Positions 1 through 64,000 of a stretch of 64,000 bases of DNA are shown piece by piece. The stretch comes from Acidovorax sp. 106 (GTDB lineage: Bacteria; Pseudomonadota; Gammaproteobacteria; Burkholderiales; Burkholderiaceae_C), in NCBI RefSeq assembly GCF_003663825.1, contig NZ_RCCC01000001.1, positions 3,294,501 through 3,358,500 on the forward strand. The letters run 5' to 3'. The notes beneath the pieces were generated by a model that did no database searches, was not told where the DNA came from, and saw nothing but the letters and a program-made list of their open reading frames with translations. Position numbers and translations under genes: made by a program. Position 1 is the first letter of the stretch. Each line of letters starts with the position of its first letter.

Positions 1-765
1 CGAGCCGTAGTACTCCTTGAACAGCTCACCATCCACCTCCACCGTCTTGCCGGGTGATTCTTCGTGGCCCGCAAACAGCGAGCCGATCATCACCATGCTG
101 GCGCCAAAGCGGATGCTCTTGGCAATGTCGCCGTGGCTGCGGATGCCGCCGTCGGCAATGATGGGCTTGGTGGCCACACGAGCGCACCACTTCAGCGCCG
201 ACAGCTGCCAGCCGCCCGTGCCAAACCCCGTCTTGAGCTTGGTAATGCACACCTTGCCCGGGCCCACGCCCACCTTGGTGGCGTCGGCGCCCCAGTTTTC
301 CAGGTCGATGATGGCCTCGGGGGTCGCCACATTGCCTGCGATCACGAACGCCTTGGGCAGGTGCTGCTTGAGGTAACCAATCATGTTCTTCACGCTGTCG
401 GCATGCCCGTGGGCAATGTCGATGGTGATGTACTCGGGCGTGATGCCTTGGGCCACCAACTGGTCCACCGTGTCGTAGTCGGGCTTTTTGACGCCCAGCG
501 AAATCGACGCGTAGCAGCCCTTGGCGTGCATGTCTTTAACGAACTGCAGGTTGTCCAGGTCAAAGCGGTGCATCACGTAGAAGTAGCCGTTTTGCGCCAT
601 CCAGGTGCAGATGGTTTCGTCCACCACCGTCTTCATGTTGGCAGGCACGACCGGCAGGCGAAAGCGGCGCCCGCCCAGCTCCACGCTGGCGTCGCACTCC
701 GAGCGGCTTTCCACACGGCACTTGCGGGGCAGCAGCAAAACGTTGTCGTAGTCGAAGATTTCCAT
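1..765 (-). CDS. guaC: GMP reductase, N-terminal 255 residues (runs off the left edge)
   Basis: GMP reductase converts GMP to IMP and ammonia with NADPH in purine salvage, in the cytosol. The ATG is the complement of 763-765, with a GGAG about 12 bases upstream. The visible part is most of an IMPDH/GMPR-type (beta/alpha)8 barrel. The catalytic Cys loop reads [11 protein letters not shown] (Cys about residue 173) and is followed by [10 protein letters not shown], which I associate with the Bacillus-type GMP reductase rather than IMP dehydrogenase; no CBS domains interrupt the barrel. The family is about 325 residues, so roughly 70 C-terminal residues lie outside the window. IMPDH is the main alternative but fits less well. 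Confidence 0.88.
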
Positions 766-968
766 GAGATTCCAAGCTCCATCAAAGGACGCGGCAAAAG
801 GATTTTTGCCACGGTGGGCGCTTGGCTTGGGACCGGCCTTGTGGGCGAGGGCGTAAGAGCCAACACCGAACCCTGGTTGCACAGGCACAAAAAACCGGGC
901 GTCAAGAAACTTGGGCCCGGTGATTGATTCTAGGCGCCTATGGCGTGCTTGTCATAACGTCGGCTGTA

Positions 969-1685
969 TTACCTGCATACAGACTGGGCTGCTGCCAGCA
1001 CACGGCCCTGCGCGTCTTGCAGCCAGCCCACCATGTGCAGTCGCTCGGGCTGGGCGCCGGTGGGGATGCGCATGGGGCGGTTCTCCATCCAGTGGAAATG
1101 CTCATTTTTTGATAGCTGGCTGCGCTGGTTCCATGAGCCATAGAGCATGTTTCTGACCAAATTCCGCGCCACCGCCGTGCCGTCGCTGCCTGCGGGCACG
1201 GCCTCTACCAGCAACAGGTGGTACTGCCAGCCTTCAACGGGCAGCGCCACGCCGGGTGGGCGGGCCAGCGCAATGCCCGTGCCCAGGTAGTCATTGATGG
1301 GCGGCCCGTTGGCCACCCGCAGGCGCAGCGGGCGGGCAGGGGGCTGCACAGGCGACACCGCCACATCGGTGCCGGCCGGAGCCGGGCGGCCCAGCGCCTG
1401 CAAGCGCTGCACGGCGTCGCTGGTGGCTGCGGCAGACAGTGGCGCGTCATCTCCCTGCGCGCTGGGCACGATCCAGTCCAGCACCACGGTGGTCGTTGCC
1501 GATGGCGCAGGCGCCGCCGGGTCGGCCCAGCAGGCCTCGCAGTCGGCGCTGATGAAGCGTTCAAACAGCGCAGTGGGGCGCACGGTGCCATCGCTGCTGC
1601 AACTGGCCTGGGCTGCCGCGTAGGGTGCGTGGCATGCCAGGACGGCTGTGGCAAACGTGCTGGCAACAAAGGCAAGGGGTTTCAT
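969..1685 (-). CDS. secreted protein of unknown function with a CxxC motif
   Basis: Unrecognised 238-residue exported protein. The chosen start gives a clean signal peptide (MKPLAFVAS..., ending in the AxA-like stretch YAAAQA near residue 26); an ATG three codons upstream (1694) is an alternative. After the signal comes FERFISADCEACWAD with C49 and C52, which resembles the CxxC of thioredoxin-like exported proteins such as DUF1223, but the rest does not clearly match. It is divergent from uvrD, with only 38 bases between the start codons, so the two promoters must overlap or lie inside coding sequence. A stretch near 1097-1128 resembles half of the palindromic repeat seen elsewhere in the window. 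Confidence 0.6.
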   Translation of the reverse strand: MKPLAFVASTFATAVLACHAPYAAAQASCSSDGTVRPTALFERFISADCEACWADPAAPAPSATTTVVLDWIVPSAQGDDAPLSAAATSDAVQRLQALGRPAPAGTDVAVSPVQPPARPLRLRVANGPPINDYLGTGIALARPPGVALPVEGWQYHLLLVEAVPAGSDGTAVARNLVRNMLYGSWNQRSQLSKNEHFHWMENRPMRIPTGAQPERLHMVGWLQDAQGRVLAAAQSVCR

Positions 1686-1723
1686 GCGGGCCATGGGGTG
1701 GGGTGGCTTTCTACAATGGGCAC

Positions 1724-4177
1724 ATGTTCCCACAAGATATGTTCTCGGACGCGCCCGACAGCGGCGCGCCCCCTGCCCCGGCCGCTGCGGCGGGCCTCTC
1801 GCCCCTGTTGCACAACCTCAACCCCGAACAGCTCGCCGCCGTCACCCTGCCCGCAGGCCACGCGCTGATCCTGGCGGGCGCGGGCTCGGGCAAGACCCGT
1901 GTGCTCACCACCCGCATCGCCTGGCTGCTGCAAAACGGGCACGCCACGCCCGGCGGCATCCTGGCCGTCACCTTTACCAACAAGGCCGCCAAGGAGATGG
2001 TGGCCCGCCTCTCGGCCATGCTGCCCGTGAACGTGCGCGGCATGTGGATTGGCACCTTCCACGGCCTGTGCAACCGGCTTTTGCGCGCCCACCACAAGGC
2101 GGCGGGGCTAGCGCAGACCTTCCAGATTCTGGACACGCAAGACCAGCTCTCGGCCATCAAGCGCCTGTGCAAGCAGCACAACGTGGACGACGAGCGCTTT
2201 CCGCCCAAGCAGCTGTCGTACTTCATTGCCAATTGCAAGGAAGAAGGCCTGCGCCCTGCAGATGTGGAAGCGCACGACAGTGACGCCCGCAAGAAGGTCG
2301 AGATCTACCAGCTCTACGAAGAACAATGCCAGCGCGAAGGCGTGGTGGACTTTGGCGAGCTGATGCTGCGCTCTTACGAGCTGCTGCGCGACAACGACCC
2401 AATCCGCGAGCACTACCAGCGCCGCTTTGCCCACATCCTGGTCGATGAGTTCCAGGACACCAACAAGCTGCAATACGCCTGGCTCAAGCAACTGGCGGGC
2501 AACGACGTGGGCGGGCGCTACGAGGCGCGCGGTAGCGTGATTGCCGTGGGCGACGACGACCAGAGCATCTACGCCTTTCGTGGCGCGCGCGTGGGCAACA
2601 TGACCGACTTCGTGCGCGAGTTCGATGTGCAGCGCCAGATCAAACTCGAGCAAAACTACCGCAGCTACAGCAACATCCTCGACTCGGCCAACGCCCTCAT
2701 CAGCCACAACAGCCGCCGCCTGGGCAAAAACCTGCGCACCACGCAGGGCGCAGGCGAGCCCGTGCGCGTGTACGAGGCCAGCTCCGACCTGGCCGAGGCG
2801 CAGTGGATGGTCGATGAGATCAAGCAACTGGTTCGCAGCGACGGGTTTGATCGCAAGGAAATCGCCGTGCTCTACCGCAGCAATGCGCAAAGCCGGGTGA
2901 TCGAATCGGCGCTGTTCAATGCCAGCGTGCCCTACCGCGTGTACGGCGGCCTGCGCTTTTTCGAGCGCGCTGAAATCAAGCACGCATTGGCGTATCTGCG
3001 CCTTTTGGAGAACCCGCACGACGACACCAGCTTCACCCGCGTGGTCAACTTTCCGCCGCGCGGCATTGGCGCGCGCAGCATTGAGGTGCTGCAAGACGCC
3101 GCCCGCACCGCTGGCTGCTCGTTGCACGACGCCGTGAGCGCCGTGCCCGGCAAGGCTGGAACCAACTTCAAGGCGTTCGTTGCCATGGTCGACGTGCTGC
3201 GTGAGCAGACTGAAGGGCAGAATCTGCGCAGCATCATCGAGCAGGTGCTTGAAACCACCGGCTTGGTCGAGCACTTTCGCACCGAAAAAGAAGGCGCCGA
3301 CCGCATCGAGAACTTGCAGGAACTCGTTAACGCCGCCGAGAGCTTTGTCACCCAGGAAGGCTTTGGCCGCGACGCGGTGGCGCTGCCGCTGGACGAGCAT
3401 GGCACACCGCTCACCCAAAGCGTGGTTAGCCAAGGGATCAACCCCAACGCCCCCATGCTCGACGAGCCTTTGAAGCCCGCCGTAGCGGGCATCGTCGACG
3501 CCGACACGGGCGAAACCCTCTCGCCCCTGGCCGCCTTCCTCACCCACGCTGCGCTTGAGGCCGGCGACAACCAGGCCCAGGCCGGGCAAGACGCCGTGCA
3601 GCTCATGACCGTGCACGCCAGCAAGGGCCTGGAGTTCGACGGTGTGTTCATCGGCGGCATGGAAGAGGGCCTGTTCCCGCACGACAACGCGTCGAGCGAC
3701 CGCGACGGCCTGGAAGAAGAGCGCCGCCTGATGTACGTGGCCATCACCCGTGCCCGCAAGCGCCTGTACCTCAGCCACTCGCAAACGCGCATGCTGCACG
3801 GCCAGACGCGCTACAACGTCAAGAGCCGCTTCTTTGACGAATTGCCCGAAGAGTGCCTCAAGTGGATCACGCCCAAGCAGCAGGGTTTTGGCGCCTATGC
3901 TCCTAATTCAGGAGCTGGCAGCGCTTATGGATCAAGCGCTAGAGGCAATTTTGGCTTCAAGTCTGAAACCTTTGCCAGCCCCCCCGTGCCCCCGCAAAAA
4001 GCCGCACCCTCGCACGGCCTGCGCGCAGGCATTGCCGTGTTCCACACCAAGTTTGGCGAAGGCAAAGTGCTGGCCATTGAAGGCACGGGTGACGACGCCC
4101 GCGCCCAGGTCAACTTCCCGCGCCACGGCACCAAATGGCTAGCGTTGAGTGTGGCCAAGCTGACGGTGGTGGACTGA
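1724..4177 (+). CDS. uvrD: UvrD/PcrA-type superfamily 1 DNA helicase
   Basis: 3'-5' ATP-dependent DNA helicase of nucleotide excision and mismatch repair. All SF1A motifs are visible: Walker A AGAGSGKT (residues 51-58), VTFTNKAAKEM, GTFHGLCNRLLR, the DEFQDTN Walker B box, VGDDDQSIYAFRGA, LEQNYRS, LMTVHASKGLEFDGVF and the final MYVAITRARKRLYL. A C-terminal Tudor-like UvrD domain (FHTKFGEGKVLAIEG...) ends the protein. At 817 residues it is longer than the usual 720-750, because of an insert around residues 575-610 and a linker near 720-744 that is encoded by a palindromic repeat. The open frame extends further 5', but ATG 1724 is the first start that clears the divergent gene; ATG 1739 is another option. 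Confidence 0.95.
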   Translation: MFPQDMFSDAPDSGAPPAPAAAAGLSPLLHNLNPEQLAAVTLPAGHALILAGAGSGKTRVLTTRIAWLLQNGHATPGGILAVTFTNKAAKEMVARLSAMLPVNVRGMWIGTFHGLCNRLLRAHHKAAGLAQTFQILDTQDQLSAIKRLCKQHNVDDERFPPKQLSYFIANCKEEGLRPADVEAHDSDARKKVEIYQLYEEQCQREGVVDFGELMLRSYELLRDNDPIREHYQRRFAHILVDEFQDTNKLQYAWLKQLAGNDVGGRYEARGSVIAVGDDDQSIYAFRGARVGNMTDFVREFDVQRQIKLEQNYRSYSNILDSANALISHNSRRLGKNLRTTQGAGEPVRVYEASSDLAEAQWMVDEIKQLVRSDGFDRKEIAVLYRSNAQSRVIESALFNASVPYRVYGGLRFFERAEIKHALAYLRLLENPHDDTSFTRVVNFPPRGIGARSIEVLQDAARTAGCSLHDAVSAVPGKAGTNFKAFVAMVDVLREQTEGQNLRSIIEQVLETTGLVEHFRTEKEGADRIENLQELVNAAESFVTQEGFGRDAVALPLDEHGTPLTQSVVSQGINPNAPMLDEPLKPAVAGIVDADTGETLSPLAAFLTHAALEAGDNQAQAGQDAVQLMTVHASKGLEFDGVFIGGMEEGLFPHDNASSDRDGLEEERRLMYVAITRARKRLYLSHSQTRMLHGQTRYNVKSRFFDELPEECLKWITPKQQGFGAYAPNSGAGSAYGSSARGNFGFKSETFASPPVPPQKAAPSHGLRAGIAVFHTKFGEGKVLAIEGTGDDARAQVNFPRHGTKWLALSVAKLTVVD
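3885..3955. repeat. palindromic AGCGCT repeat inside the uvrD coding sequence
   Basis: The stretch contains GGAGCTGGCAGCGCTTATGG followed by ATCAAGCGCTAGAGGCAATT, the same two-armed layout (AGCGCT, short loop, AGCGCT, AT-rich flanks) as the intergenic repeats at 7950, 9601, 14033 and 46250. Here it is in frame and encodes the Gly/Ser/Ala-rich linker between the helicase core and the C-terminal UvrD domain. What is seen is the similarity; that a repeat was inserted and kept as coding sequence is inference. Confidence 0.75.
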
Positions 4178-4184
4178 CGCTGAC

Positions 4185-4631
4185 ATGAAGCGCTTGCCAA
4201 GCATGGCACTTCCGCCCGATCTGCAATGGCGCACGCAGTGGCGTGAATGCCTGCGGCCATGGAAGCTGGCCACGCTGGCGTTGGGCATTGGCCTGCTGCT
4301 GTTGGGAGCAGAGCTGACGCCCGCCCCAGACTGGGACGTGCCCATCAGCTTCATCATGGGGCTGCTGGCCTACGCCACCGCGCCCTGGAGCCTGCGGGTA
4401 CTGGTGCGGCGCCATTGGCGCGCCTTGCCGTTGGCGCTGTTTCTGGCTTGGTTGACTGTGGACGGCTGCTACGCCCTCTACTGGTCTTTGAAAGACCCCG
4501 CCGCGCTGGCCCTGATGCGGGATGTGAACTTTCCCGCATCGCTGTCGCTGTATGGCATGTGTGGGCTGGGGTGGCTGTACCAGGGCTCGTTGCGTCAGGC
4601 CTGGCAGGCGCTGAAGCAGCCTGCCCGGTAG
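4185..4631 (+). CDS. small integral membrane protein, unknown
   Basis: Unrecognised 148-residue protein starting eight bases after the uvrD stop, so probably co-transcribed with it. Four hydrophobic segments are visible, at about residues 28-45, 52-72, 80-98 and 117-135, with Arg-rich loops (RRHWR) between them, which suggests a four-helix inner-membrane protein. No catalytic motif is apparent. The 251 bases that follow, before the hsdR start, show no gene. Confidence 0.6.
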   Translation: MKRLPSMALPPDLQWRTQWRECLRPWKLATLALGIGLLLLGAELTPAPDWDVPISFIMGLLAYATAPWSLRVLVRRHWRALPLALFLAWLTVDGCYALYWSLKDPAALALMRDVNFPASLSLYGMCGLGWLYQGSLRQAWQALKQPAR

Positions 4632-4882
4632 TTGTCGCCATCAGCCTCTCATCGCCAGCCCGTTCAAACAAACGCCCGATCCTCCAGCCACTGCGTGCTG
4701 ACCAGGCGACGCTCTCGCGCACAGGGCAACGTCCTGCTCCACGGCACCGGGTTGTTGGCGTTGATCTTGGCCAAACTGACTGTGTTGGATGGAGCGCGAA
4801 AGCTGGGCCCTGGCACGGCGATGGGTCGGGCAGGGCGGGTTATGCTGTGGCCCCAGTTAACATTTGGACACCAACGGGCCCG

Positions 4883-7800
4883 ATGAGTACGAGCAACTTC
4901 AGTTTTCTGACCTCCCACTCCCCCTTGCTGGCCGAGCTGGGCGCCACCGCCGAACGCCTCTACCCCTACGACCCCGCCAGTTGCGTCCTCAAGCTGCGCC
5001 TGCTGGCCGAAAGCCTCACGCAAGAGGTGGCTGACCGCATTGGCCTCACGGTGGGCCAAAGCACCCAGGCCGAGCTGCTGCGCGCCGTGGACCAGCGCCT
5101 GGGGCTGGACGCGCAGGTGCGCCAGATGTTGCATGTGCTGCGCCAGCGCGGCAACGAGGCCGCGCACCAGGTCAACCACCGCATTGGCTACCGCGAGGGG
5201 CTCGAATCCCTCAAGCTCGCCCGCGAGCTGGCCCTGTGGTTCCACCGCACCTTTGGCAACGCGCCGCAGTTCAAGCCCGGCCCGTTTGTCCTGCCCGACG
5301 ACCCCAGCCAAAAGCTCGTCACCCTGCAGCGGCAAATCACCGCGCTGCAAGGCCAACTGCAGCAAACCCAGACCGCCCAAGCGGCCCAGGCAGAACTGGC
5401 CCAACTGCTCGAAGCCCAGGCCGCGCAAGAGCGCGACATGGCCCAGCGCGCGCAAGAAGAGCGCGCCATTTACGAACAACTGGCCGAAGACGCCAGCCAG
5501 CGCCTGGCCGACCTGCAAACAGCCCTGCAAGAACGCCAGCGCGCCGACGCCGCAGCCAAGGCCGCAGCCCCCGCAGCCACCATAGCCACCATAGCCACCA
5601 TAGCCACCACAGCCACCACAGCCACCACAGCCACCACAGCGCAGGGCGACGCCGCTGCCCTGCGCCTGTGGGCCGAGCGCTCAGCCCAGGCCGCCCAGCA
5701 AGTGCAGATGGACGAGGCCGCCACCCGGCTGCTGATCGACCAACAGCTCATCGACGCTGGCTGGGAGGCCGACACCGTCCACAGCACCCACGCCCGAGGC
5801 GCCCGCCCCGAAAAAGGCAAAAACAAAGCCATTGCCGAGTGGCCCACCCAGGGCAAGCAAAGCGCCGACTACATCCTGTTTGCCGGGCTCACCCCCATTG
5901 CAGCGGTCGAGGCCAAGCGCCTGAACACCAACGTGGCGGGCAAAATTCCGCAGGCCGAGCGCTACGCCCGGGGCCTGCCATTGGCCCCTGAGCACCAGCC
6001 CGCCTGGGCGGTGGAGGGCCGCGCCGCCCCCTGGCCCGATGGCGAAGGCGGCAGCTTTCAGTTGCCGTTTGTGTACTCGTGCAATGGCCGCCCGCTCATC
6101 AAGCAAAGCCCCGAGGCCAGCGGCACCTGGCACCGCGACGTGCGCCAAACCGCCAACCTGCGCAAGGTGCTGCCCGGCTTTCACTCGCCCCAGGGCCTGC
6201 TCGACCAACTCACCCGCTCCAAAGCCGACGCCCAGGCCCGCTTGGCGCAAGAGAGCTTTGCCTACCTGCGCCTGCGCGACTACCAGGTCAAAGCCATTGC
6301 GGCCGTCGAAGCGGCCTTGGCCCAGGGCCAAAGCAACTGCCTGCTCGCCATGGCCACCGGCACCGGCAAAACCCGCACCATCATTGGCCTGATGTACCGG
6401 TTCTTGAAGGCCGAGCGCTTTCGCCGCATCTTGTTTTTGGTGGACCGCACCGCCCTGGGCACCCAGGCCATGGACAACTTCAATGAAGCCCCGCTGGAGC
6501 AAGACCAGCCCCTGTCCAAGATCTACAACATTGCCGACCTGGGCGACATGGCCGCCCAGGCCGAAACCCGCGTGCAAGTGGCCACCGTGCAGGCCATGGC
6601 GCGCCGCATTTTGGGCAGCGACAACCCGCCCCCGCTCGATGCCTACGACTGCATCATCGTGGACGAAGCCCACCGTGGCTACACGCTCGACCAAGACATG
6701 ACCGAGGGCGAACTCGCCCTGCGCGACCCGGCCCAGTACCTCAGCAGCTACCGCCGCGTGCTCGACTACTTTGACGCCGCCAAAATCGGCCTGACTGCCA
6801 CCCCCGCCCAGCACACCAGCGAGATTTTTGGCAAACCGGTCTACACCTACTCCTACCGCGAAGCCGTGGCCGACGACTGGCTCATCGACTACGAGCCGCC
6901 CATCCGCTACGAAACCCTGCTCAGCAAGCACGGCATCCACTTCGCCAAGGGCGACACGGTAGAGAGCCTGAACCTCAGCACCGGCGAGATCGAAGCCGCC
7001 GAGCTCGACGACGAGCTGCACTTTGAGGTGGAGAGCTTCAACCGCCGCGTCATCAACGAAGACTTCAACCGCATCATCTGCGAGCAACTGGCCCAGGAGC
7101 TGGACCCGCTGGGCGAAGAAAAAACCATGGTTTTTTGCGCCACCGATGCGCACGCCGACATGGTGGTGCGCCTGCTGGGCCAGGCGTTTGAGGGCATCTA
7201 CGGCGAGCAATACAACCAGGCCGCCGTGCAAAAAATCACCGGCGCGTGTGACAAGGTAGACCAGCTGATTCGCCGCTACAAAAACGAACGCTTTCCCAGC
7301 ATCGCCGTCACCGTAGACCTGCTCACCACCGGCATCGACGTGCCCGCCATCTGCCACTTGGTGTTCATGCGCCGGGTGAAGTCGCGCATCTTGTACGAGC
7401 AGATGATTGGCCGCGCCACCCGCCGCTGCGACGACATTGGCAAAACCGTCTTCAAGATTTACGACCCGGTGGACCTGTACGCCACCCTGCAAAGCGTCAA
7501 CACCATGAAGCCGCTGGTCAAAAACCCGCAGGTCGACATGGAGCAACTGCTCGACGAACTGAACCACCCCACCGCCTACACCGCCCCCGGCAGCGCACCT
7601 GGCCGCAGCCACGCGCACGACGTGCTCGACGAGCTGAACCAAAAGCTCATGCGCGTGCTGCGCAGCGCCCAGCACAAGGCCGACAAACACCCTGCGCTGA
7701 AAGAGCGGCTGGACGCGCTAGAGCAGCAATGGGGCGTGCCGCCTGTAGAGCTGCACCGCCACCCGCCTCACCCCCGCGCTGTTGGCCAAGGCCTTTCGCG

Positions 7801-7996
7801 GCGAGCTGGTGCCGCAAGACCCGAACGACGAGCCCGCCGCCGAGCTGCTGCGCCGCCTGCAGGCCCAGCGCGCCACGGCGGCGCCCGCGTCCAAAGCCGG
7901 TGCGGGCAGGGGGCGGGGCCGCAAGGCGGCGGCTGTGGCCGATATGTAGTGAAAATGGCCGCCAGCACTTATAAAACAAGCGCTGGTAGCTACTGA
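4883..7996 (+). CDS. hsdR: type I restriction endonuclease subunit R, C-terminus replaced
   Basis: HsdR-type translocase and nuclease of a type I restriction system. In order: a DUF4145-like N-terminus (residues 1-130), a Gln/Ala-rich coiled coil (about 140-225), a Thr/Ile/Ala tandem repeat (232-252), an HSDR_N nuclease core with SADYILF and the catalytic EAK of AAVEAKRLN (about 327-345), then the motor with Walker A ATGTGKT (near 490), the DEAH box (near 592), GLTATP, and a helicase C domain ending QMIGRATRRC. HsdR-like sequence stops near 7755 (WGVPPVELHRH). The last about 80 codons read an hsdS tail in the wrong frame and then an intergenic repeat, which supplies the stop. ATG 4883 is chosen because homology begins there. 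No hsdM is present, so classical restriction is unlikely; the motor and nuclease could still be made. Confidence 0.85.
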   Translation: MSTSNFSFLTSHSPLLAELGATAERLYPYDPASCVLKLRLLAESLTQEVADRIGLTVGQSTQAELLRAVDQRLGLDAQVRQMLHVLRQRGNEAAHQVNHRIGYREGLESLKLARELALWFHRTFGNAPQFKPGPFVLPDDPSQKLVTLQRQITALQGQLQQTQTAQAAQAELAQLLEAQAAQERDMAQRAQEERAIYEQLAEDASQRLADLQTALQERQRADAAAKAAAPAATIATIATIATTATTATTATTAQGDAAALRLWAERSAQAAQQVQMDEAATRLLIDQQLIDAGWEADTVHSTHARGARPEKGKNKAIAEWPTQGKQSADYILFAGLTPIAAVEAKRLNTNVAGKIPQAERYARGLPLAPEHQPAWAVEGRAAPWPDGEGGSFQLPFVYSCNGRPLIKQSPEASGTWHRDVRQTANLRKVLPGFHSPQGLLDQLTRSKADAQARLAQESFAYLRLRDYQVKAIAAVEAALAQGQSNCLLAMATGTGKTRTIIGLMYRFLKAERFRRILFLVDRTALGTQAMDNFNEAPLEQDQPLSKIYNIADLGDMAAQAETRVQVATVQAMARRILGSDNPPPLDAYDCIIVDEAHRGYTLDQDMTEGELALRDPAQYLSSYRRVLDYFDAAKIGLTATPAQHTSEIFGKPVYTYSYREAVADDWLIDYEPPIRYETLLSKHGIHFAKGDTVESLNLSTGEIEAAELDDELHFEVESFNRRVINEDFNRIICEQLAQELDPLGEEKTMVFCATDAHADMVVRLLGQAFEGIYGEQYNQAAVQKITGACDKVDQLIRRYKNERFPSIAVTVDLLTTGIDVPAICHLVFMRRVKSRILYEQMIGRATRRCDDIGKTVFKIYDPVDLYATLQSVNTMKPLVKNPQVDMEQLLDELNHPTAYTAPGSAPGRSHAHDVLDELNQKLMRVLRSAQHKADKHPALKERLDALEQQWGVPPVELHRHPPHPRAVGQGLSRRAGAARPERRARRRAAAPPAGPARHGGARVQSRCGQGAGPQGGGCGRYVVKMAASTYKTSAGSY
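5576..5638 (+). repeat. 9-bp tandem repeat (7 units) inside hsdR
   Basis: Three GCCACCATA units followed by four GCCACCACA units, without gaps. They encode Ala-Thr-Ile x3 and Ala-Thr-Thr x4, a flexible linker between the coiled coil and the nuclease domain. The unit is a multiple of three, so changes in copy number would keep the frame. Confidence 0.95.
7749..7949 (+). pseudogene. hsdS: 3' remnant of an hsdS specificity-subunit gene
   Basis: In the frame offset from hsdR (codons starting at 7764) the DNA encodes RLTPALLAKAFRGELVPQDP and then NDEPAAELLRRLQAQR, ending in a Lys/Arg/Ala tail and TAG at 7947-7949. ALLAKAFRGELVPQDPNDEPA is the characteristic C-terminus of type I specificity subunits. 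No start codon, target-recognition domain or upstream part remains; a stop in this frame at 7746-7748 bounds it. The simplest reading is a deletion that removed the 3' end of hsdR and nearly all of a downstream hsdS, joining them near 7755-7764. Confidence 0.82.
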
Positions 7997-8008
7997 TTTG
8001 ATAGTGAA
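7950..8008. repeat. palindromic AGCGCT repeat
   Basis: AAAATGGCCGCCAGCACTTA, a short loop, then AAGCGCTGGTAGCTACTGAT. It lies directly after the hsdS remnant stop, provides the stop codon of the hsdR frame (7994-7996), and sits just upstream of the DUF5655 gene. Confidence 0.85.
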
Positions 8009-8042
8009 TGATGCATTACCACCAGAACGGGAACCGCGTGGC

Positions 8043-9119
8043 ATGAGCGATATCCAGCTATTCCGCATCCAGGCCGGGCAGGCCACGGCGCTGCAGGGCG
8101 AGGCGTCTGACCTGGAGAAGCCGCTGCAGACGCTGATCGAGGCCAACCTGGAGGTGCTGCTGGGCATCCGCTTTCTGGCCACCGAATACTCCACGGGCAA
8201 GACGCATGGCGGGCGCATTGACACGCTGGGCATGGACGAGAACCACTGCCCGGTGATCATTGAATACAAGCGCTCGGTGGGCGAGAACGTGATCAACCAG
8301 GGCCTGTTTTACCTGGACTGGTTGATGGACCACCGGGCCGAGTTCAAGCTGCTGGTGCTGGAGCAACTGGGCCGTGCGGCGGCCGACGCGATTGACTGGA
8401 GCGCGCCGCGCCTGGTGTGCATTGCGGCAGATTTCACCAAATACGACGGGCATGCGGTGCAGCAGATCCAGCGCAGCATTGAGCTCATGCGCTACCGCCG
8501 CTTTGGCCGCGAGTTGCTGTTGCTGGAGCTGGCCCATGCGTACTCGCCCCCGCAGGCGCCGCGCCGGGTGGGCAGCAGCCCGGCGGTGGCGGTGCAGCAG
8601 GCACAGCCGCCTGCCACCCGCTCTGGCCTGCCGCCCACGTCAACCCCCGCCGCAGTGCAGCCTACCGCGTTGCCTACAGCGCTGCTAACAGGGCTGCCAA
8701 CTGGGCTGCCTACAGCGCTGGGCGCCAAGCCCGTGGGGCCAGACAAAGCTTACGCAGACATCCTGGCTACGTTGCCCGAGCCGTTGCTGGATGTGCTGGC
8801 CTCGCTGGAGGACTACACCTTGTCGCTGGGCGACGATGTGCAGCGCAAAGAGCTGCGGCTGTACCTGGCGTTCAAGCGCATCAAGAACTTTGCCAGCGTG
8901 GTGCTGCAGCGCACGCGCGTGCTGCTGTACCTGCGGCTGGAGCCCGCGCACAGCCTGCCCGCCATCCAGGCCGTGCTGCCGGGCGCGCGCGATGTGTCGC
9001 AGCTGGGCCACTGGGGCACGGGCGATGTGGAGTTGGCGCTGGCCACCATGGCCGACCTGGATGCGGCCAAGCCCTTCATCGCGCAGGCGTACCAGGGGCG
9101 GGGAGCGGCTGCGGCGTAG
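8043..9119 (+). CDS. PD-(D/E)XK nuclease-like protein with C-terminal DUF5655
   Basis: Predicted DNA-binding or nuclease protein of 358 residues. The N-terminal half holds a PD-(D/E)XK-type core: GGRIDTLG with D60, then VIIEYKR with E74 and K76. A Pro/Thr/Leu/Gly-rich linker (about 185-235) made of repeated TALPT/TGLPT steps joins it to a C-terminal DUF5655 domain (about 238-352, with GDDVQRKELRLYLAFKR and HWGTGDVELAL). MSDIQLFRI is taken as the start; the frame opens 15 codons earlier inside the repeat. In my recollection DUF5655 proteins often sit beside restriction genes, and here it follows the broken type I locus. Its own substrate is unknown. Confidence 0.75.
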   Translation: MSDIQLFRIQAGQATALQGEASDLEKPLQTLIEANLEVLLGIRFLATEYSTGKTHGGRIDTLGMDENHCPVIIEYKRSVGENVINQGLFYLDWLMDHRAEFKLLVLEQLGRAAADAIDWSAPRLVCIAADFTKYDGHAVQQIQRSIELMRYRRFGRELLLLELAHAYSPPQAPRRVGSSPAVAVQQAQPPATRSGLPPTSTPAAVQPTALPTALLTGLPTGLPTALGAKPVGPDKAYADILATLPEPLLDVLASLEDYTLSLGDDVQRKELRLYLAFKRIKNFASVVLQRTRVLLYLRLEPAHSLPAIQAVLPGARDVSQLGHWGTGDVELALATMADLDAAKPFIAQAYQGRGAAAA

Positions 9120-9356
9120 GCCGGGGGATCTGGGCGTGGGTGGCTGTGGACCGGCTGTCGATGGCTATCGACGGTCGTTGATGGCTTGGTGTGAGGGGGC
9201 GGTGTGCGTGGTGTAGGTGTGTGGTGCGGGTGCGCTGCGCCACGCGGTGTGGGCCAGTGCTCGTCCAGGCAAGCGCTCTGCCGGTCTCTGCCGCGCGGGT
9301 GCGTTCACGGCCGTTCACGCTGAGCTGGTCGCAGCGCTGCGCAGGCTTCACCCCTT

Positions 9357-9406
9357 CTCTCCAGCTCTCTCCAACTCTCTCCAGTCCTCTCCGGCCCTCT
9401 CCAGCA
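9357..9406 (+). repeat. 10-bp tandem repeat, five units
   Basis: Five consecutive decamers that all begin CTCTCC: CTCTCCAGCT, CTCTCCAACT, CTCTCCAGTC, CTCTCCGGCC and CTCTCCAGCA. It is non-coding and strongly strand-asymmetric (pyrimidine-rich). Confidence 0.85.
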
Positions 9407-9502
9407 AGGGGCGGGGGCGTAACGCGCCTGGCCGTTGCAGTGCGGTGGTTGTGCCGTGAAAGCGCCTGATGGGCGACTGGCCTCAGACTGCCCATCCGCT
9501 GG

Positions 9503-9570
9503 CCGTTCAGGCTGAGCTTGTCGAAGCCAGGGCGCTATTTGCACACATCCCTTCGACGGGCTCAGTGCGC
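9503..9570. repeat. facing pair of GGCTGAGCTTGTCGAAG-type repeats
   Basis: GGCTGAGCTTGTCGAAG at about 9510-9526 and the complementary CTTCGACGGGCTCAG at 9551-9565 face each other across about 24 bases, so the transcript could form a hairpin. Further copies lie at 14108-14131 and 15111-15222. Confidence 0.75.
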
Positions 9571-9600
9571 GCGGTGTGTCTGAGGCAGGTAACTATTCAA

Positions 9601-9660
9601 GTAAAAATGGCCTTGAGCGCTTATGTATCAAGCGCTGGTAGCTATGATATTGATAGTAAT
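9601..9660. repeat. palindromic AGCGCT repeat
   Basis: GCGCTTATGTATCAAGCGCT is the central stem, followed by GGTAGCTATGATATTGATAG and preceded by GTAAAAATGGCC. It is one of the cleanest copies in the window and lies in the gap between the DUF5655 and RCC1 genes. Confidence 0.88.
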
Positions 9661-10110
9661 CGGCCGCAGCTCCGGCTTCGGGTGGCGCTGCCCGAGCGGG
9701 TGGGGGCGTGCGGGGCGGCTGCCTCTGCGTTGGCAGGGCCTGCCCGATCGGGGTGGCGCAGGATGGGTCTGCTTCGCCGTTCTTTATCCCAGCGGACGAG
9801 TGCGCCGTCCTGCGGGGGCCCCCAGGCGCAAAGCACAGCCACAGGCCCATCGCGAGCCTTGGCAATCGCGCCAGCGGTGTCGTGAATGTGCCGCGCTGCA
9901 GACCATCTGAATCCGCCAACGCTCACGGCGCGCAATGGAGCGCAGAGGGCCCCCTGGGTGTGAACTATTTTTGTTTACATCTTGGATTTCTCTGGCTACA
10001 TTGCGGCGGTTTTTTCCACAAGGCTGGTTACCCGAAACGCTGTGGCCCACCCCATGGCCACACATCCCTGTGGTCAGTTGCATTCACAGTGCGTATTTAT
10101 AAGGATTTTC

Positions 10111-12837
10111 ATGTTTGCCTGGACCTGGTCGCCCCATGCTCGGCCCATCCTCGTTTTTGCCCGGTATTTGGGCGGCTCTCACCGCCCTTTGCGCCACCTG
10201 CTGGCGCTGGTTTTACTGCTGTGCCTTGCATTGGCGTGGTCGGGTAGCGCCCATGCCCAGGTGCAACAAGGCCCTGCTGGCCTGGCCAGCGGTTTGAAGT
10301 CAGTGACCGTGGGGTTAGGGCATGCTTGTGCGCTGACCAATGGCGGGGCTGTGTACTGCTGGGGCAGTAACAGCAGCGGGCAATTGGGCGATGGCACGAC
10401 CACCCAGCGCACCACGCCAGTGGCTGTATCAGGCTTGCCCGGCGGTGTGATTGAGGTGGCTGCAGGTGCTTATCACACCTGTGCCAGAACCAATAATAGT
10501 GTGTACTGTTGGGGCGAAAACACCTATGGCCAACTGGGCGACGACTCGAATATCCAGCGCAATACGCCAGTGGCTGTTCCTGGGCTGAATGAACCTGTGT
10601 ATGCCCTGGCAGCGGGCATTCAACACACCTGCGCAATGGCCAACGGGGAAACGTTTTGCTGGGGTCGCAATGGCGACGGTCAACTGGGGGATCGCTTTAC
10701 GGACGACCAAGACACGCCACGGGCGGTGTATCGACTGCCGTTTGGCGCGCTCAACCTGGCAGCAGGATGGGGCCACAGTTGCGCGGCGATCACCCCCTCC
10801 AGCAACACGCAAATTTATTGCTGGGGAAAAAACGACCGAGGACAGCTGGGCGACGGAACAACCACCCAGCGCCTGGAGTTCGTGCAGGTGTCCACACAGA
10901 CGGGTGCAGCGCGGTCCCTGGCAGCGGGGGACTTGCACACTTGTGTAGTGAATGGCGCCGGTACCATGTCTTGCTGGGGTTACAACAGTGACGGCCAGCT
11001 TGGCGACGGAACAACCACCCAGCGCAACACGCCAACCGTGGTAGCCAGCGGAATGAAAGCTGCTGCTGTGGGCCTCGGTCACACCTGCGCGTTGACCAGC
11101 GCTGGGGCTGTGTTTTGCACAGGCCGAAACAATGCCGGCCAGTTGGGTGATGGCAGCGGCGTAGATCGCTCTGCGCTTGTGGCCGTGCCAGACCTGAGTG
11201 ATGTGCAGAGCCTGGACGCAGGCGGCTTTGGAACCTGCGCGGTTACGGCTTTAGGCGGGGGGTACTGTTGGGGCAGCAACGGCAGTGGGCAGCTGGGAGA
11301 TGGCACCACCACGACAAGCCTGTCGCCCGTATCGGTCATCGCCGCCATGGCGCCCACAGGCGTGCAAGCCGTGGCAGGAGACAGCGCGGTAACCGTCAGC
11401 TGGGCGCCACCCCCATCAAACCACGGCACCATCAGCAGTTACACCGTTACGGCCAGAGCAGGCCCGGCGGTAGGCTCGTGCACCATCACCGCCCCGACCA
11501 CCGCCTGCACGATCAATGGCCTGACCAACGGCACAGCCCACACCTTCACCGTCAAGGCTACCAATGACTTGGGTAGCAGCGACGAATCGTCAGGCGTCAC
11601 AGCCACCCCGCAGGTGATCACGCAACCCGCACTGCCGCTGCCCGGAGGCGGCAACGCCTCGGTGACCATTGGCGGCGGCACGCCAGGCTGCACGATCGCC
11701 TCTGCGCAGTTTGACAACAATGTGCCCGCAGGCGCGCCAGCGCGTGCCACGTTCCCGCATGGCGTGTTCCGCTTTGAGGCCACAGGCTGCGCAGGCGCGA
11801 CGCTGGCGGTGTCCATCACCTACCCCACAGCGTTGGCGACGGGCGTGCAGTTGCTCAAGCACGGGCCCAAGACGGCGGGTGGTGCATCGGAATGGTTCAC
11901 GCCGACCACGGTGTCTATCAGCGCAGACCGGAAGACCGTGAACTACACGGTGACGGACAACGGCGAGGGTGATAGCGACACCACGGTGGGCACGATTCGC
12001 GACCCGTTTGCGCCCATGCTGGTGGTGCCCGGCGCACCCACGGTGCCCCGCAACGTGCAGGCTGTGGCAGGTGATGGGGCGGTGGCCGTGAGCTGGACGG
12101 CTCCTGCCTCCGACAACGACAGCGCCATCCAAAGCTACACCGTCACGGCCAGCCCTGGCTCGCCAGCGCGCACCTGCACCATCGCTGCCCCGGCCACCAC
12201 CTGCAAGGTCGATGGTCTGAGCAACGGCACCACCTACACCTTCACCGTCAAGGCCCTCAACGGCGTGGGCGAAAGCGACAGCTCTGCAGGCGTCACAGCC
12301 ACGCCGCAGGTAATGACGCGCCCATCCCTGCCACTGCCCAGTGGCGGCAACGCCTCGGTGACCATTGGCGGCGGCACGCCAGGCTGCACGATCGCCTCTG
12401 CGCAGTTTGACAACAATGTGCCCGCAGGCGCGCCAGCGCGTGCCACGTTCCCGCATGGCGTGTTCCGCTTTGAGGCCACAGGCTGCGCAGGCGCGACGCT
12501 GGCGGTGTCCATCACCTACCCCACAGCGTTGGCGACGGGCGTGCAGTTGCTCAAGCACGGGCCCAAGACGGCGGGTGGTGCATCGGAATGGTTCACGCCG
12601 ACCACGGTGTCTATCAGCGCAGACCGGAAGACCGTGAACTACACGGTGACGGACAACGGCGAGGGTGATAGCGACACCACGGTGGGCACGATTCGCGACC
12701 CGTTTGCGCCCGTGTTGTTGCCTGCTCCCCCCGTAGGCGCGACATCGATTCCTACACTGAGCGAATGGGGCCTGTTATGGATGTCTTTGTTGGCCGCAGC
12801 CATGGGGATGTGGACTGTGCGCCGACGCTCAGTGTGA
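10111..12837 (+). CDS. secreted RCC1-repeat / fibronectin III protein with IPTL-CTERM anchor
   Basis: Predicted cell-surface protein of 908 residues. ATG 10111 follows an AAGGA. A long signal region ends at AHAQ near residue 49. Residues about 64-412 hold seven RCC1-type repeats, each with a HxCA...YCWG core and GQLGDG, enough for one seven-bladed propeller. Two fibronectin III modules (about 412-500 and 643-740) alternate with two identical 123-residue modules of the choice-of-anchor type. The end, IPTLSEWGLLWMSLLAAAMG then RRR, is an IPTL-CTERM sorting signal: motif, one membrane helix, basic tail. Paired Cys in most RCC1 blades suggest disulfides outside the cytoplasm. The ligand is unknown. 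It stands alone, with repeats upstream and an IS downstream. Confidence 0.82.
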   Translation: MFAWTWSPHARPILVFARYLGGSHRPLRHLLALVLLLCLALAWSGSAHAQVQQGPAGLASGLKSVTVGLGHACALTNGGAVYCWGSNSSGQLGDGTTTQRTTPVAVSGLPGGVIEVAAGAYHTCARTNNSVYCWGENTYGQLGDDSNIQRNTPVAVPGLNEPVYALAAGIQHTCAMANGETFCWGRNGDGQLGDRFTDDQDTPRAVYRLPFGALNLAAGWGHSCAAITPSSNTQIYCWGKNDRGQLGDGTTTQRLEFVQVSTQTGAARSLAAGDLHTCVVNGAGTMSCWGYNSDGQLGDGTTTQRNTPTVVASGMKAAAVGLGHTCALTSAGAVFCTGRNNAGQLGDGSGVDRSALVAVPDLSDVQSLDAGGFGTCAVTALGGGYCWGSNGSGQLGDGTTTTSLSPVSVIAAMAPTGVQAVAGDSAVTVSWAPPPSNHGTISSYTVTARAGPAVGSCTITAPTTACTINGLTNGTAHTFTVKATNDLGSSDESSGVTATPQVITQPALPLPGGGNASVTIGGGTPGCTIASAQFDNNVPAGAPARATFPHGVFRFEATGCAGATLAVSITYPTALATGVQLLKHGPKTAGGASEWFTPTTVSISADRKTVNYTVTDNGEGDSDTTVGTIRDPFAPMLVVPGAPTVPRNVQAVAGDGAVAVSWTAPASDNDSAIQSYTVTASPGSPARTCTIAAPATTCKVDGLSNGTTYTFTVKALNGVGESDSSAGVTATPQVMTRPSLPLPSGGNASVTIGGGTPGCTIASAQFDNNVPAGAPARATFPHGVFRFEATGCAGATLAVSITYPTALATGVQLLKHGPKTAGGASEWFTPTTVSISADRKTVNYTVTDNGEGDSDTTVGTIRDPFAPVLLPAPPVGATSIPTLSEWGLLWMSLLAAAMGMWTVRRRSV
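11647..12015 (+). repeat. 369-bp direct repeat, copy 1
   Basis: In-frame 123-codon unit running from GGCGGCAACGCCTCGG to GACCCGTTTGCGCCC. It appears identical, base for base, to 12343-12711, offset by 696 bases with a diverged FN3 module between. It encodes the Cys-containing anchor-type module. Confidence 0.93.
12343..12711 (+). repeat. 369-bp direct repeat, copy 2
   Basis: Second copy of the 123-codon unit at 11647-12015. Sequence diverges immediately outside both ends, while the FN3 modules before each copy are only similar. This suggests a recent duplication or a gene-conversion tract. Confidence 0.93.
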
Positions 12838-12971
12838 GGATGCTGAGAGCGGCTCGCATCGCACCCTGGGGCGTTTTGCACAGGTTTGTTGCACCGCTCA
12901 TGCTTGCCGTGGCTTGGTGTACGCCCAGGGCTTTTTAGGTCATTGGCGTCGATTTTTTATGGAAAAAGTGG

Positions 12972-14032
12972 CCTGATTAGCTACTTACCTCAGATACCCG
13001 CAGCACTTTCAAAGGCAGTGGCCCAGCAGTCACCAAGGCTTTCAACAGCCTGGGCAGCATGGCAGGCAGATCAAAGCGGCGGTTGAATCGCCAGCAGAAC
13101 TCGGCCAAGTAGCGCTGTGCATACCTGGTATGGTCAAACGAGTGATAGGTGCCCGCCATGCTGGTCTTGAGGTTGCCCAGCAAGGTGTTCACCCAACGCA
13201 GCTGAGGTGTCTGTGCCCCCTTGCGCCCACCGCCAGTCACGTAGCGCTCATGCGTAGCCTGCGCCTGCTGCACTTGCGCAAAGGCCCGAGTGCCGTCGCT
13301 GACCACGTGGCAGCGCGCCGCTAGGTGAGCCTGTGCCCATTGCCGCATGTGCTCGTTGGTGAAGTCCGCCACAGGTGTCAGGCACATGTACAGGGGCCGG
13401 CCATCGGTGCTGGTCTGCACCGCAGCGACGAAGGCCGTCTTGTTGGCTGCGCGGCGCCCGCCGTTGATGTGTCCTGCCCGCTCGCCCCCAAGGTAGGCAT
13501 CGTCAATCTCCACCCGCCCTTGCAGCAGGTAGCGCGCATCGCGCTGGGCCATGGCCTGCATCAGTTTGTGCTTCATCAGCCATGCCGTTTTGTAGGACAC
13601 GCCCAACTGGCGCTTGAGCGCCAGGGCGCTGATGGCATTCTTGTTCTGCGTCAGCAGGTACATGGCCAGGAACCACAGCCTCAGGGGCACATGGGAGTGT
13701 TCCATTACAGTGCCCACGATGGAGGAGCTTTGGTAGCCACAAAGGAAGCACTCCCACAGCAGTCGACCCGTGCCATTGCGGGTGTGAAAAAAGCGCTTGC
13801 AGCCGCAGTGCGCGCACCGCCAGCCCAAGGGCCATCGTGCGCCCACCAGGGCCTGCTCGCACTGCTGCTCGCTGCAGTAAAGGCTCTGAAACTGAGGCAG
13901 TGACAGGCCCCGTTGGAACTGGATCGCGTTGATGGACATCGCTTGCTCCTTGGCGCCGAGAACTCGGCATGTCCGTTGGAGTCCTGCGCCTAGGCTTTGT
14001 TCTGCTCACTCTGAGATATGTCGCTAATCAGG
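12972..14032 (-). mobile_element. IS1595-family insertion sequence with 8-bp target duplication
   Basis: 1061-bp element. The left end reads CCTGATTAGCTACTTACCTC and the complement of the right end CCTGATTAGCGACATATCTC, imperfect terminal inverted repeats. It is flanked on both sides by AAAAGTGG (12964-12971 and 14033-14040), the 8-bp direct duplication expected for IS1595. It carries one intact transposase gene, whose stop lies inside the left inverted repeat, so the copy looks complete and recent. Confidence 0.93.
12977..13939 (-). CDS. IS1595-family (ISXO2-like) transposase
   Basis: 320-residue transposase of the surrounding IS. An N-terminal zinc ribbon (CAHCGC ... CFLCGY) precedes a helical DNA-binding region and an ISXO2-like catalytic domain, with EIDDAYLGGE (first Asp), VVSDG (second Asp) and VNTLLGNLK, where the family can use Asn/Lys in place of Glu. 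The length and single frame match the family, and no frameshift or internal stop is visible. It inserts DNA by cut-and-paste with 8-bp duplications. Confidence 0.93.
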   Translation of the reverse strand: MSINAIQFQRGLSLPQFQSLYCSEQQCEQALVGARWPLGWRCAHCGCKRFFHTRNGTGRLLWECFLCGYQSSSIVGTVMEHSHVPLRLWFLAMYLLTQNKNAISALALKRQLGVSYKTAWLMKHKLMQAMAQRDARYLLQGRVEIDDAYLGGERAGHINGGRRAANKTAFVAAVQTSTDGRPLYMCLTPVADFTNEHMRQWAQAHLAARCHVVSDGTRAFAQVQQAQATHERYVTGGGRKGAQTPQLRWVNTLLGNLKTSMAGTYHSFDHTRYAQRYLAEFCWRFNRRFDLPAMLPRLLKALVTAGPLPLKVLRVSEVSS

Positions 14033-14107
14033 AAAAGTGGCCGCTAGCGCTTGTAGATAAGGCGCTGGCAGCTATCTTTTTAGGAGTTCTGGGGTGGCTC
14101 GCTGCAG

Positions 14108-14131
14108 CTTCGACAGGTTCAGCCCGAACGG
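14108..14131 (+). repeat. CTTCGACAGGTTCAGCC-type 24-mer repeat
   Basis: A 24-base copy beginning CTTCGACAGGTTCAGCCCGA, opposite in orientation to the copy at 9503. It lies just downstream of panC. Confidence 0.75.
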
Positions 14132-14186
14132 TGGGAGTGCGCAGGATGTCCAGCCCGAGTGGGCGAGGGTGGTGGTGCCGCAGTCG

Positions 14187-15047
14187 TCAAAACTCCAGGT
14201 TGTCAATCAGCCGCGTGCTGCCCAGCCGTGCGGCGCCCAGGGTCACGAGGGTGCCTGCGCCGTCGTGGGCGGTGGCGGGTTGCAGGTCGGTGCGGCGGCG
14301 CACCGTGAGGTAGTCGGGCTGCCAGCCTCGGGCGCGCAGCACGTCCATGGCTTGTTGCTCTAGCGCGTGGCGCGGGGCGGTGATGTCGTTGTGCTGCAGT
14401 GCGGCCAGCCAGCGCTCGCTCAGTTGCTGCAGTGCTTGCGACAGGGCCACGGCTTCTTGGCGCTCTTGCAGGCTCAGGTAGCCGTTGCGCGAGCTCAGGG
14501 CCAGGCCATCCGGTGCGCGGGCGGTGTCGCCCGCCACGATGGCGATGGGCAGCGCAAACTGCTGCACCATCTGGCGGATGACCATGAGCTGCTGGTAGTC
14601 CTTCTTGCCAAACACGGCCACGCCGCCCGTCTGGCCCAGCACGCAGGCAAACAGCTTCATCACCACAGTGGCCACGCCCGTGAAAAAGCCGGGGCGAAAG
14701 TGGCCTTCGAGCAAGTCGGCCAGGGCGGCGTCGGGGTGCACCTTGAAGGTTTGCGGCTGGGGGTACAGGTCGGTTTCGCGCGGGGCAAACAGCACATCGC
14801 AGCCCGCGCCTTGCAGGGCGGCGCAGTCGGCCTCCCAGGTGCGGGGGTAGCTGTCAAAGTCTTCGTGCGGCAAAAACTGCAGGCGGTTGACAAAGATGCT
14901 GGCCACCGTCACGTCGCCCAGGGGCTTGGCCTGGCGCACCAGGCTGATGTGGCCTTCGTGCAGGTTGCCCATGGTGGGCACAAATGCGGGGCGGCGGTAG
15001 GGGGCCAGGGCCTGGCGCAGTTCGTCGATGGTGTGGGTGATGAGCAT
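14187..15047 (-). CDS. panC: pantothenate synthetase
   Basis: Condenses pantoate and beta-alanine with ATP to pantothenate, the last step of vitamin B5 synthesis. At 286 residues it has the family length. It shows the nucleotidyl-transferase signatures: [14 protein letters not shown] near residue 25 (HxGH-type), [16 protein letters not shown], and the second lobe with [13 protein letters not shown]. It lies 202 bases downstream of panB on the same strand, and that gap is filled by 24-mer repeats, so the two genes may still form one transcript. Asn in IFVNRLQF replaces the more common Asn-Pro-x-Gln-Phe arrangement, a small oddity. Confidence 0.96.
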
Positions 15048-15110
15048 GGGGTGGGGTCAGGTGCAATGGGTTGCTAGGGGTGTGTAGTGGGCCGGTGCGT
15101 CGATCCACCT

Positions 15111-15222
15111 CCGTTCGCCCTGAGCTTGTCGAAGGGCTTTTACCAGAGTGCGCCTTGGCTTCGACAGGCTCAGCCCGAACGGTTGGAGGTGTGCCCCGGC
15201 TTTGACGGGCTCAGCCTGAACG
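15111..15222. repeat. cluster of three CTTCGACAGGCTCAG repeats between panC and panB
   Basis: One copy in GAGCTTGTCGAAG orientation (15111-15134) faces two in CTTCGACAGGCTCAG or CTTTGACGGGCTCAG orientation (15159-15182 and about 15200-15222). The first pair can form a long hairpin on either transcript. Confidence 0.82.
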
Positions 15223-15249
15223 TGCGGGAGTGGAGCATGGGTTCAGGGC

Positions 15250-16122
15250 TTACCAGGCGTGCAGTGCGTTGTCGGGGAAGCGGCCTTGCTTGACGGCTTG
15301 CACATAAGCCTCCATGGCCCCGCGCACGCTGCCCGCGTCCTGCATGAAGTTGTGGACGAACTTGGGCATCTTGCCCAGGTTCATGCCCAGCATGTCGTGC
15401 AACACCAGCACCTGGCCTGCGGTGCCGTTACCCGCGCCAATGCCGATGGTGTGGCAGTGGGGCAGCTCGGCCGTCAGCTCGGCGGCCAGGGTGGTGGGCA
15501 CCATCTCCAGCACCAGCATGGTGGCACCGGCGTTTTGCAGGTCGTGGGCGTCTTGGCGCAGGGTGCGGGCGGCCTCGTCGGTTTTGCCCTGCACGCGGTA
15601 GCCGCCCAGGGCGTGTACGGTTTGCGGCGTCAGGCCCAGGTGGGCGCACACGGGCACGCCGCGCTGCACCAGAAATTCGACCGTCGGTGCTGTCCAGCCG
15701 CCGCCTTCGAGCTTGACCATGTGCGCGCCCGCCTGCATCAGCGTGCAGGCGCTGCGCAGTGCTTGTTCGCGGCTTTCGGCATAGGTGCCGTAGGGCAGGT
15801 CGGCCACCAACCAGGCCGTGCCCTGCACGCGCTGCAGGCCGCGCGCCACGCTGGCGGTGTGGTAGGCCATGGTGTCCAGCAGCACGCCCACGGTGCTGGG
15901 CAGGCCCTGGCACACCATGCCCAGCGAGTCGCCCACCAGGATGCAGTCCACGCCCGCCGCATCGGCCACGGCGGCAAAGGTGGCGTCGTAGGCGGTGAGC
16001 ATGGTGATTTTTTCTCCGGCCTCGCGCATTTGGGCCAGGCGCGGCAGGCTCACGGGGCGGCGCTGGGGCAGGGGTGATGCAGGGGGCAGGGTGCCGTAAG
16101 GGGTGGTGCTGGGTTGGCTCAT
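15250..16122 (-). CDS. panB: 3-methyl-2-oxobutanoate hydroxymethyltransferase
   Basis: Makes ketopantoate from 2-ketoisovalerate and methylene-tetrahydrofolate, the first committed step to pantothenate. Seen: [20 protein letters not shown] near the start, the Mg-binding VGDSLGMV, the [14 protein letters not shown] stretch, [17 protein letters not shown] and LVLEMVP, ending in [12 protein letters not shown]. At 290 residues it is slightly longer than usual because of a Pro-rich N-terminus. The ATG at the complement of 16120-16122 is preferred over the upstream extension, which has no family similarity. panC follows downstream. Confidence 0.95.
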
Positions 16123-16272
16123 ACAAGCTCGCCCTCGTGGGGGCGTCGTCTCCAAAAAAATTGCCGCGAGTCTATGCCACCTGCAGCCCATGTGGATACA
16201 CCTACCTCTGGGGGCGTGATGAGCACCCGTGCCGTGGCCCGCGATCCATCGCGTCCTGATCCGTCGGCCGTT

Positions 16273-19200
16273 TTATTTGGCGAGCAGTAGGGCCTGCTGT
16301 AGCTGGCTGTGTAGCAGCTGATGCAGGGGCTCGGGCCTGTGCAGGTGAAAGCCCTGTGCGTAGTGGATGCCGATGTCTGTCACGCGCTCTAATACGGAGC
16401 CGCTGTGCACGTATTCGGCCACAGTCTCTAGCTGCAGCACGCCCGCCAGGTCAACGAAGCAGCGCACGGCTACATCGCTGAGGGGGTCATCCAATAGGCC
16501 TCGGATGAAGTGGCCGTCAATTTTGAGCAAGTCAACTCTGAGGCTCTTGAGGTAGCTGAAGGACGACGCCCCTGCACCGAAGTCGTCTAGCGCGATGCGC
16601 ACGCCCAACGCACGCACTTGGTCGATGAATGCGCAGGCGTCGGCGAGTTTGGTGATGGCGGCGGTTTCGGTGATTTCTAGGCACAGTCGCTGGCAGATGT
16701 CAGCCCCTGCGATCGTCAGCTTTTCGACGGCTTGCCTGTGGAAGGCCCGGTCGCCAATGGATTGCCCCGAGAGGTTCACGCTGATAGTGCCGATGTGCTC
16801 CAGGCTGGGCAGGGCGCCAAGCGCTTGGATGGTTTGGTCAAGCACCCAGCGGTCCAGGCGCGAGGCGAGGTGAAATCGCTCTGCAGCGGGTATGAACAAG
16901 GCTGGGGAGACCAGCGTGCCGTCGGTGTCAACCAGCCGAAGCAGAATTTCTGCGTGCAGGGTTTCCCCGTGGCCACTGGCGGCGGTGATGCGGGCCTTGC
17001 CTTGGGTATTGATGGGCGTGATGCACTGTGCGTACAGAACGAACTCGTTGTCGTCCATCGCCTGTGCGAGGCGGTTGGCCCATTGCGCGTTGCCTTGGCG
17101 TGCCTGCGAGCCCTGGTCGTTGTCCACCCACTGGTGGACTCGGTTGCGCCCCCCTTCTTTGGCTGCGTAGCAAGCTGCATCTGCCGCTTGGAGCGCCGCA
17201 GTGGGAGTGGCCCATTGTCCGACCAGCGGCACCAAGCCGATACTGGCCCCCACCCGAAAACGGCGCTCATCATGCAGGAAGCGGTAGTCCTCCATGCGGT
17301 CGCAAATTTTTTGGGCCAGGCGTGCAGCATGCTCTGCGGGGCAGCGTTCCAGCAGAATCGCAAATTCGTCCCCCCCTAAGCGCGCCACCGTATCCCGTGC
17401 GCGTACGCTGTCTGACAGCAAGCGGCTAACTTGCTGAAGCAGCATATCGCCCGCAGCATGGCCGCAGGTGTCATTGACAATTTTGAACTGATCCAAGTCC
17501 AGAAACATCAGCGCGTGCGGCACTTCCTGCGATTGGCGTTGCCCCATCAGCGTGGTGAGTCGTGTTTCGAACTCTGCGCGGTTGCACAGGCCGGTCAGCG
17601 CATCATGCGTCGCCCGGTAGGTCATCTCTCCGCTCAGGCGCCGTTGCTCAGTGACGTCATGGAACACCAGCACGGCACCCAGCACCTGCCCTTGTTCGTT
17701 GCGTATGGGGGCGGCAGAGTCTTCGATCGCTAACTCCGTTCCGTTGTGAGAGATCAAGACGGTGCCTGCGGCCAAGCCGCATACCCGTTGTTGCTGCAGG
17801 CACAGTTGAACAGGGTTTTCGGCCGGTGCCCGTGTGTCTTCGTTGATGATCTGGAAAACTTGTGCCACCGGGAGTCCACGCGCTGCGGTGTTGTTCCAGC
17901 CCGTCATTCGTTCTGCCACCGGGTTGAGCCAAGTGACGCTGCCGTGCGCATCGGTGGTGATCACCGCGTCGCCGATGGATTGCAGCGTCACGCGCATGAG
18001 TTCGTGTTGCTCAGTGAGCTGGGTGGTTAGCTGGTGCAGGTGCGTGATGTCTTGAAACGCTCCGACCAGCCGAACGGCTTGCCCATTCTCGAACTCTGCA
18101 TGCCCCACTGCCCGCACCCAAATGCGTTGTCCGTCTTGTCGAATTAACGGCAGCTCTAAGTCCCAGCCCTCACCTGTTTGAATGGCGTGCGATACCGCGC
18201 TCTCGATGTGGGGGCGGCCTTCGGGGGCGTAGAAGTGGATCGCTGTGGCCAGCTGGGGTTTGAAATGTGCGGGGACTCCATGGATTTTGCGGGTTTGCTC
18301 TGACCATGTGAGTTCGCCAGTGGTCAGATCGACTTCCCAGCCGCCAACGCCTGCGACTTCGCCTGTGCGATTCAATAGGTCTTGGCTTTTGCGCAGCGCC
18401 AGTTCCTGCAGCTTGCGTTCTGTGATATCTACGAGCACGCCATAGACCCACTCTGGCGCGCCCTGCGCTGTGCGCGTCATGACCCGTCCGCGCTCCTCCA
18501 ACCAAATCCAGTGCCCGGCTTTGTGCTTCAGGCGCAATTCGGCGTCGTGGCTCTCGGTCAGACCTTGCAGGTGATTGCGCAGTCGGGCGCTGACTTGCTC
18601 CATCTCCACAGGGTGCGCTATCTGCGTGCGAAATTGGCCGCGCAGGGGCTGTAGCTCCTCCAGTTTGTACCCGAGCATGTGCGCTGCATTGCTGTTGATG
18701 CGAAGCTCATCGGTCTGGAAGTTCCACTCCCAGGTGCCGGTGCCGGTGCCCTCAATGATGGATGCAAGGCGCCAACGCTCGTCGCGCAGCGCGCGTTCAG
18801 ACCGCAGTTTCTGCGTCACGTCTTGCACCACGCTGATGCTTCGCAGGGGCGTGCCATCGGGGTTGCGCAGCAAAATAGCGGAAAGAAGTACGTCGATGAC
18901 CTTGCCGCTTTTGCAGACCATTTGGTAGGGCAGGTCCTTGGCTGTTCCAGTGCGGACAAACTCATCGAGAAGGAGTTGCAACATGTCGCGAGACTGCGGT
19001 GTCAGTAACGACCCGATGGGGCGGCCAATCACCTCCGCTTCTGTATAGCCCAGGGTCTCTAGCCATAGGGAGCTGACGGAAAGCAACTGGCCCCGCGCAT
19101 CAATGGAATGCAGCATGGCGGGTGTCATTTTGTAGAGCTGACGCAGCAGGTCACGCTCTGCAGACAGCGCCGCTTCTGTCTGGCGCTGCAGCGTAATGTC

Positions 19201-20436
19201 CTCGACGGTGCCTACATAGCCTGGGGGCAGACTCGGGCCCAAGGCTGCCGTGGGGCGTGCGCGCGCGCGGACTTGGCGGACCATACCGTCGCCACTTAGA
19301 ACCCGAAACTCGGTATCCAGCTCCAGTCCAGCCAGCGCATGCTGTTGCCACTTGCTTTGAACGTCCTCTTTGTCGCTGGGGTGCACGGCGCTGGACCAGC
19401 CTGTCCCCAGGCTTTGGTCCAGACTCAGACCAAAAATGGACTGCCAGCGCTCGTTGGTGTAGTTGCAGGTTCCGTTGAGATCGGTGGTGAAGATGCCCAG
19501 ATGCGATGCGTCATTGAGTGCACGGAACCGTGCCTCGCTGTCTGCCAGTGCTTTGAGCGCCGCACGGTGTTCGCTCATGTCTCGCAGCACGATGACCAGC
19601 CCTGCTGGATGCATTGGTGACTCAGCCACCGGCGCCAGGCTCAGCGAGATATCCAGGGTGCGGCCATCGGCTGTGCACAGCTGGGTGTCGACGATGGCAC
19701 CAGCCAGTTCCCCGCGCAAGCAGGCCTGAGCTTTTTCGTGGCTAGCCAGGCACAGGCTGGGTAGCAGGCTCTGCAGTGCGCGCCCCTGTATGGCCGCAGC
19801 GCTGTAGCCCGTCAGGCGCAGCGCGGCATCGTTCCACTGGTGGATGACGCCATTGGAGGCAACGCCAAGGATGGCATCAAAGCTTCCCCTCATCATGGCA
19901 CCTGCTTGGTCTGCCTTGGCGTGCAGTGCACGCTCGCTTTGCAAAGCAAGACGACCCTCCAGCAGTTGCACGGCGGTGCGGGCCAGCAGCGCTAGCAAAT
20001 GCCGCTGGGTGTCTGTCAGCTTGCGGGGCTGCCGGTCAATCACGCACAGTGTGCCGATGCGTTGTCCGTCTTCAAGCGTCAGTGGGGCACCTGCATAAAA
20101 CCTGATGTCTGGCTTGCCGGTGACCAGCGCGTTGTCCGCGAAGCGGGCATCGGCAGATGCGTCGCTCACTTCAAAGACCTCGGAGCCCAATATGGCGTGT
20201 GCGCAAAAGGCGAGTTCGCGCGGCGTTTCTTGTACGCCCTCCAGGCCCACGTTGGCCTTGAACCACTGGCGATGTGCGTCCACCAGGCTGATCAAAGAGA
20301 TGGGGCTGCCAGTGACGGTGGCGGCGGCTTGCACCAGCGCATCGAAGGCAGGGTCTGCGGGGCTGTCAAGCACTGCCAGTCGGTGCAGGGCCTGTAGTCT
20401 TTGGGTTTCGTGGGCTGGAACGGAAGCGGCTGGCAC
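16273..20436 (-). CDS. GAF-PAS(x6)-GGDEF-EAL cyclic-di-GMP signalling protein
   Basis: Soluble 1387-residue sensor that can both make and degrade c-di-GMP. In order: a GAF domain (about 1-165), six PAS or PAS/PAC units spread over about 175-930 (for example SNGVIHQWNDAALRLTGYS and AVITTDAHGSVTWLNPVAER), GGDEF (about 945-1105) and EAL (about 1140-1380). The GGDEF motif RLGGDEFA is intact (near 1020), and RARD five residues before it is the product-binding I-site. EAL has EILLR (E near 1163) in place of EALLR, with NLSGQS, LEITET, DDFGAG and KIDGHFI intact, so both halves could work. It begins with GTG after a GAGGA. No membrane segment is visible. It is divergent from a REC-GGDEF gene 237 bases away. 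Confidence 0.9.
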   Translation of the reverse strand: MPAASVPAHETQRLQALHRLAVLDSPADPAFDALVQAAATVTGSPISLISLVDAHRQWFKANVGLEGVQETPRELAFCAHAILGSEVFEVSDASADARFADNALVTGKPDIRFYAGAPLTLEDGQRIGTLCVIDRQPRKLTDTQRHLLALLARTAVQLLEGRLALQSERALHAKADQAGAMMRGSFDAILGVASNGVIHQWNDAALRLTGYSAAAIQGRALQSLLPSLCLASHEKAQACLRGELAGAIVDTQLCTADGRTLDISLSLAPVAESPMHPAGLVIVLRDMSEHRAALKALADSEARFRALNDASHLGIFTTDLNGTCNYTNERWQSIFGLSLDQSLGTGWSSAVHPSDKEDVQSKWQQHALAGLELDTEFRVLSGDGMVRQVRARARPTAALGPSLPPGYVGTVEDITLQRQTEAALSAERDLLRQLYKMTPAMLHSIDARGQLLSVSSLWLETLGYTEAEVIGRPIGSLLTPQSRDMLQLLLDEFVRTGTAKDLPYQMVCKSGKVIDVLLSAILLRNPDGTPLRSISVVQDVTQKLRSERALRDERWRLASIIEGTGTGTWEWNFQTDELRINSNAAHMLGYKLEELQPLRGQFRTQIAHPVEMEQVSARLRNHLQGLTESHDAELRLKHKAGHWIWLEERGRVMTRTAQGAPEWVYGVLVDITERKLQELALRKSQDLLNRTGEVAGVGGWEVDLTTGELTWSEQTRKIHGVPAHFKPQLATAIHFYAPEGRPHIESAVSHAIQTGEGWDLELPLIRQDGQRIWVRAVGHAEFENGQAVRLVGAFQDITHLHQLTTQLTEQHELMRVTLQSIGDAVITTDAHGSVTWLNPVAERMTGWNNTAARGLPVAQVFQIINEDTRAPAENPVQLCLQQQRVCGLAAGTVLISHNGTELAIEDSAAPIRNEQGQVLGAVLVFHDVTEQRRLSGEMTYRATHDALTGLCNRAEFETRLTTLMGQRQSQEVPHALMFLDLDQFKIVNDTCGHAAGDMLLQQVSRLLSDSVRARDTVARLGGDEFAILLERCPAEHAARLAQKICDRMEDYRFLHDERRFRVGASIGLVPLVGQWATPTAALQAADAACYAAKEGGRNRVHQWVDNDQGSQARQGNAQWANRLAQAMDDNEFVLYAQCITPINTQGKARITAASGHGETLHAEILLRLVDTDGTLVSPALFIPAAERFHLASRLDRWVLDQTIQALGALPSLEHIGTISVNLSGQSIGDRAFHRQAVEKLTIAGADICQRLCLEITETAAITKLADACAFIDQVRALGVRIALDDFGAGASSFSYLKSLRVDLLKIDGHFIRGLLDDPLSDVAVRCFVDLAGVLQLETVAEYVHSGSVLERVTDIGIHYAQGFHLHRPEPLHQLLHSQLQQALLLAK

Positions 20437-20673
20437 GAAGGGTCCTCAGGGTATTGCGGTGTTGTGCGCTGTAGCAAGCGATGGTGATTGTGGCGGGAAT
20501 ACGGCGCGCCTGATAAGGGAATGTCCCCTAGTCTGCTCTGTGTAATCGGCTTTGGGGGCGCAGGCGCTCTGACCGCCTTTGCCTAAACCCTTGCCTTCGC
20601 CGTGGCTCAGGGAAATGGCATATGCTGACAGCCCCAGGCTTGGAGTGCTTGGTCCCAAGAAAGACAATCAAAC

Positions 20674-21672
20674 ATGGCGATTCTTCAGAACACTGATTTG
20701 CGTATCCTCATCGTCGATGATCAGGATTCGGTGCGTCTCGTGTTGGCTGAGCAGCTTATAAAAATGGGGGTGCGCGAGGTGGTGCAGGCGCGCTCGGCCA
20801 TTGAAGCGATCGAGATGTTTGCCGCCCACAAGCCTGACATCGTGCTGCTGGACATCCAAATGCCAGGGCATAGCGGGCATTGGATTGCAGAGCAGATCCG
20901 AAATATGGACGGTGGGCACTGGACGCCGATCATTTTTCTCACCGGGCTGGACAGTGACGAAGACCTGTGGGAAGGCATTCGAGTGGGGGGCGACGACTAC
21001 CTCATCAAGCCCGTGCGCAGCACCGTTTTGGCCGCAAAACTGCGCGCCATGCAGCGTTTACTGACGATGCAGCGCCGATTGGTCTCCGTGACGGAGGAAC
21101 TGTATGAGGCCAACAAACGGCTCAATTCGCTGATTGAGCGTGATGCATTGACGGGTCTGATCAACCGACGTGGGTTTGATCGAATCCTCCATGAGCAGAT
21201 ATTGCTGGCGCGGCGCCACCGTTTGCCTCTCACGCTGATGATCTGCGACATCGACTTCTTCAAGCAATACAACGACACTTTGGGGCACCCTGAGGGTGAT
21301 CTGTGTCTGCAAACTGTATCCAAAGTGTTGGGCTCGGTGTGTCAGCGTCCGACGGACACCGCCTGTCGGGTGGGGGGCGAGGAGTTCGCGCTGGTGTTGC
21401 CCAACACGCCTCGCTCTGGCGCCATGATGTTTGCCAGGGCTCTGACAGAGGTGCTGGCGTCTCGTGGCATCGTCCACCCGGCGTCGTCAGTGTCGGGGGT
21501 GGTCACTGTTTCCGGTGGGATTACCACTTGCGTTCCAGACGAGCAAACTTCAAACCTGGGGATGGTGACCCGGGCAGATGAGGCGCTGTATGCCGCCAAG
21601 GCTCAGGGGCGCAATAATTTTTTCAGCTACGAGTTGCAGCTGACTGCCAAGGAACACCTAGCGCAGCGCTGA
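20674..21672 (+). CDS. response regulator diguanylate cyclase (REC-GGDEF)
   Basis: 332 residues. The receiver domain (1-125) has D15/D16, the phospho-acceptor D60 in VLLDIQMPG, and K112. A helical linker (about 128-155) leads into a GGDEF domain with RVGGEEFA (GGEEF at 234-238) and the inhibitory I-site RPTD at 225-228. All catalytic and feedback residues are present, so it should synthesise c-di-GMP when phosphorylated, as PleD or WspR does. It is divergent from the large GGDEF-EAL gene, which suggests a shared regulatory region and a matched synthesis/degradation pair. The cognate kinase is not adjacent. Confidence 0.9.
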   Translation: MAILQNTDLRILIVDDQDSVRLVLAEQLIKMGVREVVQARSAIEAIEMFAAHKPDIVLLDIQMPGHSGHWIAEQIRNMDGGHWTPIIFLTGLDSDEDLWEGIRVGGDDYLIKPVRSTVLAAKLRAMQRLLTMQRRLVSVTEELYEANKRLNSLIERDALTGLINRRGFDRILHEQILLARRHRLPLTLMICDIDFFKQYNDTLGHPEGDLCLQTVSKVLGSVCQRPTDTACRVGGEEFALVLPNTPRSGAMMFARALTEVLASRGIVHPASSVSGVVTVSGGITTCVPDEQTSNLGMVTRADEALYAAKAQGRNNFFSYELQLTAKEHLAQR

Positions 21673-21781
21673 TTCTTGGCGCACGCTCGGAGCGTGGTGA
21701 CCTGCCGGGCTACCGGCATGCGCAGGGCGGGCGCACCCCAGCCCATTGCCTATCGCGCGGCGGGGCGTTGAACGGCGACAC

Positions 21782-21818
21782 CTGACAACTTGTCCAGTGC
21801 ACAACGCAATGCACTGGC
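21782..21818. promoter_or_regulatory. operator-like half-palindrome plus stem-loop upstream of an unknown gene
   Basis: CTGACAACTTGTCCAG (21782-21797) is one base short of the palindrome CTGGACAAGTTGTCCAG found upstream of the unknown gene at 48218. It overlaps CCAGTGCA / TGCACTGG (21795-21818), an 8-bp stem with an 8-base loop. It lies about 65-100 bases before the start at 21883 and after the REC-GGDEF gene. It could be an operator, or a terminator without a U-tract. Confidence 0.4.
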
Positions 21819-21882
21819 TATCATCCATCGCAATCGGCCGCCGCACTGGGGTCCTACAAAGCAAGACACACAAGAGGGTGCG

Positions 21883-22929
21883 ATGGAGTATTGGGAGGGA
21901 TTCGATACCAGCCACTGGAAAACCACTGACAAGGCTTGGATGGCCGAGCGCAAGCAGCAGTGGCTGGAGATTGAGAAGCTGCTGTACGTGCTGGACAAGA
22001 ACAAGAAAGCCCGCAGCCTCATCAAGCAGTACTTCCTCAAGGGCCAGCTGCCCGAGTGGAAGAAGCTCCATGACTGGAGCCAAGGTTCCACCACGCGGCA
22101 TCTGGACCTGCTGCTCTTTCTGTACCTGCACCCTAGCCGTGACGACGCGGTGCTGCGCCCTTTGCGCGACCAGTTCATGGACAACCCCCACGCCCGTTGG
22201 GACGACCGGTTGATCGGGTTCAACACGTTGTGGCAGATCGGTCTGTCCGAGCCTGCGTCGGGCAGTCTGCGGATGTTTCGCATCGCCGATCTGGAAAAAG
22301 AACTGCCCCAAGTGGCCGCCAGCCTGGCGCCTGCGCCCGAGCCCTTTGCGGACTGCCGACGCATTGAGGTGCATACCGATGGCCAGAACGAACGCCTGTT
22401 CAATCTGATGTGGCCCGACATCACACAGCAAACCGTGCGCCTGCCGGTGACGCGCGACACCTACTGCTACCGGGCACCCCGGTACACCATGGATTACGAA
22501 GAGTTCCCGTTGAGGCGGCACCGCTTCACGCTGGACACGCTGTGGACCATGGGCCAGTGGCTGGTGTGGCCTGCCCCCCTGAACCGGGGCAGCAGCGACA
22601 TGCTGTTCCAGTACGAGCGGCCGATGGACCTCTGGTACCACCACTGCGCGCAAGAGGATGTGCCGGAAGATCCCGTGTGGCGCGAGCTGGTGATGCTGGC
22701 GGTGTACCGCATCTTTCATTTCGACGTGGACCAGGAAGCCCTCGACAGCCCGCGCAGCCGTTTTGTGCGCCGGGCGCAGGCGTTGCTCACGGAGCGCGAG
22801 TTTTCCGCTTCATTCCAAGCCCTGATCGCAGCAGCCCGCAACGGCGAGGTCGTTGTGAGCGAGCCCTGGAACAACGACGCCAAGGTTCTGGCACCGGCCT
22901 TCTATACGAGCACACGCTGGACCGGCTGA
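21883..22929 (+). CDS. unknown cytosolic protein, first gene of a two-gene unit
   Basis: I do not recognise this 348-residue protein. The start follows an AGAGGG. It is rich in Trp, Asp and Arg, has no signal peptide or membrane helix, and carries a predicted helical N-terminus (KQQWLEIEKLLYVLDKNKKA) and a tryptophan-rich middle (TLWTMGQWLVWPAPL, MDLWYHHC). The next gene begins 51 bases later on the same strand and encodes an acidic ankyrin protein, so the two are probably co-expressed and may interact. Effector/immunity or modification/substrate roles are possible, but nothing in the sequence proves them. Confidence 0.6.
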   Translation: MEYWEGFDTSHWKTTDKAWMAERKQQWLEIEKLLYVLDKNKKARSLIKQYFLKGQLPEWKKLHDWSQGSTTRHLDLLLFLYLHPSRDDAVLRPLRDQFMDNPHARWDDRLIGFNTLWQIGLSEPASGSLRMFRIADLEKELPQVAASLAPAPEPFADCRRIEVHTDGQNERLFNLMWPDITQQTVRLPVTRDTYCYRAPRYTMDYEEFPLRRHRFTLDTLWTMGQWLVWPAPLNRGSSDMLFQYERPMDLWYHHCAQEDVPEDPVWRELVMLAVYRIFHFDVDQEALDSPRSRFVRRAQALLTEREFSASFQALIAAARNGEVVVSEPWNNDAKVLAPAFYTSTRWTG

Positions 22930-22980
22930 GGCCAGGTGCCCATTTCAAACCCAACCAACCCAAGACGAGAGAGTGAACCC

Positions 22981-24333
22981 ATGCAAACCAGCGCATTTGT
23001 CAGTGAACCTGGAGCTTTCCGAATCCGTGCGGCCGACCATGCCGCCGCTTTGACGAGCTTGCAGCGCGGGTGCCCCAAGCACATGGTGATCGCGGACTAC
23101 TTGCAGAACCCCGAAGAGTTCGCCAGCACGCGCTATCTTGCGCGGGCGTTTGAGCTGCTGGGCACGCAATGCGATGTGGATGGTGGCGATCTGGTGCTGG
23201 TGCCTTTCGCAAGCAGCGAGAGCGTGGACCTCTCGGCCTACTACTGGGACTTCATTGAAACGTTGGCGCACGAAGAGAACCCAGGCTCCCTGTCCGAGGG
23301 GAGCAAGCTGGCGATGATCGAAGCCGGTGAGGATGTGGACGACGAGCAGGACGCCCGCCACCACGCCAGCGAAGCGGCCGATGACTTCATCAGCGAGATG
23401 GGAGATCGCAAGATCACCTTGGCTGAACTCGATGCCGTGATCGCCAGCGAAGGCAGCGTGGACTTTTGCGACTACAACGGCGACACGCCGTTGCTCGCGG
23501 CGAGTACGAGTTACCGCTGGGCCATTTCGGCGCGTGCAGATGCGCAGATGGACGGCGACACCGACACCGACGACGGCGACGACGACGACGACGACCCGGA
23601 AGAAGAAGCCTATGCGGCACAAGAGTGGGAAAGGAATGTGCACAACCTGCACACCGTGCTGCAACGCTGTCCGGACATGGGCGCGCGCAACAGGGATGGC
23701 TTGGACGCCCTGGGCCTGGCGGCAGAGTCTGGCAGCGTGGAGTTCGTTGATCTGCTCATGGCACACGGCGCAACGGTCAACGCGGGCGCGCTGCAGGGCG
23801 CAGTCCGCAGCCTGTCGCTGGACATGGTGCGCAAGCTCGCCCAGCACCACGCGCACCTGGCGGGGCCTGATCTGCTGGTTGGCGCTTGCTCTGCCTATAG
23901 CATCGTGCCCGGCAAGCTGGAGATGGTGCGTTATCTGGTAGAGGAACTGGGCTGCGACGTGAATGCCCGCGCAACAAAGGTCGCCAGCGCGTTCAAGGGG
24001 CCGGTGGGCCGCCTTGGCACGGCCTTGATGGCGGCCGCGCTGACAGACGACCTGGCGCTTGTCCAGTACCTGCTGTCCGCCGGGGCCGACCTGCATGCGG
24101 CAGACGCGTACGGCAATACGGCCCTGCATTACTGCAGCGGCCAGACGTGGGTGAACGAGCCGGGCGGGGGGACGCTCTGGTTCGCGCTGGATGACAACCC
24201 GAAGCTCATCGACCTGCTGCGCAGCCACGGTGCGGACGATGGCGCCCGCAATGTGGCCGGTAGAGCGCCTGCCGATCTGTGCGCCAGCCGCCGCCCGCAC
24301 GGCCCAGCGGACGAGGCGGACGAGGCGGACTGA
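22981..24333 (+). CDS. acidic ankyrin-repeat protein
   Basis: 450-residue protein without a signal peptide; GAGAGTG precedes the ATG. The N-terminal 180 residues are unrecognised. A highly acidic run follows (DTDTDDGDDDDDDPEEE, near residues 195-212), then ankyrin-type helix pairs from about 235 onward: GLDALGLAAESGSVEFVDLL followed by HGATVN, LEMVRYLVEELGCDVNA, and GTALMAAALTDDLALVQYLL followed by SAGADLHAADAYGNTALHYC. Ankyrin repeats bind proteins, so the partner may be the product of the gene just upstream. The extreme acidity would suit a DNA mimic or a nucleic-acid-enzyme inhibitor, which is speculation. It ends in a DEADEAD-like acidic tail. Confidence 0.72.
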   Translation: MQTSAFVSEPGAFRIRAADHAAALTSLQRGCPKHMVIADYLQNPEEFASTRYLARAFELLGTQCDVDGGDLVLVPFASSESVDLSAYYWDFIETLAHEENPGSLSEGSKLAMIEAGEDVDDEQDARHHASEAADDFISEMGDRKITLAELDAVIASEGSVDFCDYNGDTPLLAASTSYRWAISARADAQMDGDTDTDDGDDDDDDPEEEAYAAQEWERNVHNLHTVLQRCPDMGARNRDGLDALGLAAESGSVEFVDLLMAHGATVNAGALQGAVRSLSLDMVRKLAQHHAHLAGPDLLVGACSAYSIVPGKLEMVRYLVEELGCDVNARATKVASAFKGPVGRLGTALMAAALTDDLALVQYLLSAGADLHAADAYGNTALHYCSGQTWVNEPGGGTLWFALDDNPKLIDLLRSHGADDGARNVAGRAPADLCASRRPHGPADEADEAD

Positions 24334-24513
24334 CGGCCTTGCCGTCGTCCACCGGTCGGGCATCCTTGGCTGTACTGGACCGTTGCCCATGGCCTATGCT
24401 GCACCCCGCTTGGCATCGCGTCCTGCCAACGCCGCTGCGAGACCGCAAGCAGGCGCCAAGGCACCCGTCAAAAAGTACCGCGAGCCTGCGCGATGCCGCT
24501 ATGCTTGCCCACC

Positions 24514-25392
24514 ATGAAAAATCGAGACGATGAAACCACGGCGGCCGTGGCCGCACTGGCACAGCAAGACGTAGCCCGCGCACTGGCCGAAGATGTAGGC
24601 GCTGGCGACCTCACCGCCGGCCTGATTGACCCCGCCCGCCGCGCCCGTGCCCGCATCCTGGCGCGCGAAGACGCCGTGATTTGCGGTGCCCCCTGGGCTG
24701 AAGCCGCCCTGCGCGCGCTGGACCCCACGGTGCAGATCACCTGGCATGTGGTCGAGGGCCAGCGCTGCGCGGCCGACCAGGTCGTGCTGGAGCTGGAGGG
24801 CAACGCCCGTGCGCTGCTGAGCGCCGAGCGCACCGCGCTGAACTTTCTGCAACTGCTGTCGGCTGTGGCCACCAAAACGCGCACCTATGTGGACGTGGTG
24901 GCGGGCACCCGCGCCCATATCGTGGACACGCGCAAGACCCTCCCTGGTCTGCGCCTGGCGCAAAAGTACGCCGTGCGCGTGGGCGGTGGCACCAACCACC
25001 GCATTGGCTTGCACGATGCGGTGCTCATCAAAGAGAACCACATTGCCGCAGCGGGTGGCGTGACGGCGGTGCTGAAAGCGGCGCAGGCGGTGGCCGCTCA
25101 GGCCCGCTTTATCGAGATTGAGGTGGAAACGCTGGAGCAGCTGGCCGAGGCGCTGGACGCGGGCGCCAAGATGGTGCTGCTGGACAACATGCCGCTGCCC
25201 ATGCTGCGCGAGGCGGTACGGATCAACGCGGCGCATGCGGGCGGTGGTGCCATCCTCGAAATCTCAGGCGGCGTGACGCTGGCGGGCCTGCGCGAGCTGG
25301 CTGAAACCGGTGTGGACCGCATCTCGATTGGCACGCTGACCAAGGATGTCAAGGCCACCGATTTTTCGATGCGCCTACAGGAGCTGGCATGA
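24514..25392 (+). CDS. nadC: nicotinate-nucleotide pyrophosphorylase (carboxylating)
   Basis: Quinolinate phosphoribosyltransferase: converts quinolinate and PRPP to nicotinate mononucleotide and CO2, the third step of de novo NAD synthesis. Family signatures: [11 protein letters not shown] near the start, [36 protein letters not shown] followed by GGTNHR (the PRPP and quinolinate site), [21 protein letters not shown] and EISGGVTL. The 292-residue length is typical. ATG 24514 is preferred to the 5' extension. Its stop overlaps the nadA start (ATGA), so the two are translationally coupled. Confidence 0.96.
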
Positions 25393-26519
25393 GCAACGCA
25401 ACCCTGAACCGCATTAACGTCGAATACGAGCAGCCCGACGAAGCGGCTGCGGGTTCTGTCTGCTCCACCAAGCACGCCTGGGCCCGCGTGCCGCCCGAGC
25501 CCTCGCAGGCCGAGCGTGCCGCGCTCAAGGACAAGATCCGCCGCCTGCTCAAGGAAAAAAACGCGGTCATGGTGTCGCACTACTACGTGCACCCGGACTT
25601 GCAAGATTTGGCCGAAGAAACCGGCGGCTTGGTCAGCGACTCGCTGGAGATGGCCCGCTTTGGCCGCGACCACGCCGCACAGACCCTGGTGGTGAGCGGT
25701 GTGCGCTTCATGGGCGAGACGGCCAAGATTTTGAGCCCGGAAAAGACCGTGCTCATGCCCGACCTGGACGCCACCTGCTCGCTCGACCTGGGTTGCCCCA
25801 TCGACGAGTTCAATGCGTTTTGCGACCAGCACCCTGACCGCACCGTGGTGGTGTACGCCAACACCAGCGCGGCGGTGAAGGCGCGGGCCGACTGGCTCGT
25901 GACATCGAGCTGCGCGCTGGAGATCGTGAGCGCCCTCAAGGCCGCAGGCCAAAAGATTTTGTGGGCGCCCGACCGCCACCTGGGCGCCTACATCCAGCGC
26001 GAAACGGGCGCAGACATGGTGTTCTGGAACGGCGCTTGCATCGTGCACGACGAGTTCAAGGCGCTGGAGCTGGAGCTGCTCAAAAAAGAGCACCCGCGCG
26101 CCAAAGTGCTGGTGCACCCCGAAAGCCCTGCCGATGTGGTGGCACTGGCCGATGCCGTAGGCTCCACTAGCGCCATCCTCAAGGCCGCACGCGAGATGGA
26201 TGCCACCGAATTCATCGTGGCCACCGACAACGGCATGATGCACAAGCTGCGCACGCTCAACCCCGGCAAGACGTTTTACGAAGCCCCCACTGCTGGCAAC
26301 AGCGCCACCTGCAAGAGCTGCGCGCACTGCCCTTGGATGGCGATGAACGGCCTGGCCGATGTGGCCCGCGTGCTGGAGACGGGGGCCAACGCCGTGCACG
26401 TAGAGCCCGCGCTCATCCCCCGCGCGCGCCAGCCGATTGACCGTATGCTGGCCTTTACCGCAGCGCTTAAAAATGGGCAACCCACGGTGGGCCTGGTGCC
26501 GCACTTGGGCGCTGCTTAA
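25389..26519 (+). CDS. nadA: quinolinate synthase A
   Basis: [4Fe-4S] enzyme that condenses iminoaspartate with dihydroxyacetone phosphate to quinolinate. 376 residues. The three cluster cysteines expected in the long NadA type are visible within [19 protein letters not shown] and [13 protein letters not shown], along with [25 protein letters not shown] and VHPESPADV. It overlaps nadC by four bases. The partner NadB (aspartate oxidase) is encoded separately at 43.7-45.3 kb. A palindromic repeat begins one base after the stop and separates this gene from the convergent response-regulator gene. Confidence 0.96.
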
Positions 26520-26585
26520 TTTTTTGCTATTAAAAATGTAGCTGCCAGCGCTTGTTCATCAAGCTCTGGCAGTGCTTTTTATCCA
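26520..26585. repeat. palindromic repeat between convergent genes, possible two-way terminator
   Basis: TTTTTTGCTATTAAAAATGT, then AGCTGCCAGCGCTTGTTCAT and CAAGCTCTGGCAGTGCTTTT. The imperfect stem is flanked by T-rich DNA on the left and TTTTT on the right. It is placed between the ends of nadA and the convergent response-regulator gene, so it may end transcription from both sides. Confidence 0.75.
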
Positions 26586-26595
26586 AAAAATTGGC

Positions 26596-27318
26596 TCATG
26601 CCGCAGCCGGAGGTGCCTGCGCCTCCATCCGGTAGCCCAGTCCGCGCATGGTGTGGATCAGCGCGGTGGCGTGGCCGTCATCGATCTTGCTGCGCAGGCG
26701 GCGGATGTACACGTCCACCACGTTGGTGAGCGGGTCTTCGCTGTGGCCCCACACGCTGGCCAGGATGCGTTCGCGGCTGAACAGGCGTCCCGGGGCGCTC
26801 ATCAGCAGCTCCAGCAGCGCCAGCTCGCGGGCCGTCAGCGTCAGGGCTTGACCGGCACGCGTGGCCTTCATGCTCTCGCGGTCTAGCACCAAGTCGTCTA
26901 TCTGCAGGCGGCTGGACCGACCTGGCTGCAAGGGGCGGGCGCGGCGGGCCAGGGCTTCCAGGCGGGCCAGCAGTTCTTCAAATTCAAAGGGCTTGCACAG
27001 GTAGTCGTCCGCGCCCATGCGCAGCCCCGCCACGCGGTCTTCCAGCGTGCTCAAGGCGGTGAGCATGAGGATGGGCAGCGACACCCCGGTGGCGCGCAGG
27101 GTCTGGCAAATCTCCATGCCGTTCATGCCGGGCAGCATCAAGTCCAGGACCAGCACCGTGGCCGCGTCGCCTGGCTGGGCGCTGCGGGCGGCGTCCTGGG
27201 CCAGTGCCAGGCCTTCTACGCCGTGGGCGGCGCGCTGCACGCTGTGCCCTTCGGCCCTCAGGCCACGCATCAAGAAGTCTGCGATCCGGGGATCATCTTC
27301 CACCAAAAGAATGTTCAT
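26596..27318 (-). CDS. OmpR-family response regulator
   Basis: 240-residue DNA-binding response regulator. The receiver domain has E7/D8/D9, the phosphorylated D59 (VLVLDLMLPG) and K109; the C-terminal winged helix (about 135-232) shows LTARELALLELLM, a VWGHSEDPLTNVVDVYIRRL stretch and IHTMRGLGYRM. It follows the histidine kinase gene with a 4-base ATGA overlap, so the two form one operon and a cognate pair. The divergent secreted protein gene beyond the kinase is a natural candidate target. Confidence 0.93.
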   Translation of the reverse strand: MNILLVEDDPRIADFLMRGLRAEGHSVQRAAHGVEGLALAQDAARSAQPGDAATVLVLDLMLPGMNGMEICQTLRATGVSLPILMLTALSTLEDRVAGLRMGADDYLCKPFEFEELLARLEALARRARPLQPGRSSRLQIDDLVLDRESMKATRAGQALTLTARELALLELLMSAPGRLFSRERILASVWGHSEDPLTNVVDVYIRRLRSKIDDGHATALIHTMRGLGYRMEAQAPPAAA

Positions 27319-28970
27319 GCCATGCCTGTGTTTGGAGTTGCCAGCAGTGCAGCGTGGCCACCCTGCGCCCCGTGCCACAGTGGCAGCCGCAGCCTGGCAC
27401 AGGTGCCGCCCTCTGCAGCACCTAAGGGCCAGGGACTTTGCAGCTCCAGCGTGCCACCATGGGCTTGCGCCAGCGCGCGTGCAATGGGCAGCCCCAGGCC
27501 GCTGCCGCTGGCACGGTGCTGGCGGGCCGCACTGCCCCGGAAATGCCGCTCAAACACCTGAGGCAGCTCCTGCGCCGGGATGCCAATGCCTTCGTCGCAC
27601 ACAAGCAACTCTGCACTGCCTTCTTGCACACGCAGGCACCAGTCAACACGGCCGCCGGGGTGCGAGTAGCGGATGGCGTTGTCCAGCAACAGCAGCACCA
27701 GTTGGGTCAGGCGCTGTGCATCGCCAAACACGGTCAGCGGCTCGGGCATGGTGGCCTCTGCCTGCTGTTGCAGGCGCACGCCTTGCTCTGCCGCTAAGGC
27801 GGTGGCCAGTGCCAGTGCGTCCAGCACCTGGTGCTGCAGCACCACGGGCTCGCGGGCCACGCTGAAGGTCTCCATGTCGGTGCGGGCCATGGCCAGCAGG
27901 TCGTCAATCACCTTGCCCTGCTGGCGTGAGATGTCGACGATGCGGGCCAGCGCCTCACGGTATTCGCTGGCCGGTCGCTCGCCGCCGCGCAGCGTCACCT
28001 CGGCCTCGCCCCTTATGGCGGTGGTGGGGGTGCGCAGCTCGTGGCTGATGTCGGCCAGCAGCTGGCGCCGTCGCAGGTCGGTGCGCTGCAGCGATTCGTT
28101 GGCCTGGTGCAAATCGGCCGTGCGCTCACGCACGGTGGCTTCCAGCACCTGGCGCTGTTGCAGCTCGCGCTGGCGATGGCGTTCCAGCTCGTCGGCCATG
28201 GCGTTCATGCTGCGCGCAGCATCGGCAAACTCGTTGCGGCCTGGCAGATTGATGCGGTGGTGCAATTGCCCTTGCTGCAGTGCCCGTGCGCCGTCTGCCA
28301 GCGCATGCAGTGGGCGGCGCAAGGCGCGCCCAAAGTACAGCGTGGCCGCCAAGGCGCCCAGCGCCAGGGCCAGGGCTGTGCCAATCCACAGCGCCCGCAT
28401 GCGGGCCAAAGAGGCATCGGCGGCGGCGCGCTCTCGCTGCATGGCGGCCTGTTCGCGCGCGATACTCTGGGCCACCAGTTCGCGCAGATCGCGCCCTTCG
28501 GACTGTTCGAACACTGCGGTCAGCGCGTTCCACACGGCGCTGGCTTGCACCTCGGGCGTGAGGGGCTGCATCTCGCGCACCGCAGCGCCCAGCTGGGCCA
28601 CGCTGTGGGTCAGCACGCGCAGGGCGTCCAGGCGGGCGGCGTGTTCTTCTGGCGCCTCTTCGGCAAGGCCCATGGTTTCGGCATCGCGCGCCAGCGCCAC
28701 CAGCGACTGCAGTTGCGCCTGCATGCGCTCGACCAGGGTGTCGCGCTCAGCCGGAGCTCCACCCGCGCCGATCTGGTGCTGCGTGGCCCAGGCGCGCAGG
28801 CGTTGCTTGGTGGAGGACAGCTCCACAAACCGCTGCAGGGTGTCGCTGGCCACGCGGCCCCGCACCACTTGCCGTTCGGCCTCTCGCACCGCTACCACGG
28901 CCGCCAGACCCTGCAGCGTGACGGCGGCGGCCAGCAGGACGAGGACGAGGCTGAGTCGGCGGCGGAACAT
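27315..28970 (-). CDS. membrane sensor histidine kinase
   Basis: 551 residues from the chosen ATG. One N-terminal membrane helix (about 5-25), a periplasmic region of about 150 residues that is mostly helical, a second helix with HAMP (about 175-250, FGRALRRPLHALADGARALQ), then HisKA with the phospho-acceptor H310 in DISHELRTP and an ATPase domain with DNAIRYSHPGG, CDEGIGIPAQELP and GSGLGLPIARALA. The frame is open 45 codons further upstream with in-frame ATGs, so the start is uncertain. It is co-transcribed with the overlapping OmpR-type regulator. The signal is unknown. Confidence 0.92.
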   Translation of the reverse strand: MFRRRLSLVLVLLAAAVTLQGLAAVVAVREAERQVVRGRVASDTLQRFVELSSTKQRLRAWATQHQIGAGGAPAERDTLVERMQAQLQSLVALARDAETMGLAEEAPEEHAARLDALRVLTHSVAQLGAAVREMQPLTPEVQASAVWNALTAVFEQSEGRDLRELVAQSIAREQAAMQRERAAADASLARMRALWIGTALALALGALAATLYFGRALRRPLHALADGARALQQGQLHHRINLPGRNEFADAARSMNAMADELERHRQRELQQRQVLEATVRERTADLHQANESLQRTDLRRRQLLADISHELRTPTTAIRGEAEVTLRGGERPASEYREALARIVDISRQQGKVIDDLLAMARTDMETFSVAREPVVLQHQVLDALALATALAAEQGVRLQQQAEATMPEPLTVFGDAQRLTQLVLLLLDNAIRYSHPGGRVDWCLRVQEGSAELLVCDEGIGIPAQELPQVFERHFRGSAARQHRASGSGLGLPIARALAQAHGGTLELQSPWPLGAAEGGTCARLRLPLWHGAQGGHAALLATPNTGMA

Positions 28971-29155
28971 GTGGGCATTGTCGCTGCACCGTCGGCGCCG
29001 ATGCCCTTGTTCATCTGGCGTTAATGTGGGCATCAGGCGCCGTTCATGTGGCGTCCACGGGTGGTTCATTCCAGCGTCTTCCAATGCATCTCTGTGGTTG
29101 CACACCCTGTGCCTCCATCGTTAACCCACCGTCCGCTTGTGAAGGAATTTCTGAA

Positions 29156-29713
29156 ATGAAAGCACGCCACCTCGCTCCTATTGCATCCCTTGTTCTGGCC
29201 GGGCTCAGCACCCTGGGCCATGCCACCGTGGTGAACCGGGCCATCACCGAATCCGAAGTCACCGCTGCGCAGGCGGCCTGGTGCCAGGCACTGGTGGACA
29301 TCAGTGCTGCCCACGACAAGGGCGGACAGCCCGCCGCCAAGGCCTTGGCCGAGAAAGTCATCGACGCCGCCTACGGCTACCAGCTGGGGGCCGTGCTGTT
29401 CAAGCCCACGCTGACCACAGCGCCACAAACCTTCCGCACGACCCGTTCGGGCGCGGTGGCCTACTTTGTGGGGGGCGACAACAACTTCCCCAACGACACG
29501 GGCTTTGCCCTGAAGGGGTGGACGCGTTGTGAATCTAAAAATGCAGCCATCTTTGTTGCGGGCGATTCGGCCTCCAGCATGGGCAACGTAGTGATGACCG
29601 ACAAAGGCGGCAAGGTGACGACGGTGGACAAGACCTGGTCTTATGTGAAGGACGACGCGGGCAAACTGCGCATCGTGGTTCACCACTCCTCCTTGCCCTA
29701 CAGCGGCCAGTGA
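29156..29713 (+). CDS. secreted SnoaL/CaMKII-association-like protein
   Basis: 185 residues. An AAGGAA precedes the ATG, and the signal peptide ends near residue 23 (LSTLGHA). The mature protein has ITESEVTAAQAAWCQALVDI, AYGYQLGAVLFKPTL, AYFVGGDNNFPNDTGFALKG and TVDKTWSYVKDD...IVVHHSSLPY, which fit the exported SnoaL-like (CaMKII association-domain fold) family. In databases I recall this family is often mislabelled phosphoribosyl-AMP cyclohydrolase, but the HisI metal-site motifs are absent. It is divergent from the two-component system, which may control it. Function unknown. Confidence 0.72.
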   Translation: MKARHLAPIASLVLAGLSTLGHATVVNRAITESEVTAAQAAWCQALVDISAAHDKGGQPAAKALAEKVIDAAYGYQLGAVLFKPTLTTAPQTFRTTRSGAVAYFVGGDNNFPNDTGFALKGWTRCESKNAAIFVAGDSASSMGNVVMTDKGGKVTTVDKTWSYVKDDAGKLRIVVHHSSLPYSGQ

Positions 29714-29895
29714 GGGCTTGAGGACGTGAAGACCCGCGCCGGGCGACGGCCCCGCCACGCGGGGTGAAGGCTATGTCGCGAGGCGGGTGGCCAAGGGGGT
29801 GCGCTGCGGGGGGTGGCGCAATGTGGCTATCCTTGCCACCTTTGCCTTGGCGCAGGTGCCTGGCAACGTGGGGCCGCAAGGCCCGGCGTGCTGGC

Positions 29896-29940
29896 GATTT
29901 TGCTATGAAAAACATAGCTGTCTGCGCTTGATTGGATTGC
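29896..29940. repeat. partial palindromic AGCGCT repeat
   Basis: TTTTGCTATGAAAAACATAG followed by CTGTCTGCGCTTGATTGG. Only the left arm and part of the centre are recognisable. It sits just before the pabBC start, where its AT-rich part may form part of the promoter. Confidence 0.55.
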
Positions 29941-29963
29941 CCTAGGGGCCCATTTGACTCTTT

Positions 29964-31823
29964 ATGTCCTGCATCGACTTCTCCCAGCCTCTGCAGCCTG
30001 ATGCGCCACGCCTGCGCTGCCAGTTTGGCTTGCCACGCCAGGTGCTGCGCGCCGACGCGCCCACCCAGGTGCGTGCGGTGCTGGACGCTGTGCACGCCGC
30101 CGCACGGCAAGGATCATGGTGCGTGGGTTATGTGCGCTATGAAGCGGCTGCCGCGTTCGATGCCGCCTTGCAGACCCACGCGGCTGATGGCCCCCTGGCC
30201 TGGTTTGCCGTGTACGACCACGCCGAGCCATGGGCTGCGGACGCCTCGCCCCCCGGCGCAACCGGCGATGCCCCCAGCGTGGATTGGCAGGCGGGCATGG
30301 CGCGCCAGGACTTTGATGCCGCCATTGCCTACATCCAGCGGGCGATTGGCAACGGCGAGCTGTACCAGGTGAACTACACCGCGCCGCTGCAGGGCACGCT
30401 GCATGGGCAGGCAGCAGACCTGTTTGCCGCCTTGCACCGGGCCCAGCCTCAGGGGTATGCGGCCTGCATCAATGCGGGTGCAGAGCAGGTGCTGTCCGTG
30501 TCGCCTGAGCTGTTTTTTGATTGGCAGGAAGGGCTGGACAGCCCAGCAGGCGAAGGGCCCTTGCTGGCCCGCCCCATGAAGGGCACCGCCCCGCGCGGGG
30601 CCACCCCTGAGCAAGACGCAGCCCATGCCGAACACCTGCGCACGGCCCCCAAGGAGCGTGCCGAGAACGTGATGATCGTGGACCTGCTGCGCAACGACGT
30701 GTCGCGTGTGGCCTTGCCCCACAGCGTGCGGGTGCCTGCGTTGTTTGCCACCCAGGCGCTGCCTACGGTGTGGCAGATGACTTCGGACGTGGTGGCCCGC
30801 ACGCGCCCCGGCACCACGCTGGCCGATGTGTTTGCTGCCTTATTCCCCTGCGGCTCCGTCACCGGTGCGCCCAAGGTGCGGGCCATGCAGATGATCCACG
30901 CGTTAGAGCCGCAGCCGCGCGGCGTGTATTGCGGCGCGGTGGGCGTGGTGCGGCCTGCGGGCCCGGCCACTGACCGCGCAGCGGGCCCAGGCGTTGTCCA
31001 GGGCTTGCACCCGGTGGCTGCCACCTTCAATGTGCCCATCCGCACGGTGGTGCTGCGCGCGGGTGCGCAGGGTGCAGCCCCGCAGGCGGTGTGCGGCATT
31101 GGCAGTGGCATCACCTCCGGGGCCGAGGCCGAGGCCGAGTGGAACGAGTGGCGCCACAAGCGCGCTTTTGTGGAAAGGGCGAGCATGCCGTTTGAGATTC
31201 TGGAAACCCTGGCGCTGGACGCTGGGCAACTGCGCCACGCGGGCGAGCACCTGGCCCGCATGGGCGTGGCAGCGCAGCACTTTGGCTTTGTGTGGGATGC
31301 TGCCCGTGTGCAGCAGTGCCTGCAGGCCCTGGCCGCGCAGCACCCCGAGGGCCTATGGCGTGTGCGCCTGCTGCTGGACGCCACAGGCCAGCCACGTGCC
31401 GAGGCATTTGCCATGCAGACCACCGCCGTGCCCGTGCTGTTGCAACTGGCTGGGCAGCCTTTTGCCGAGGCGCACAGCGAGTTCACCCGCTTCAAGACCA
31501 CGCGCCGCGCTCATTACGACGCCTTTACGCCCGATGCGGCCACGCAGCCTGGGGTGTTCGATGCCTTGCTCTACAACGGGGCGGGTGAGATCACCGAATG
31601 CACACGCGGCAACATCGCCGCGCTGCTGCCCGATGGCCGCTGGGTGACGCCCCCGCTGGCCAGTGGCCTGCTGCCCGGCGTGGGCCGAGCCGTGGCCCTG
31701 CGCGAAGGCCGCGTGGTGGAGGCCGTGCTGCGCCTGAGCGATGTGCCGCAGGTGCGTGAATGGGCCTTTGTGAACAGCCTGCGCGGTTGGCTGGCGGCGC
31801 GGGTGGTGCCTTCGGCGGTGTAG
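29964..31823 (+). CDS. pabBC: aminodeoxychorismate synthase I / aminodeoxychorismate lyase fusion
   Basis: 619-residue bifunctional enzyme of p-aminobenzoate (folate) synthesis. The N-terminal about 400 residues are PabB-like: AIGNGELYQVNYT, SPELFFDW, the chorismate-site PMKGTAPRG, ENVMIVDLLRNDVSRV, FPCGSVTGAPKVRAMQMI and GIGSGITSGAEAEAEW. The C-terminal about 210 residues are a PLP-dependent PabC lyase: FEILETLALD, HLARMGVAA, RFKTTRRAHYD and NGAGEITECTRGNIA. The glutaminase partner PabA is not in the window. The ATG has no strong ribosome-binding site, and half a palindromic repeat lies just upstream. Confidence 0.95.
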   Translation: MSCIDFSQPLQPDAPRLRCQFGLPRQVLRADAPTQVRAVLDAVHAAARQGSWCVGYVRYEAAAAFDAALQTHAADGPLAWFAVYDHAEPWAADASPPGATGDAPSVDWQAGMARQDFDAAIAYIQRAIGNGELYQVNYTAPLQGTLHGQAADLFAALHRAQPQGYAACINAGAEQVLSVSPELFFDWQEGLDSPAGEGPLLARPMKGTAPRGATPEQDAAHAEHLRTAPKERAENVMIVDLLRNDVSRVALPHSVRVPALFATQALPTVWQMTSDVVARTRPGTTLADVFAALFPCGSVTGAPKVRAMQMIHALEPQPRGVYCGAVGVVRPAGPATDRAAGPGVVQGLHPVAATFNVPIRTVVLRAGAQGAAPQAVCGIGSGITSGAEAEAEWNEWRHKRAFVERASMPFEILETLALDAGQLRHAGEHLARMGVAAQHFGFVWDAARVQQCLQALAAQHPEGLWRVRLLLDATGQPRAEAFAMQTTAVPVLLQLAGQPFAEAHSEFTRFKTTRRAHYDAFTPDAATQPGVFDALLYNGAGEITECTRGNIAALLPDGRWVTPPLASGLLPGVGRAVALREGRVVEAVLRLSDVPQVREWAFVNSLRGWLAARVVPSAV

Positions 31824-32143
31824 CAAGCCAGCCTGCCAGGCGCCGCCAAGGCCGCTATGTGAACACACTGTGTCTTGAGCGCAGGCTTTCCTTGCAAGGG
31901 ATGCAAACGCCGAGCGCGAGAGCTTTTAGCGCTGCAAAAGTTCGTGGTTTGGGGTAGGTAGTTTTGCACTGGCAAGTTGTGCGAGGCGGGTGCATCATCG
32001 CGCCTTGCAGGTGTTTGCGCGCCTGCTTCACTGAGCCTTGCCCGGGGCCCCATGATCTGGTCACTCTCCTTTTTTCTTCGAACCCCGGGTGTTGGTGGGC
32101 GCAGTGGCATGGAGAGGACTTGCCGTTTTTGTCTGTTCAAAAC
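31824..32143. other. 320-bp intergenic region without a gene
   Basis: Between pabBC and the carbonic anhydrase. I see no convincing reading frame, hairpin terminator or repeat copy. The stretch around 31925-31975 is relatively AT-rich and could hold the carbonic anhydrase promoter. The start at 32144 lacks a strong purine-rich site. Confidence 0.5.
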
Positions 32144-32899
32144 ATGAAACACTCCAAATGGATTCGACAAGTGGCGTTGGCATCGGTGGCCCTGTGCGCC
32201 ACCATGGCCTTTGCCAGCAATCAGCACGCCCATTGGGCCTACCAAGGCCATGGCGGCCCCAAGCACTGGGGCGAGCTGGAGTCTTCCTTCGAAGCCTGCG
32301 CGCGCGGCAGTGCCCAGAGCCCGGTGGACATTCGCAACCCCGTCAAGGCCGATTTGCCCGCGCTGGACTTCCAGTACGCCGCTGCCGCTCCCACGCTGGT
32401 CAACAACGGCCATACCGTGCAGGTCAACTTGCCCGCAGGCAACAACCTGGTCGTGGATGGCAAAAAGCTGGAGCTGCTGCAGTTTCATTTCCACACCCCC
32501 AGTGAGGAGGCGGTGGCTGGCAAGCACGCCGCCATGGTGGCCCACTTTGTGCACAAGGATGAAGACGGCAAACTGGGCGTGGTGGCCGTGTTGATACAGC
32601 CCGGCAAGACCAACCCCGCATGGGCGCCCATCTTTGCCCATCTGCCACGGGTGGGTGAGCAGGTCACGGTCGATGGCCTCTCGCTGGATCTGCCCGCCTT
32701 GTTGCCTGCCAAAAAGGGCTACTACAGTTTCGAGGGCTCGCTCACCACGCCCCCATGCTCCGAAGGCGTGAAGTGGATGGTGCTCAAAGAGCCCGTCAAG
32801 CTCAGCCCACAGCAGATCAAGGCGTTTCGCCAGATCTACAACGCCAACGCTCGGCCCCTGCAGCCCTTGAATGGCCGTGTGGTGAAAGAAAGCAACTGA
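32144..32899 (+). CDS. periplasmic alpha-class carbonic anhydrase
   Basis: Interconverts CO2 and bicarbonate in the periplasm. 251 residues. The signal peptide is MKHSKWIRQ... with a hydrophobic core, cut near residue 24 (AFASN). The mature enzyme has HWGELESSFEACARGSAQSP, the zinc ligands H115 and H117 in QFHFHTPSEE and H134 in MVAHFVH, and the substrate pocket GSLTTPPCSEGVKWMVL. A Cys pair (FEAC...PPCSEG) may form the usual disulfide. This resembles the Neisseria/Ralstonia type. The frame is open 60 codons upstream, but the signal peptide fixes the start. Confidence 0.95.
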   Translation: MKHSKWIRQVALASVALCATMAFASNQHAHWAYQGHGGPKHWGELESSFEACARGSAQSPVDIRNPVKADLPALDFQYAAAAPTLVNNGHTVQVNLPAGNNLVVDGKKLELLQFHFHTPSEEAVAGKHAAMVAHFVHKDEDGKLGVVAVLIQPGKTNPAWAPIFAHLPRVGEQVTVDGLSLDLPALLPAKKGYYSFEGSLTTPPCSEGVKWMVLKEPVKLSPQQIKAFRQIYNANARPLQPLNGRVVKESN

Positions 32900-33067
32900 C
32901 AGCGGCCAACACAACCCCCTGGCGTCGTTGTTCCGTCTTGTCGTACGGCTTGTACTGCCTGCGACGGAATGCCTGGCCAGGGCCGCTTCGCTGAGTCGTT
33001 GTGGCCGCTCCAAAAAGCAAGCAAAACGCAGCCGAGCGCGTCAGCGCAACGCGGGGTCAAGCCTTGC

Positions 33068-33997
33068 TCAGGTCGTTGCAACGGAAGGCTTGAGGTGCTG
33101 GCGTGCCATGGTCAAAAACGCCATGGCCGCCGGGCTCAGGGGCTGTTTGGCCAGGCGGATGGCGACCACCGGAAACTCCAGCACCGGCCGCACGATGGGC
33201 AAGGCGCGCAGGTCGGGCGGCATGAGGCGCGCCACATAGCGCGGCAGCAGCGCCACCCCGGCGCCCGCCTGGATCATGCCGAACGCGGTGGTCAGCATCG
33301 AGACATGGTGCACCACCTGCGGGTACACGTTGGCCACGGTGCTCAGCTCGCGGCTGATGGCGCGCCACACCACGGCATCGGGGTTCACATGCACCAGGGG
33401 CAGGCCGTCCAGGTCGCGTCCCTGCACACTGGCGCGGTGGGCCAGCGGGTGGTCGTGCCGCAAAAACAGCGCCATGCGCTCGCTGAACAGGCGCTCGGTC
33501 GCCAGCTCGGAATGCGTCTGCCCGATGTCCGAGCCCAGCGCCAAGTCCGCCTCGCGCGAGAGCACCTGCGCCACCATCTGCGCAGCATTGCTGTCGTGCA
33601 GCGTGGCCACCAGTTGCGGGTGTGCCTTGGAGAAGCGCGCCAGCAGCGCGGGCAGCAGCGCCCCGGCCGTGAGGTGCCCCACGGCCACCACCACGCGGCC
33701 CTCCTGCAGCTGTGCTTGCGAGCGGCAGGCGTGCACCGACTCGTCAATCATGCGCAGCGCGCGCTGGGCCGTGTCGGCCATCATCTGCCCCGCGTCGGTA
33801 AGGCGAATGCGCCGCCCGCGCACCACCAGCGGCTGGCCCAGCTGCTGCTCCATGCGCTTGACCAGGTGGCTCACGGCGGGCTGCGTCAGCTGCAGCGCAT
33901 CGGCCGCCAGCGTGAAGCTGCCCGTCTGTGCAATGGCCGCCAGCGCGCGGAACTGCTGCAAAGAGACTTCTTCGCTAGGGGCGGCAGATGGTTTCAT
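33068..33997 (-). CDS. LysR-family transcriptional regulator
   Basis: 309 residues. N-terminal winged helix (about 12-70; LQQFRALAAIAQTGSFTLAA, QPAVSHLVKRMEQQLGQPLV) and a periplasmic-binding-like effector domain (about 95-300, PLVHVNPDAVVWRAI, GAGVALLPRYVA). It is divergent from a Bug-type receptor gene with 137 bases between, the typical layout for a LysR regulator controlling its neighbour, and is the likely activator of the receptor/gamma-glutamyltransferase genes. Confidence 0.93.
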   Translation of the reverse strand: MKPSAAPSEEVSLQQFRALAAIAQTGSFTLAADALQLTQPAVSHLVKRMEQQLGQPLVVRGRRIRLTDAGQMMADTAQRALRMIDESVHACRSQAQLQEGRVVVAVGHLTAGALLPALLARFSKAHPQLVATLHDSNAAQMVAQVLSREADLALGSDIGQTHSELATERLFSERMALFLRHDHPLAHRASVQGRDLDGLPLVHVNPDAVVWRAISRELSTVANVYPQVVHHVSMLTTAFGMIQAGAGVALLPRYVARLMPPDLRALPIVRPVLEFPVVAIRLAKQPLSPAAMAFLTMARQHLKPSVATT

Positions 33998-34012
33998 TAG
34001 GCTGTTTATGAC

Positions 34013-34022
34013 ATGACGTCAT
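34013..34022. promoter_or_regulatory. palindrome in the LysR/Bug divergent region
   Basis: ATGACGTCAT, a perfect 10-base palindrome 16 bases upstream of the LysR start and 113 before the Bug start. It is followed by an AT-rich stretch (34023-34055). The position fits a LysR autoregulatory or promoter site; there is no direct evidence. Confidence 0.35.
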
Positions 34023-34134
34023 AGTGAAATAACTTTGATTATCTGTTTTGATGGATAGCCAGCGCCTACATTGGGGGCGTTGAAGGCGCCTTCTTTTCGT
34101 TGTTTCTGCTCTCCCTCTTGCAAGGAATCGATCC

Positions 34135-35106
34135 ATGATCCGTCGCCACCACTTTCTGCGCGGCCTGGCCGCCGCCCTGGCGCTGGGCGCCACCGCGCCT
34201 GCAGCGCTGGCCCAGGCCAGCAAACCCATCCGCCTGATCGTGCCCTTCCCGGCGGGCGGTGCCACCGACCTGTTTGCGCGCACCCTGTCGCAGAAGATGG
34301 GCGAAAAGCTGGGCACCTCCATCGTCATTGACAACAAGCCTGGCGCAGGGGGCAGCCTGGGGTCGGACATGGCGGCCAAGGCCCCGGCTGATGGCCTGAC
34401 GCTGCTGTTGGCCACCACCAGCACGCACTCGATTGGCCCGGCCATGGGGGGCAAGCTGCCCTACGACACGGTGCGCGACTTCACGCCGATTGCCCACGTC
34501 GGCAATGCGCCCAGCATCATGCTGGTGCCCAACAGCTCGCCCGCCAAAACGGTCAAAGAGTGGATCGAATACGCGCGCAAGAACCCCGGCAAGCTCAACT
34601 ACGCCTCCAGCGGCAACGGCACCATCGTTCAATTGACGGCCGAGCTGTTCAAGGCGCAGGCGGGTCTGTATGTGACGCACATTCCCTACAAGGGCACGGC
34701 GCTGGCGATTCCAGACCTGGTGAGCGGCCAGCTCGACGTGCTGTTCGATTCATTGCCCACCGGCATGCCCCATGTGCGCGATGGCCGCCTGCGTGCGCTG
34801 GGCGTCACCACGCTCAAACGCAGCCCGCTGGCGCCCGATTTGCCGCCCATTGCCGACACGTTGCCCGGCTATGAGTCCAACACCTGGTTTGGTCTGTACG
34901 GCCCCAAGGGCTTGGGTGCCGACATCGTGACCCGGGTGAACACCGCCGCCAACCAGGCGCTGAACGACCCCGAGGTGCGCAACAAGCTCACCACCTTGGG
35001 CATTGAGCCCGTGACGAGCACACCCACCCAGTTCAGCAAGATGGTGGCGGACGACCTGGCCAAGTGGAAGCGCATCATCACCGAGCGCAAGATCGTCAAC
35101 GAATAA
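34135..35106 (+). CDS. Bug-family (TctC-type) periplasmic solute receptor
   Basis: Extracytoplasmic receptor of the tripartite tricarboxylate type, 323 residues. The N-terminus MIRRHHFLRGLAAALALGAT is a signal peptide with a twin-Arg-like RRHHF start, cleaved after ALAQA. Typical Bug signatures: IRLIVPFPAGGATDLFARTL, VIDNKPGAGG, GLTLLLATTSTHSI, LNYASSGNGT, HIPYKGTA and SNTWFGLYGPKG. No TctA/TctB transporter genes are adjacent, as is usual for these highly multiplied receptors. The next gene, a gamma-glutamyltransferase-like enzyme, starts 76 bases later. Ligand unknown; a small carboxylate or glutamyl compound is plausible. Confidence 0.93.
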   Translation: MIRRHHFLRGLAAALALGATAPAALAQASKPIRLIVPFPAGGATDLFARTLSQKMGEKLGTSIVIDNKPGAGGSLGSDMAAKAPADGLTLLLATTSTHSIGPAMGGKLPYDTVRDFTPIAHVGNAPSIMLVPNSSPAKTVKEWIEYARKNPGKLNYASSGNGTIVQLTAELFKAQAGLYVTHIPYKGTALAIPDLVSGQLDVLFDSLPTGMPHVRDGRLRALGVTTLKRSPLAPDLPPIADTLPGYESNTWFGLYGPKGLGADIVTRVNTAANQALNDPEVRNKLTTLGIEPVTSTPTQFSKMVADDLAKWKRIITERKIVNE

Positions 35107-35182
35107 GCAGAGTGGGCCAACGCCGCAAGGTGTTCCGGCCCAGTATTCAAGCCAAGCCATCACAAAAAGCCTAGGAGACCGC

Positions 35183-36796
35183 ATGCAGTTCAACTACCAA
35201 AACCCTTACCTCTCTACCCGCATCCCGGTGTTCGCACGCAACGTGGTGTCCACCTCGCACCCGCTGGCGGCGCAAGCCGGTCTGCGCATCCTGCAGCAGG
35301 GTGGCAACGCGGTGGATGCCGCCGTGGCCACCGCCGCCGTGATGACGCTGGTGGAGCCCGTGAGCAACGGCCTGGGCAGCGATGCGTTCTGCATCTTGTG
35401 GGATGGGCAGCAACTGCACGGCCTCAACGCCTCGGGCCGCGCCCCTCAGGCCTGGACGCCTGAGTACTTCAAGGCCAAGTACGGCGCAGACGCCACCACG
35501 CCGCCCATGCGCGGCATTGACTCAGTGACCATCCCCGGCGCGGTGCGTGGCTGGGTCGCTTTAAGCCAGCGCTTTGGCAAGCTGCCGTTTGGCGACCTGA
35601 TGGCGCCAGCCATTGAGGTGGCTGAACGCGGCTACCTGGTGCCGCCGGTGGTGCAGCAAAAGTGGGCCGCCGCCACGCCAGTGTTGCAAGGCATGGCGGG
35701 CTTCGCTGGCACGTTCTTGCCCTGGGGCCGTGCGCCCGAGGTGGGGGAGCTGTTCCGCTTCCCTGCTGCTGCGCGTGCACTCAAGGCCATTGCCGCCACC
35801 CACGGCGACGCGCTGTACGAAGGTGAAATCGCTGAAGCCCTGGCCGCGTTTGCCAAAGAGCAGGGCGGCGCCCTGACGGTGAAAGACCTGGCCAGCTATC
35901 AGCCTGAGTGGGTGACGCCCATCGCGCGCGACTACCGGGGCTACACGCTGCACGAGATCCCACCCAACGGCCAAGGCATCGCCGCGCTGATTGCGCTGGG
36001 TATTCTGGAGAAATTCGACATGGCCAGTCTGCCGGTGGATTCGGTGGTCTCGCAGCACCTGCAGATCGAGGCCATGAAGCTCGCGTTTGCCGACGTATAC
36101 CGCTATGTGTCCGAGCCATCGACCATGGAAGTGACGCCCGAGCAGATGCTCGATGACGCCTATCTGGCATCGCGCGCCCGCATGATCGACCTGGGCCGTG
36201 CACAAGACTTCAAGGCGGGCAACCCTGTCAAGGGCGGCACCATCTACCTCACGGCAGCCGATGAGAGCGGCATGATGGTCAGCTTCATCCAGAGCAACTA
36301 CATGGGCTTTGGCTCGGGTTGCGTGGAGCCCACCTTCGGCATCAGCCTGCAAAACCGGGGCCACGGCTTCAGCCTGGACGCTGCCAGCCCGAACGTGGTG
36401 GCGCCGGGCAAGCGGCCGTTTCACACCATCATCCCGGCCTTTGTGACCAAGGACGGCCAGCCCGTGATGAGCTACGGCGTGATGGGCGGCAACATGCAGC
36501 CGCAAGGCCACATGCAAACGCTGGTGCGCATGCTGGACTACCGCCAGAACCTGCAGGCCGCCTGCGATGCGCCGCGCTGGCGCTTCAACAAGGGGCTCAA
36601 CATCAACGTGGAAGCGGCCATGAACGCGGCCACCGTGCAGGGCCTCAAAGACCTGGGGCACGAGATCGATGTGATCAACGACTCGTACCAGGACTTTGGC
36701 GCAGGCCAGTTCATCTGGCGTGCGGGCAACCCGGCTGTGCAAGGCTATGTGGCTGCGAGCGACCCGCGCCGCGACGGGTTGGCGGCGGGGTATTGA
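35183..36796 (+). CDS. gamma-glutamyltransferase-family Ntn hydrolase, cytosolic
   Basis: 537 residues; CTAGGAGACC precedes the ATG. The family autocleaves and then hydrolyses or transfers gamma-glutamyl or related acyl groups. Seen: ARNVVSTSHPLAAQAGLRIL, GGNAVDAAVATAAVM, NGLGSDAF, IPPNGQGIAAL, and the nucleophile region GGTIYLTAADESG, where T353 would become the N-terminus of the small subunit, then GKRPFHTIIPAF and GVMGGNMQPQGH. No signal peptide is visible, unlike classical periplasmic Ggt, so this is the YwrD-like cytosolic branch. It is downstream of the Bug receptor, and a terminator follows. Confidence 0.88.
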   Translation: MQFNYQNPYLSTRIPVFARNVVSTSHPLAAQAGLRILQQGGNAVDAAVATAAVMTLVEPVSNGLGSDAFCILWDGQQLHGLNASGRAPQAWTPEYFKAKYGADATTPPMRGIDSVTIPGAVRGWVALSQRFGKLPFGDLMAPAIEVAERGYLVPPVVQQKWAAATPVLQGMAGFAGTFLPWGRAPEVGELFRFPAAARALKAIAATHGDALYEGEIAEALAAFAKEQGGALTVKDLASYQPEWVTPIARDYRGYTLHEIPPNGQGIAALIALGILEKFDMASLPVDSVVSQHLQIEAMKLAFADVYRYVSEPSTMEVTPEQMLDDAYLASRARMIDLGRAQDFKAGNPVKGGTIYLTAADESGMMVSFIQSNYMGFGSGCVEPTFGISLQNRGHGFSLDAASPNVVAPGKRPFHTIIPAFVTKDGQPVMSYGVMGGNMQPQGHMQTLVRMLDYRQNLQAACDAPRWRFNKGLNINVEAAMNAATVQGLKDLGHEIDVINDSYQDFGAGQFIWRAGNPAVQGYVAASDPRRDGLAAGY

Positions 36797-36803
36797 GGGG
36801 CAG

Positions 36804-36829
36804 GGCGGGCTCTTTGCCCGCCTTCTTCC
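36804..36829 (+). terminator. Rho-independent terminator after the gamma-glutamyltransferase gene
   Basis: GGCGGGC, loop TCTTT, GCCCGCC, then TTCTT. It starts seven bases past the stop codon. A strong 7-bp GC stem with a short, broken U-tract. Confidence 0.7.
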
Positions 36830-36881
36830 CCTTGGTCCGCCTGACTGCTGGCGTGTGGCAGGGCAGCCCCAGCAGTGGTTT

Positions 36882-37244
36882 TTATTCGAGCCGTGCTTTG
36901 GCGTAGGTGGCGCGGTCCATGTCGCGCACTTCCACGCTCAGCTGCACTGACATGCCTGCAGGGCGGGGTGTCAGGCGCTGCAGCACCTCCAGCACACGTC
37001 CTGCCAACTCGGTCTTGGCCTCGGGTGTGCGGCCCGTCATCAGGCGCAGCTCGGCATGTACAAAGCCGCGTAGCTCGGGGGCGGTGCCCATCACAAAGTC
37101 GGTCACGTCCACAAAGCGGATTTTCAGGTCGGCCTCGACCGGAATCTGTGGGTGCGCTGTCAGGGATGCGGCCAGTTCTTTCAGGACCTGGGCTTTGGGA
37201 TACGTGCCGAGGTTGGCGGTGGTTTCAATGACCAGATGGGGCAT
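36882..37244 (-). CDS. 5-carboxymethyl-2-hydroxymuconate isomerase-like tautomerase
   Basis: 120-residue member of the tautomerase superfamily, CHMI type. Met is followed by Pro2 (MPHLVIETTANL), the catalytic N-terminal proline after Met removal, and the ending VSVEVRDMDRATYAKAR is typical. The family acts in meta-cleavage of homoprotocatechuate, but no other genes of that pathway are nearby, so the substrate is open. It is convergent with the gamma-glutamyltransferase gene. The frame is open 45 codons upstream, but Pro2 fixes the start. Confidence 0.85.
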   Translation of the reverse strand: MPHLVIETTANLGTYPKAQVLKELAASLTAHPQIPVEADLKIRFVDVTDFVMGTAPELRGFVHAELRLMTGRTPEAKTELAGRVLEVLQRLTPRPAGMSVQLSVEVRDMDRATYAKARLE

Positions 37245-37413
37245 GTGCGTGTACTTTCGTTGCGGTTGGAAATGGCGGGGCGATAAAACGCCCACAGACG
37301 CCAAGTGTGCACCGTTTGTGAACCGTTTTGCATGCTTGGGCCCGGGAGGGCTGTGCCTTGGGCACTTTGCAATGGACACCGGTAGCTGCGCCCAGGGCCC
37401 AGAGCGCGCACGC

Positions 37414-39138
37414 TCAATCGGTGAGGGAGCGCACTTGCACCGGCAGCGACGGAGGCTGCCACTGGTATTGCCGGGTCAGCACATTGCGCTCGGGTTGCTC
37501 GCCGGGCCAGTCCAGGCCCAGGGTGTCTGCTATCGTCCAGCCCGCCCAGTCTGCGCGAAAGGGGCGCAGCGCTACATCGGCCGATGCGCGGGCGTGGCTG
37601 TTCCACACGATGGCCGGAATGCGGTAGCCCGATTCGGTGCCCGGGCTGTGCCCCGCACGGTTGTCGACATGGCCCACTTCCTGTCCGTGGTCAGACAGAT
37701 ACACCCACGCGCTGCGCCCTGGCGCCCGGGCGCCCGACTGTGTGATGCGCAGTGACTCTGCCACCACAAAGTCGTGGTACAGCAGCGCAGCGTCGTAGTC
37801 CTGCCGAAAGCGCCGCACCCACGCCGGGCGGCCTTGCGCCTGTAGTTGCGACTCCACGCGGTCCACTGCGTCGTCAAAAGGGTTTTGGTCGGGCGGAAAG
37901 CGCAGCCGGTAGTGGGGGTGGGCGCCCAGCAGGTGCACGATGATGAATTTGCGCTCTGTAGGGTCGTCGATGGCTTCCTGAATGCAGTCGAGCAGTTCGC
38001 CGTCTAGCGACGCGCTGGCACGGCCTGGCGTGCGGTTGACCATGTCCACCACATCGGCCAGCCGGGCGTGTTGCTGCTCCACTGCCATGTCGTCGTGGTT
38101 GCTCATCCACCAGACCTTATAGCCGGCTGCACGCGCCAGTGCGATGAGGTGTTGGGGCGCTGCCGCATGGGGCTGACCGAACGCGAACAGGTTGTCGAGC
38201 GCGGGCAGCGTGCTGGCGTCTGCCGACCAGGCATTGCGCAGCACCAGCATGTGCTCGGGTTGCAGACGCTGCATGTCTACCAGGCGGGGCGTGGTGGCGC
38301 GGCCGTAGCCATACAGCTGCATGTTGTCGCGGTTGATGCTGTCTGTGATCACCAGCACCACGGTAGAGGGGCCCGGGTGAGTCACCACAGGGGCCTGCGC
38401 CTGTGCGCGTTGCAGCAGGGCCGCGCGGCCCTGCGTCTGGTCTTGCCACCGGGCTTGCTGGTCGGCCAGCGACTGCGTCCAGGCAGGCCAGTACAGCAGC
38501 GGGTGCAACCGCCGCCAGGGCTTGCTGGCCCAGGCCACCGCGCACAGCAGCAACACCGCAGCCAAGCCGGCCACCTGCCAACGTCGGGGCGGTGGTGCCA
38601 CTGCGCTGGGGCTGCCCGGTGCTGCCAAGCGCCAGCCGAGGGCGCCAGCGGTCAGCCATACAGCAGCGCCCAGCAGCCCGGTGCGCCAGTGCATGCGCAG
38701 GTATTCGTGCATTTCGCGCAGGTTGGTGTTGGCCAGGGCGCCCAGCACGGCGGTGCTGTCGGGGGCAGATTGGTAGGTTTCGAGCAAGTACGCGCGCAAC
38801 ATGCCGTCTGCCGCAAAGGCCATGACCAGCAGGCACACGCTGGCGCGCCGTGCATGGCGCCATGCTGCGCTGCGCACCGGCCAGGCCAGCCACACTGCGG
38901 CCGGCAAAAACAGCACCAGCAGTTGTGCCACCCGCCGGCCGTCATGCCCCAGAACGATGAAGAACCCGGTGATTAGAAGCAAGGCGGCGCTGGCGAGCAT
39001 GGTGTGGGCGAAGTCAAATGCGGCTTTGCCACCGCCCCGCTGGCGCAGGGCCTTGAGGCATGCAGACGGGCAGGGTGATGGAAGAAGGCCCGCAGCAGGG
39101 GCTGTTCGGGCGGCGGCGCAGTCTATCGACCGGTGCAT
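37414..39138 (-). CDS. phosphoethanolamine-transferase-like inner-membrane sulfatase-fold protein
   Basis: 574 residues. Several N-terminal membrane helices (about 48-65, 72-92, 98-118, 150-170, 188-208) are followed by a periplasmic alkaline-phosphatase/sulfatase-fold domain with TDSINRDNMQLYGYGRATTP, SADASTLPAL (the likely Thr nucleophile), KVWWMSNHDD and YLSDHGQEVGH (metal ligands). The EptA/CptA family moves phosphoethanolamine from lipid onto lipid A or core sugars. The nucleophile and metal boxes diverge somewhat from EptA, so another surface substrate is possible. The start may be the later ATG at 39000. Confidence 0.82.
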   Translation of the reverse strand: MHRSIDCAAARTAPAAGLLPSPCPSACLKALRQRGGGKAAFDFAHTMLASAALLLITGFFIVLGHDGRRVAQLLVLFLPAAVWLAWPVRSAAWRHARRASVCLLVMAFAADGMLRAYLLETYQSAPDSTAVLGALANTNLREMHEYLRMHWRTGLLGAAVWLTAGALGWRLAAPGSPSAVAPPPRRWQVAGLAAVLLLCAVAWASKPWRRLHPLLYWPAWTQSLADQQARWQDQTQGRAALLQRAQAQAPVVTHPGPSTVVLVITDSINRDNMQLYGYGRATTPRLVDMQRLQPEHMLVLRNAWSADASTLPALDNLFAFGQPHAAAPQHLIALARAAGYKVWWMSNHDDMAVEQQHARLADVVDMVNRTPGRASASLDGELLDCIQEAIDDPTERKFIIVHLLGAHPHYRLRFPPDQNPFDDAVDRVESQLQAQGRPAWVRRFRQDYDAALLYHDFVVAESLRITQSGARAPGRSAWVYLSDHGQEVGHVDNRAGHSPGTESGYRIPAIVWNSHARASADVALRPFRADWAGWTIADTLGLDWPGEQPERNVLTRQYQWQPPSLPVQVRSLTD

Positions 39139-39345
39139 TTCCCGCAGGTGCGGTAGTGGTTTGCCGCCCCCCCCTGCTGCTGCCGTGCCGCAAGCGCCGG
39201 CGCTTTGCCCAGGTGTGCCAGTTCAGTGCTACGGCAGGTGGACTCGCGGGCGCAAGTGGCTACGCAGGCGCGTGCCTGCTGGCGCTATGCAGGGGTGAAC
39301 GGCTAGCGAGCAGCAGAAAGAAGCTAGCGACACTCTGTGGCTTAT

Positions 39346-39366
39346 CCGCGATCCGCGATCCGCGAT
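39346..39366. repeat. 7-bp tandem repeat, three units
   Basis: CCGCGAT three times in a row, just beyond the bioF stop in otherwise featureless intergenic DNA (39139-39378). Confidence 0.8.
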
Positions 39367-39378
39367 CAGTGGGCAGGG

Positions 39379-40626
39379 TCAAGGGTCGCAGCGCAGCGAC
39401 TCTGCATGTTCTGCCAGTGCTTGCACCAGCCGATCAATATTTTGCTGCGTATGCGCAGCCGACAGCGCAATGCGTAGCCGCGCTGTGCCCTCAGGTACGG
39501 TGGGTGGGCGAATGGCGGGCACCCACAGGCCGCGTGCGCGCAGGGCGTCCATGGCGTCCATGGCGGCGGCATTGCTGCCAATCACCAGCGGCTGGATGGG
39601 CGTTGTGGACGGCATCAGCTGCCACGGCGTGCGCTGCAGCACAGGCGCCAGGCCCGCTTGCAGGCGGGCAATAAGCTGCTGCAGATGCGTGTAGCGCCAG
39701 GTTTCGGTCTGCATCACTTGCAGGCTGGTCTGCAGCGCCTTGGCCAGCAGGGCGGGGGCGGCGGTGGCAAAGATGTAGGTGCGGGTTTTTTGCAGCAGCC
39801 ACTCCAACAGCACATCACTGCCCGCCACAAAGGCGCCAGCCACGCCGGCGGCCTTGCCCAGCGTGGCCATGTACAGGATGCGCGGCGAGGCGTTCTCGCC
39901 CGTCAGTCCATAGTGCGCCAGCGTGCCGCGCCCCTCCTGGCCGGGGGCACCCAGCACGCCAAAGCCGTGGGCATCATCAATGAGCAGCAGCGCGTCGTAG
40001 CGCTCACACAGGGCCAGCAGGGCTGGGATATCGGCCACGTCGCCGTCCATGCTGAAGACGGCATCGGTCACCACCAGCTTGCGCCGCGCGGGGCTGCTGG
40101 CCAGGGCAGCTTCCAGTGCGGCCAGATCGGCATGCGGGTAGCGGTGGATGGTGGCGCGTGACAGGCGCGCGCCGTCGATCAGGCAGGCGTGGTTGAGTGC
40201 GTCCGAGAACAAGGCATCGTCCGCACCCACCAGCGCAGGGATGATGCCCACGTTGGTGGCATACCCTGCGTAAAAGTACAGCGCACGCGGCAGACCCACA
40301 AAGCGGGCCAGGGCGTGCTCGAGCAGCGCATTGGCCGTGCTGTGGCCGCTGACCAGGGGCGAGCCGCCCGAGCCCAGGCCGTAGGCGTGGGCGGCCTCGC
40401 TCGCGGCGGTGGCCAGCGCGGGGTGGCTGGCCAGGCCCAGGTAATCGTTGCTGCAAAAGGCCAGCATGGGCTGGCCGTCGATTTGCAGCATGGCACCGCC
40501 CGCCGGGGCCACGGTGCGGCGCACGCGCAGCAGGTGCTCGCCCTTCAAGGCCGCCATGCGGCCAGGCAGCTCGTCCAGCCAGGAGGCTGTAGGTGGGGGG
40601 GCAGAGATGGGGGCAGCGGTGTTCAT
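39379..40626 (-). CDS. bioF: 8-amino-7-oxononanoate synthase
   Basis: PLP enzyme that condenses pimeloyl-thioester with alanine to KAPA, the first ring-forming step of biotin synthesis. 415 residues, somewhat longer than the usual 385-390 because of a Pro-rich N-terminus. Signatures: [55 protein letters not shown] and [12 protein letters not shown], where Lys carries PLP. It is last in the bioA-bioD-bioF run, and its start overlaps the bioD stop by four bases. Confidence 0.96.
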
Positions 40627-41300
40627 CGTGTCCAGTCTGCGGGCAGATCAAAGTGGGCTGCCAAGCTGTGGGCGGTGTGCTCGCCCCAGGGAATGTCGGC
40701 CAGCAGCGGGGCGCCCAGGCGCTGTTGCAGCCAGGCAATGTTCTCTTCGGGCGCCAGCATGTCCGGGTCCACCCGGTTGACCACCCAGCCTGCCAGCGTC
40801 AGCCCGCGTGCGGCAATGGCCTCTGCTGTCAGCAGGGCGTGGTTGAGGCAGCCCAGTCGCAGGCCTACCACTAGCACCATGGGCAGCCCTAGCGCGACGG
40901 CCAGGTCAGCCCCCGTGGTGGTGGTCGACAGCGGCACATGAAAGCCCCCAGCCCCTTCCACCACCACGGCATCGGCCTGCGCGGCCAGTGCCTGGTAGGC
41001 CTGCACGATGGTGGCGATGTCGATCTGCACCCCCGCGCGTGCGGCGGCGATGTGGGGCGACAGCGGGTCGGGCAGCAGCACGGGCGTGTCCAGCTCGGGG
41101 GCAACGGCCAGGGTCGATGCGGCGCGCAGGGCAATGCTGTCCTCGCTGGCCCAGCCTTCGCCCCAGGGCACTACGCCCGCTGCCACCGGCTTCATGCCCA
41201 CCACGCGGCGGTGGTGCAGTGCAAGGGCCTGCAGCAGCGCGCAGGAGATATGGGTTTTGCCCACGCCCGTATCGGTGCCCACCACAAAGCACGCGGTCAT
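40623..41300 (-). CDS. bioD: dethiobiotin synthetase
   Basis: ATP-dependent carboxylation of DAPA to dethiobiotin. 225 residues, typical length. P-loop [16 protein letters not shown] (residues 8-16), MKPVAAG (substrate Lys), [20 protein letters not shown] and [17 protein letters not shown]. The start overlaps the bioA stop and the stop overlaps the bioF start, both as ATGA, so translation is coupled across all three genes. Confidence 0.96.
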
Positions 41301-42637
41301 GCGGGCTCCTGCGCCAGCGTGGCTTGCAGGGCATGGAGCGCGCCTGTTGCCAGGCACTGTACGGCTTCGTCGTCCAGCACATAGGGTGGCATGGCATACA
41401 GGGTGTGATCGGCTCCGTTGGAGATGGGCCGCAGCAGCAGCCCCTGCGCCAGCGCGTGCTGGTGGTAGCGGCGGGCAAAGTCGGGCAGCGTGCTGTCCAC
41501 ATCCCACGCCCAGACCATGCCCAGCCGCCGCGCGTGGCGCACGCGGGGGTGGTGGGTGATGGGGGCGCAGGCCGCGTCGATGCGCTGGGCCAGGGCGGCG
41601 TTGGCGGTCAGTGCATCGAGCTGCTCAAACAGCTCCAAGGTGGCCACCGCTGCGCGGCAGGCCAGCGGGTTGCCGGTGTACGAGTGCGAATGCAAAAAGC
41701 CACGGGCCACGTTGTCGTCGTAGAACGCGGCGTACACCGCATCGGTGGTGAGCACGGCCGACAGCGGCAGCGTGCCCCCGGTAATGCCTTTGGACAGGCA
41801 AATGAAGTCGGGCTGGATGCCCGCCTGCTGGTGGGCAAACATCGTGCCGGTGCGGCCAAAGCCCACCGCGATTTCATCCACCACCAGGTGCACCTCGTAG
41901 CGGCTGCACAGGGCGCGGGCGAGGCGCAGGTACTCGGCATCGTGCATGGCCATGCCTGCGGCGCATTGCACCAGGGGCTCGACGATCAGGGCGGCGGTGT
42001 CGGCATGGTGCTCTTGCAGCCATTGCTCCAGCGCGGCGGCGGCGCGGCGGGCCACGTCGGCGGCGGTCTCGCCCGGCTGGGCCTGGCGGGCGTCGGGGCT
42101 GGGCACGGTGGCAGCCAGGCGCACCAGCGGGGCGTAGGCCTCTCGAAACAGCGGGATGTCCGTGACGGCCAGGGCGCCCACGGTTTCGCCGTGGTAGCCC
42201 CCGGCCAGGCCGATGAAGCGGCTCTTGCCGGGGCGGCCGCAGTTGCGCCAGTAGTGCGCGCTCATCTTCAGCGCGATCTCGGTGGCCGATGCGCCGTCGC
42301 TGCCGTAGAACGCATGGCCCAGGCCGGTGAGGGCGCCCAGGCGCTCGGACAGCTCTACCACCGGCGCATGCGTGAAGCCTGCCAGCAGGACGTGGTCGAG
42401 CTTGTCGAGCTGATCGGCCAGCGCGGCCTTGATGTGCGGGTGGCTGTGCCCGAACAGGTTGACCCACCAGGAGCTGATGCCGTCCAGGTACCGCTGGCCG
42501 CCCTCTGCATACAGCCAGGGCCCTTGGGCCCGGGCGATGGCAATGGGCGGCTGCGCCTCGTGGCGCTTCATTTGGGTGCAGGGGTGCCACACATGGGCCA
42601 GGCTGCGTTCAGCGAGGGATGCAAGGGTTGCGGTCAT
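41297..42637 (-). CDS. bioA: adenosylmethionine-8-amino-7-oxononanoate aminotransferase
   Basis: PLP aminotransferase that uses S-adenosylmethionine as amino donor to turn KAPA into DAPA. 446 residues. HVWHPCTQMK, DGISSWWVNLFGHSHP, FYGSDGASATEIALKM, GGYHGETVGA, VVDEIAVGFGRTGTMF and the PLP lysine in CLSKGITGG are all present. It begins 15 bases after queD, so the biotin genes are probably read from the upstream nadB/que transcript as well as from any promoter of their own. bioB and bioC are not in the window. Confidence 0.97.
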   Translation of the reverse strand: MTATLASLAERSLAHVWHPCTQMKRHEAQPPIAIARAQGPWLYAEGGQRYLDGISSWWVNLFGHSHPHIKAALADQLDKLDHVLLAGFTHAPVVELSERLGALTGLGHAFYGSDGASATEIALKMSAHYWRNCGRPGKSRFIGLAGGYHGETVGALAVTDIPLFREAYAPLVRLAATVPSPDARQAQPGETAADVARRAAAALEQWLQEHHADTAALIVEPLVQCAAGMAMHDAEYLRLARALCSRYEVHLVVDEIAVGFGRTGTMFAHQQAGIQPDFICLSKGITGGTLPLSAVLTTDAVYAAFYDDNVARGFLHSHSYTGNPLACRAAVATLELFEQLDALTANAALAQRIDAACAPITHHPRVRHARRLGMVWAWDVDSTLPDFARRYHQHALAQGLLLRPISNGADHTLYAMPPYVLDDEAVQCLATGALHALQATLAQEPA

Positions 42638-42652
42638 GGTGTGCGGGCCGGG

Positions 42653-43027
42653 TCAGGCGCTGGGCGCCTGGGGCAGGTCCAGCGTGCACGCGTCGCCCAC
42701 GGCATCGCGCCACACACGCACCTGGCTGGGGTGCAGATCGGCCACGGCGCGGGCGATGAAGAGGCACAGGTGCTCTAGCGTGGGCACGCCCAGGCCTGGG
42801 ACTTCGTCCAGAAAGTGGTGGTCGAGCTGCTCGCGCACTTGGGCCAAGCGCGCGCGCAGATGGCCCAGGTCTTGCACCATGCCGGTGGCGGGATCGAGCG
42901 GGCCGGTCAGGGCCACTTCGGCGTGGTAGGTGTGGCCGTGGATGCGGCGGCTGCCCTCGGCCTCGATCTCACGGCGCAGGGTGTGCGCAGCATCGAAGAA
43001 AAAGCGTTGGCGAATGGTCAGTTGCAT
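42653..43027 (-). CDS. queD: QueD-like 6-carboxytetrahydropterin synthase, catalytic Cys replaced by Ser
   Basis: PTPS-family enzyme, 124 residues, next to queE, so assigned to preQ0/queuosine synthesis. Zinc ligands are visible in FDAAHTL and IHGHTYHAEV; the DHHFLDE and PTLEHL motifs (catalytic His and Glu) are present. The residue four before HGH, normally the catalytic Cys (CxxxHGH), is Ser here (GSRRIHGH). Some PTPS relatives use Glu at that place. It may be a variant QueD or have another pterin reaction. It lies 67 bases after queE and 15 before bioA. Confidence 0.85.
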   Translation of the reverse strand: MQLTIRQRFFFDAAHTLRREIEAEGSRRIHGHTYHAEVALTGPLDPATGMVQDLGHLRARLAQVREQLDHHFLDEVPGLGVPTLEHLCLFIARAVADLHPSQVRVWRDAVGDACTLDLPQAPSA

Positions 43028-43094
43028 GGCAAAAAAAGGGGCAGAGGCCGGTTCAACGGGGAGCAGGAAGGTGGGCGTCCGCAATGGCGTCGGA

Positions 43095-43730
43095 TCAACG
43101 AATCCCGGTCAGCTTGTGGGTTTGCAGGCTCAGGCGCCAAGCGGGGTGGCGCATGCAGGTGTCTATGCACAGAGCGGTGTTTTGGCGTTGCAGGGGCCCG
43201 TCCATGGGCTGCAGGTAGCGGTGGGCAAAGTCGGTGCCCTGCTCCAGCGTTGGCAGGTCGAAGCCGGGTTGGGGCCACACCAGTTTCAGCTCTTGCCCGC
43301 TGCGCTGCACAAAGGGGGCGCCTGCCTTGGGGCTGATGCACAGCCAGTCGATGCCTTCGGGGGCCTTCACGGTGCCGTTGCTTTCGACGGCGATGCGGAA
43401 CTGCTGCGCGTGCAGCGCGTCGATGAGTGCGGTATCGACCTGCAGCAGGGGCTCGCCACCGGTCAGTACCACCAAGCGGTGGCCTGCGCCCACGGGCCAT
43501 TGCGCGGAGATGGTTTGCGCCAGCAGCGCAGCCGTCTCAAACTTGCCACCCAGCGTGCCGTCGGTGCCCACAAAGTCGGTGTCGCAGAACTGGCAGATGG
43601 CCTGCGCGCGGTCCTGCTCACGGCCCGTCCAGAGGTTGCAGCCCGCAAAGCGGCAGAACACGGCGGGCGCGCCCGCCTGGCCACCTTCGCCTTGCAAGGT
43701 GTAGAAGATTTCTTTGACGCTGTAGGTCAT
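43095..43730 (-). CDS. queE: 7-carboxy-7-deazaguanine synthase (radical SAM)
   Basis: Converts 6-carboxytetrahydropterin to 7-carboxy-7-deazaguanine in queuosine synthesis. 211 residues. YTLQGEGGQAGAPAVFCRFA is the family start; the cluster cysteines are C31, C46 and C49, that is CX14CX2C, the expanded motif described for the Burkholderia multivorans enzyme rather than the usual CX3CX2C. VLTGGEPLLQ and VESNGTV follow. Its start overlaps the nadB stop (ATGA). Confidence 0.95.
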   Translation of the reverse strand: MTYSVKEIFYTLQGEGGQAGAPAVFCRFAGCNLWTGREQDRAQAICQFCDTDFVGTDGTLGGKFETAALLAQTISAQWPVGAGHRLVVLTGGEPLLQVDTALIDALHAQQFRIAVESNGTVKAPEGIDWLCISPKAGAPFVQRSGQELKLVWPQPGFDLPTLEQGTDFAHRYLQPMDGPLQRQNTALCIDTCMRHPAWRLSLQTHKLTGIR

Positions 43731-45316
43731 CGGGGCACCGGAGGGACTAAGAGGGTGGGGGCAGCGGGGGCAGCCATGTCGGGGTAGTCGCGGCTGTAGT
43801 GCAGGCCCCGGCTTTCGCGGCGCAGCTGGGCGCTTTTCACGATCAGATCGGCCACCTGCACCAGGTTGCGCAGCTCCAGCAGGTCGCGCGTGATGTGGAA
43901 GTGCGCGTAGAACTCCTGGATTTCGCCCTGCAGCATGGCAATGCGGTGCGCGGCACGCTCCAGGCGCTTGTTGGTGCGCACGATGCCCACGTAGTCCCAC
44001 ATGAAGCGGCGCAGCTCGTCCCAGTTGTGGGAGATGACGACACATTCATCCGCGTCGGTCACGCGGCTGTCGTCCCATGTGGGCACGGTGGGTAGTGCGG
44101 TGGCGGGGGCCGCAGCAATGGCTTGCGCAGCCGCGCGGGCAAACACCATGCATTCGAGCAGCGAGTTGCTGGCCAGCCGATTGGCGCCATGCAGCCCGGT
44201 GCAGGCCACTTCGCCCACGGCGTACAGGCCAGGCAGGTCGGTGCGTCCGGCCAGGTCGGTCAGCACACCGCCACAGGTGAAGTGGGCCGTTGGCACCACG
44301 GGGATGGGTTCCTTCGTGATGTCGATGCCCAGCGACGCGCAGTGCGCCAGGATGTTGGGGAAGTGCTCTTGCAAAAACGCGGGGCTCTGGTGCGAGATGT
44401 CGAGGTGCACGCAGTCGAGGCCGTGCTTTTTCATCTCGAAGTCGATGGCGCGGGCGACCACATCGCGGGGCGCCAGTTCGGCGCGCGGGTCGTGGTCGAG
44501 CATGAAGCGCGTACCGCCCGCCGATGGGGGGAGAAGCAACTTGCCTCCTTCGCCACGCACGGCCTCGCTGATGAGGAAGGACTTTTCGTGCGGGTGGTAC
44601 AGGCCCGTGGGGTGGAATTGGATGAACTCCATGTTGGCCACGCGGCAGCCTGCGCGCCAGGCGGCGGCAATGCCGTCGCCCGTGGCGGTGTCGGGGTTGG
44701 TGGTGTACAGGTACACCTTGCCCGCGCCGCCTGTGGCCAAAATGGTCTGCGGCGCGCGGAAGGTGACGACCTCATCGGTGTCGCTGTCGAGCGCATATAG
44801 CCCCAGGCACCGGTTGCCGGGCAAGCCCAGCTTGCGTGTGGTGATCAGGTCCACCAGCGTGTGCTGCTCAAACAGCGTAATGCCGGGGGTGGCGCGCACC
44901 ACGTCGATCAGCGTGCGCTGCACCGCCGCGCCCGTGGCGTCGGTCACATGGGCGATGCGGCGTGCGCTGTGGCCGCCCTCGCGCGTCAGGTGCAGTTGGT
45001 CACCTTCGAGCGTGAAGGGCACGCCCAGCTCGCGCAGCCAGGCAATCGATGCCGGGGCGTTCTCCACCACAAAGCGCGTGGTGGCCAGATCGCACAGGCC
45101 CGCGCCTGCGACCAGCGTGTCTTCAATGTGGGCGGCAAAGCTGTCATCGTCGGCCAGCACGGCGGCAATGCCGCCTTGCGCCCAGCCGCTCGATCCATCT
45201 TGCAGCGTGCGCTTGGTGATGACGGCCACGCGGTGTGTGAGCGCCAGGTGCAGGGCCGCCGAGAGGCCAGCGAGGCCACTGCCTACGATGAGAACGTCGA
45301 AGTCGTGGGATGCCAT
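43727..45316 (-). CDS. nadB: L-aspartate oxidase
   Basis: FAD flavoenzyme that oxidises aspartate to iminoaspartate for NadA. 529 residues. DVLIVGSGLAGLSAALHLAL is the FAD-binding start; SSGWAQGGIAAVL, REGGHSARRIAHVTDATGAA, HPTGLY, SEAVRGEGGKLL, PTAHFTCGG and GLHGANRLASNSLLE identify NadB rather than succinate dehydrogenase. It lies far from nadCA and heads the queE-queD-bioADF run, following scpA by 66 bases on the same strand. Confidence 0.96.
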   Translation of the reverse strand: MASHDFDVLIVGSGLAGLSAALHLALTHRVAVITKRTLQDGSSGWAQGGIAAVLADDDSFAAHIEDTLVAGAGLCDLATTRFVVENAPASIAWLRELGVPFTLEGDQLHLTREGGHSARRIAHVTDATGAAVQRTLIDVVRATPGITLFEQHTLVDLITTRKLGLPGNRCLGLYALDSDTDEVVTFRAPQTILATGGAGKVYLYTTNPDTATGDGIAAAWRAGCRVANMEFIQFHPTGLYHPHEKSFLISEAVRGEGGKLLLPPSAGGTRFMLDHDPRAELAPRDVVARAIDFEMKKHGLDCVHLDISHQSPAFLQEHFPNILAHCASLGIDITKEPIPVVPTAHFTCGGVLTDLAGRTDLPGLYAVGEVACTGLHGANRLASNSLLECMVFARAAAQAIAAAPATALPTVPTWDDSRVTDADECVVISHNWDELRRFMWDYVGIVRTNKRLERAAHRIAMLQGEIQEFYAHFHITRDLLELRNLVQVADLIVKSAQLRRESRGLHYSRDYPDMAAPAAPTLLVPPVPR

Positions 45317-45382
45317 GGCTTGCGGGTGAAGTAAGGGTGTGTGCCAAGGCCACCGGCCAGGGCGGTGAACAGCGGGGCCGGC

Positions 45383-46249
45383 CTAGACCGGCGTGTAAGC
45401 GAGGCGCACGTAGATGGGGGCAAACGCCTCGGCCTGCGTGATCTCGATCAGCGTCTCTTTGGCCAGCTCCAGCAGCGCGATGAAGGTCACCACCAGCACG
45501 GTGCTGCCTTTGGCGGGCTCGAAGAGCTCTTCAAACTCCACAAAGCGGCGGCCTTGCAGTGTCTTGAGCACCATGCTCATGTATTCGCGCACGCTCAGCT
45601 CTTCGCGGGTGATCTTGTGGTGCTGCACGAGCTTGGCGCGTTTCAGGATGTCGCGCCAGGCGTCCCGCAACTCCACCACGTGCACATCGGGAAAGCGCGG
45701 CTGCAGGCTTTGCTCAATATAGACCTGGGCCTTCAAAAAGTCGCGGCCGTACTGCGGAATTTGCCCCAGGCGGGCCGCGGCCATCTTCATCTGCTCGTAT
45801 TCCAGCAGGCGGCGCACCAGCTCGGCGCGCGGGTCTTCGGGCTCCTCGCCCTCGGCCTGTTTCTTGGGCGGCAGCAGCATGCGCGACTTGATCTCAATGA
45901 GCATCGCCGCCATCAGCAAATACTCGGCCGCCAACTCCAGGTTGCGGCTGCGGATCTCATCCACGTACACCAAATACTGCTTGGTGACCCCCACCATGGG
46001 GATGTCGAGGATGTTGAAGTTCTGCTTGCGGATCAGGTATAGCAGCAAATCCAGCGGGCCTTCAAAGGCTTCGAGGAAGACTTCGAGCGCGTCGGGCGGG
46101 ATGTACAGGTCGGTGGGCAGCGCAAACAGCGGCTCACCGTACAGGCGCGCCAGCGCCACCTGGTCGACCACGTTGGGCATACCGCTGGCCGCCGTGGCTG
46201 CCAGGGCATCTGCCACATCGGCGGCAGGCTGGGGGCTGGCGTTGCTCAT
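45383..46249 (-). CDS. scpA: segregation and condensation protein A
   Basis: Kleisin subunit of the Smc-ScpAB condensin that compacts and segregates the chromosome. 288 residues with LEAFEGPLDLLLYLIRKQNF, the N-terminal Smc-contact region, LLMAAMLIEIKSRMLLP and a C-terminal winged helix (VTFIALLELAKETLIEITQA). scpB and smc are not in the window. A palindromic repeat starts one base before the start codon (46250-46315), so the ribosome-binding region is repeat-derived. Confidence 0.95.
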   Translation of the reverse strand: MSNASPQPAADVADALAATAASGMPNVVDQVALARLYGEPLFALPTDLYIPPDALEVFLEAFEGPLDLLLYLIRKQNFNILDIPMVGVTKQYLVYVDEIRSRNLELAAEYLLMAAMLIEIKSRMLLPPKKQAEGEEPEDPRAELVRRLLEYEQMKMAAARLGQIPQYGRDFLKAQVYIEQSLQPRFPDVHVVELRDAWRDILKRAKLVQHHKITREELSVREYMSMVLKTLQGRRFVEFEELFEPAKGSTVLVVTFIALLELAKETLIEITQAEAFAPIYVRLAYTPV

Positions 46250-46315
46250 GATTTGCTATGAAATGTGTAGCTGCTAGCGCTTCTTTTAAAAGCGCTAGGT
46301 GCCAATTTCATTGCA
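46250..46315. repeat. palindromic AGCGCT repeat upstream of scpA
   Basis: ATTTGCTATGAAATGTGTAG, then CTGCTAGCGCTTCTTTTAAA and AGCGCTAGGTGCCAATTTCA. A near-perfect TAGCGCTT/AAGCGCTA stem. It lies between the DUF3460 stop and the scpA start on the same transcript. Confidence 0.88.
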
Positions 46316-46336
46316 AATGCCAGCCGCCGCAAGACG

Positions 46337-46543
46337 TCAGTCCGCGTTGGTCTGGTAGACGTACGGCTTTTGCGCAACCTCGCCTTGGCGGTAGTCACCC
46401 CACAGGGTGCGGTCGACCTGCTTGTCCCACAGCAGGGCGCGGCCTGTCTGCTGTTGCTGATCCAGCTCGGGCTTGGTGGCCTTGAGCTGGTTGATGAACT
46501 GGGTGGCGTCGGATTGGTAATCGGGGCGGCGGAAAATGGACAT
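46337..46543 (-). CDS. small DUF3460 family protein
   Basis: 68-residue soluble protein beginning MSIFRRPDYQSDATQFINQL and ending YRQGEVAQKPYVYQTNAD, matching the short beta-proteobacterial DUF3460 family, whose function is unknown. It lies directly upstream of scpA in the same direction and diverges from a lipoprotein gene with 42 bases between the starts. Confidence 0.85.
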   Translation of the reverse strand: MSIFRRPDYQSDATQFINQLKATKPELDQQQQTGRALLWDKQVDRTLWGDYRQGEVAQKPYVYQTNAD

Positions 46544-46585
46544 GGACTGTTAACCTCTTTTGTTGGATTTTACCGGGACGACGCC

Positions 46586-47134
46586 ATGCCATTTTTTCGA
46601 CGCGCCCAAAGCGCTGCCGCCACCGCAGTCTCAGCCGCATTGACCCCCGTCTTTGCGGCCCTGGTTTTGCTGACCACCAGCGGCTGCGATCCGCAGCGCA
46701 TCAGCGAGCTGCAACCGGGGCAATCGACCGAGGCCGATGTGCGCGACCGCTTTGGCGCGCCTGAAAACGTGTGGAACGAGGCCGATGGGGGCCGTACGCT
46801 GGAATACAACCGCCAGCCTGCAGGCCAGGTCAACTACATGATCACCCTGGGCCCCGATGGCAAGGTGGCCGCCGTGCGCCAGGTGCTGACCCCCGCCAAC
46901 TTTGCCCGGGTGCAGCCCGGCATGCCCATGGCCGAGGTGCGCCGCCTGCTGGGCAAGCCCGCCAAGACGGCGCACTATGCGCTCAAAAATGAAACGGCAG
47001 TGGATTGGCGCTTTGCCGATGGCAGCCCCTCGCCCAAGGTGTTCACCGTGGTGCACGGCCCGGATTGGCGCGTGGTCCGCACCCAGACCGGTGACGACCT
47101 GGATGCGCCTGAGTTCAAGGGCGGCGGCAAATAG
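46586..47134 (+). CDS. outer-membrane-type lipoprotein with SmpA/BamE-like domain
   Basis: 182 residues. The N-terminal signal ends LLTTSGCDPQ with the lipidated Cys at residue 34 (the lipobox is weak, TSGC). The mature part, LQPGQSTEADVRDRFGAPEN and then FARVQPGMPMAEVRRLLGKP, holds two copies of the x-G-x-T-x-x-x-V-xx-xx-G-x-P pattern seen in BamE/SmpA-OmlA proteins. It is likely an envelope-maintenance lipoprotein, but not BamE itself, which usually has one copy. Confidence 0.72.
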   Translation: MPFFRRAQSAAATAVSAALTPVFAALVLLTTSGCDPQRISELQPGQSTEADVRDRFGAPENVWNEADGGRTLEYNRQPAGQVNYMITLGPDGKVAAVRQVLTPANFARVQPGMPMAEVRRLLGKPAKTAHYALKNETAVDWRFADGSPSPKVFTVVHGPDWRVVRTQTGDDLDAPEFKGGGK

Positions 47135-47165
47135 GGCCGGGTGTGCTGTGAGAACAGGTTCTTAG

Positions 47166-47237
47166 TTTTTGAAAATAGAAGAAAATAGGCCCCAGCGCTT
47201 TAACCATAAGCGCTGGAAGCTATTTATTTAATAGCAA
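47166..47237. repeat. palindromic AGCGCT repeat
   Basis: TTTTTGAAAATAGAAGAAAA, TAGGCCCCAGCGCTTTAACC, ATAAGCGCTGGAAGCTATTT, with CCAGCGCTT/AAGCGCTGG as a perfect 9-bp stem. It lies between the lipoprotein and YitT genes. Confidence 0.88.
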
Positions 47238-47384
47238 TCGCGGCGCTGGGCGCCGCCTGCCACTGGGCAAGCTTGCGTTTGGCGCGCTGCTTGCTTGTGT
47301 TCTCGTGCTCCCGTGACAGGGATCCAATGGCGTTGGGGCTCACAAGGTCCTGGCCCTCCATTTTCAAAATCAAGAGTTTTTTCC

Positions 47385-48026
47385 ATGTCTCCTGCTGAAT
47401 CTGGCGCTGCGCCCGCCCCGGACCCTGTGGTGTCTTTGCGCCACGGCGCCTACGAAGATGCGCAAGCCCTGTTCTCGGGCACCCTGTTTGTGGCCATGGC
47501 GCTCATGCTGTTCAACCAGGCCGGTCTGCTCATCGGCAGCACAGCGGGCATTGCGTTTTTGCTGCACTACGTCACCGACATCTCGTTCGGCAAGCTGTTC
47601 TTTATGGTGAACCTGCCGTTTTACTGGTTCGCCTGGACGCGCATGGGCCGCGAGTTCACGCTCAAGACATTCATCAGTGTGGCGCTGCTGTCACTGCTGA
47701 CCGAGCTGTTCCCGCATGTGATGCAGGTCAGCTACATCAACCCGCTGTTTGCCTCGCTGCTGGGCGGGTTGCTGCTGGGGGCAGGCTGCCTCTTTCTCGC
47801 ACGCCACCGGGCCAGCTTGGGCGGCGCCACCATCGTTTCGCTTTACATGCAAAACCGCTACGGCATTCGTGCGGGCAAGGTGCAACTGGTGATTGACTGC
47901 GTGGTGCTGCTGCTGGCCTTGTTTGTGGTGCCGCTGGAGCGGGTGTTCTATTCGGTGCTGGCCGCTGTGGTGATGGGCGTGTTTTTGTGGATCAGCCACC
48001 GGCCTGGGCGGTACGTGGGGGGATGA
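47385..48026 (+). CDS. YitT-family membrane protein
   Basis: 213-residue inner-membrane protein with about five or six hydrophobic segments from residue 32 on (FSGTLFVAMALMLFNQAGLL, FGKLFFMVNLPFYWFAW, LFASLLGGLLLGAGCLFLA, VQLVIDCVVLLLALFVV). The pattern, including MNLPFYW-like and GGLLLGAG stretches, fits the YitT/DUF161 family of unknown role. The N-terminus is Pro/Ala-rich and cytosolic. Confidence 0.78.
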   Translation: MSPAESGAAPAPDPVVSLRHGAYEDAQALFSGTLFVAMALMLFNQAGLLIGSTAGIAFLLHYVTDISFGKLFFMVNLPFYWFAWTRMGREFTLKTFISVALLSLLTELFPHVMQVSYINPLFASLLGGLLLGAGCLFLARHRASLGGATIVSLYMQNRYGIRAGKVQLVIDCVVLLLALFVVPLERVFYSVLAAVVMGVFLWISHRPGRYVGG

Positions 48027-48117
48027 CTCCACATTGACTTCGGTGTGACGGCGGCTCCATGGCTTTGGGTTCGTCATGCGTCAGCATCGGTGGCGCCCGT
48101 AGCTGCAGGGCGCAACG

Positions 48118-48134
48118 CTGGACAAGTTGTCCAG
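48118..48134. promoter_or_regulatory. 17-bp operator-like palindrome
   Basis: CTGGACAAGTTGTCCAG, symmetric around a central G. It lies 84 bases before the start of the unknown gene at 48218. A near-copy with one base missing is upstream of the unknown gene at 21883, which suggests a shared regulator. Confidence 0.45.
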
Positions 48135-48217
48135 TCCCAAGCGCAGGCTGCTCACTAGAATTCTGCGACGTTGCAGATATGCACCGACCACCACTTCGCC
48201 CCACATCGGGCTGGCCC

Positions 48218-49558
48218 ATGACCTCTGATTTCATCCAAATCTATCCTGCTGACGCAGCCTTGCGAACTCCAGAGCGCGAGCGTCTGTATGACGACATTCT
48301 TGCGAACGTTGAATTGGGCGAGTTCAAAAAGAAAACATTGGGCCCCGCGCTGAAGCGTCTGTGCTTTGAAGGCCAGATAGAGTCCCGCGATGAGCGCATC
48401 CGTGATCCGGGTGAACTTATCAGCCGCATCAATCCGCTGGGCACGTACGTCCATGCTTACCTCTGCCTTGCATCGCCGGTGGTCAGTGAGGGGGCGTTCG
48501 CCGCCATCCTGCAGCACTACAAGCAGGCATCGGTCACCGATATGGCCATCGATTTGGTGCGCTATTTCGACGGCCCTCGGCATCACCAGCCTGGCCTGGA
48601 CCTGCACGCGCGCATTCGCTGCCTGGTGCGCGCTTTGCCGCAAGTCACCTCCGCCACGGCGTTCCAGCACCTGTGTGGCAGCATGTTTTCCAAGTTTCTC
48701 TCCCTGGCCTGCTATCGCGGTACCACCGAGAGTGCCTTGGTCGTCGACTGCTGGGAGGGGGTCGAGCAGTTTGTAGGTCTTGGCAAGGACATGGAGAGCA
48801 TCCACAACCTGGCCACAGACTTGTTCAGCAGTCAGGCGCAGGAGCCACTCGGGTACCAGGATCACCGCGTTATCGATTTCTGCGGGCGCTACTTTCGGCG
48901 CCAGTGGGGGCCGAACCTGCTGGCTTTGCTGGACACCGTCTACCACGCCATCCCACAAGACCAGCGCCTGAGGGTTGAGCACGGTGCGATCGTGTTCGCG
49001 CACCCTTTGGCAGCGAGCGCTGTGGACACCCGTGAAATGGCGGCGGCGCCTGTGCCTGTGCCTGAGCCCGTCCCTTTGGCCCAGCCTGGTGCTGGCCCGG
49101 TCGGCACCGGTTTCTTTTGCTTGGTGAGAAGCCCGACGGCGGCGCATTCTCGTGGCGTCGAGAGCTTTCTGGGCGCACAGCCGCAAGCAGGCGCCGCGAT
49201 ATCGCTGGAGGTGGCCAACGAGGGGCTCCAAGCACTCGCACCTTTCGCCCAGCCCGAGACCCTGCAGCGTGTGGATGACACCACCCTATTGCTGGCCTGG
49301 GAGGCGGATTTTGCCCCTGAGGCCGGGCGTGCCGAGGCGGCTGCCTGCATGGCCGCCGGCTGCCGTGTGCTCGCCCCCGTGCTGTGGCTGGAGTCCGGCG
49401 AAGTGCTGCATCTCCATGGATTGGGGCCCGGAGAGCCATGGCGTTTTTCCAGGGCGCGCAGCGGTAGCGATGCTCAAGAGGAGGCCGCAGAGGTACTCGA
49501 CGTTCCGGAGCTTCTGGCGCTGCTGTTGGCGCAGGTGGGGCAAGAAGACTCTGGCTGA
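48218..49558 (+). CDS. unknown 446-residue cytosolic protein, 3' end set by a MITE
   Basis: I do not recognise it. No signal peptide or membrane helix. Residues 1-265 look largely helical (SDFIQIYPADAALRTPERER, AFAAILQHYKQASVTDMAID); a Pro/Ala/Val linker (about 280-300) precedes a C-terminal region with a TTLLLAWEAD...RVLAPVLWLESGE pattern. ATG 48218 is preferred because upstream codons lack structure; other in-frame starts exist. The TGA stop uses TG from the gene and A from the first base of a 101-bp miniature element, so the original C-terminus may have been longer. A palindrome shared with the 21883 gene lies upstream. Confidence 0.6.
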   Translation: MTSDFIQIYPADAALRTPERERLYDDILANVELGEFKKKTLGPALKRLCFEGQIESRDERIRDPGELISRINPLGTYVHAYLCLASPVVSEGAFAAILQHYKQASVTDMAIDLVRYFDGPRHHQPGLDLHARIRCLVRALPQVTSATAFQHLCGSMFSKFLSLACYRGTTESALVVDCWEGVEQFVGLGKDMESIHNLATDLFSSQAQEPLGYQDHRVIDFCGRYFRRQWGPNLLALLDTVYHAIPQDQRLRVEHGAIVFAHPLAASAVDTREMAAAPVPVPEPVPLAQPGAGPVGTGFFCLVRSPTAAHSRGVESFLGAQPQAGAAISLEVANEGLQALAPFAQPETLQRVDDTTLLLAWEADFAPEAGRAEAAACMAAGCRVLAPVLWLESGEVLHLHGLGPGEPWRFSRARSGSDAQEEAAEVLDVPELLALLLAQVGQEDSG

Positions 49559-49648
49559 TTCCATTTCCAAATCATTCCTGACTAGGCGCGAAGCCGCAGA
49601 CAGTGCTGAAGCACGGCAAGGCGAAGCAACAACGTCAGGGGTGATTTA

Positions 49649-50522
49649 GAGCGTGTTATGAACTTCCCGCTGCAGCCAGCACCCGTGCGGCAGCGGGCAA
49701 CATGAGCACCGCAAACACCAGGAAATGCAGCCCGCCGAGCACTTCGGGTAGTCGCTCGTAGTCCCGCGATAGCCTGCGAAACCTCGCCAGCCAGCCGAAG
49801 CTTCTCTCCACCACCCAGCGGCGCGGCAGCAGTACAAAGCCTTTCTTTGCCTCGGGCAGCTTCACGATGTGCAGGTCGATGCCGTTGTCCTGCGCCGCTT
49901 TGGATGCCGCTTCACCCGTGTAGCCTTGGTCTGCCCAGGCCAGTTGTACCGTGTGGCCCGTGGCCTGCTGTACGTCTTCGCACAGGCGCTGCACCTGCGC
50001 ACGTTCCTGTTCGTCTGCAGGCGTGACATGCACTGCCAGCAAGTGGCCCAGCGTGTCCACGGCCATGTGCACCTTGCTGCCGCGCTTGCGTTTGTAGCCG
50101 TCGTAGCCTGCACGTGGACCGCTCTCGCAACTCGATTGCAGCGTGCGCCCATCCATCACTACTGCGCTGGGCTGGCCCTGGCGCCCCTGTGCTACGCGAA
50201 TGATGGAGCGCAGATCCGACACTATCGCCTCGAAGCAGCCCGCGTCAAGCCAACGCCTGCTTTGCTGGTAGACCGCCTCCCACGGCGGCAGATCGTTGGG
50301 CAGCATCCGCCAGGGCGCTCCTGCGCGCACCAGCCAGCGCAGCGCGTTGAAGACTTCGCGCAGATCATGCTCGCGCTGGGGCGCGTGCTGATTCATCAAG
50401 GTCAGGTAGGGCGCAGCGAAGCTCCATTCTTCATCGCTGACGTCTGTCGGGTAAGGCTTGCGGGGCATCTGCAAACTCTACCCTTGGCTCCGTGCTCACG
50501 CAGCAAAGTTCATAACACGCTC
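49649..50522 (-). mobile_element. IS5-family insertion sequence
   Basis: 874 bp with a perfect 17-bp terminal inverted repeat (GAGCGTGTTATGAACTT) and TA duplicated at both ends (49647-49648 and 50523-50524), which fits the IS427/IS1031-type branches of IS5. The single transposase gene is intact. It sits inside MITE copy 1, ten bases from that element's right end. Confidence 0.92.
49656..50468 (-). CDS. IS5-family transposase
   Basis: 270-residue DDE transposase of the surrounding IS. MPRKPYPTDVSDEEW is the family start; an N-terminal helical domain (DUF4096-like; VFNALRWLVRAGAPWRMLPN) is followed by the catalytic residues in VVMDGRTLQSS, LAWADQGYTGEAA and VVERSFGWLARFRRL. Frame and length appear complete. 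A TTG two codons upstream is an alternative start. Confidence 0.93.
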   Translation of the reverse strand: MPRKPYPTDVSDEEWSFAAPYLTLMNQHAPQREHDLREVFNALRWLVRAGAPWRMLPNDLPPWEAVYQQSRRWLDAGCFEAIVSDLRSIIRVAQGRQGQPSAVVMDGRTLQSSCESGPRAGYDGYKRKRGSKVHMAVDTLGHLLAVHVTPADEQERAQVQRLCEDVQQATGHTVQLAWADQGYTGEAASKAAQDNGIDLHIVKLPEAKKGFVLLPRRWVVERSFGWLARFRRLSRDYERLPEVLGGLHFLVFAVLMLPAAARVLAAAGSS

Positions 50523-50576
50523 TAGAAATGGAATGAGCAGCGATATCCGCCGGGTACTTGCCGGTCTCTTGGGGCA

Positions 50577-50606
50577 AGAAAAAAGGCCCTCGCAATGAGG
50601 GCCTTG
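50577..50606 (-). terminator. metG Rho-independent terminator
   Basis: Read on the minus strand: AAGGCCCTC, loop ATTGC, GAGGGCCTT, then TTTTCTT. A strong 9-bp stem with a U-tract, starting 24 bases beyond the metG stop. Confidence 0.88.
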
Positions 50607-50629
50607 TCGCCTGATCCAATCGCTGGCGA

Positions 50630-52729
50630 TCAGCGCACGCGCATGCCGGGCGTGGCGCCGGGCCAGGGGTTGAGCACGTAGATGCCGGGGTTGGCCTTCT
50701 CGTCGCCATGGCTGGCGGCCAGCACCATGCCTTCGCTCACGCCAAACTTCATCTTGCGCGGGGCTAGGTTGGCCACCATCACGGTGTGTTTGCCGATCAG
50801 GTCTTCTGGCTTGTAGGCGCTGGCGATGCCTGAAAAGACGTTGCGCGTGCGGCCCTCGCCCACGTCCAGCGTCAGGCGCAGCAGCTTGGTCGAACCTTCC
50901 ACCGGCTCGCAGTTCACGATCAGCGCAATGCGCAGGTCGATCTTGGTGAAGTCGTCGATGGTGATGGTGGGAGCGAGTTCTTCGCCGCCGGGATGGGCAC
51001 TGGTTGCTACGGTTTCTGTAGCTGCTGGCGCCTGTTCTGCTTGTGCCGGGGCCTCAAACAATGCTTCAAGCTGCTCAGGGGTTACGCGCTGCATCAGGTG
51101 GTTGTAGGGCTGGATGGCCTGCACATCGCCCGCCACATCCCAGCGTTGCATATCCACCCCCACAAAAGCCTGCACCGCCTGTGCCAGTCCAGGCAGCACG
51201 GGCGACAGATAGCGCGTGAGCGCCGCAAAGGTGTTGATCAGCACCGAGCAGACTTGGTGTAGGGCTTCGTTGTTGTCGGCGTTCTTGGCCAGGTCCCAGG
51301 GTTTGTTCTGGTCCACATAGGCGTTGACCTTGTCGGCCAGCAGCATGATCTCGCGCGTGGCCTTGCTGTATTCGCGGCTTTCGTACAACTGGGCAATAGC
51401 GTCGCGCGCACCGCGCACCTCTGCCAGCAAAGCCGTGCCGGTGGCGCCGAACTCGCTGGTCAGCTTGCCCTCAAACCGCTTGGTCAAAAAGCCCGCTGCG
51501 CGGCTGGCAATGTTCACGTACTTGCCGATCAAATCGCTGTTCACGCGCAGCATGAAGTCTTCAGCATTGAAGTCGATATCTTCATTGCGCGCGCTTAGCT
51601 TGGCGGCCAAGTAGTAACGCAGCCATTCGGCGTTCATGCCCAGGCTCAGGTACTTGAGCGGGTCCAGGCCGGTGCCGCGGCTCTTGCTCATCTTCTCGCC
51701 GTTGTTCACGGTCAAAAAGCCGTGCACGAATACGTTGTTGGGCGTCTTGCGGCCGCTGAAGTGCAGCATGGCGGGCCAGAACAGCGTGTGGAAGGTGACG
51801 ATGTCCTTGCCGATGAAGTGGTACTGCTCCATGGCCGGGTCGGCCATGTAGGCGTCGTAGCTTTCGCCGCGCTTTTCGAGCAGGTTCTTCAGCGACGCCA
51901 GGTAGCCCACGGGGGCGTCCAGCCACACGTAGAAGTATTTGCCTGGCGCGTCGGGGATCTCGATGCCGAAGTAGGGCGCATCGCGGCTGATGTCCCAGTC
52001 GCCCAGGCCTTCGCTGGTGGTGCCGTCGGGGTTGGTGCGGACGGTGAACCATTCCTTGATCTTGTTGGCCACCTCGGGCTGCAGCTTGCCGTCTTGTGTC
52101 CACTTCTCCAGAAACTCCACGCAGCGTGGGTCCGACAGCTTGAAGAAGAAATGCTCCGAATTCTTCAGCTCCGGCTTGGCGCCTGACAGGGCCGAGAACG
52201 GGTTGATGAGGTCGGTGGGCGCATAGACCGAGCCGCACACTTCGCAGTTGTCGCCGTACTGGTCCTTGGCGTGGCACTTGGGGCATTCGCCCTTGATGTA
52301 GCGGTCGGGCAAGAACATGTTCTTCTCGGGGTCGAAGAACTGCTCGATGGTGCGCACTTCAATCAGCGAGCCGTCTGCGCGGTCGCGCAGGTCGCGGTAG
52401 ATCTGGCGGGCCAGTTCGTGGTTTTCGGGCGCGTCGGTGCTGTGCCAGTTGTCAAAGCTGATGTGAAAGCCGTCCAGGTACTGCTTGCGGCCCGCAGCAA
52501 TGTCGGCCACGAACTGCTGGGGCGTTTTGCCTGCCTTTTCGGCGGCAATCATGATGGGCGCGCCATGCGTGTCGTCGGCACCCACGAAGTTGACAGCGTT
52601 GCCCTGCATTCGCTGGTACCGCACCCAGATGTCGGCCTGGATGTATTCCATGATGTGGCCGATGTGGAAGTTGCCGTTGGCGTACGGCAGGGCGGTGGTA
52701 ACGAAGAGTTTGCGGGCGGAGGACGACAT
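50630..52729 (-). CDS. metG: methionyl-tRNA synthetase
   Basis: Charges tRNA-Met. 699 residues, the long form. [20 protein letters not shown] carries the HIGH box; zinc knuckle CPKC...CEVC (about residues 148-165); [13 protein letters not shown] carries KMSKS; the anticodon domain follows. The C-terminal tRNA-binding dimerisation domain ([17 protein letters not shown] ... [11 protein letters not shown]) is joined by an Ala/Glu/Thr linker near residues 560-590, and the DNA of that linker resembles half of the palindromic repeat. A terminator follows the gene. Confidence 0.97.
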
Positions 52730-52782
52730 GGGAGGACACTTTCTCAGGCGGAACCCGCGATTTTAGGCGAGTGCCAGCCGAG

Positions 52783-54033
52783 TTACCGGTGTGCCTGGGT
52801 GGTCACTTCAGCGCCCGTGTCGGTCCAGCCAAAAAACCGGCACACCTCGGCGCGCATGGCCAGGGTGTCGGTGCGGCCCAGGGCCATCAGCTCCTGGGTG
52901 TAGCCTGCTTCAAACAGCAGGTAGCTGGCCAGCGCCGCGCCGCGCACGTCGGCCATGTTCGATGTGACTCCCAAGGCGCCCAGCATGGTGCGCACAGGGC
53001 CTGGCAGGTCGCCCACGTGGCGGGCGGCCACGGCGTCCAGCCGCTGCGAGGGGGCGATCACTAGCAGCTCAATGGGGCGCAGGCTGCTGTGGGTGCGTTT
53101 TTCTTCAGGGATGAGCGACAAGGTCTGGTTAATGCGCTGCACCCGCTCCACATCCACCGCCAGCGCATCCAGAAAGATGTTGGACAGTGCGTGCCCCGCA
53201 ATCTGCGCCAGCGTTGGATAGTTGGTCGTAGGGTTGGCGGCGGTGTCGCCCTTGGGCTCGTGCATGCGCCCGGCGCCGATGACGAGGACGCGCTCTGCCC
53301 CCAGGTGGATGGCGGGCGCGATGGGAGCGGACTGGCGCATGGAGCCGTCGCCAAAGTACTCGACGTGGTCGTCCACCTCGATGCCTTTGGCCGGGAAGAT
53401 GAACGGAATGGCCGAGGAGGCCAGCAGGTGTTCGTGCGTGATGCGGTCACGCGCGGCCTTGCGCTGCGAGCGCACCCAGGGCTGCACAGCCTCGGCCGAC
53501 TCAAAAAACGTGACGTGCTCGCCCGAGCTGTAGCTGGACGCCGTGACGGCCAGCGCCTTGAGGTGCCCCTTGCGGATGAGACGCGGCAGGCGCACCAGGG
53601 GCACCATCTTGACCAGCAGCTTTTCGAGCGGGGAGTTGTCCAGCAGCGATTTGGGCCGCATGCGACGCCAGCGGGCCAGGGCCCAGCCCAGCGAGACCAG
53701 CGTGAGCCAGCGCGCGCCGCTGCGCATCACGCTCAGTGAATCGGCGCCGTACACCTGGCTGGCGTGGAACTGTCGCCACACGCGGGCAATGCGGCGCACG
53801 GCGCGGTCAAAGTTGTCGGCCCCGCAGGCCAGCGCCGCTGCGTTGATGGCCCCGGCCGAGGTGCCGGTGATGATGGGAAAGGGGTTGGGCTGCTGCCCCG
53901 CGCCGCAGGCTTGGCGCAGGTCGGCGATGGCTTCGAGCACGCCCACCTGGTAGGCGGCGCGGGCGCCGCCGCCGGTCAGCAGCAGGCCGGTGGACGGGGT
54001 TTGGGGGGGCTCAGGCGGGGCGCGGTGGGTCAT
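52783..54033 (-). CDS. patatin-like phospholipase
   Basis: 416-residue cytosolic lipid acyl hydrolase. The oxyanion-hole TGGGARAAYQVGVLEAI lies at residues 20-36, the nucleophile S59 in GTSAGAIN, and the catalytic Asp in YFGDGSMRQSAPI. No signal peptide. The C-terminal third has no recognisable domain. It lies 53 bases upstream of metG on the same strand. Confidence 0.88.
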   Translation of the reverse strand: MTHRAPPEPPQTPSTGLLLTGGGARAAYQVGVLEAIADLRQACGAGQQPNPFPIITGTSAGAINAAALACGADNFDRAVRRIARVWRQFHASQVYGADSLSVMRSGARWLTLVSLGWALARWRRMRPKSLLDNSPLEKLLVKMVPLVRLPRLIRKGHLKALAVTASSYSSGEHVTFFESAEAVQPWVRSQRKAARDRITHEHLLASSAIPFIFPAKGIEVDDHVEYFGDGSMRQSAPIAPAIHLGAERVLVIGAGRMHEPKGDTAANPTTNYPTLAQIAGHALSNIFLDALAVDVERVQRINQTLSLIPEEKRTHSSLRPIELLVIAPSQRLDAVAARHVGDLPGPVRTMLGALGVTSNMADVRGAALASYLLFEAGYTQELMALGRTDTLAMRAEVCRFFGWTDTGAEVTTQAHR

Positions 54034-54180
54034 GTCGAAAACCGTTGGTGTGCAAGCGGGTCTGCCCGTGGGCCGTTACAGCGAACGGGATGCCCAAAGT
54101 GTGCTGCGCAGGGCCCCCGCTTTGGTTTGTGAAAACCCGTAGATGCAGTGGCATGGTGCGCCACTGCGTGGGGACTTGTC

Positions 54181-54750
54181 TCAGCCGAGCAACAGTGCCG
54201 CCAGGGCGGGGCCTTGCACGAGGGTGATGCCGTGGTCGCGGGCAAACAGGGCGGCGCTTTCGCTCACGCTGCCTTGGCCTGCTACATACAGGGCGCCCTG
54301 GGCGTTTTGGGCCTGCACGGCGTTGTACAGCTCGCGCAGGGGCTCGATGCCGTGCGTGGCGGCCTTCCAGCGCTTGGCGCTGACCAAAATGGTCTGTTCG
54401 CCCTTGGTCAGTCGCAGGTCCACCGGACCTTTGGACGCCACATTCACGTCAAACCCCTGACCGACCCAGGCGTGGGTGAGTGCCTGGGAGAAGGCGCTCC
54501 AGGGCATGGACTGGGTGCTGTCCAGCATCTGCTGCACCTTGGCCGCGCTGGGTGCGCGCAGCTGCCGCCAGGCCGCTATGCAGCCCACCACAAACAGCGG
54601 AAAACCGCTGAGCGCCCCGAGCACAAAGTATTCCGCAGGCAGCAAGGCCCTGGACACCAGTGCAATGGCCGCCACCAGCACAAAGCTGATCCACCACGGC
54701 GAGCGCAGCAGCAGGGCAAACAGGGAGTTTTCGGACATCTTGAATTTCAC
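54181..54750 (-). CDS. membrane-anchored Mrr-like restriction endonuclease-fold protein
   Basis: About 189 residues from GTG 54750 (ATG 54738 is the alternative). Two N-terminal membrane helices (WWISFVLVAAIALVSRAL and YFVLGALSGFPLFVVGCIAA) precede a PD-(D/E)XK domain of Mrr type: FDVNVASKGPVDLRL with the acidic Asp, then QTILVSAKRWKA. The usual VQCKRW/QxK is VSAK here, so the third catalytic position is altered and activity is uncertain. Similar proteins are common in this family of bacteria near housekeeping genes; the role is unclear. Confidence 0.68.
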   Translation of the reverse strand: MKFKMSENSLFALLLRSPWWISFVLVAAIALVSRALLPAEYFVLGALSGFPLFVVGCIAAWRQLRAPSAAKVQQMLDSTQSMPWSAFSQALTHAWVGQGFDVNVASKGPVDLRLTKGEQTILVSAKRWKAATHGIEPLRELYNAVQAQNAQGALYVAGQGSVSESAALFARDHGITLVQGPALAALLLG

Positions 54751-54873
54751 GGTGGCGTCTCGCTCAGGCGTTGGGGGGGATGCAGGCAACAGGGGCAATG
54801 GGTGCGCATTGTCGTGCAGGCGCAGGGGGTGGCGGGCACGTTGGTGTGGTTGCAACGGTGTTTCGGCTACCTA

Positions 54874-54974
54874 ATTCCATTTCTAAATCACCCCTGACGT
54901 TGTTGCTTCGCCTTGCCGTGCTTCAGCACTGTCTGCGGCTTCGCGCCTAGTCAGGAATGATTTGGAAATGGAAT
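54874..54974 (-). mobile_element. 101-bp MITE, intact copy 2
   Basis: The inverse complement matches copy 1 at 49558-50534 base for base. Terminal repeats ATTCCATTTCTAAATCA and TGATTTGGAAATGGAAT. It lies 77 bases upstream of the apbC start, so it could alter that gene's promoter. Confidence 0.9.
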
Positions 54975-55051
54975 ATGAAGGTGCCTTGCCCCCAGTAAAA
55001 ACCAGTGAAAGCCTCTTGGATAGACTAGCGGCCCCCACAGGAGTTATTTGA

Positions 55052-56143
55052 ATGGCAGTCACCGAACAGGGCCTTTTGGCCGCACTCTCCAGCGTGCTGG
55101 ACCCCCACACGGGCAAGGATTTTGTGAGCACGCGCGCCCTGCGCAATGTGCAGATCACCGGTGGCGACGTGGCGTTTGACGTGGAACTGGGCTACCCCGC
55201 CAAGAGCCTGGTGCCCGAGCTGCGCCGCAGCCTGGTGGCCGCCGCCAAGGGCGTGGCCGGGGTGGACAACGTGTCGGTCAACATCACCACCAAGGTCATC
55301 GCGCATGCCGTGCAGCGCGGCGTGCAACTGCTGCCCCAGGTCAAGAACATCATCGCTGTGGCCTCGGGCAAGGGCGGTGTGGGCAAAAGCACCACGGCCG
55401 CCAACCTGGCCCTGGCTTTGGCCGCCGAGGGTGCCAGCGTGGGCGTGCTGGACGCCGACATCTACGGCCCCAGCCAGCCCATGATGCTGGGCATCAACCG
55501 CCGCCCCGAGAGCGAAGACGGCAAGACCATGGAGCCGCTGGAGAACTACGGCGTGCAGGTCATGTCCATCGGCTTTTTGGTGGACCAGGACGAAGCCATG
55601 ATCTGGCGCGGCCCCATGGCCACGCAGGCGCTGGAACAACTGCTGCGCCAGACCAACTGGAAGGACCTCGACTATCTCATCATCGACATGCCCCCTGGCA
55701 CCGGCGACATCCAGCTCACCCTGAGCCAGCGCGTGCCCATGACGGGCGCCGTGATCGTGACCACGCCGCAGGACATTGCCCTGCTGGACGCCAAGAAGGG
55801 CATCAAGATGTTTGAGAAGGTAGGGGTGCCCATCCTCGGCATCGTCGAGAACATGGCGGCCCACGTGTGCAGCAACTGCGGCCATGTGGAGCACATCTTT
55901 GGCGCCGACGGCGGCAAGAAGATGGCCGCCGACTATGGCATGGACTACCTGGGTGCGCTGCCGCTGAACATGAGCATCCGCCTGCAGGCCGACAGCGGCA
56001 AGCCCACCGTGGTGGCCGACCCCGATGGCGAAGTCGCCCAGATCTACAAGAAGGTGGCCCGTGACGTGGCGGTGAAGATCGCCCAGCAGGCCAAGGACTT
56101 TTCCAACAAATTCCCGACCATCTCAATCAGCAAGAACACCTGA
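55052..56143 (+). CDS. apbC: Mrp/ApbC iron-sulfur cluster carrier ATPase
   Basis: 363 residues; AGGAG before the ATG. An N-terminal DUF59/MIP18-like domain (about 5-85) is followed by the deviant P-loop ASGKGGVGKSTT (GKGGVGKS at 106-113), DADIYGPSQPMMLG, IDMPPGTGD and the cluster-binding C273xxC276 in VCSNCGH. It delivers Fe-S clusters to apo-enzymes, which here could include NadA, QueE and the formate-dehydrogenase-type enzyme. It is encoded near metG, as in many proteobacteria, but the two are divergent and separated by the patatin, Mrr and MITE insertions. Confidence 0.96.
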   Translation: MAVTEQGLLAALSSVLDPHTGKDFVSTRALRNVQITGGDVAFDVELGYPAKSLVPELRRSLVAAAKGVAGVDNVSVNITTKVIAHAVQRGVQLLPQVKNIIAVASGKGGVGKSTTAANLALALAAEGASVGVLDADIYGPSQPMMLGINRRPESEDGKTMEPLENYGVQVMSIGFLVDQDEAMIWRGPMATQALEQLLRQTNWKDLDYLIIDMPPGTGDIQLTLSQRVPMTGAVIVTTPQDIALLDAKKGIKMFEKVGVPILGIVENMAAHVCSNCGHVEHIFGADGGKKMAADYGMDYLGALPLNMSIRLQADSGKPTVVADPDGEVAQIYKKVARDVAVKIAQQAKDFSNKFPTISISKNT

Positions 56144-56215
56144 GTTTTTTGCTATTGAATCTATAGCTGCTTGCGCTTATTGGTAGGGTGCTAGCGGCCT
56201 AAAAGCCTTTGAATC
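56144..56215. repeat. palindromic AGCGCT-type repeat after apbC
   Basis: TTTTTTGCTATTGAATCTAT, then AGCTGCTTGCGCTTATTGGT, GGGTGCTAGCGGCCTAAAAG. Diverged in the centre. It begins one base after the apbC stop, in a terminator-like position. Confidence 0.7.
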
Positions 56216-56322
56216 TATGAGCGGATCGCCCTTGCAAGAGGTCCCTGTGGTGGGGTTGCTGACCCCATGGCTTGGGTGGGCAAGCCGCGCTCCCTCTTTG
56301 TGCGCAGGCAAGGCGTAACCCC

Positions 56323-57267
56323 ATGAACCTGCTCGCGTCCCTGCGCTATCTGGTGGCGCTGCACGAGCACCGGCACTTTGGCCGGGCAGCGCAGGCCTGC
56401 CACATCACGCAGCCCGCGCTCTCCAACGCCCTGCGGTCGCTGGAGGAAGAGTTTGGTGTGGTCATCGTGCAGCGGGGGCGCGCGTATGTGGGGCTCACGC
56501 ACGAAGGCCAGGCGGTGCTCACCACCGCGCAGCGCATGCTGCGCGAGAGCGAGGTGTTGCGCCAGGAACTGAGCAGCTTGCAGGACATGCCCCGTGGCTG
56601 CCTGCGCATGGCATCTACCCCCACGGCGGTGCCGGTGCTGTCACGCTTTGCGGCGCTGCTGCAGGCCCGCCACCCAGGCATCGCCTCGGTCGTGCTGTCG
56701 ATGAGTTCGCTGGAGCTGGAGCAGGGGCTGGAAGATCTCTCCATCGATCTGGCGGTGGGTTACAGCGAGCGCATGCAGGCGCAGCGTGCCAGCCTGCGGT
56801 CCTGGCCGCAGTGCACAGAGCGCTATTACCTGCTGCGCCGGGCGGCCGAGCCTGCCCCCGATCACCTGCGCATCGGGGCGCCCATGGCATGGCGCGATGC
56901 AGGGCAGTTGCCGCTGTGCCTGCTGACGGCAGAAATGCACAACCGTTTCATCATCGACCAGGCCCTGGGCGAGGCGGGTGCACCTGTGGTGCCAGCCATT
57001 GAGACGAATTCGGTGCTGACCCTGGTGCTGAGCGTGGCGGCGGGCCAGGTGTGCAGCATTTTGCCCAGCGCCATGGTGGCTGCCGTGCGCAGCGAGCGCG
57101 GCCTGGAGGCGCTGCCCCTGGTGGGGCCTGATGTGCGCACTCCCATTGGCTTCATGACCCAACGCGGGCCCCGCACTTCGCGGGCGCTGGAGGCGGCGCT
57201 GGCGCTGTTGGAATCCCCCGAGTGGCAAGCGCAGTTGAGCGACCACTGTGGAGACCTGGCGCACTAG
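56323..57267 (+). CDS. LysR-family transcriptional regulator
   Basis: 314 residues. Winged helix at 1-65 (LRYLVALHEHRHFGRAAQAC, QPALSNALRSLEEEFGV) and an effector-binding domain (about 90-300). It lies upstream of the MFS transporter and the molybdopterin oxidoreductase in the same direction, 182 bases before the transporter, and is the obvious candidate to regulate them. Confidence 0.92.
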   Translation: MNLLASLRYLVALHEHRHFGRAAQACHITQPALSNALRSLEEEFGVVIVQRGRAYVGLTHEGQAVLTTAQRMLRESEVLRQELSSLQDMPRGCLRMASTPTAVPVLSRFAALLQARHPGIASVVLSMSSLELEQGLEDLSIDLAVGYSERMQAQRASLRSWPQCTERYYLLRRAAEPAPDHLRIGAPMAWRDAGQLPLCLLTAEMHNRFIIDQALGEAGAPVVPAIETNSVLTLVLSVAAGQVCSILPSAMVAAVRSERGLEALPLVGPDVRTPIGFMTQRGPRTSRALEAALALLESPEWQAQLSDHCGDLAH

Positions 57268-57449
57268 CCCGTGCTTGGGCCGTTACTGGGAAACTTGGCT
57301 ATGCACCGTGCTGCATACATTCGCCGTATGAATCAAGCGATGCTTTGATTTAATTTGACGCCCGGTTGCCGCTGTACTGAAACTCCACTCCTGATTTTGA
57401 TTTGCATCAAGAAACAACGCCGTATTGGCGCGAAAGGGAGAGGGAATAC

Positions 57450-59129
57450 ATGACAGCTTCTACAGCAAGCGTGCCTTTGACTCAGGATGACTCGGCCGCG
57501 CCAGGTTTTCTGAGCAAAGAACGCATCATTGCCGGCCCTGGCTTTAACCGTTGGCTGGTGCCGCCAGCAGCCTTGGCCATCCACCTGTGTATCGGCATGG
57601 CCTACGGCTTTTCCGTGTTCTGGCTGCCGCTGTCCAAGGCGCTGCAAACGGCCGGCGCCGGTGCGGCCTGCGGCAAGGACGTGGGCTTTTTCACCCAGTT
57701 GTTCACCACGCAGTGCGATTGGACCGTGGCCACGCTGGGCTGGATGTACACACTGTTCTTTGTGTTCCTGGGCTGCTCTGCGGCCATCTGGGGTGGCTGG
57801 CTCGAGCGTGCGGGCCCCCGCAAGGCCGGGGTGGTGTCGGCCGTGTGCTGGTGCGGCGGCATGCTGCTTTCGGCCCTGGGCATCCACACCCACCAGTTCT
57901 GGATGATGATCCTGGGCTCGGGCGTCATCGGCGGCATTGGGCTGGGGCTGGGCTATATCTCGCCCGTGTCCACGCTGATCAAGTGGTTCCCAGACCGCCG
58001 GGGCATGGCCACCGGTATGGCCATCATGGGCTTTGGTGGCGGTGCCATGATTGGCTCGCCCCTGGCGGTGGAGCTGATGAAGTTCTTTGCTACTCCCACT
58101 GATGCGGGCGTGATGCAGACCTTTGTGGTCATGGCACTGGTGTACTTTGCCTTCATGATGGCCGGTGCCCTGGGCTACCGCGTGCCACCCAGCGGCTGGA
58201 AGCCTGAGGGCTGGACGCCGCCGGCCACGCTCACGGCCAACGCCATGATCACGCAGCGCCATGTGCATGTGAAGAAGGTGTGGGGCATTCCCCAGTTCTG
58301 GCTGGTGTGGGTGGTACTGTGCATGAACGTGTCGGCCGGCATTGGCGTGATCGGCATGGCCAGCCCCATGCTGCAAGAAGTGTTTGGCGGCGGTTTGGTG
58401 GGCATTGGCAAGAAGTTCACCGAGCTGAGCAAGGAAGAGCTGGCTGCCATCGCTGCTGTGGCCGGTGGCTTCACCGCACTGCTGTCGCTGTTCAATATTG
58501 GCGGCCGCTTCTTCTGGGCCAGCCTGTCAGACAAGCTGGGCCGCAAGCTCACCTACACCGTGTTCTTCGTGTTGGGCGGTTTGCTGTATTTCAGCATTCC
58601 TTCGTCGGCCGGTGCGGGCAGCAAGCTGCTGTTTGTGGGCGCGTTCTGCGTCATCTTGTCGATGTACGGTGGTGGTTTTGCCACAGTGCCCGCCTACTTG
58701 GCCGACCTGTTTGGCACGCAAATGGTGGGCGCCATCCATGGCCGCTTGCTGACCGCGTGGGCCACGGCGGGCATATTGGGCCCGGTGGTGGTGAACTACA
58801 TGCGTGAGTACCAACTGGGCCTGGGCATTCCGCGCGAGCAGGTCTACAACCAGACCATGTACATCCTGGTGGGCATGCTGGTGGTAGGCCTGATTGCCAA
58901 CCTGCTGGTGCGCCCCGTGGCCGACAAGCACTTCATGACCGATGCCGAGCTGGCCCACGAGAAGAAACTGGCCCACGACAAGGCCGTGGCTGCCGAAGTG
59001 GGCGTGGGTGGCAACAGCGCCGAGCGCACCAGCACCGCTGTGGTGGTGCTGGCCTGGCTGGCGGTGGGCTTGCCGCTTGCCTGGGGTACCTACAAGACAC
59101 TGTTGAGCGCAGCCAAGTTCTTTCAGTGA
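57450..59129 (+). CDS. OFA-family (oxalate/formate antiporter-like) MFS transporter
   Basis: 559 residues with about twelve to fourteen membrane helices. GGGAG precedes the ATG. AIHLCIGMAYGFSVFWLPLS, GLGLGYISPVSTLIKWFPD and RRGMATGMAIMGFGGGAMIG are characteristic of the oxalate/formate antiporter branch of the major facilitator superfamily. A Gly/Lys loop near residue 320 (GGGLVGIGKKFTELSKEELA) is an insertion. With the downstream formate-dehydrogenase-like enzyme and fdhD it suggests uptake or exchange of formate, oxalate or a related monocarboxylate. Confidence 0.9.
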   Translation: MTASTASVPLTQDDSAAPGFLSKERIIAGPGFNRWLVPPAALAIHLCIGMAYGFSVFWLPLSKALQTAGAGAACGKDVGFFTQLFTTQCDWTVATLGWMYTLFFVFLGCSAAIWGGWLERAGPRKAGVVSAVCWCGGMLLSALGIHTHQFWMMILGSGVIGGIGLGLGYISPVSTLIKWFPDRRGMATGMAIMGFGGGAMIGSPLAVELMKFFATPTDAGVMQTFVVMALVYFAFMMAGALGYRVPPSGWKPEGWTPPATLTANAMITQRHVHVKKVWGIPQFWLVWVVLCMNVSAGIGVIGMASPMLQEVFGGGLVGIGKKFTELSKEELAAIAAVAGGFTALLSLFNIGGRFFWASLSDKLGRKLTYTVFFVLGGLLYFSIPSSAGAGSKLLFVGAFCVILSMYGGGFATVPAYLADLFGTQMVGAIHGRLLTAWATAGILGPVVVNYMREYQLGLGIPREQVYNQTMYILVGMLVVGLIANLLVRPVADKHFMTDAELAHEKKLAHDKAVAAEVGVGGNSAERTSTAVVVLAWLAVGLPLAWGTYKTLLSAAKFFQ

Positions 59130-59211
59130 ATAACCTCGCGCGAGCCGTGGGCGCTGTTTGCAGGTGCCCGCCATCGCGCTGAGGTGGCAGTACAAGCAGT
59201 GATGTGGGCGC

Positions 59212-59246
59212 GCAGCAGGTTCCTCGCCTTGGGCGGGGCCTGCTGC
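59212..59246 (+). promoter_or_regulatory. long hairpin between the transporter and oxidoreductase genes
   Basis: GCAGCAGG ... CCTGCTGC form an 8-bp outer stem, with CCTCGCC/GGGCGGGG pairing inside. It is followed by a moderately T-rich stretch (CCTTTGGGTTTTCG), and the oxidoreductase start is 37 bases beyond. It could be a terminator of the transporter gene, or an attenuator or processing site that sets the ratio of the two products. Confidence 0.6.
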
Positions 59247-59283
59247 AGCGCCTTTGGGTTTTCGTTCAGTCCGGGAGTCGGCG

Positions 59284-61632
59284 ATGAAACAAGAAAAAAT
59301 TGAGTTTTACAAAGGCCCAGCCGGTGGCTGGGGCGCTTTGAACAGCGTGAAGAACACGCTGCTTCGCCAGGACATCCCCCTCAAGGGCGCGAAGACCTTG
59401 CTGTCGGCCAACCAGCCCGATGGGTTTGACTGCCCCGGCTGTGCCTGGCCCGATCGCAACCACGCATCGACCTTCGAGTTTTGTGAGAACGGTGCCAAGG
59501 CCGTGGCGGCCGAAGCCACCGAGCGCCGCGCGGGGGCGGAGTTTTTTGCCCAGCACACCGTGGCCGATCTGCAGACGCAAAGCGACTTCTGGCTGGAAGA
59601 CCAGGGGCGCTTGACGCAGCCCATGGTGTACGACGCGCCCTCAGACCGCTACCAGCCCATTGCCTGGGATGACGCGTTTGCGCTGATCGCACGCCATCTC
59701 AACGCGCTGCCAGATCCGAATCAGGCGATTTTTTATACCTCGGGCCGCGCCAGCAACGAGGCTGCGTTTTTGTACCAGTTGTTCGTGCGCCAGTACGGCA
59801 CCAACAATTTTCCTGATTGCTCGAACATGTGCCACGAGCCCAGCGGCAGTGGCATGCGCCCGCAAATTGGGGTGGGCAAGGGCACCGTCACGCTGCACGA
59901 CTTTGAGTGCGCCGACGCGATTTTCATTTTTGGACAGAACCCTGGCACCAACCACCCACGCATGCTGGCCGAACTGCGCGACGCCCACAAGCGTGGTGCG
60001 CGCATCGTGAGCTTCAACCCCCTGCGCGAGCGGGGCCTTGAGCGCTTTGCCGACCCGCAAAACAAGATGGAGATGGCAACCCTGGGCTCATCGCCCATCA
60101 GCACGCACTACTTTCAGTTGCGCGTGGGCGGCGATTTTGCAGCCGTCAAAGGCATGATGAAGCATGTGCTGGAGCAGGAAGACCAGCGCGGCGGGGTTTT
60201 GGACCACGCTTTCATTGCCGAGCACACCACGGGCTTTGAGGCACTGGCCGCCGACTTGCGGGCCGAGTCGTGGGCGCTGCTGGAGCAGGAGTCGGGCCTG
60301 ACCGAGGCGCAGATCCGTGCGGCGGGCGACATCTACATCGGTGCCAAGAACGTGATCGCCTGCTGGGGCATGGGCATCACGCAGCACAAGTATTCCGTGG
60401 CCACCATCCAGGCCATCGTGAGCTGGCTCATGATGCGCGGCAATGTGGGACGCGAAGGCGCGGGGCCTTGCCCGGTGCGCGGCCACAGCAACGTGCAGGG
60501 CGACCGCACCATGGGCATCTGGGAGAAGCCGCCCGCCGCCTTGCTGGACAAGCTGCGCGATGTGTTTGGCTTTGAGCCGCCGCGCAAACCCGGTGTGGAC
60601 ACGGTGGAGGCGATTGGCCAGATGCTGGCGGGGCAGGGCAAGGTGTTTTTTGCGCTGGGCGGCAACTTTGCCGCCGCCACGCCAGACACCTACGAAACCT
60701 GGAAAGCCCTGCAGCGCTGCGACCTCACCGTGCATGTCACCACCAAGCTCAACCGCAGCCATCTGGTGCATGGGCGCGAGGCGTTGATCCTGCCGTGCCT
60801 GGGCCGCACTGAGATTGACATGCAGGCCAGTGGCGCGCAGGGTGTGACGGTGGAGGACTCGATGAGCATGGTGCACCTCTCTATGGGCATCAACCCACCA
60901 GCGTCGGAGCACCTGTTGTCTGAGCCTGCCATCGTGGCCCGGCTGGCTGCGGCCACGTTGGGCGGGCGCAGCAACACGCCCTGGCTGTGGCTGGTGGAAG
61001 ACTACCGCCGCATCCGCGACCTGATAGAGCAGGTGTTCCCCGATTTCAAAGACTTCAACACCCGTGTCGCAGCGCCTGGCGGATTCAGGCTGCGCAACAC
61101 GGCCAGCGAGCGGGTATGGGCCACGGCTTCGGGCAAGGCCAGCTTCTACACGCACCCTGTGCCCCGCGATACGCCTTCGCATCTGGCGCGCGAGCGGGTG
61201 CGCGACACGGTGGTGTTCACCTTGCTCACCACCCGTTCGCACGACCAGTACAACACCACCATTTACGGCATGGACGACCGCTACCGTGGGGTCTATGGCC
61301 AGCGCCGCGTGGTGTTCATACATGCCGAGGACATTCGCGAGCTGGGCATGAAGGACGGCGACTGGGTGGACATCCAGACGCTGTGGAGCGATGGGCAAGA
61401 ACGGCGGGCGGATCGGTTCAAGCTGGTGGCGTATGACATTCCTCGCGGCAATTTGGCTGCGTACTACCCCGAGACCAACCCGTTGGTGCCCTTGACGGCG
61501 GTGGCCGACCTTGCCGGAACGCCTACCTCCAAATCCATTCCGGTGGTGCTGGTACGGCATTTGGCTGCAATCGACGCAGATGCAGGGGCCGAGAGTGGCG
61601 CAACGGGCGCCGCTGCAGGGGCGTTGGCTTGA
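59284..61632 (+). CDS. FdhF/YdeP-family molybdopterin oxidoreductase
   Basis: 782 residues. The N-terminal GFDCPGCAWPD holds C50 and C53; no complete four-Cys [4Fe-4S] motif is visible, which is typical of the YdeP/CbbB branch. FYTSGRASNEAAFLYQLFVR and CSNMCHEPSG follow, with C183 as the likely Mo ligand (the place of Sec/Cys in formate dehydrogenase H), then GVGKGTV, FGQNPGTNHPRML, RGHSNVQGDRTMG and a C-terminal MopB cap (HDQYNTTIYGMDDRYRGVYG). The likely substrate is formate, by family and by the fdhD neighbour. The stop overlaps the next start (TTGA). Confidence 0.9.
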   Translation: MKQEKIEFYKGPAGGWGALNSVKNTLLRQDIPLKGAKTLLSANQPDGFDCPGCAWPDRNHASTFEFCENGAKAVAAEATERRAGAEFFAQHTVADLQTQSDFWLEDQGRLTQPMVYDAPSDRYQPIAWDDAFALIARHLNALPDPNQAIFYTSGRASNEAAFLYQLFVRQYGTNNFPDCSNMCHEPSGSGMRPQIGVGKGTVTLHDFECADAIFIFGQNPGTNHPRMLAELRDAHKRGARIVSFNPLRERGLERFADPQNKMEMATLGSSPISTHYFQLRVGGDFAAVKGMMKHVLEQEDQRGGVLDHAFIAEHTTGFEALAADLRAESWALLEQESGLTEAQIRAAGDIYIGAKNVIACWGMGITQHKYSVATIQAIVSWLMMRGNVGREGAGPCPVRGHSNVQGDRTMGIWEKPPAALLDKLRDVFGFEPPRKPGVDTVEAIGQMLAGQGKVFFALGGNFAAATPDTYETWKALQRCDLTVHVTTKLNRSHLVHGREALILPCLGRTEIDMQASGAQGVTVEDSMSMVHLSMGINPPASEHLLSEPAIVARLAAATLGGRSNTPWLWLVEDYRRIRDLIEQVFPDFKDFNTRVAAPGGFRLRNTASERVWATASGKASFYTHPVPRDTPSHLARERVRDTVVFTLLTTRSHDQYNTTIYGMDDRYRGVYGQRRVVFIHAEDIRELGMKDGDWVDIQTLWSDGQERRADRFKLVAYDIPRGNLAAYYPETNPLVPLTAVADLAGTPTSKSIPVVLVRHLAAIDADAGAESGATGAAAGALA

Positions 61633-61925
61633 CGCACAGACCCACCGATCCCCTGGCCTGCCAGATTTTGCAGATGCTGGCGGCCGAGCAGACCCCCGTG
61701 TCTTTGCCCCGCCTGGGCAAGCAATTGGGGCAGAGCGGGAGCGTGCTCATGCGCCAACTGGCCGTCATGGGCTCTGCGTCCATTGGCGGACAGGCAGGGC
61801 CAGGGTGGGTGGATCTGCGCCAGGAAGATGGACGCTGGGTGGCGCGAATCACCCCGCACGGTCTGGAGGCTGCCGCCCTGGTTGCCGACGCACCGGGCGC
61901 GCCGCCAGTGCAGGAGCTGGTATGA
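61629..61925 (+). CDS. small winged-helix-like protein between the oxidoreductase gene and fdhD
   Basis: 98 residues from a TTG start that overlaps the oxidoreductase stop (TTGA), and with a 4-base ATGA overlap into fdhD. This is strong support that it is a real coupled gene. The sequence (ACQILQMLAAEQTPVSLPRL, GKQLGQSGSVLMRQLAVMG, WVARITPHGLEAA) has a helix-turn-helix/winged-helix look. It may regulate the operon or assist FdhD. No known function. Confidence 0.65.
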   Translation: MTHRPTDPLACQILQMLAAEQTPVSLPRLGKQLGQSGSVLMRQLAVMGSASIGGQAGPGWVDLRQEDGRWVARITPHGLEAAALVADAPGAPPVQELV

Positions 61926-62830
61926 GCGCGCAGATGGGCATGGGCATAGAGGCCGGGTTGGCGTGCCTACCCCACGATGCCGAGGCCGCATTGGCCCTGC
62001 CCGTGGTGCATGAGCGCACGGTGCGCGTGTTTGGCGAAGCGGGCTTGCCCGCAGACGGTGCGCAGCGCCCAGATTGGTTGGCGGCAGAAGTCCCTGTGGC
62101 CATGGTGTTCAACGGTGTATCGCACGCCGTGATGATGGCCACGCCGGACCAACTGGAAGCGTTTGCCTTGGGCTTTGCGTTGAGCGAGGGCATTCTGGAC
62201 CGCGCTGACGATTGCCGTGGCATGGAGGTGCATTGCGTGGATGGCGCGACGGCAGTGTTGCCGCCCGGTGTCTCGGCCGTCGAGGTGCGCATGGACATTT
62301 CTGTGCGCTGCTTTGAGCGTCTGAAGCAGCGCCGCCGCAGCATGTCAGGCCGCACAGGCTGCGGTGTGTGCGGCGTGGAAAGCCTGGCCGCGCTGGACAT
62401 GACCCCGGAGCGCCTGCCCGCCAAACCTTGGATGGCGCAAGTCGATGCCGCCACGGTGCTGCGCGCCTTTGACGCACTGCAGCAGCAGCAGTGGGTCAAC
62501 GCCCAGGCGGGCTCTTTGCACGCCGCCGGCTGGGCCAGCCTGGACGGGGCGCTGTTGGCCGTGTGCGAAGACGTGGGGCGCCACAACGCGCTGGACAAAC
62601 TCATTGGCGGATTGGCGCGCGATGGGTGCTTGCAGGAGCCCGGCTTTGTCGTGCTCACCAGCCGTGGCAGCCATGAGCTGGTGCGCAAGTGCGCCCGCGT
62701 GGGCATTAGCGCCCTGGCCACCATATCCGCCCCCACAGCCACAGGGGTGCAATTGGCCGAGCTGGCTGGTGTCCGCCTGTGGGGCTTGTGCCGCTCGCCA
62801 CGGGCCGTTTTGTACGCTGCTGGCGCTTAA
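61922..62830 (+). CDS. fdhD: FdhD sulfur carrier for formate dehydrogenase
   Basis: 302 residues. FdhD transfers sulfur from IscS to the Mo-bis-MGD cofactor. Seen: EVPVAMVFNGVSHAVMMATP, LEAFALGFALSEGIL, the catalytic CxxC in GRTGCGVCGVESL (C147, C150), VCEDVGRHNALDKLIGGL and TSRGSHELVRKCARVG. About 30 N-terminal residues precede the conserved core. It is coupled to the upstream small gene and, 58 bases later, to DUF3305. Its presence supports a formate-dehydrogenase assignment for the molybdoenzyme. Confidence 0.96.
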   Translation: MSAQMGMGIEAGLACLPHDAEAALALPVVHERTVRVFGEAGLPADGAQRPDWLAAEVPVAMVFNGVSHAVMMATPDQLEAFALGFALSEGILDRADDCRGMEVHCVDGATAVLPPGVSAVEVRMDISVRCFERLKQRRRSMSGRTGCGVCGVESLAALDMTPERLPAKPWMAQVDAATVLRAFDALQQQQWVNAQAGSLHAAGWASLDGALLAVCEDVGRHNALDKLIGGLARDGCLQEPGFVVLTSRGSHELVRKCARVGISALATISAPTATGVQLAELAGVRLWGLCRSPRAVLYAAGA

Positions 62831-62888
62831 AAAGGACTGTTAGGCCATCTGCGACCATGGGGCATTGGCCCGGCGTTACAGTTCGGCC

Positions 62889-63446
62889 ATGCAAACACGC
62901 CCTGTTTTTCAAGTTGCGGTCATCATGCGCCGCGAGCAATTGGACAACCGTTGGCAGCCCTGGCGGTGGGTGCTGGAAGACGTGGTTCCCCAGGAGCCCG
63001 CGTTTGGAACGGCACCGCGCCTGCTGCGGCAAACCGATGAGGTGGCGCAGTGGCTCTTCCCCGGCTTCTCCGTGGAGTTGTTTCGCGATGATGCCGAGGG
63101 CTATCACCTCAACGCCACGTCTCCCGCGCCCTGCTGGTTTGTGCTGTGGCGGCTGGACGAGGAGCCCGCCGAGGGCGCAGACAGTGCGCAGCGCCTGGCA
63201 CGCCCGGTAGAAGTCAGCCTGAGCTACCACGACGCAGGGCGCTGGCTGGATGCGCAAGAGACCGCTGAGCAGGTGCCCGTGCCGCCTGAGGTTTTAGCCG
63301 CCTTGCAGGCTTTTGTGGCCGAGCACTACCAGCCCGAGCCTAAGCGCCGCAAGCGGCCCGACAGTTTTCAGCCGCTGCAGGATCGCTTTGGCAACCCTGC
63401 ATCGGTCAGCACCGAAAAGCACCGAGGGGGTGGTGGCCGTGGCTGA
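62889..63446 (+). CDS. DUF3305 protein
   Basis: 185 residues beginning MQTRPVFQVAVIMRREQLDN, with WQPWRWVLEDVVP, YHLNATSPAPCWFVLWRLDE and a basic C-terminal tail (PKRRKRPDSFQPLQDRFGN). DUF3305 proteins accompany DUF3306 and formate dehydrogenase genes, function unknown. Its stop overlaps the next start by eight bases, so the two are coupled. Confidence 0.82.
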   Translation: MQTRPVFQVAVIMRREQLDNRWQPWRWVLEDVVPQEPAFGTAPRLLRQTDEVAQWLFPGFSVELFRDDAEGYHLNATSPAPCWFVLWRLDEEPAEGADSAQRLARPVEVSLSYHDAGRWLDAQETAEQVPVPPEVLAALQAFVAEHYQPEPKRRKRPDSFQPLQDRFGNPASVSTEKHRGGGGRG

Positions 63447-64000
63447 CGGGTTTTTGGGTCGCTGGTCGCGGCGCAAGCAGGAGGTGCGTGAGGGCAAGCC
63501 CCTCCAAGAGCCGGAACCACCGCGTCCAGCGCCGCCTGTGCAGGCGGCGCATGCCGTGGGTGTGCCCCCAGCGGCGGTCACGCAGCAGGCCGCGCAGCCC
63601 GCTGCCGCAATACCTGAGCCCGCTCCGTTGCCCACGCTGCAAGAGGCGCAGGCCCTGTCCATCGAATCCGACTTCAAGCCTTTTGTGGGCCGCGCTGTAG
63701 CGCCAGAAGTGCGCAACACGGCGATGAAAAAACTGTTTACCGACCCGCACTTCAATGTGATGGACGGGCTGGACATCTACATCGACGATTACACGCAACC
63801 CGACCCGCTGCCAGCGGCGATGCTGCGCCAGATGGCCAGCGCGCAATTCATGGGCTTGGTCGACCCCGAGCCTGAAAGTCCGCAGATGGCGGTGCAGCAG
63901 CCTTTGCCCGAAGCGGCAGATGCCCTGAAAGACCCCGCGTCCGCACCGCAGACAGAGGGTGATCTGGCGGAATCGGCACAAGACGTGGCACAGTCTGGGG
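63439..64000 (+). CDS. DUF3306 protein, N-terminal part (runs off the right edge)
   Basis: GTG start at 63439, overlapping the DUF3305 stop. ADGFLGRWSRRKQEVREGKP is followed by a Pro/Ala-rich linker and the conserved FKPFVGRAVAPEVRNTAMKK, LFTDPHFNVMDGLDIYIDDY, TQPDPLP, then an acidic Gln/Ala tail that is open at the window end. It is the usual partner of DUF3305 in formate-dehydrogenase loci; further accessory genes are expected outside the window. Confidence 0.82.
   Translation, partial: MADGFLGRWSRRKQEVREGKPLQEPEPPRPAPPVQAAHAVGVPPAAVTQQAAQPAAAIPEPAPLPTLQEAQALSIESDFKPFVGRAVAPEVRNTAMKKLFTDPHFNVMDGLDIYIDDYTQPDPLPAAMLRQMASAQFMGLVDPEPESPQMAVQQPLPEAADALKDPASAPQTEGDLAESAQDVAQSG

Follow-up and report, generated by a model that had tools for sequence, protein, structure and literature searches.

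The gene at positions 4883-7996 (forward strand) of the window, by which we mean the whole 64,000-nucleotide stretch of Acidovorax sp. 106 DNA under analysis, scores as a type I restriction enzyme, yet it is accompanied by neither a methylase nor a specificity subunit and lacks the HsdR C-terminal domain. What, then, is this gene, and how should its annotation be corrected? It had initially been annotated as the scar of a deletion joining hsdR to the end of hsdS, and our analysis leads to much the same answer: it is highly likely, judging from comparisons with related loci, that a single deletion of about 3.7 kb, with short direct repeats at its ends, cut down an hsdR-hsdM-hsdS operon here and left a non-functional remnant.

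The open frame (1037 aa) begins with ATG at 4883, a start identical to that of the intact protein P0001, and Pfam and DNA identity show that it is hsdR-derived over 4883-7763 (forward strand), where the N-terminal region, the nuclease and helicase domains and the beginning of the C-terminal region are encoded. The ResIII, SWI2_SNF2, DEAD, Helicase_C and DUF4145 domains are above the Pfam cut-offs (HSDR_N is below its own), the PADLOC model of the type I restriction endonuclease matches with E=6.8e-208, and none of the 459 near-invariant columns is altered (0-10 in relatives, four of which also have 0); in other words, Pfam, PADLOC and conserved columns all indicate that the nuclease and SF2 motor domains of HsdR are present. 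The HsdR C-terminal domain EcoEI_R_C (PF08463), another mark of a type I system, is absent from the protein according to the Pfam search. Protein similarity to intact HsdR stops at about codon 957-960, in agreement with the earlier placement of its end near 7755, but DNA agreement with the parental hsdR reaches 7763, and we correct the position of the junction to 7756-7763. Past codon 957 the frame acquires a new C-terminal tail of 80 residues (7754-7996, forward strand) without any Pfam match; its first three residues are still HsdR-like, and the rest is encoded by hsdS DNA and by the 47 bases that follow it. As the hsdS DNA past the join is read out of frame, the protein encoded there carries no HsdS sequence. 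The "chimaeric HsdR" of the initial annotation is a long open frame with intact nuclease and motor motifs, as was claimed, but it has lost its C-terminal domain and its post-junction part is not HsdS at the protein level.

Read in its proper frame, the DNA past the junction is the 3' end of hsdS (7764-7949, forward strand; about 61 codons and the stop), as follows from the alignment of relatives and from a tail profile. The HsdS frame has 66 codons, about 61-63 of them hsdS-derived; it stays open from 7749 up to the stop at 7947-7949, another stop lying just upstream at 7746-7748, and the translation of 7749-7949 begins SCTATRLTPALLAKAFRGELVPQDPNDEPAAELLRRL. The profile, built from the tails of 12 relatives with the window excluded, matches positions 7755-7859 with E=4.7e-23 in a whole-genome search, which is not chance and confirms an HsdS C-terminus in a frame different from that of hsdR. 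Pfam gave no match to this tail, as may be expected of so short a sequence. The statement that no hsdM or other hsdS is present in the window was also correct: whole-genome family searches with N6_Mtase and Methylase_S found no match within it (3.2945-3.3585 Mb), so that the locus contains no HsdM and, instead of an HsdS with target recognition domains, the 3' tail alone. The possibility that the tail is a silent hsdS cassette for phase variation was rejected, as it has no recognition domain and the window harbors no other hsdS.

The intact arrangement, which the initial annotation suggested looking for in relatives, was indeed found there. In 14 of the 19 loci retrieved by scanning genome contigs (L003-L007, L009-L016, L018) the motor is followed, on one strand, by the HsdR C-terminus, hsdM and an HsdS tail, so that a single intact gene order accounts for the sequence on either side of the join. 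Of the other five, L017 has a join like that of the window (see below), L008 possesses the C-terminus and the greater part of M with no match to the tail, L020 has the C-terminus and a partial M, the distant relative L021 (27%) has M with no matching C-terminus or tail, and L019 has a gapped, decayed hsdR with a partial C-terminus, no M and no tail. Fourteen further loci from genomes of the family (L088-L101), have short flanks and may partly belong to the same strains as the 19; the C-terminus was matched in every one of them, though partially in three, and the start of hsdM was found in 10. The closest protein among the matches listed, P0001, shows 95% identity across 93% of the query and possesses a full C-terminus with a complete EcoEI_R_C (residues 1002-1162); it was compared as protein only, the repeats at the junction being compared in the DNA of other relatives. 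An in-frame array of 9-bp tandem repeats within hsdR (8.4 copies, 5565-5640, forward strand) coincides with a 21-residue insertion relative to P0001. The explanation that HsdR homologues naturally end where the window's does was rejected, since none of the 53 aligned relatives (a subset of the 120 listed among 2,358 matches) does so: 226-234 residues follow window residue 957 in 52 of them and 172 in the remaining one, P0008. Nor is the chimaeric end common to other proteins, residues 940-1037 being matched at E<=0.001 by none of 1742 candidates, among which the window's own protein was not listed. Within the genus (47 genomes, counting the one analyzed here), the best long match to the window hsdR in any other genome is 66% DNA identity over 1.3 kb. 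A plasmid copy and a phage copy were also sought and rejected: there is no near match to window positions 3500-10000 among plasmids (distant ones, 60-80% DNA identity, occur in 27 records), and all phage matches are below 60% protein identity.

The two nearest of the loci compared are L003, from Rhodoferax sp. TS-BS-61-7, and L014. The former is a type I locus with an EcoEI_R_C-type HsdR, 85% identical to the window protein over the retained part, and, as in the window, its hsdR precedes hsdS on one strand; however, it keeps the approximately 230 HsdR residues, the hsdM and the most of hsdS that are all deleted in the window. Position 7763 of the window has two counterparts in L003, 11791 in hsdR and 15497 in hsdS, separated by 3,706 bp, and two in L014, 8767 and 12468, separated by 3,701 bp. 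The window tracks hsdR up to 7763 and hsdS from 7756 (L003) or 7758 (L014); thus the junction at 7756-7763 (forward strand) consists of bases common to both parental sites, CCGCCACC in L003 (8 bp) and GCCACC in L014 (6 bp). The short direct repeat suspected at the join is therefore present in the two nearest loci. When 200,000 random position pairs were drawn from the hsdR and hsdS ends in these same loci, runs of 8 or more shared bases appeared in a fraction of 2.4e-4 and runs of 6 or more in 2.3-2.4e-3. The corresponding sites of the other seven of nine tested relatives share 0-1 bases (L004, L006, L007, L013, L015, L018) or 4 (L005), so the claim of a repeat rests on L003 and L014, whose shared bases are as would be expected of a deletion between short repeats. 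The parental repeats would have lain about 680 bp upstream of the hsdR end and about 160-185 bp upstream of the hsdS end, and the simplest mechanism would be a single deletion through replication slippage or end joining at microhomology. Successive deletions instead of one could also be envisaged.

It might be supposed that the two sides of the join derive from different type I loci, or that several steps were involved, rather than one operon and one deletion. The reason for such a suspicion is that the first 0.6 kb of hsdR shows 75-78% DNA identity to L003 and L014, versus 91% for the rest, and that genes of the PADLOC candidate family PDC-S18, one of which lies next to the remnant, adjoin other hsd genes in the genus; because of these two features the island may be mosaic. 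However, P0001 shares the diverged start of hsdR, with 0 differences in the first 200 residues, and thus the divergence is not special to the scar, while the HsdS tails that lie beside PDC-S18 genes in G044 and G042 match over 54 and 46 bp only. Moreover, the two sides of the junction have the same two nearest loci among those compared, L003 and L014, with similar identity: the last 2.08 kb of the hsdR part are 91.1% identical in DNA to each of them (87.3% to L004 and 81.9% to L005, four loci being compared), and the hsdS tail is 92.3% identical to L003 and 93.9% to L014, the next best value being 89.5%. Gene order and orientation, too, are those of one operon, and we consider a mixed or multi-step origin very unlikely. 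A single deletion joining hsdR and hsdS, as first proposed, is supported by the intact order, the common nearest loci and the shared bases.

By comparison with relatives, the deletion removed about 227-230 C-terminal residues of HsdR, including EcoEI_R_C, the whole of hsdM, which has 485 codons in L003, and about 89% of hsdS (some 410 codons out of 463 in L003). Relocation of the missing genes was rejected, since searches for the HsdR C-terminus, N6_Mtase and Methylase_S did not find them elsewhere in the genome. Residues 932-1157 of the L003 HsdR have no match anywhere in the one-contig genome; matches of N6_Mtase are confined to 1.767 and 4.247 Mb, and those of Methylase_S to 1.766 Mb. Near 1.76 Mb, genes for an R of 1159 aa that contains EcoEI_R_C, an S of 381 aa and an M of 520 aa apparently make up a complete second type I system, whose HsdR is only about 33% identical to that of the window. 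The match at 4.247 Mb is a 59-codon N6_Mtase fragment with two internal stops (L108:3790-3966), perhaps a remnant of another methylase. As for an assembly error that dropped 3.7 kb, it might be kept in mind given that a single genome of the species was searched, but the genome is one 4.88 Mb contig with 100% completeness, the missing parts are not found elsewhere in it, and an 8-bp repeat is far too short for assembly collapse; such an error is hardly credible.

The product of the deletion would be an HsdR with nuclease and motor domains that has neither its C-terminal domain nor a methyltransferase or specificity subunit to work with. A type I enzyme cannot form without M and S, and, since both are absent, the type I system of the window is most likely dead and the remnant inert. 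The truncated HsdR could not be targeted to DNA, nor could it become part of an R2M2S1 enzyme; the system would thus have lost restriction and modification at the same time. The HsdR C-terminal domain is implicated in methyltransferase binding in EcoR124I (PMC2878639, PMC5248579) and is described, with reference to Gao et al. 2020, as essential to holoenzyme assembly, its deletion abolishing cleavage in vitro (PMC12554148).

The truncated protein might instead have been retained as a stand-alone nuclease-translocase, or act in trans with the second type I system, which would agree with its open frame and with the absence of changes in the 459 near-invariant columns. However, the lack of decay is equally explained by a recent deletion, the domain implicated in assembly is gone, the second HsdR, with its low identity, has its own M and S genes, and the 1742 candidates contained no protein with this end. 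Substitutions since the split of the window and P0001 lines (13 and 6, respectively, 10 being undecided) lean, if anything, to relaxed constraint, without being significant (chi-square 2.6, p ~0.11). Retention for a function is, in our opinion, extremely improbable. Returning to the inert remnant, its undecayed nuclease and motor suggest that the deletion is probably recent, or else that the motor is still constrained, the data being compatible with both. The finding is real and well explained, and it is an ordinary kind of gene decay; its value is that of a clean, probably recent case of the loss of a three-gene restriction operon, perhaps in one step.

Natural loss of chromosomal type I systems has been described in other bacteria. 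According to the report on Staphylococcus aureus JSNZ (PMC12554148), the system was lost there, as in the window, by a deletion in hsdR that removed part of the HsdR C-terminal domain; hsdM and hsdS remained intact, whereas the window has lost them as well and its hsdR runs into the end of hsdS. Similarly, hsdRSM of group A streptococci is interrupted by a prophage or deleted (PMC8597746). Among the matches listed in our literature search, no title or beginning of an abstract describes an hsdR-to-hsdS join, though such a description may exist.

A second join of this kind was found in an unrelated metagenome-assembled genome of Pseudogulbenkiania sp. (L017:8968-11112), where hsdR also directly precedes an HsdS C-terminus. 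This frame encodes the nuclease and the first motor domain and has no Helicase_C domain; no hsdM or HsdR C-terminus matched within 15.9 kb. Unlike in the window, the breakpoint is inside the motor and the fusion is in frame (about 636 hsdR codons, followed by the frame's last 78 codons from hsdS, with about one shared base by eye), which makes it a separate event; given the metagenomic origin, an assembly error is possible there. With these two separate joins in hand, such fusions seem to have arisen more than once and look rare. Across the family, the HsdS-tail profile matched 64 of 399 genomes at E<=1e-6. The matches in frames shorter than 150 aa belong to the window's own genome (G000) and four others, G122, G188, G420 and G373, in which short-frame HsdS C-terminal tails were observed at L139:6404-6619, L140:6206-6511, L141:7754-7987 and L142:5935-6234. 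Three HsdM and two HsdR queries found no match in the 10-13 kb around these four tails; in G373, however, Pfam detects a complete HindI-type HsdR before the tail, which means that distant HsdR types can escape these queries. At seven other tail sites, with longer frames, hsdR and hsdM were matched nearby in all seven. That hsdR-to-hsdS-tail deletions are a recurrent route of death of hsdR-hsdM-hsdS operons appears unlikely; if true, the loss in one step of the HsdR assembly domain, the methylase and the specificity subunit would avoid a stage of restriction without protection.

The scar lies in a variable block (4610-14175) that is absent from the genus-mate G026: flanks about 94% identical in DNA to those of the window are there 43 bp apart. 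The PDC-S18 gene (8043-9119, forward strand; weak NucS_C, DUF5655) directly follows the hsd remnant. Genes of the same family also adjoin hsd genes in two genus-mates, G042 and G044, where a PtuA-like, a PtuB-like and a PDC-S18 gene come, in this order, after a type I operon and after an HsdS end, respectively. Such neighborhoods, comprising hsd genes, a PtuA-like ATPase, a PtuB-like gene and PDC-S18, were observed on the reverse strand at L105:5208-16306 and L104:9888-14141, the hsd part of the latter being the hsdS end only. Besides the remnant and its neighbor, the variable block contains an IS1595-type transposase and, at 9982-12837, a gene for a 951-aa protein with RCC1 repeats, fn3 domains, an IPTL-CTERM motif and a long repeated segment.
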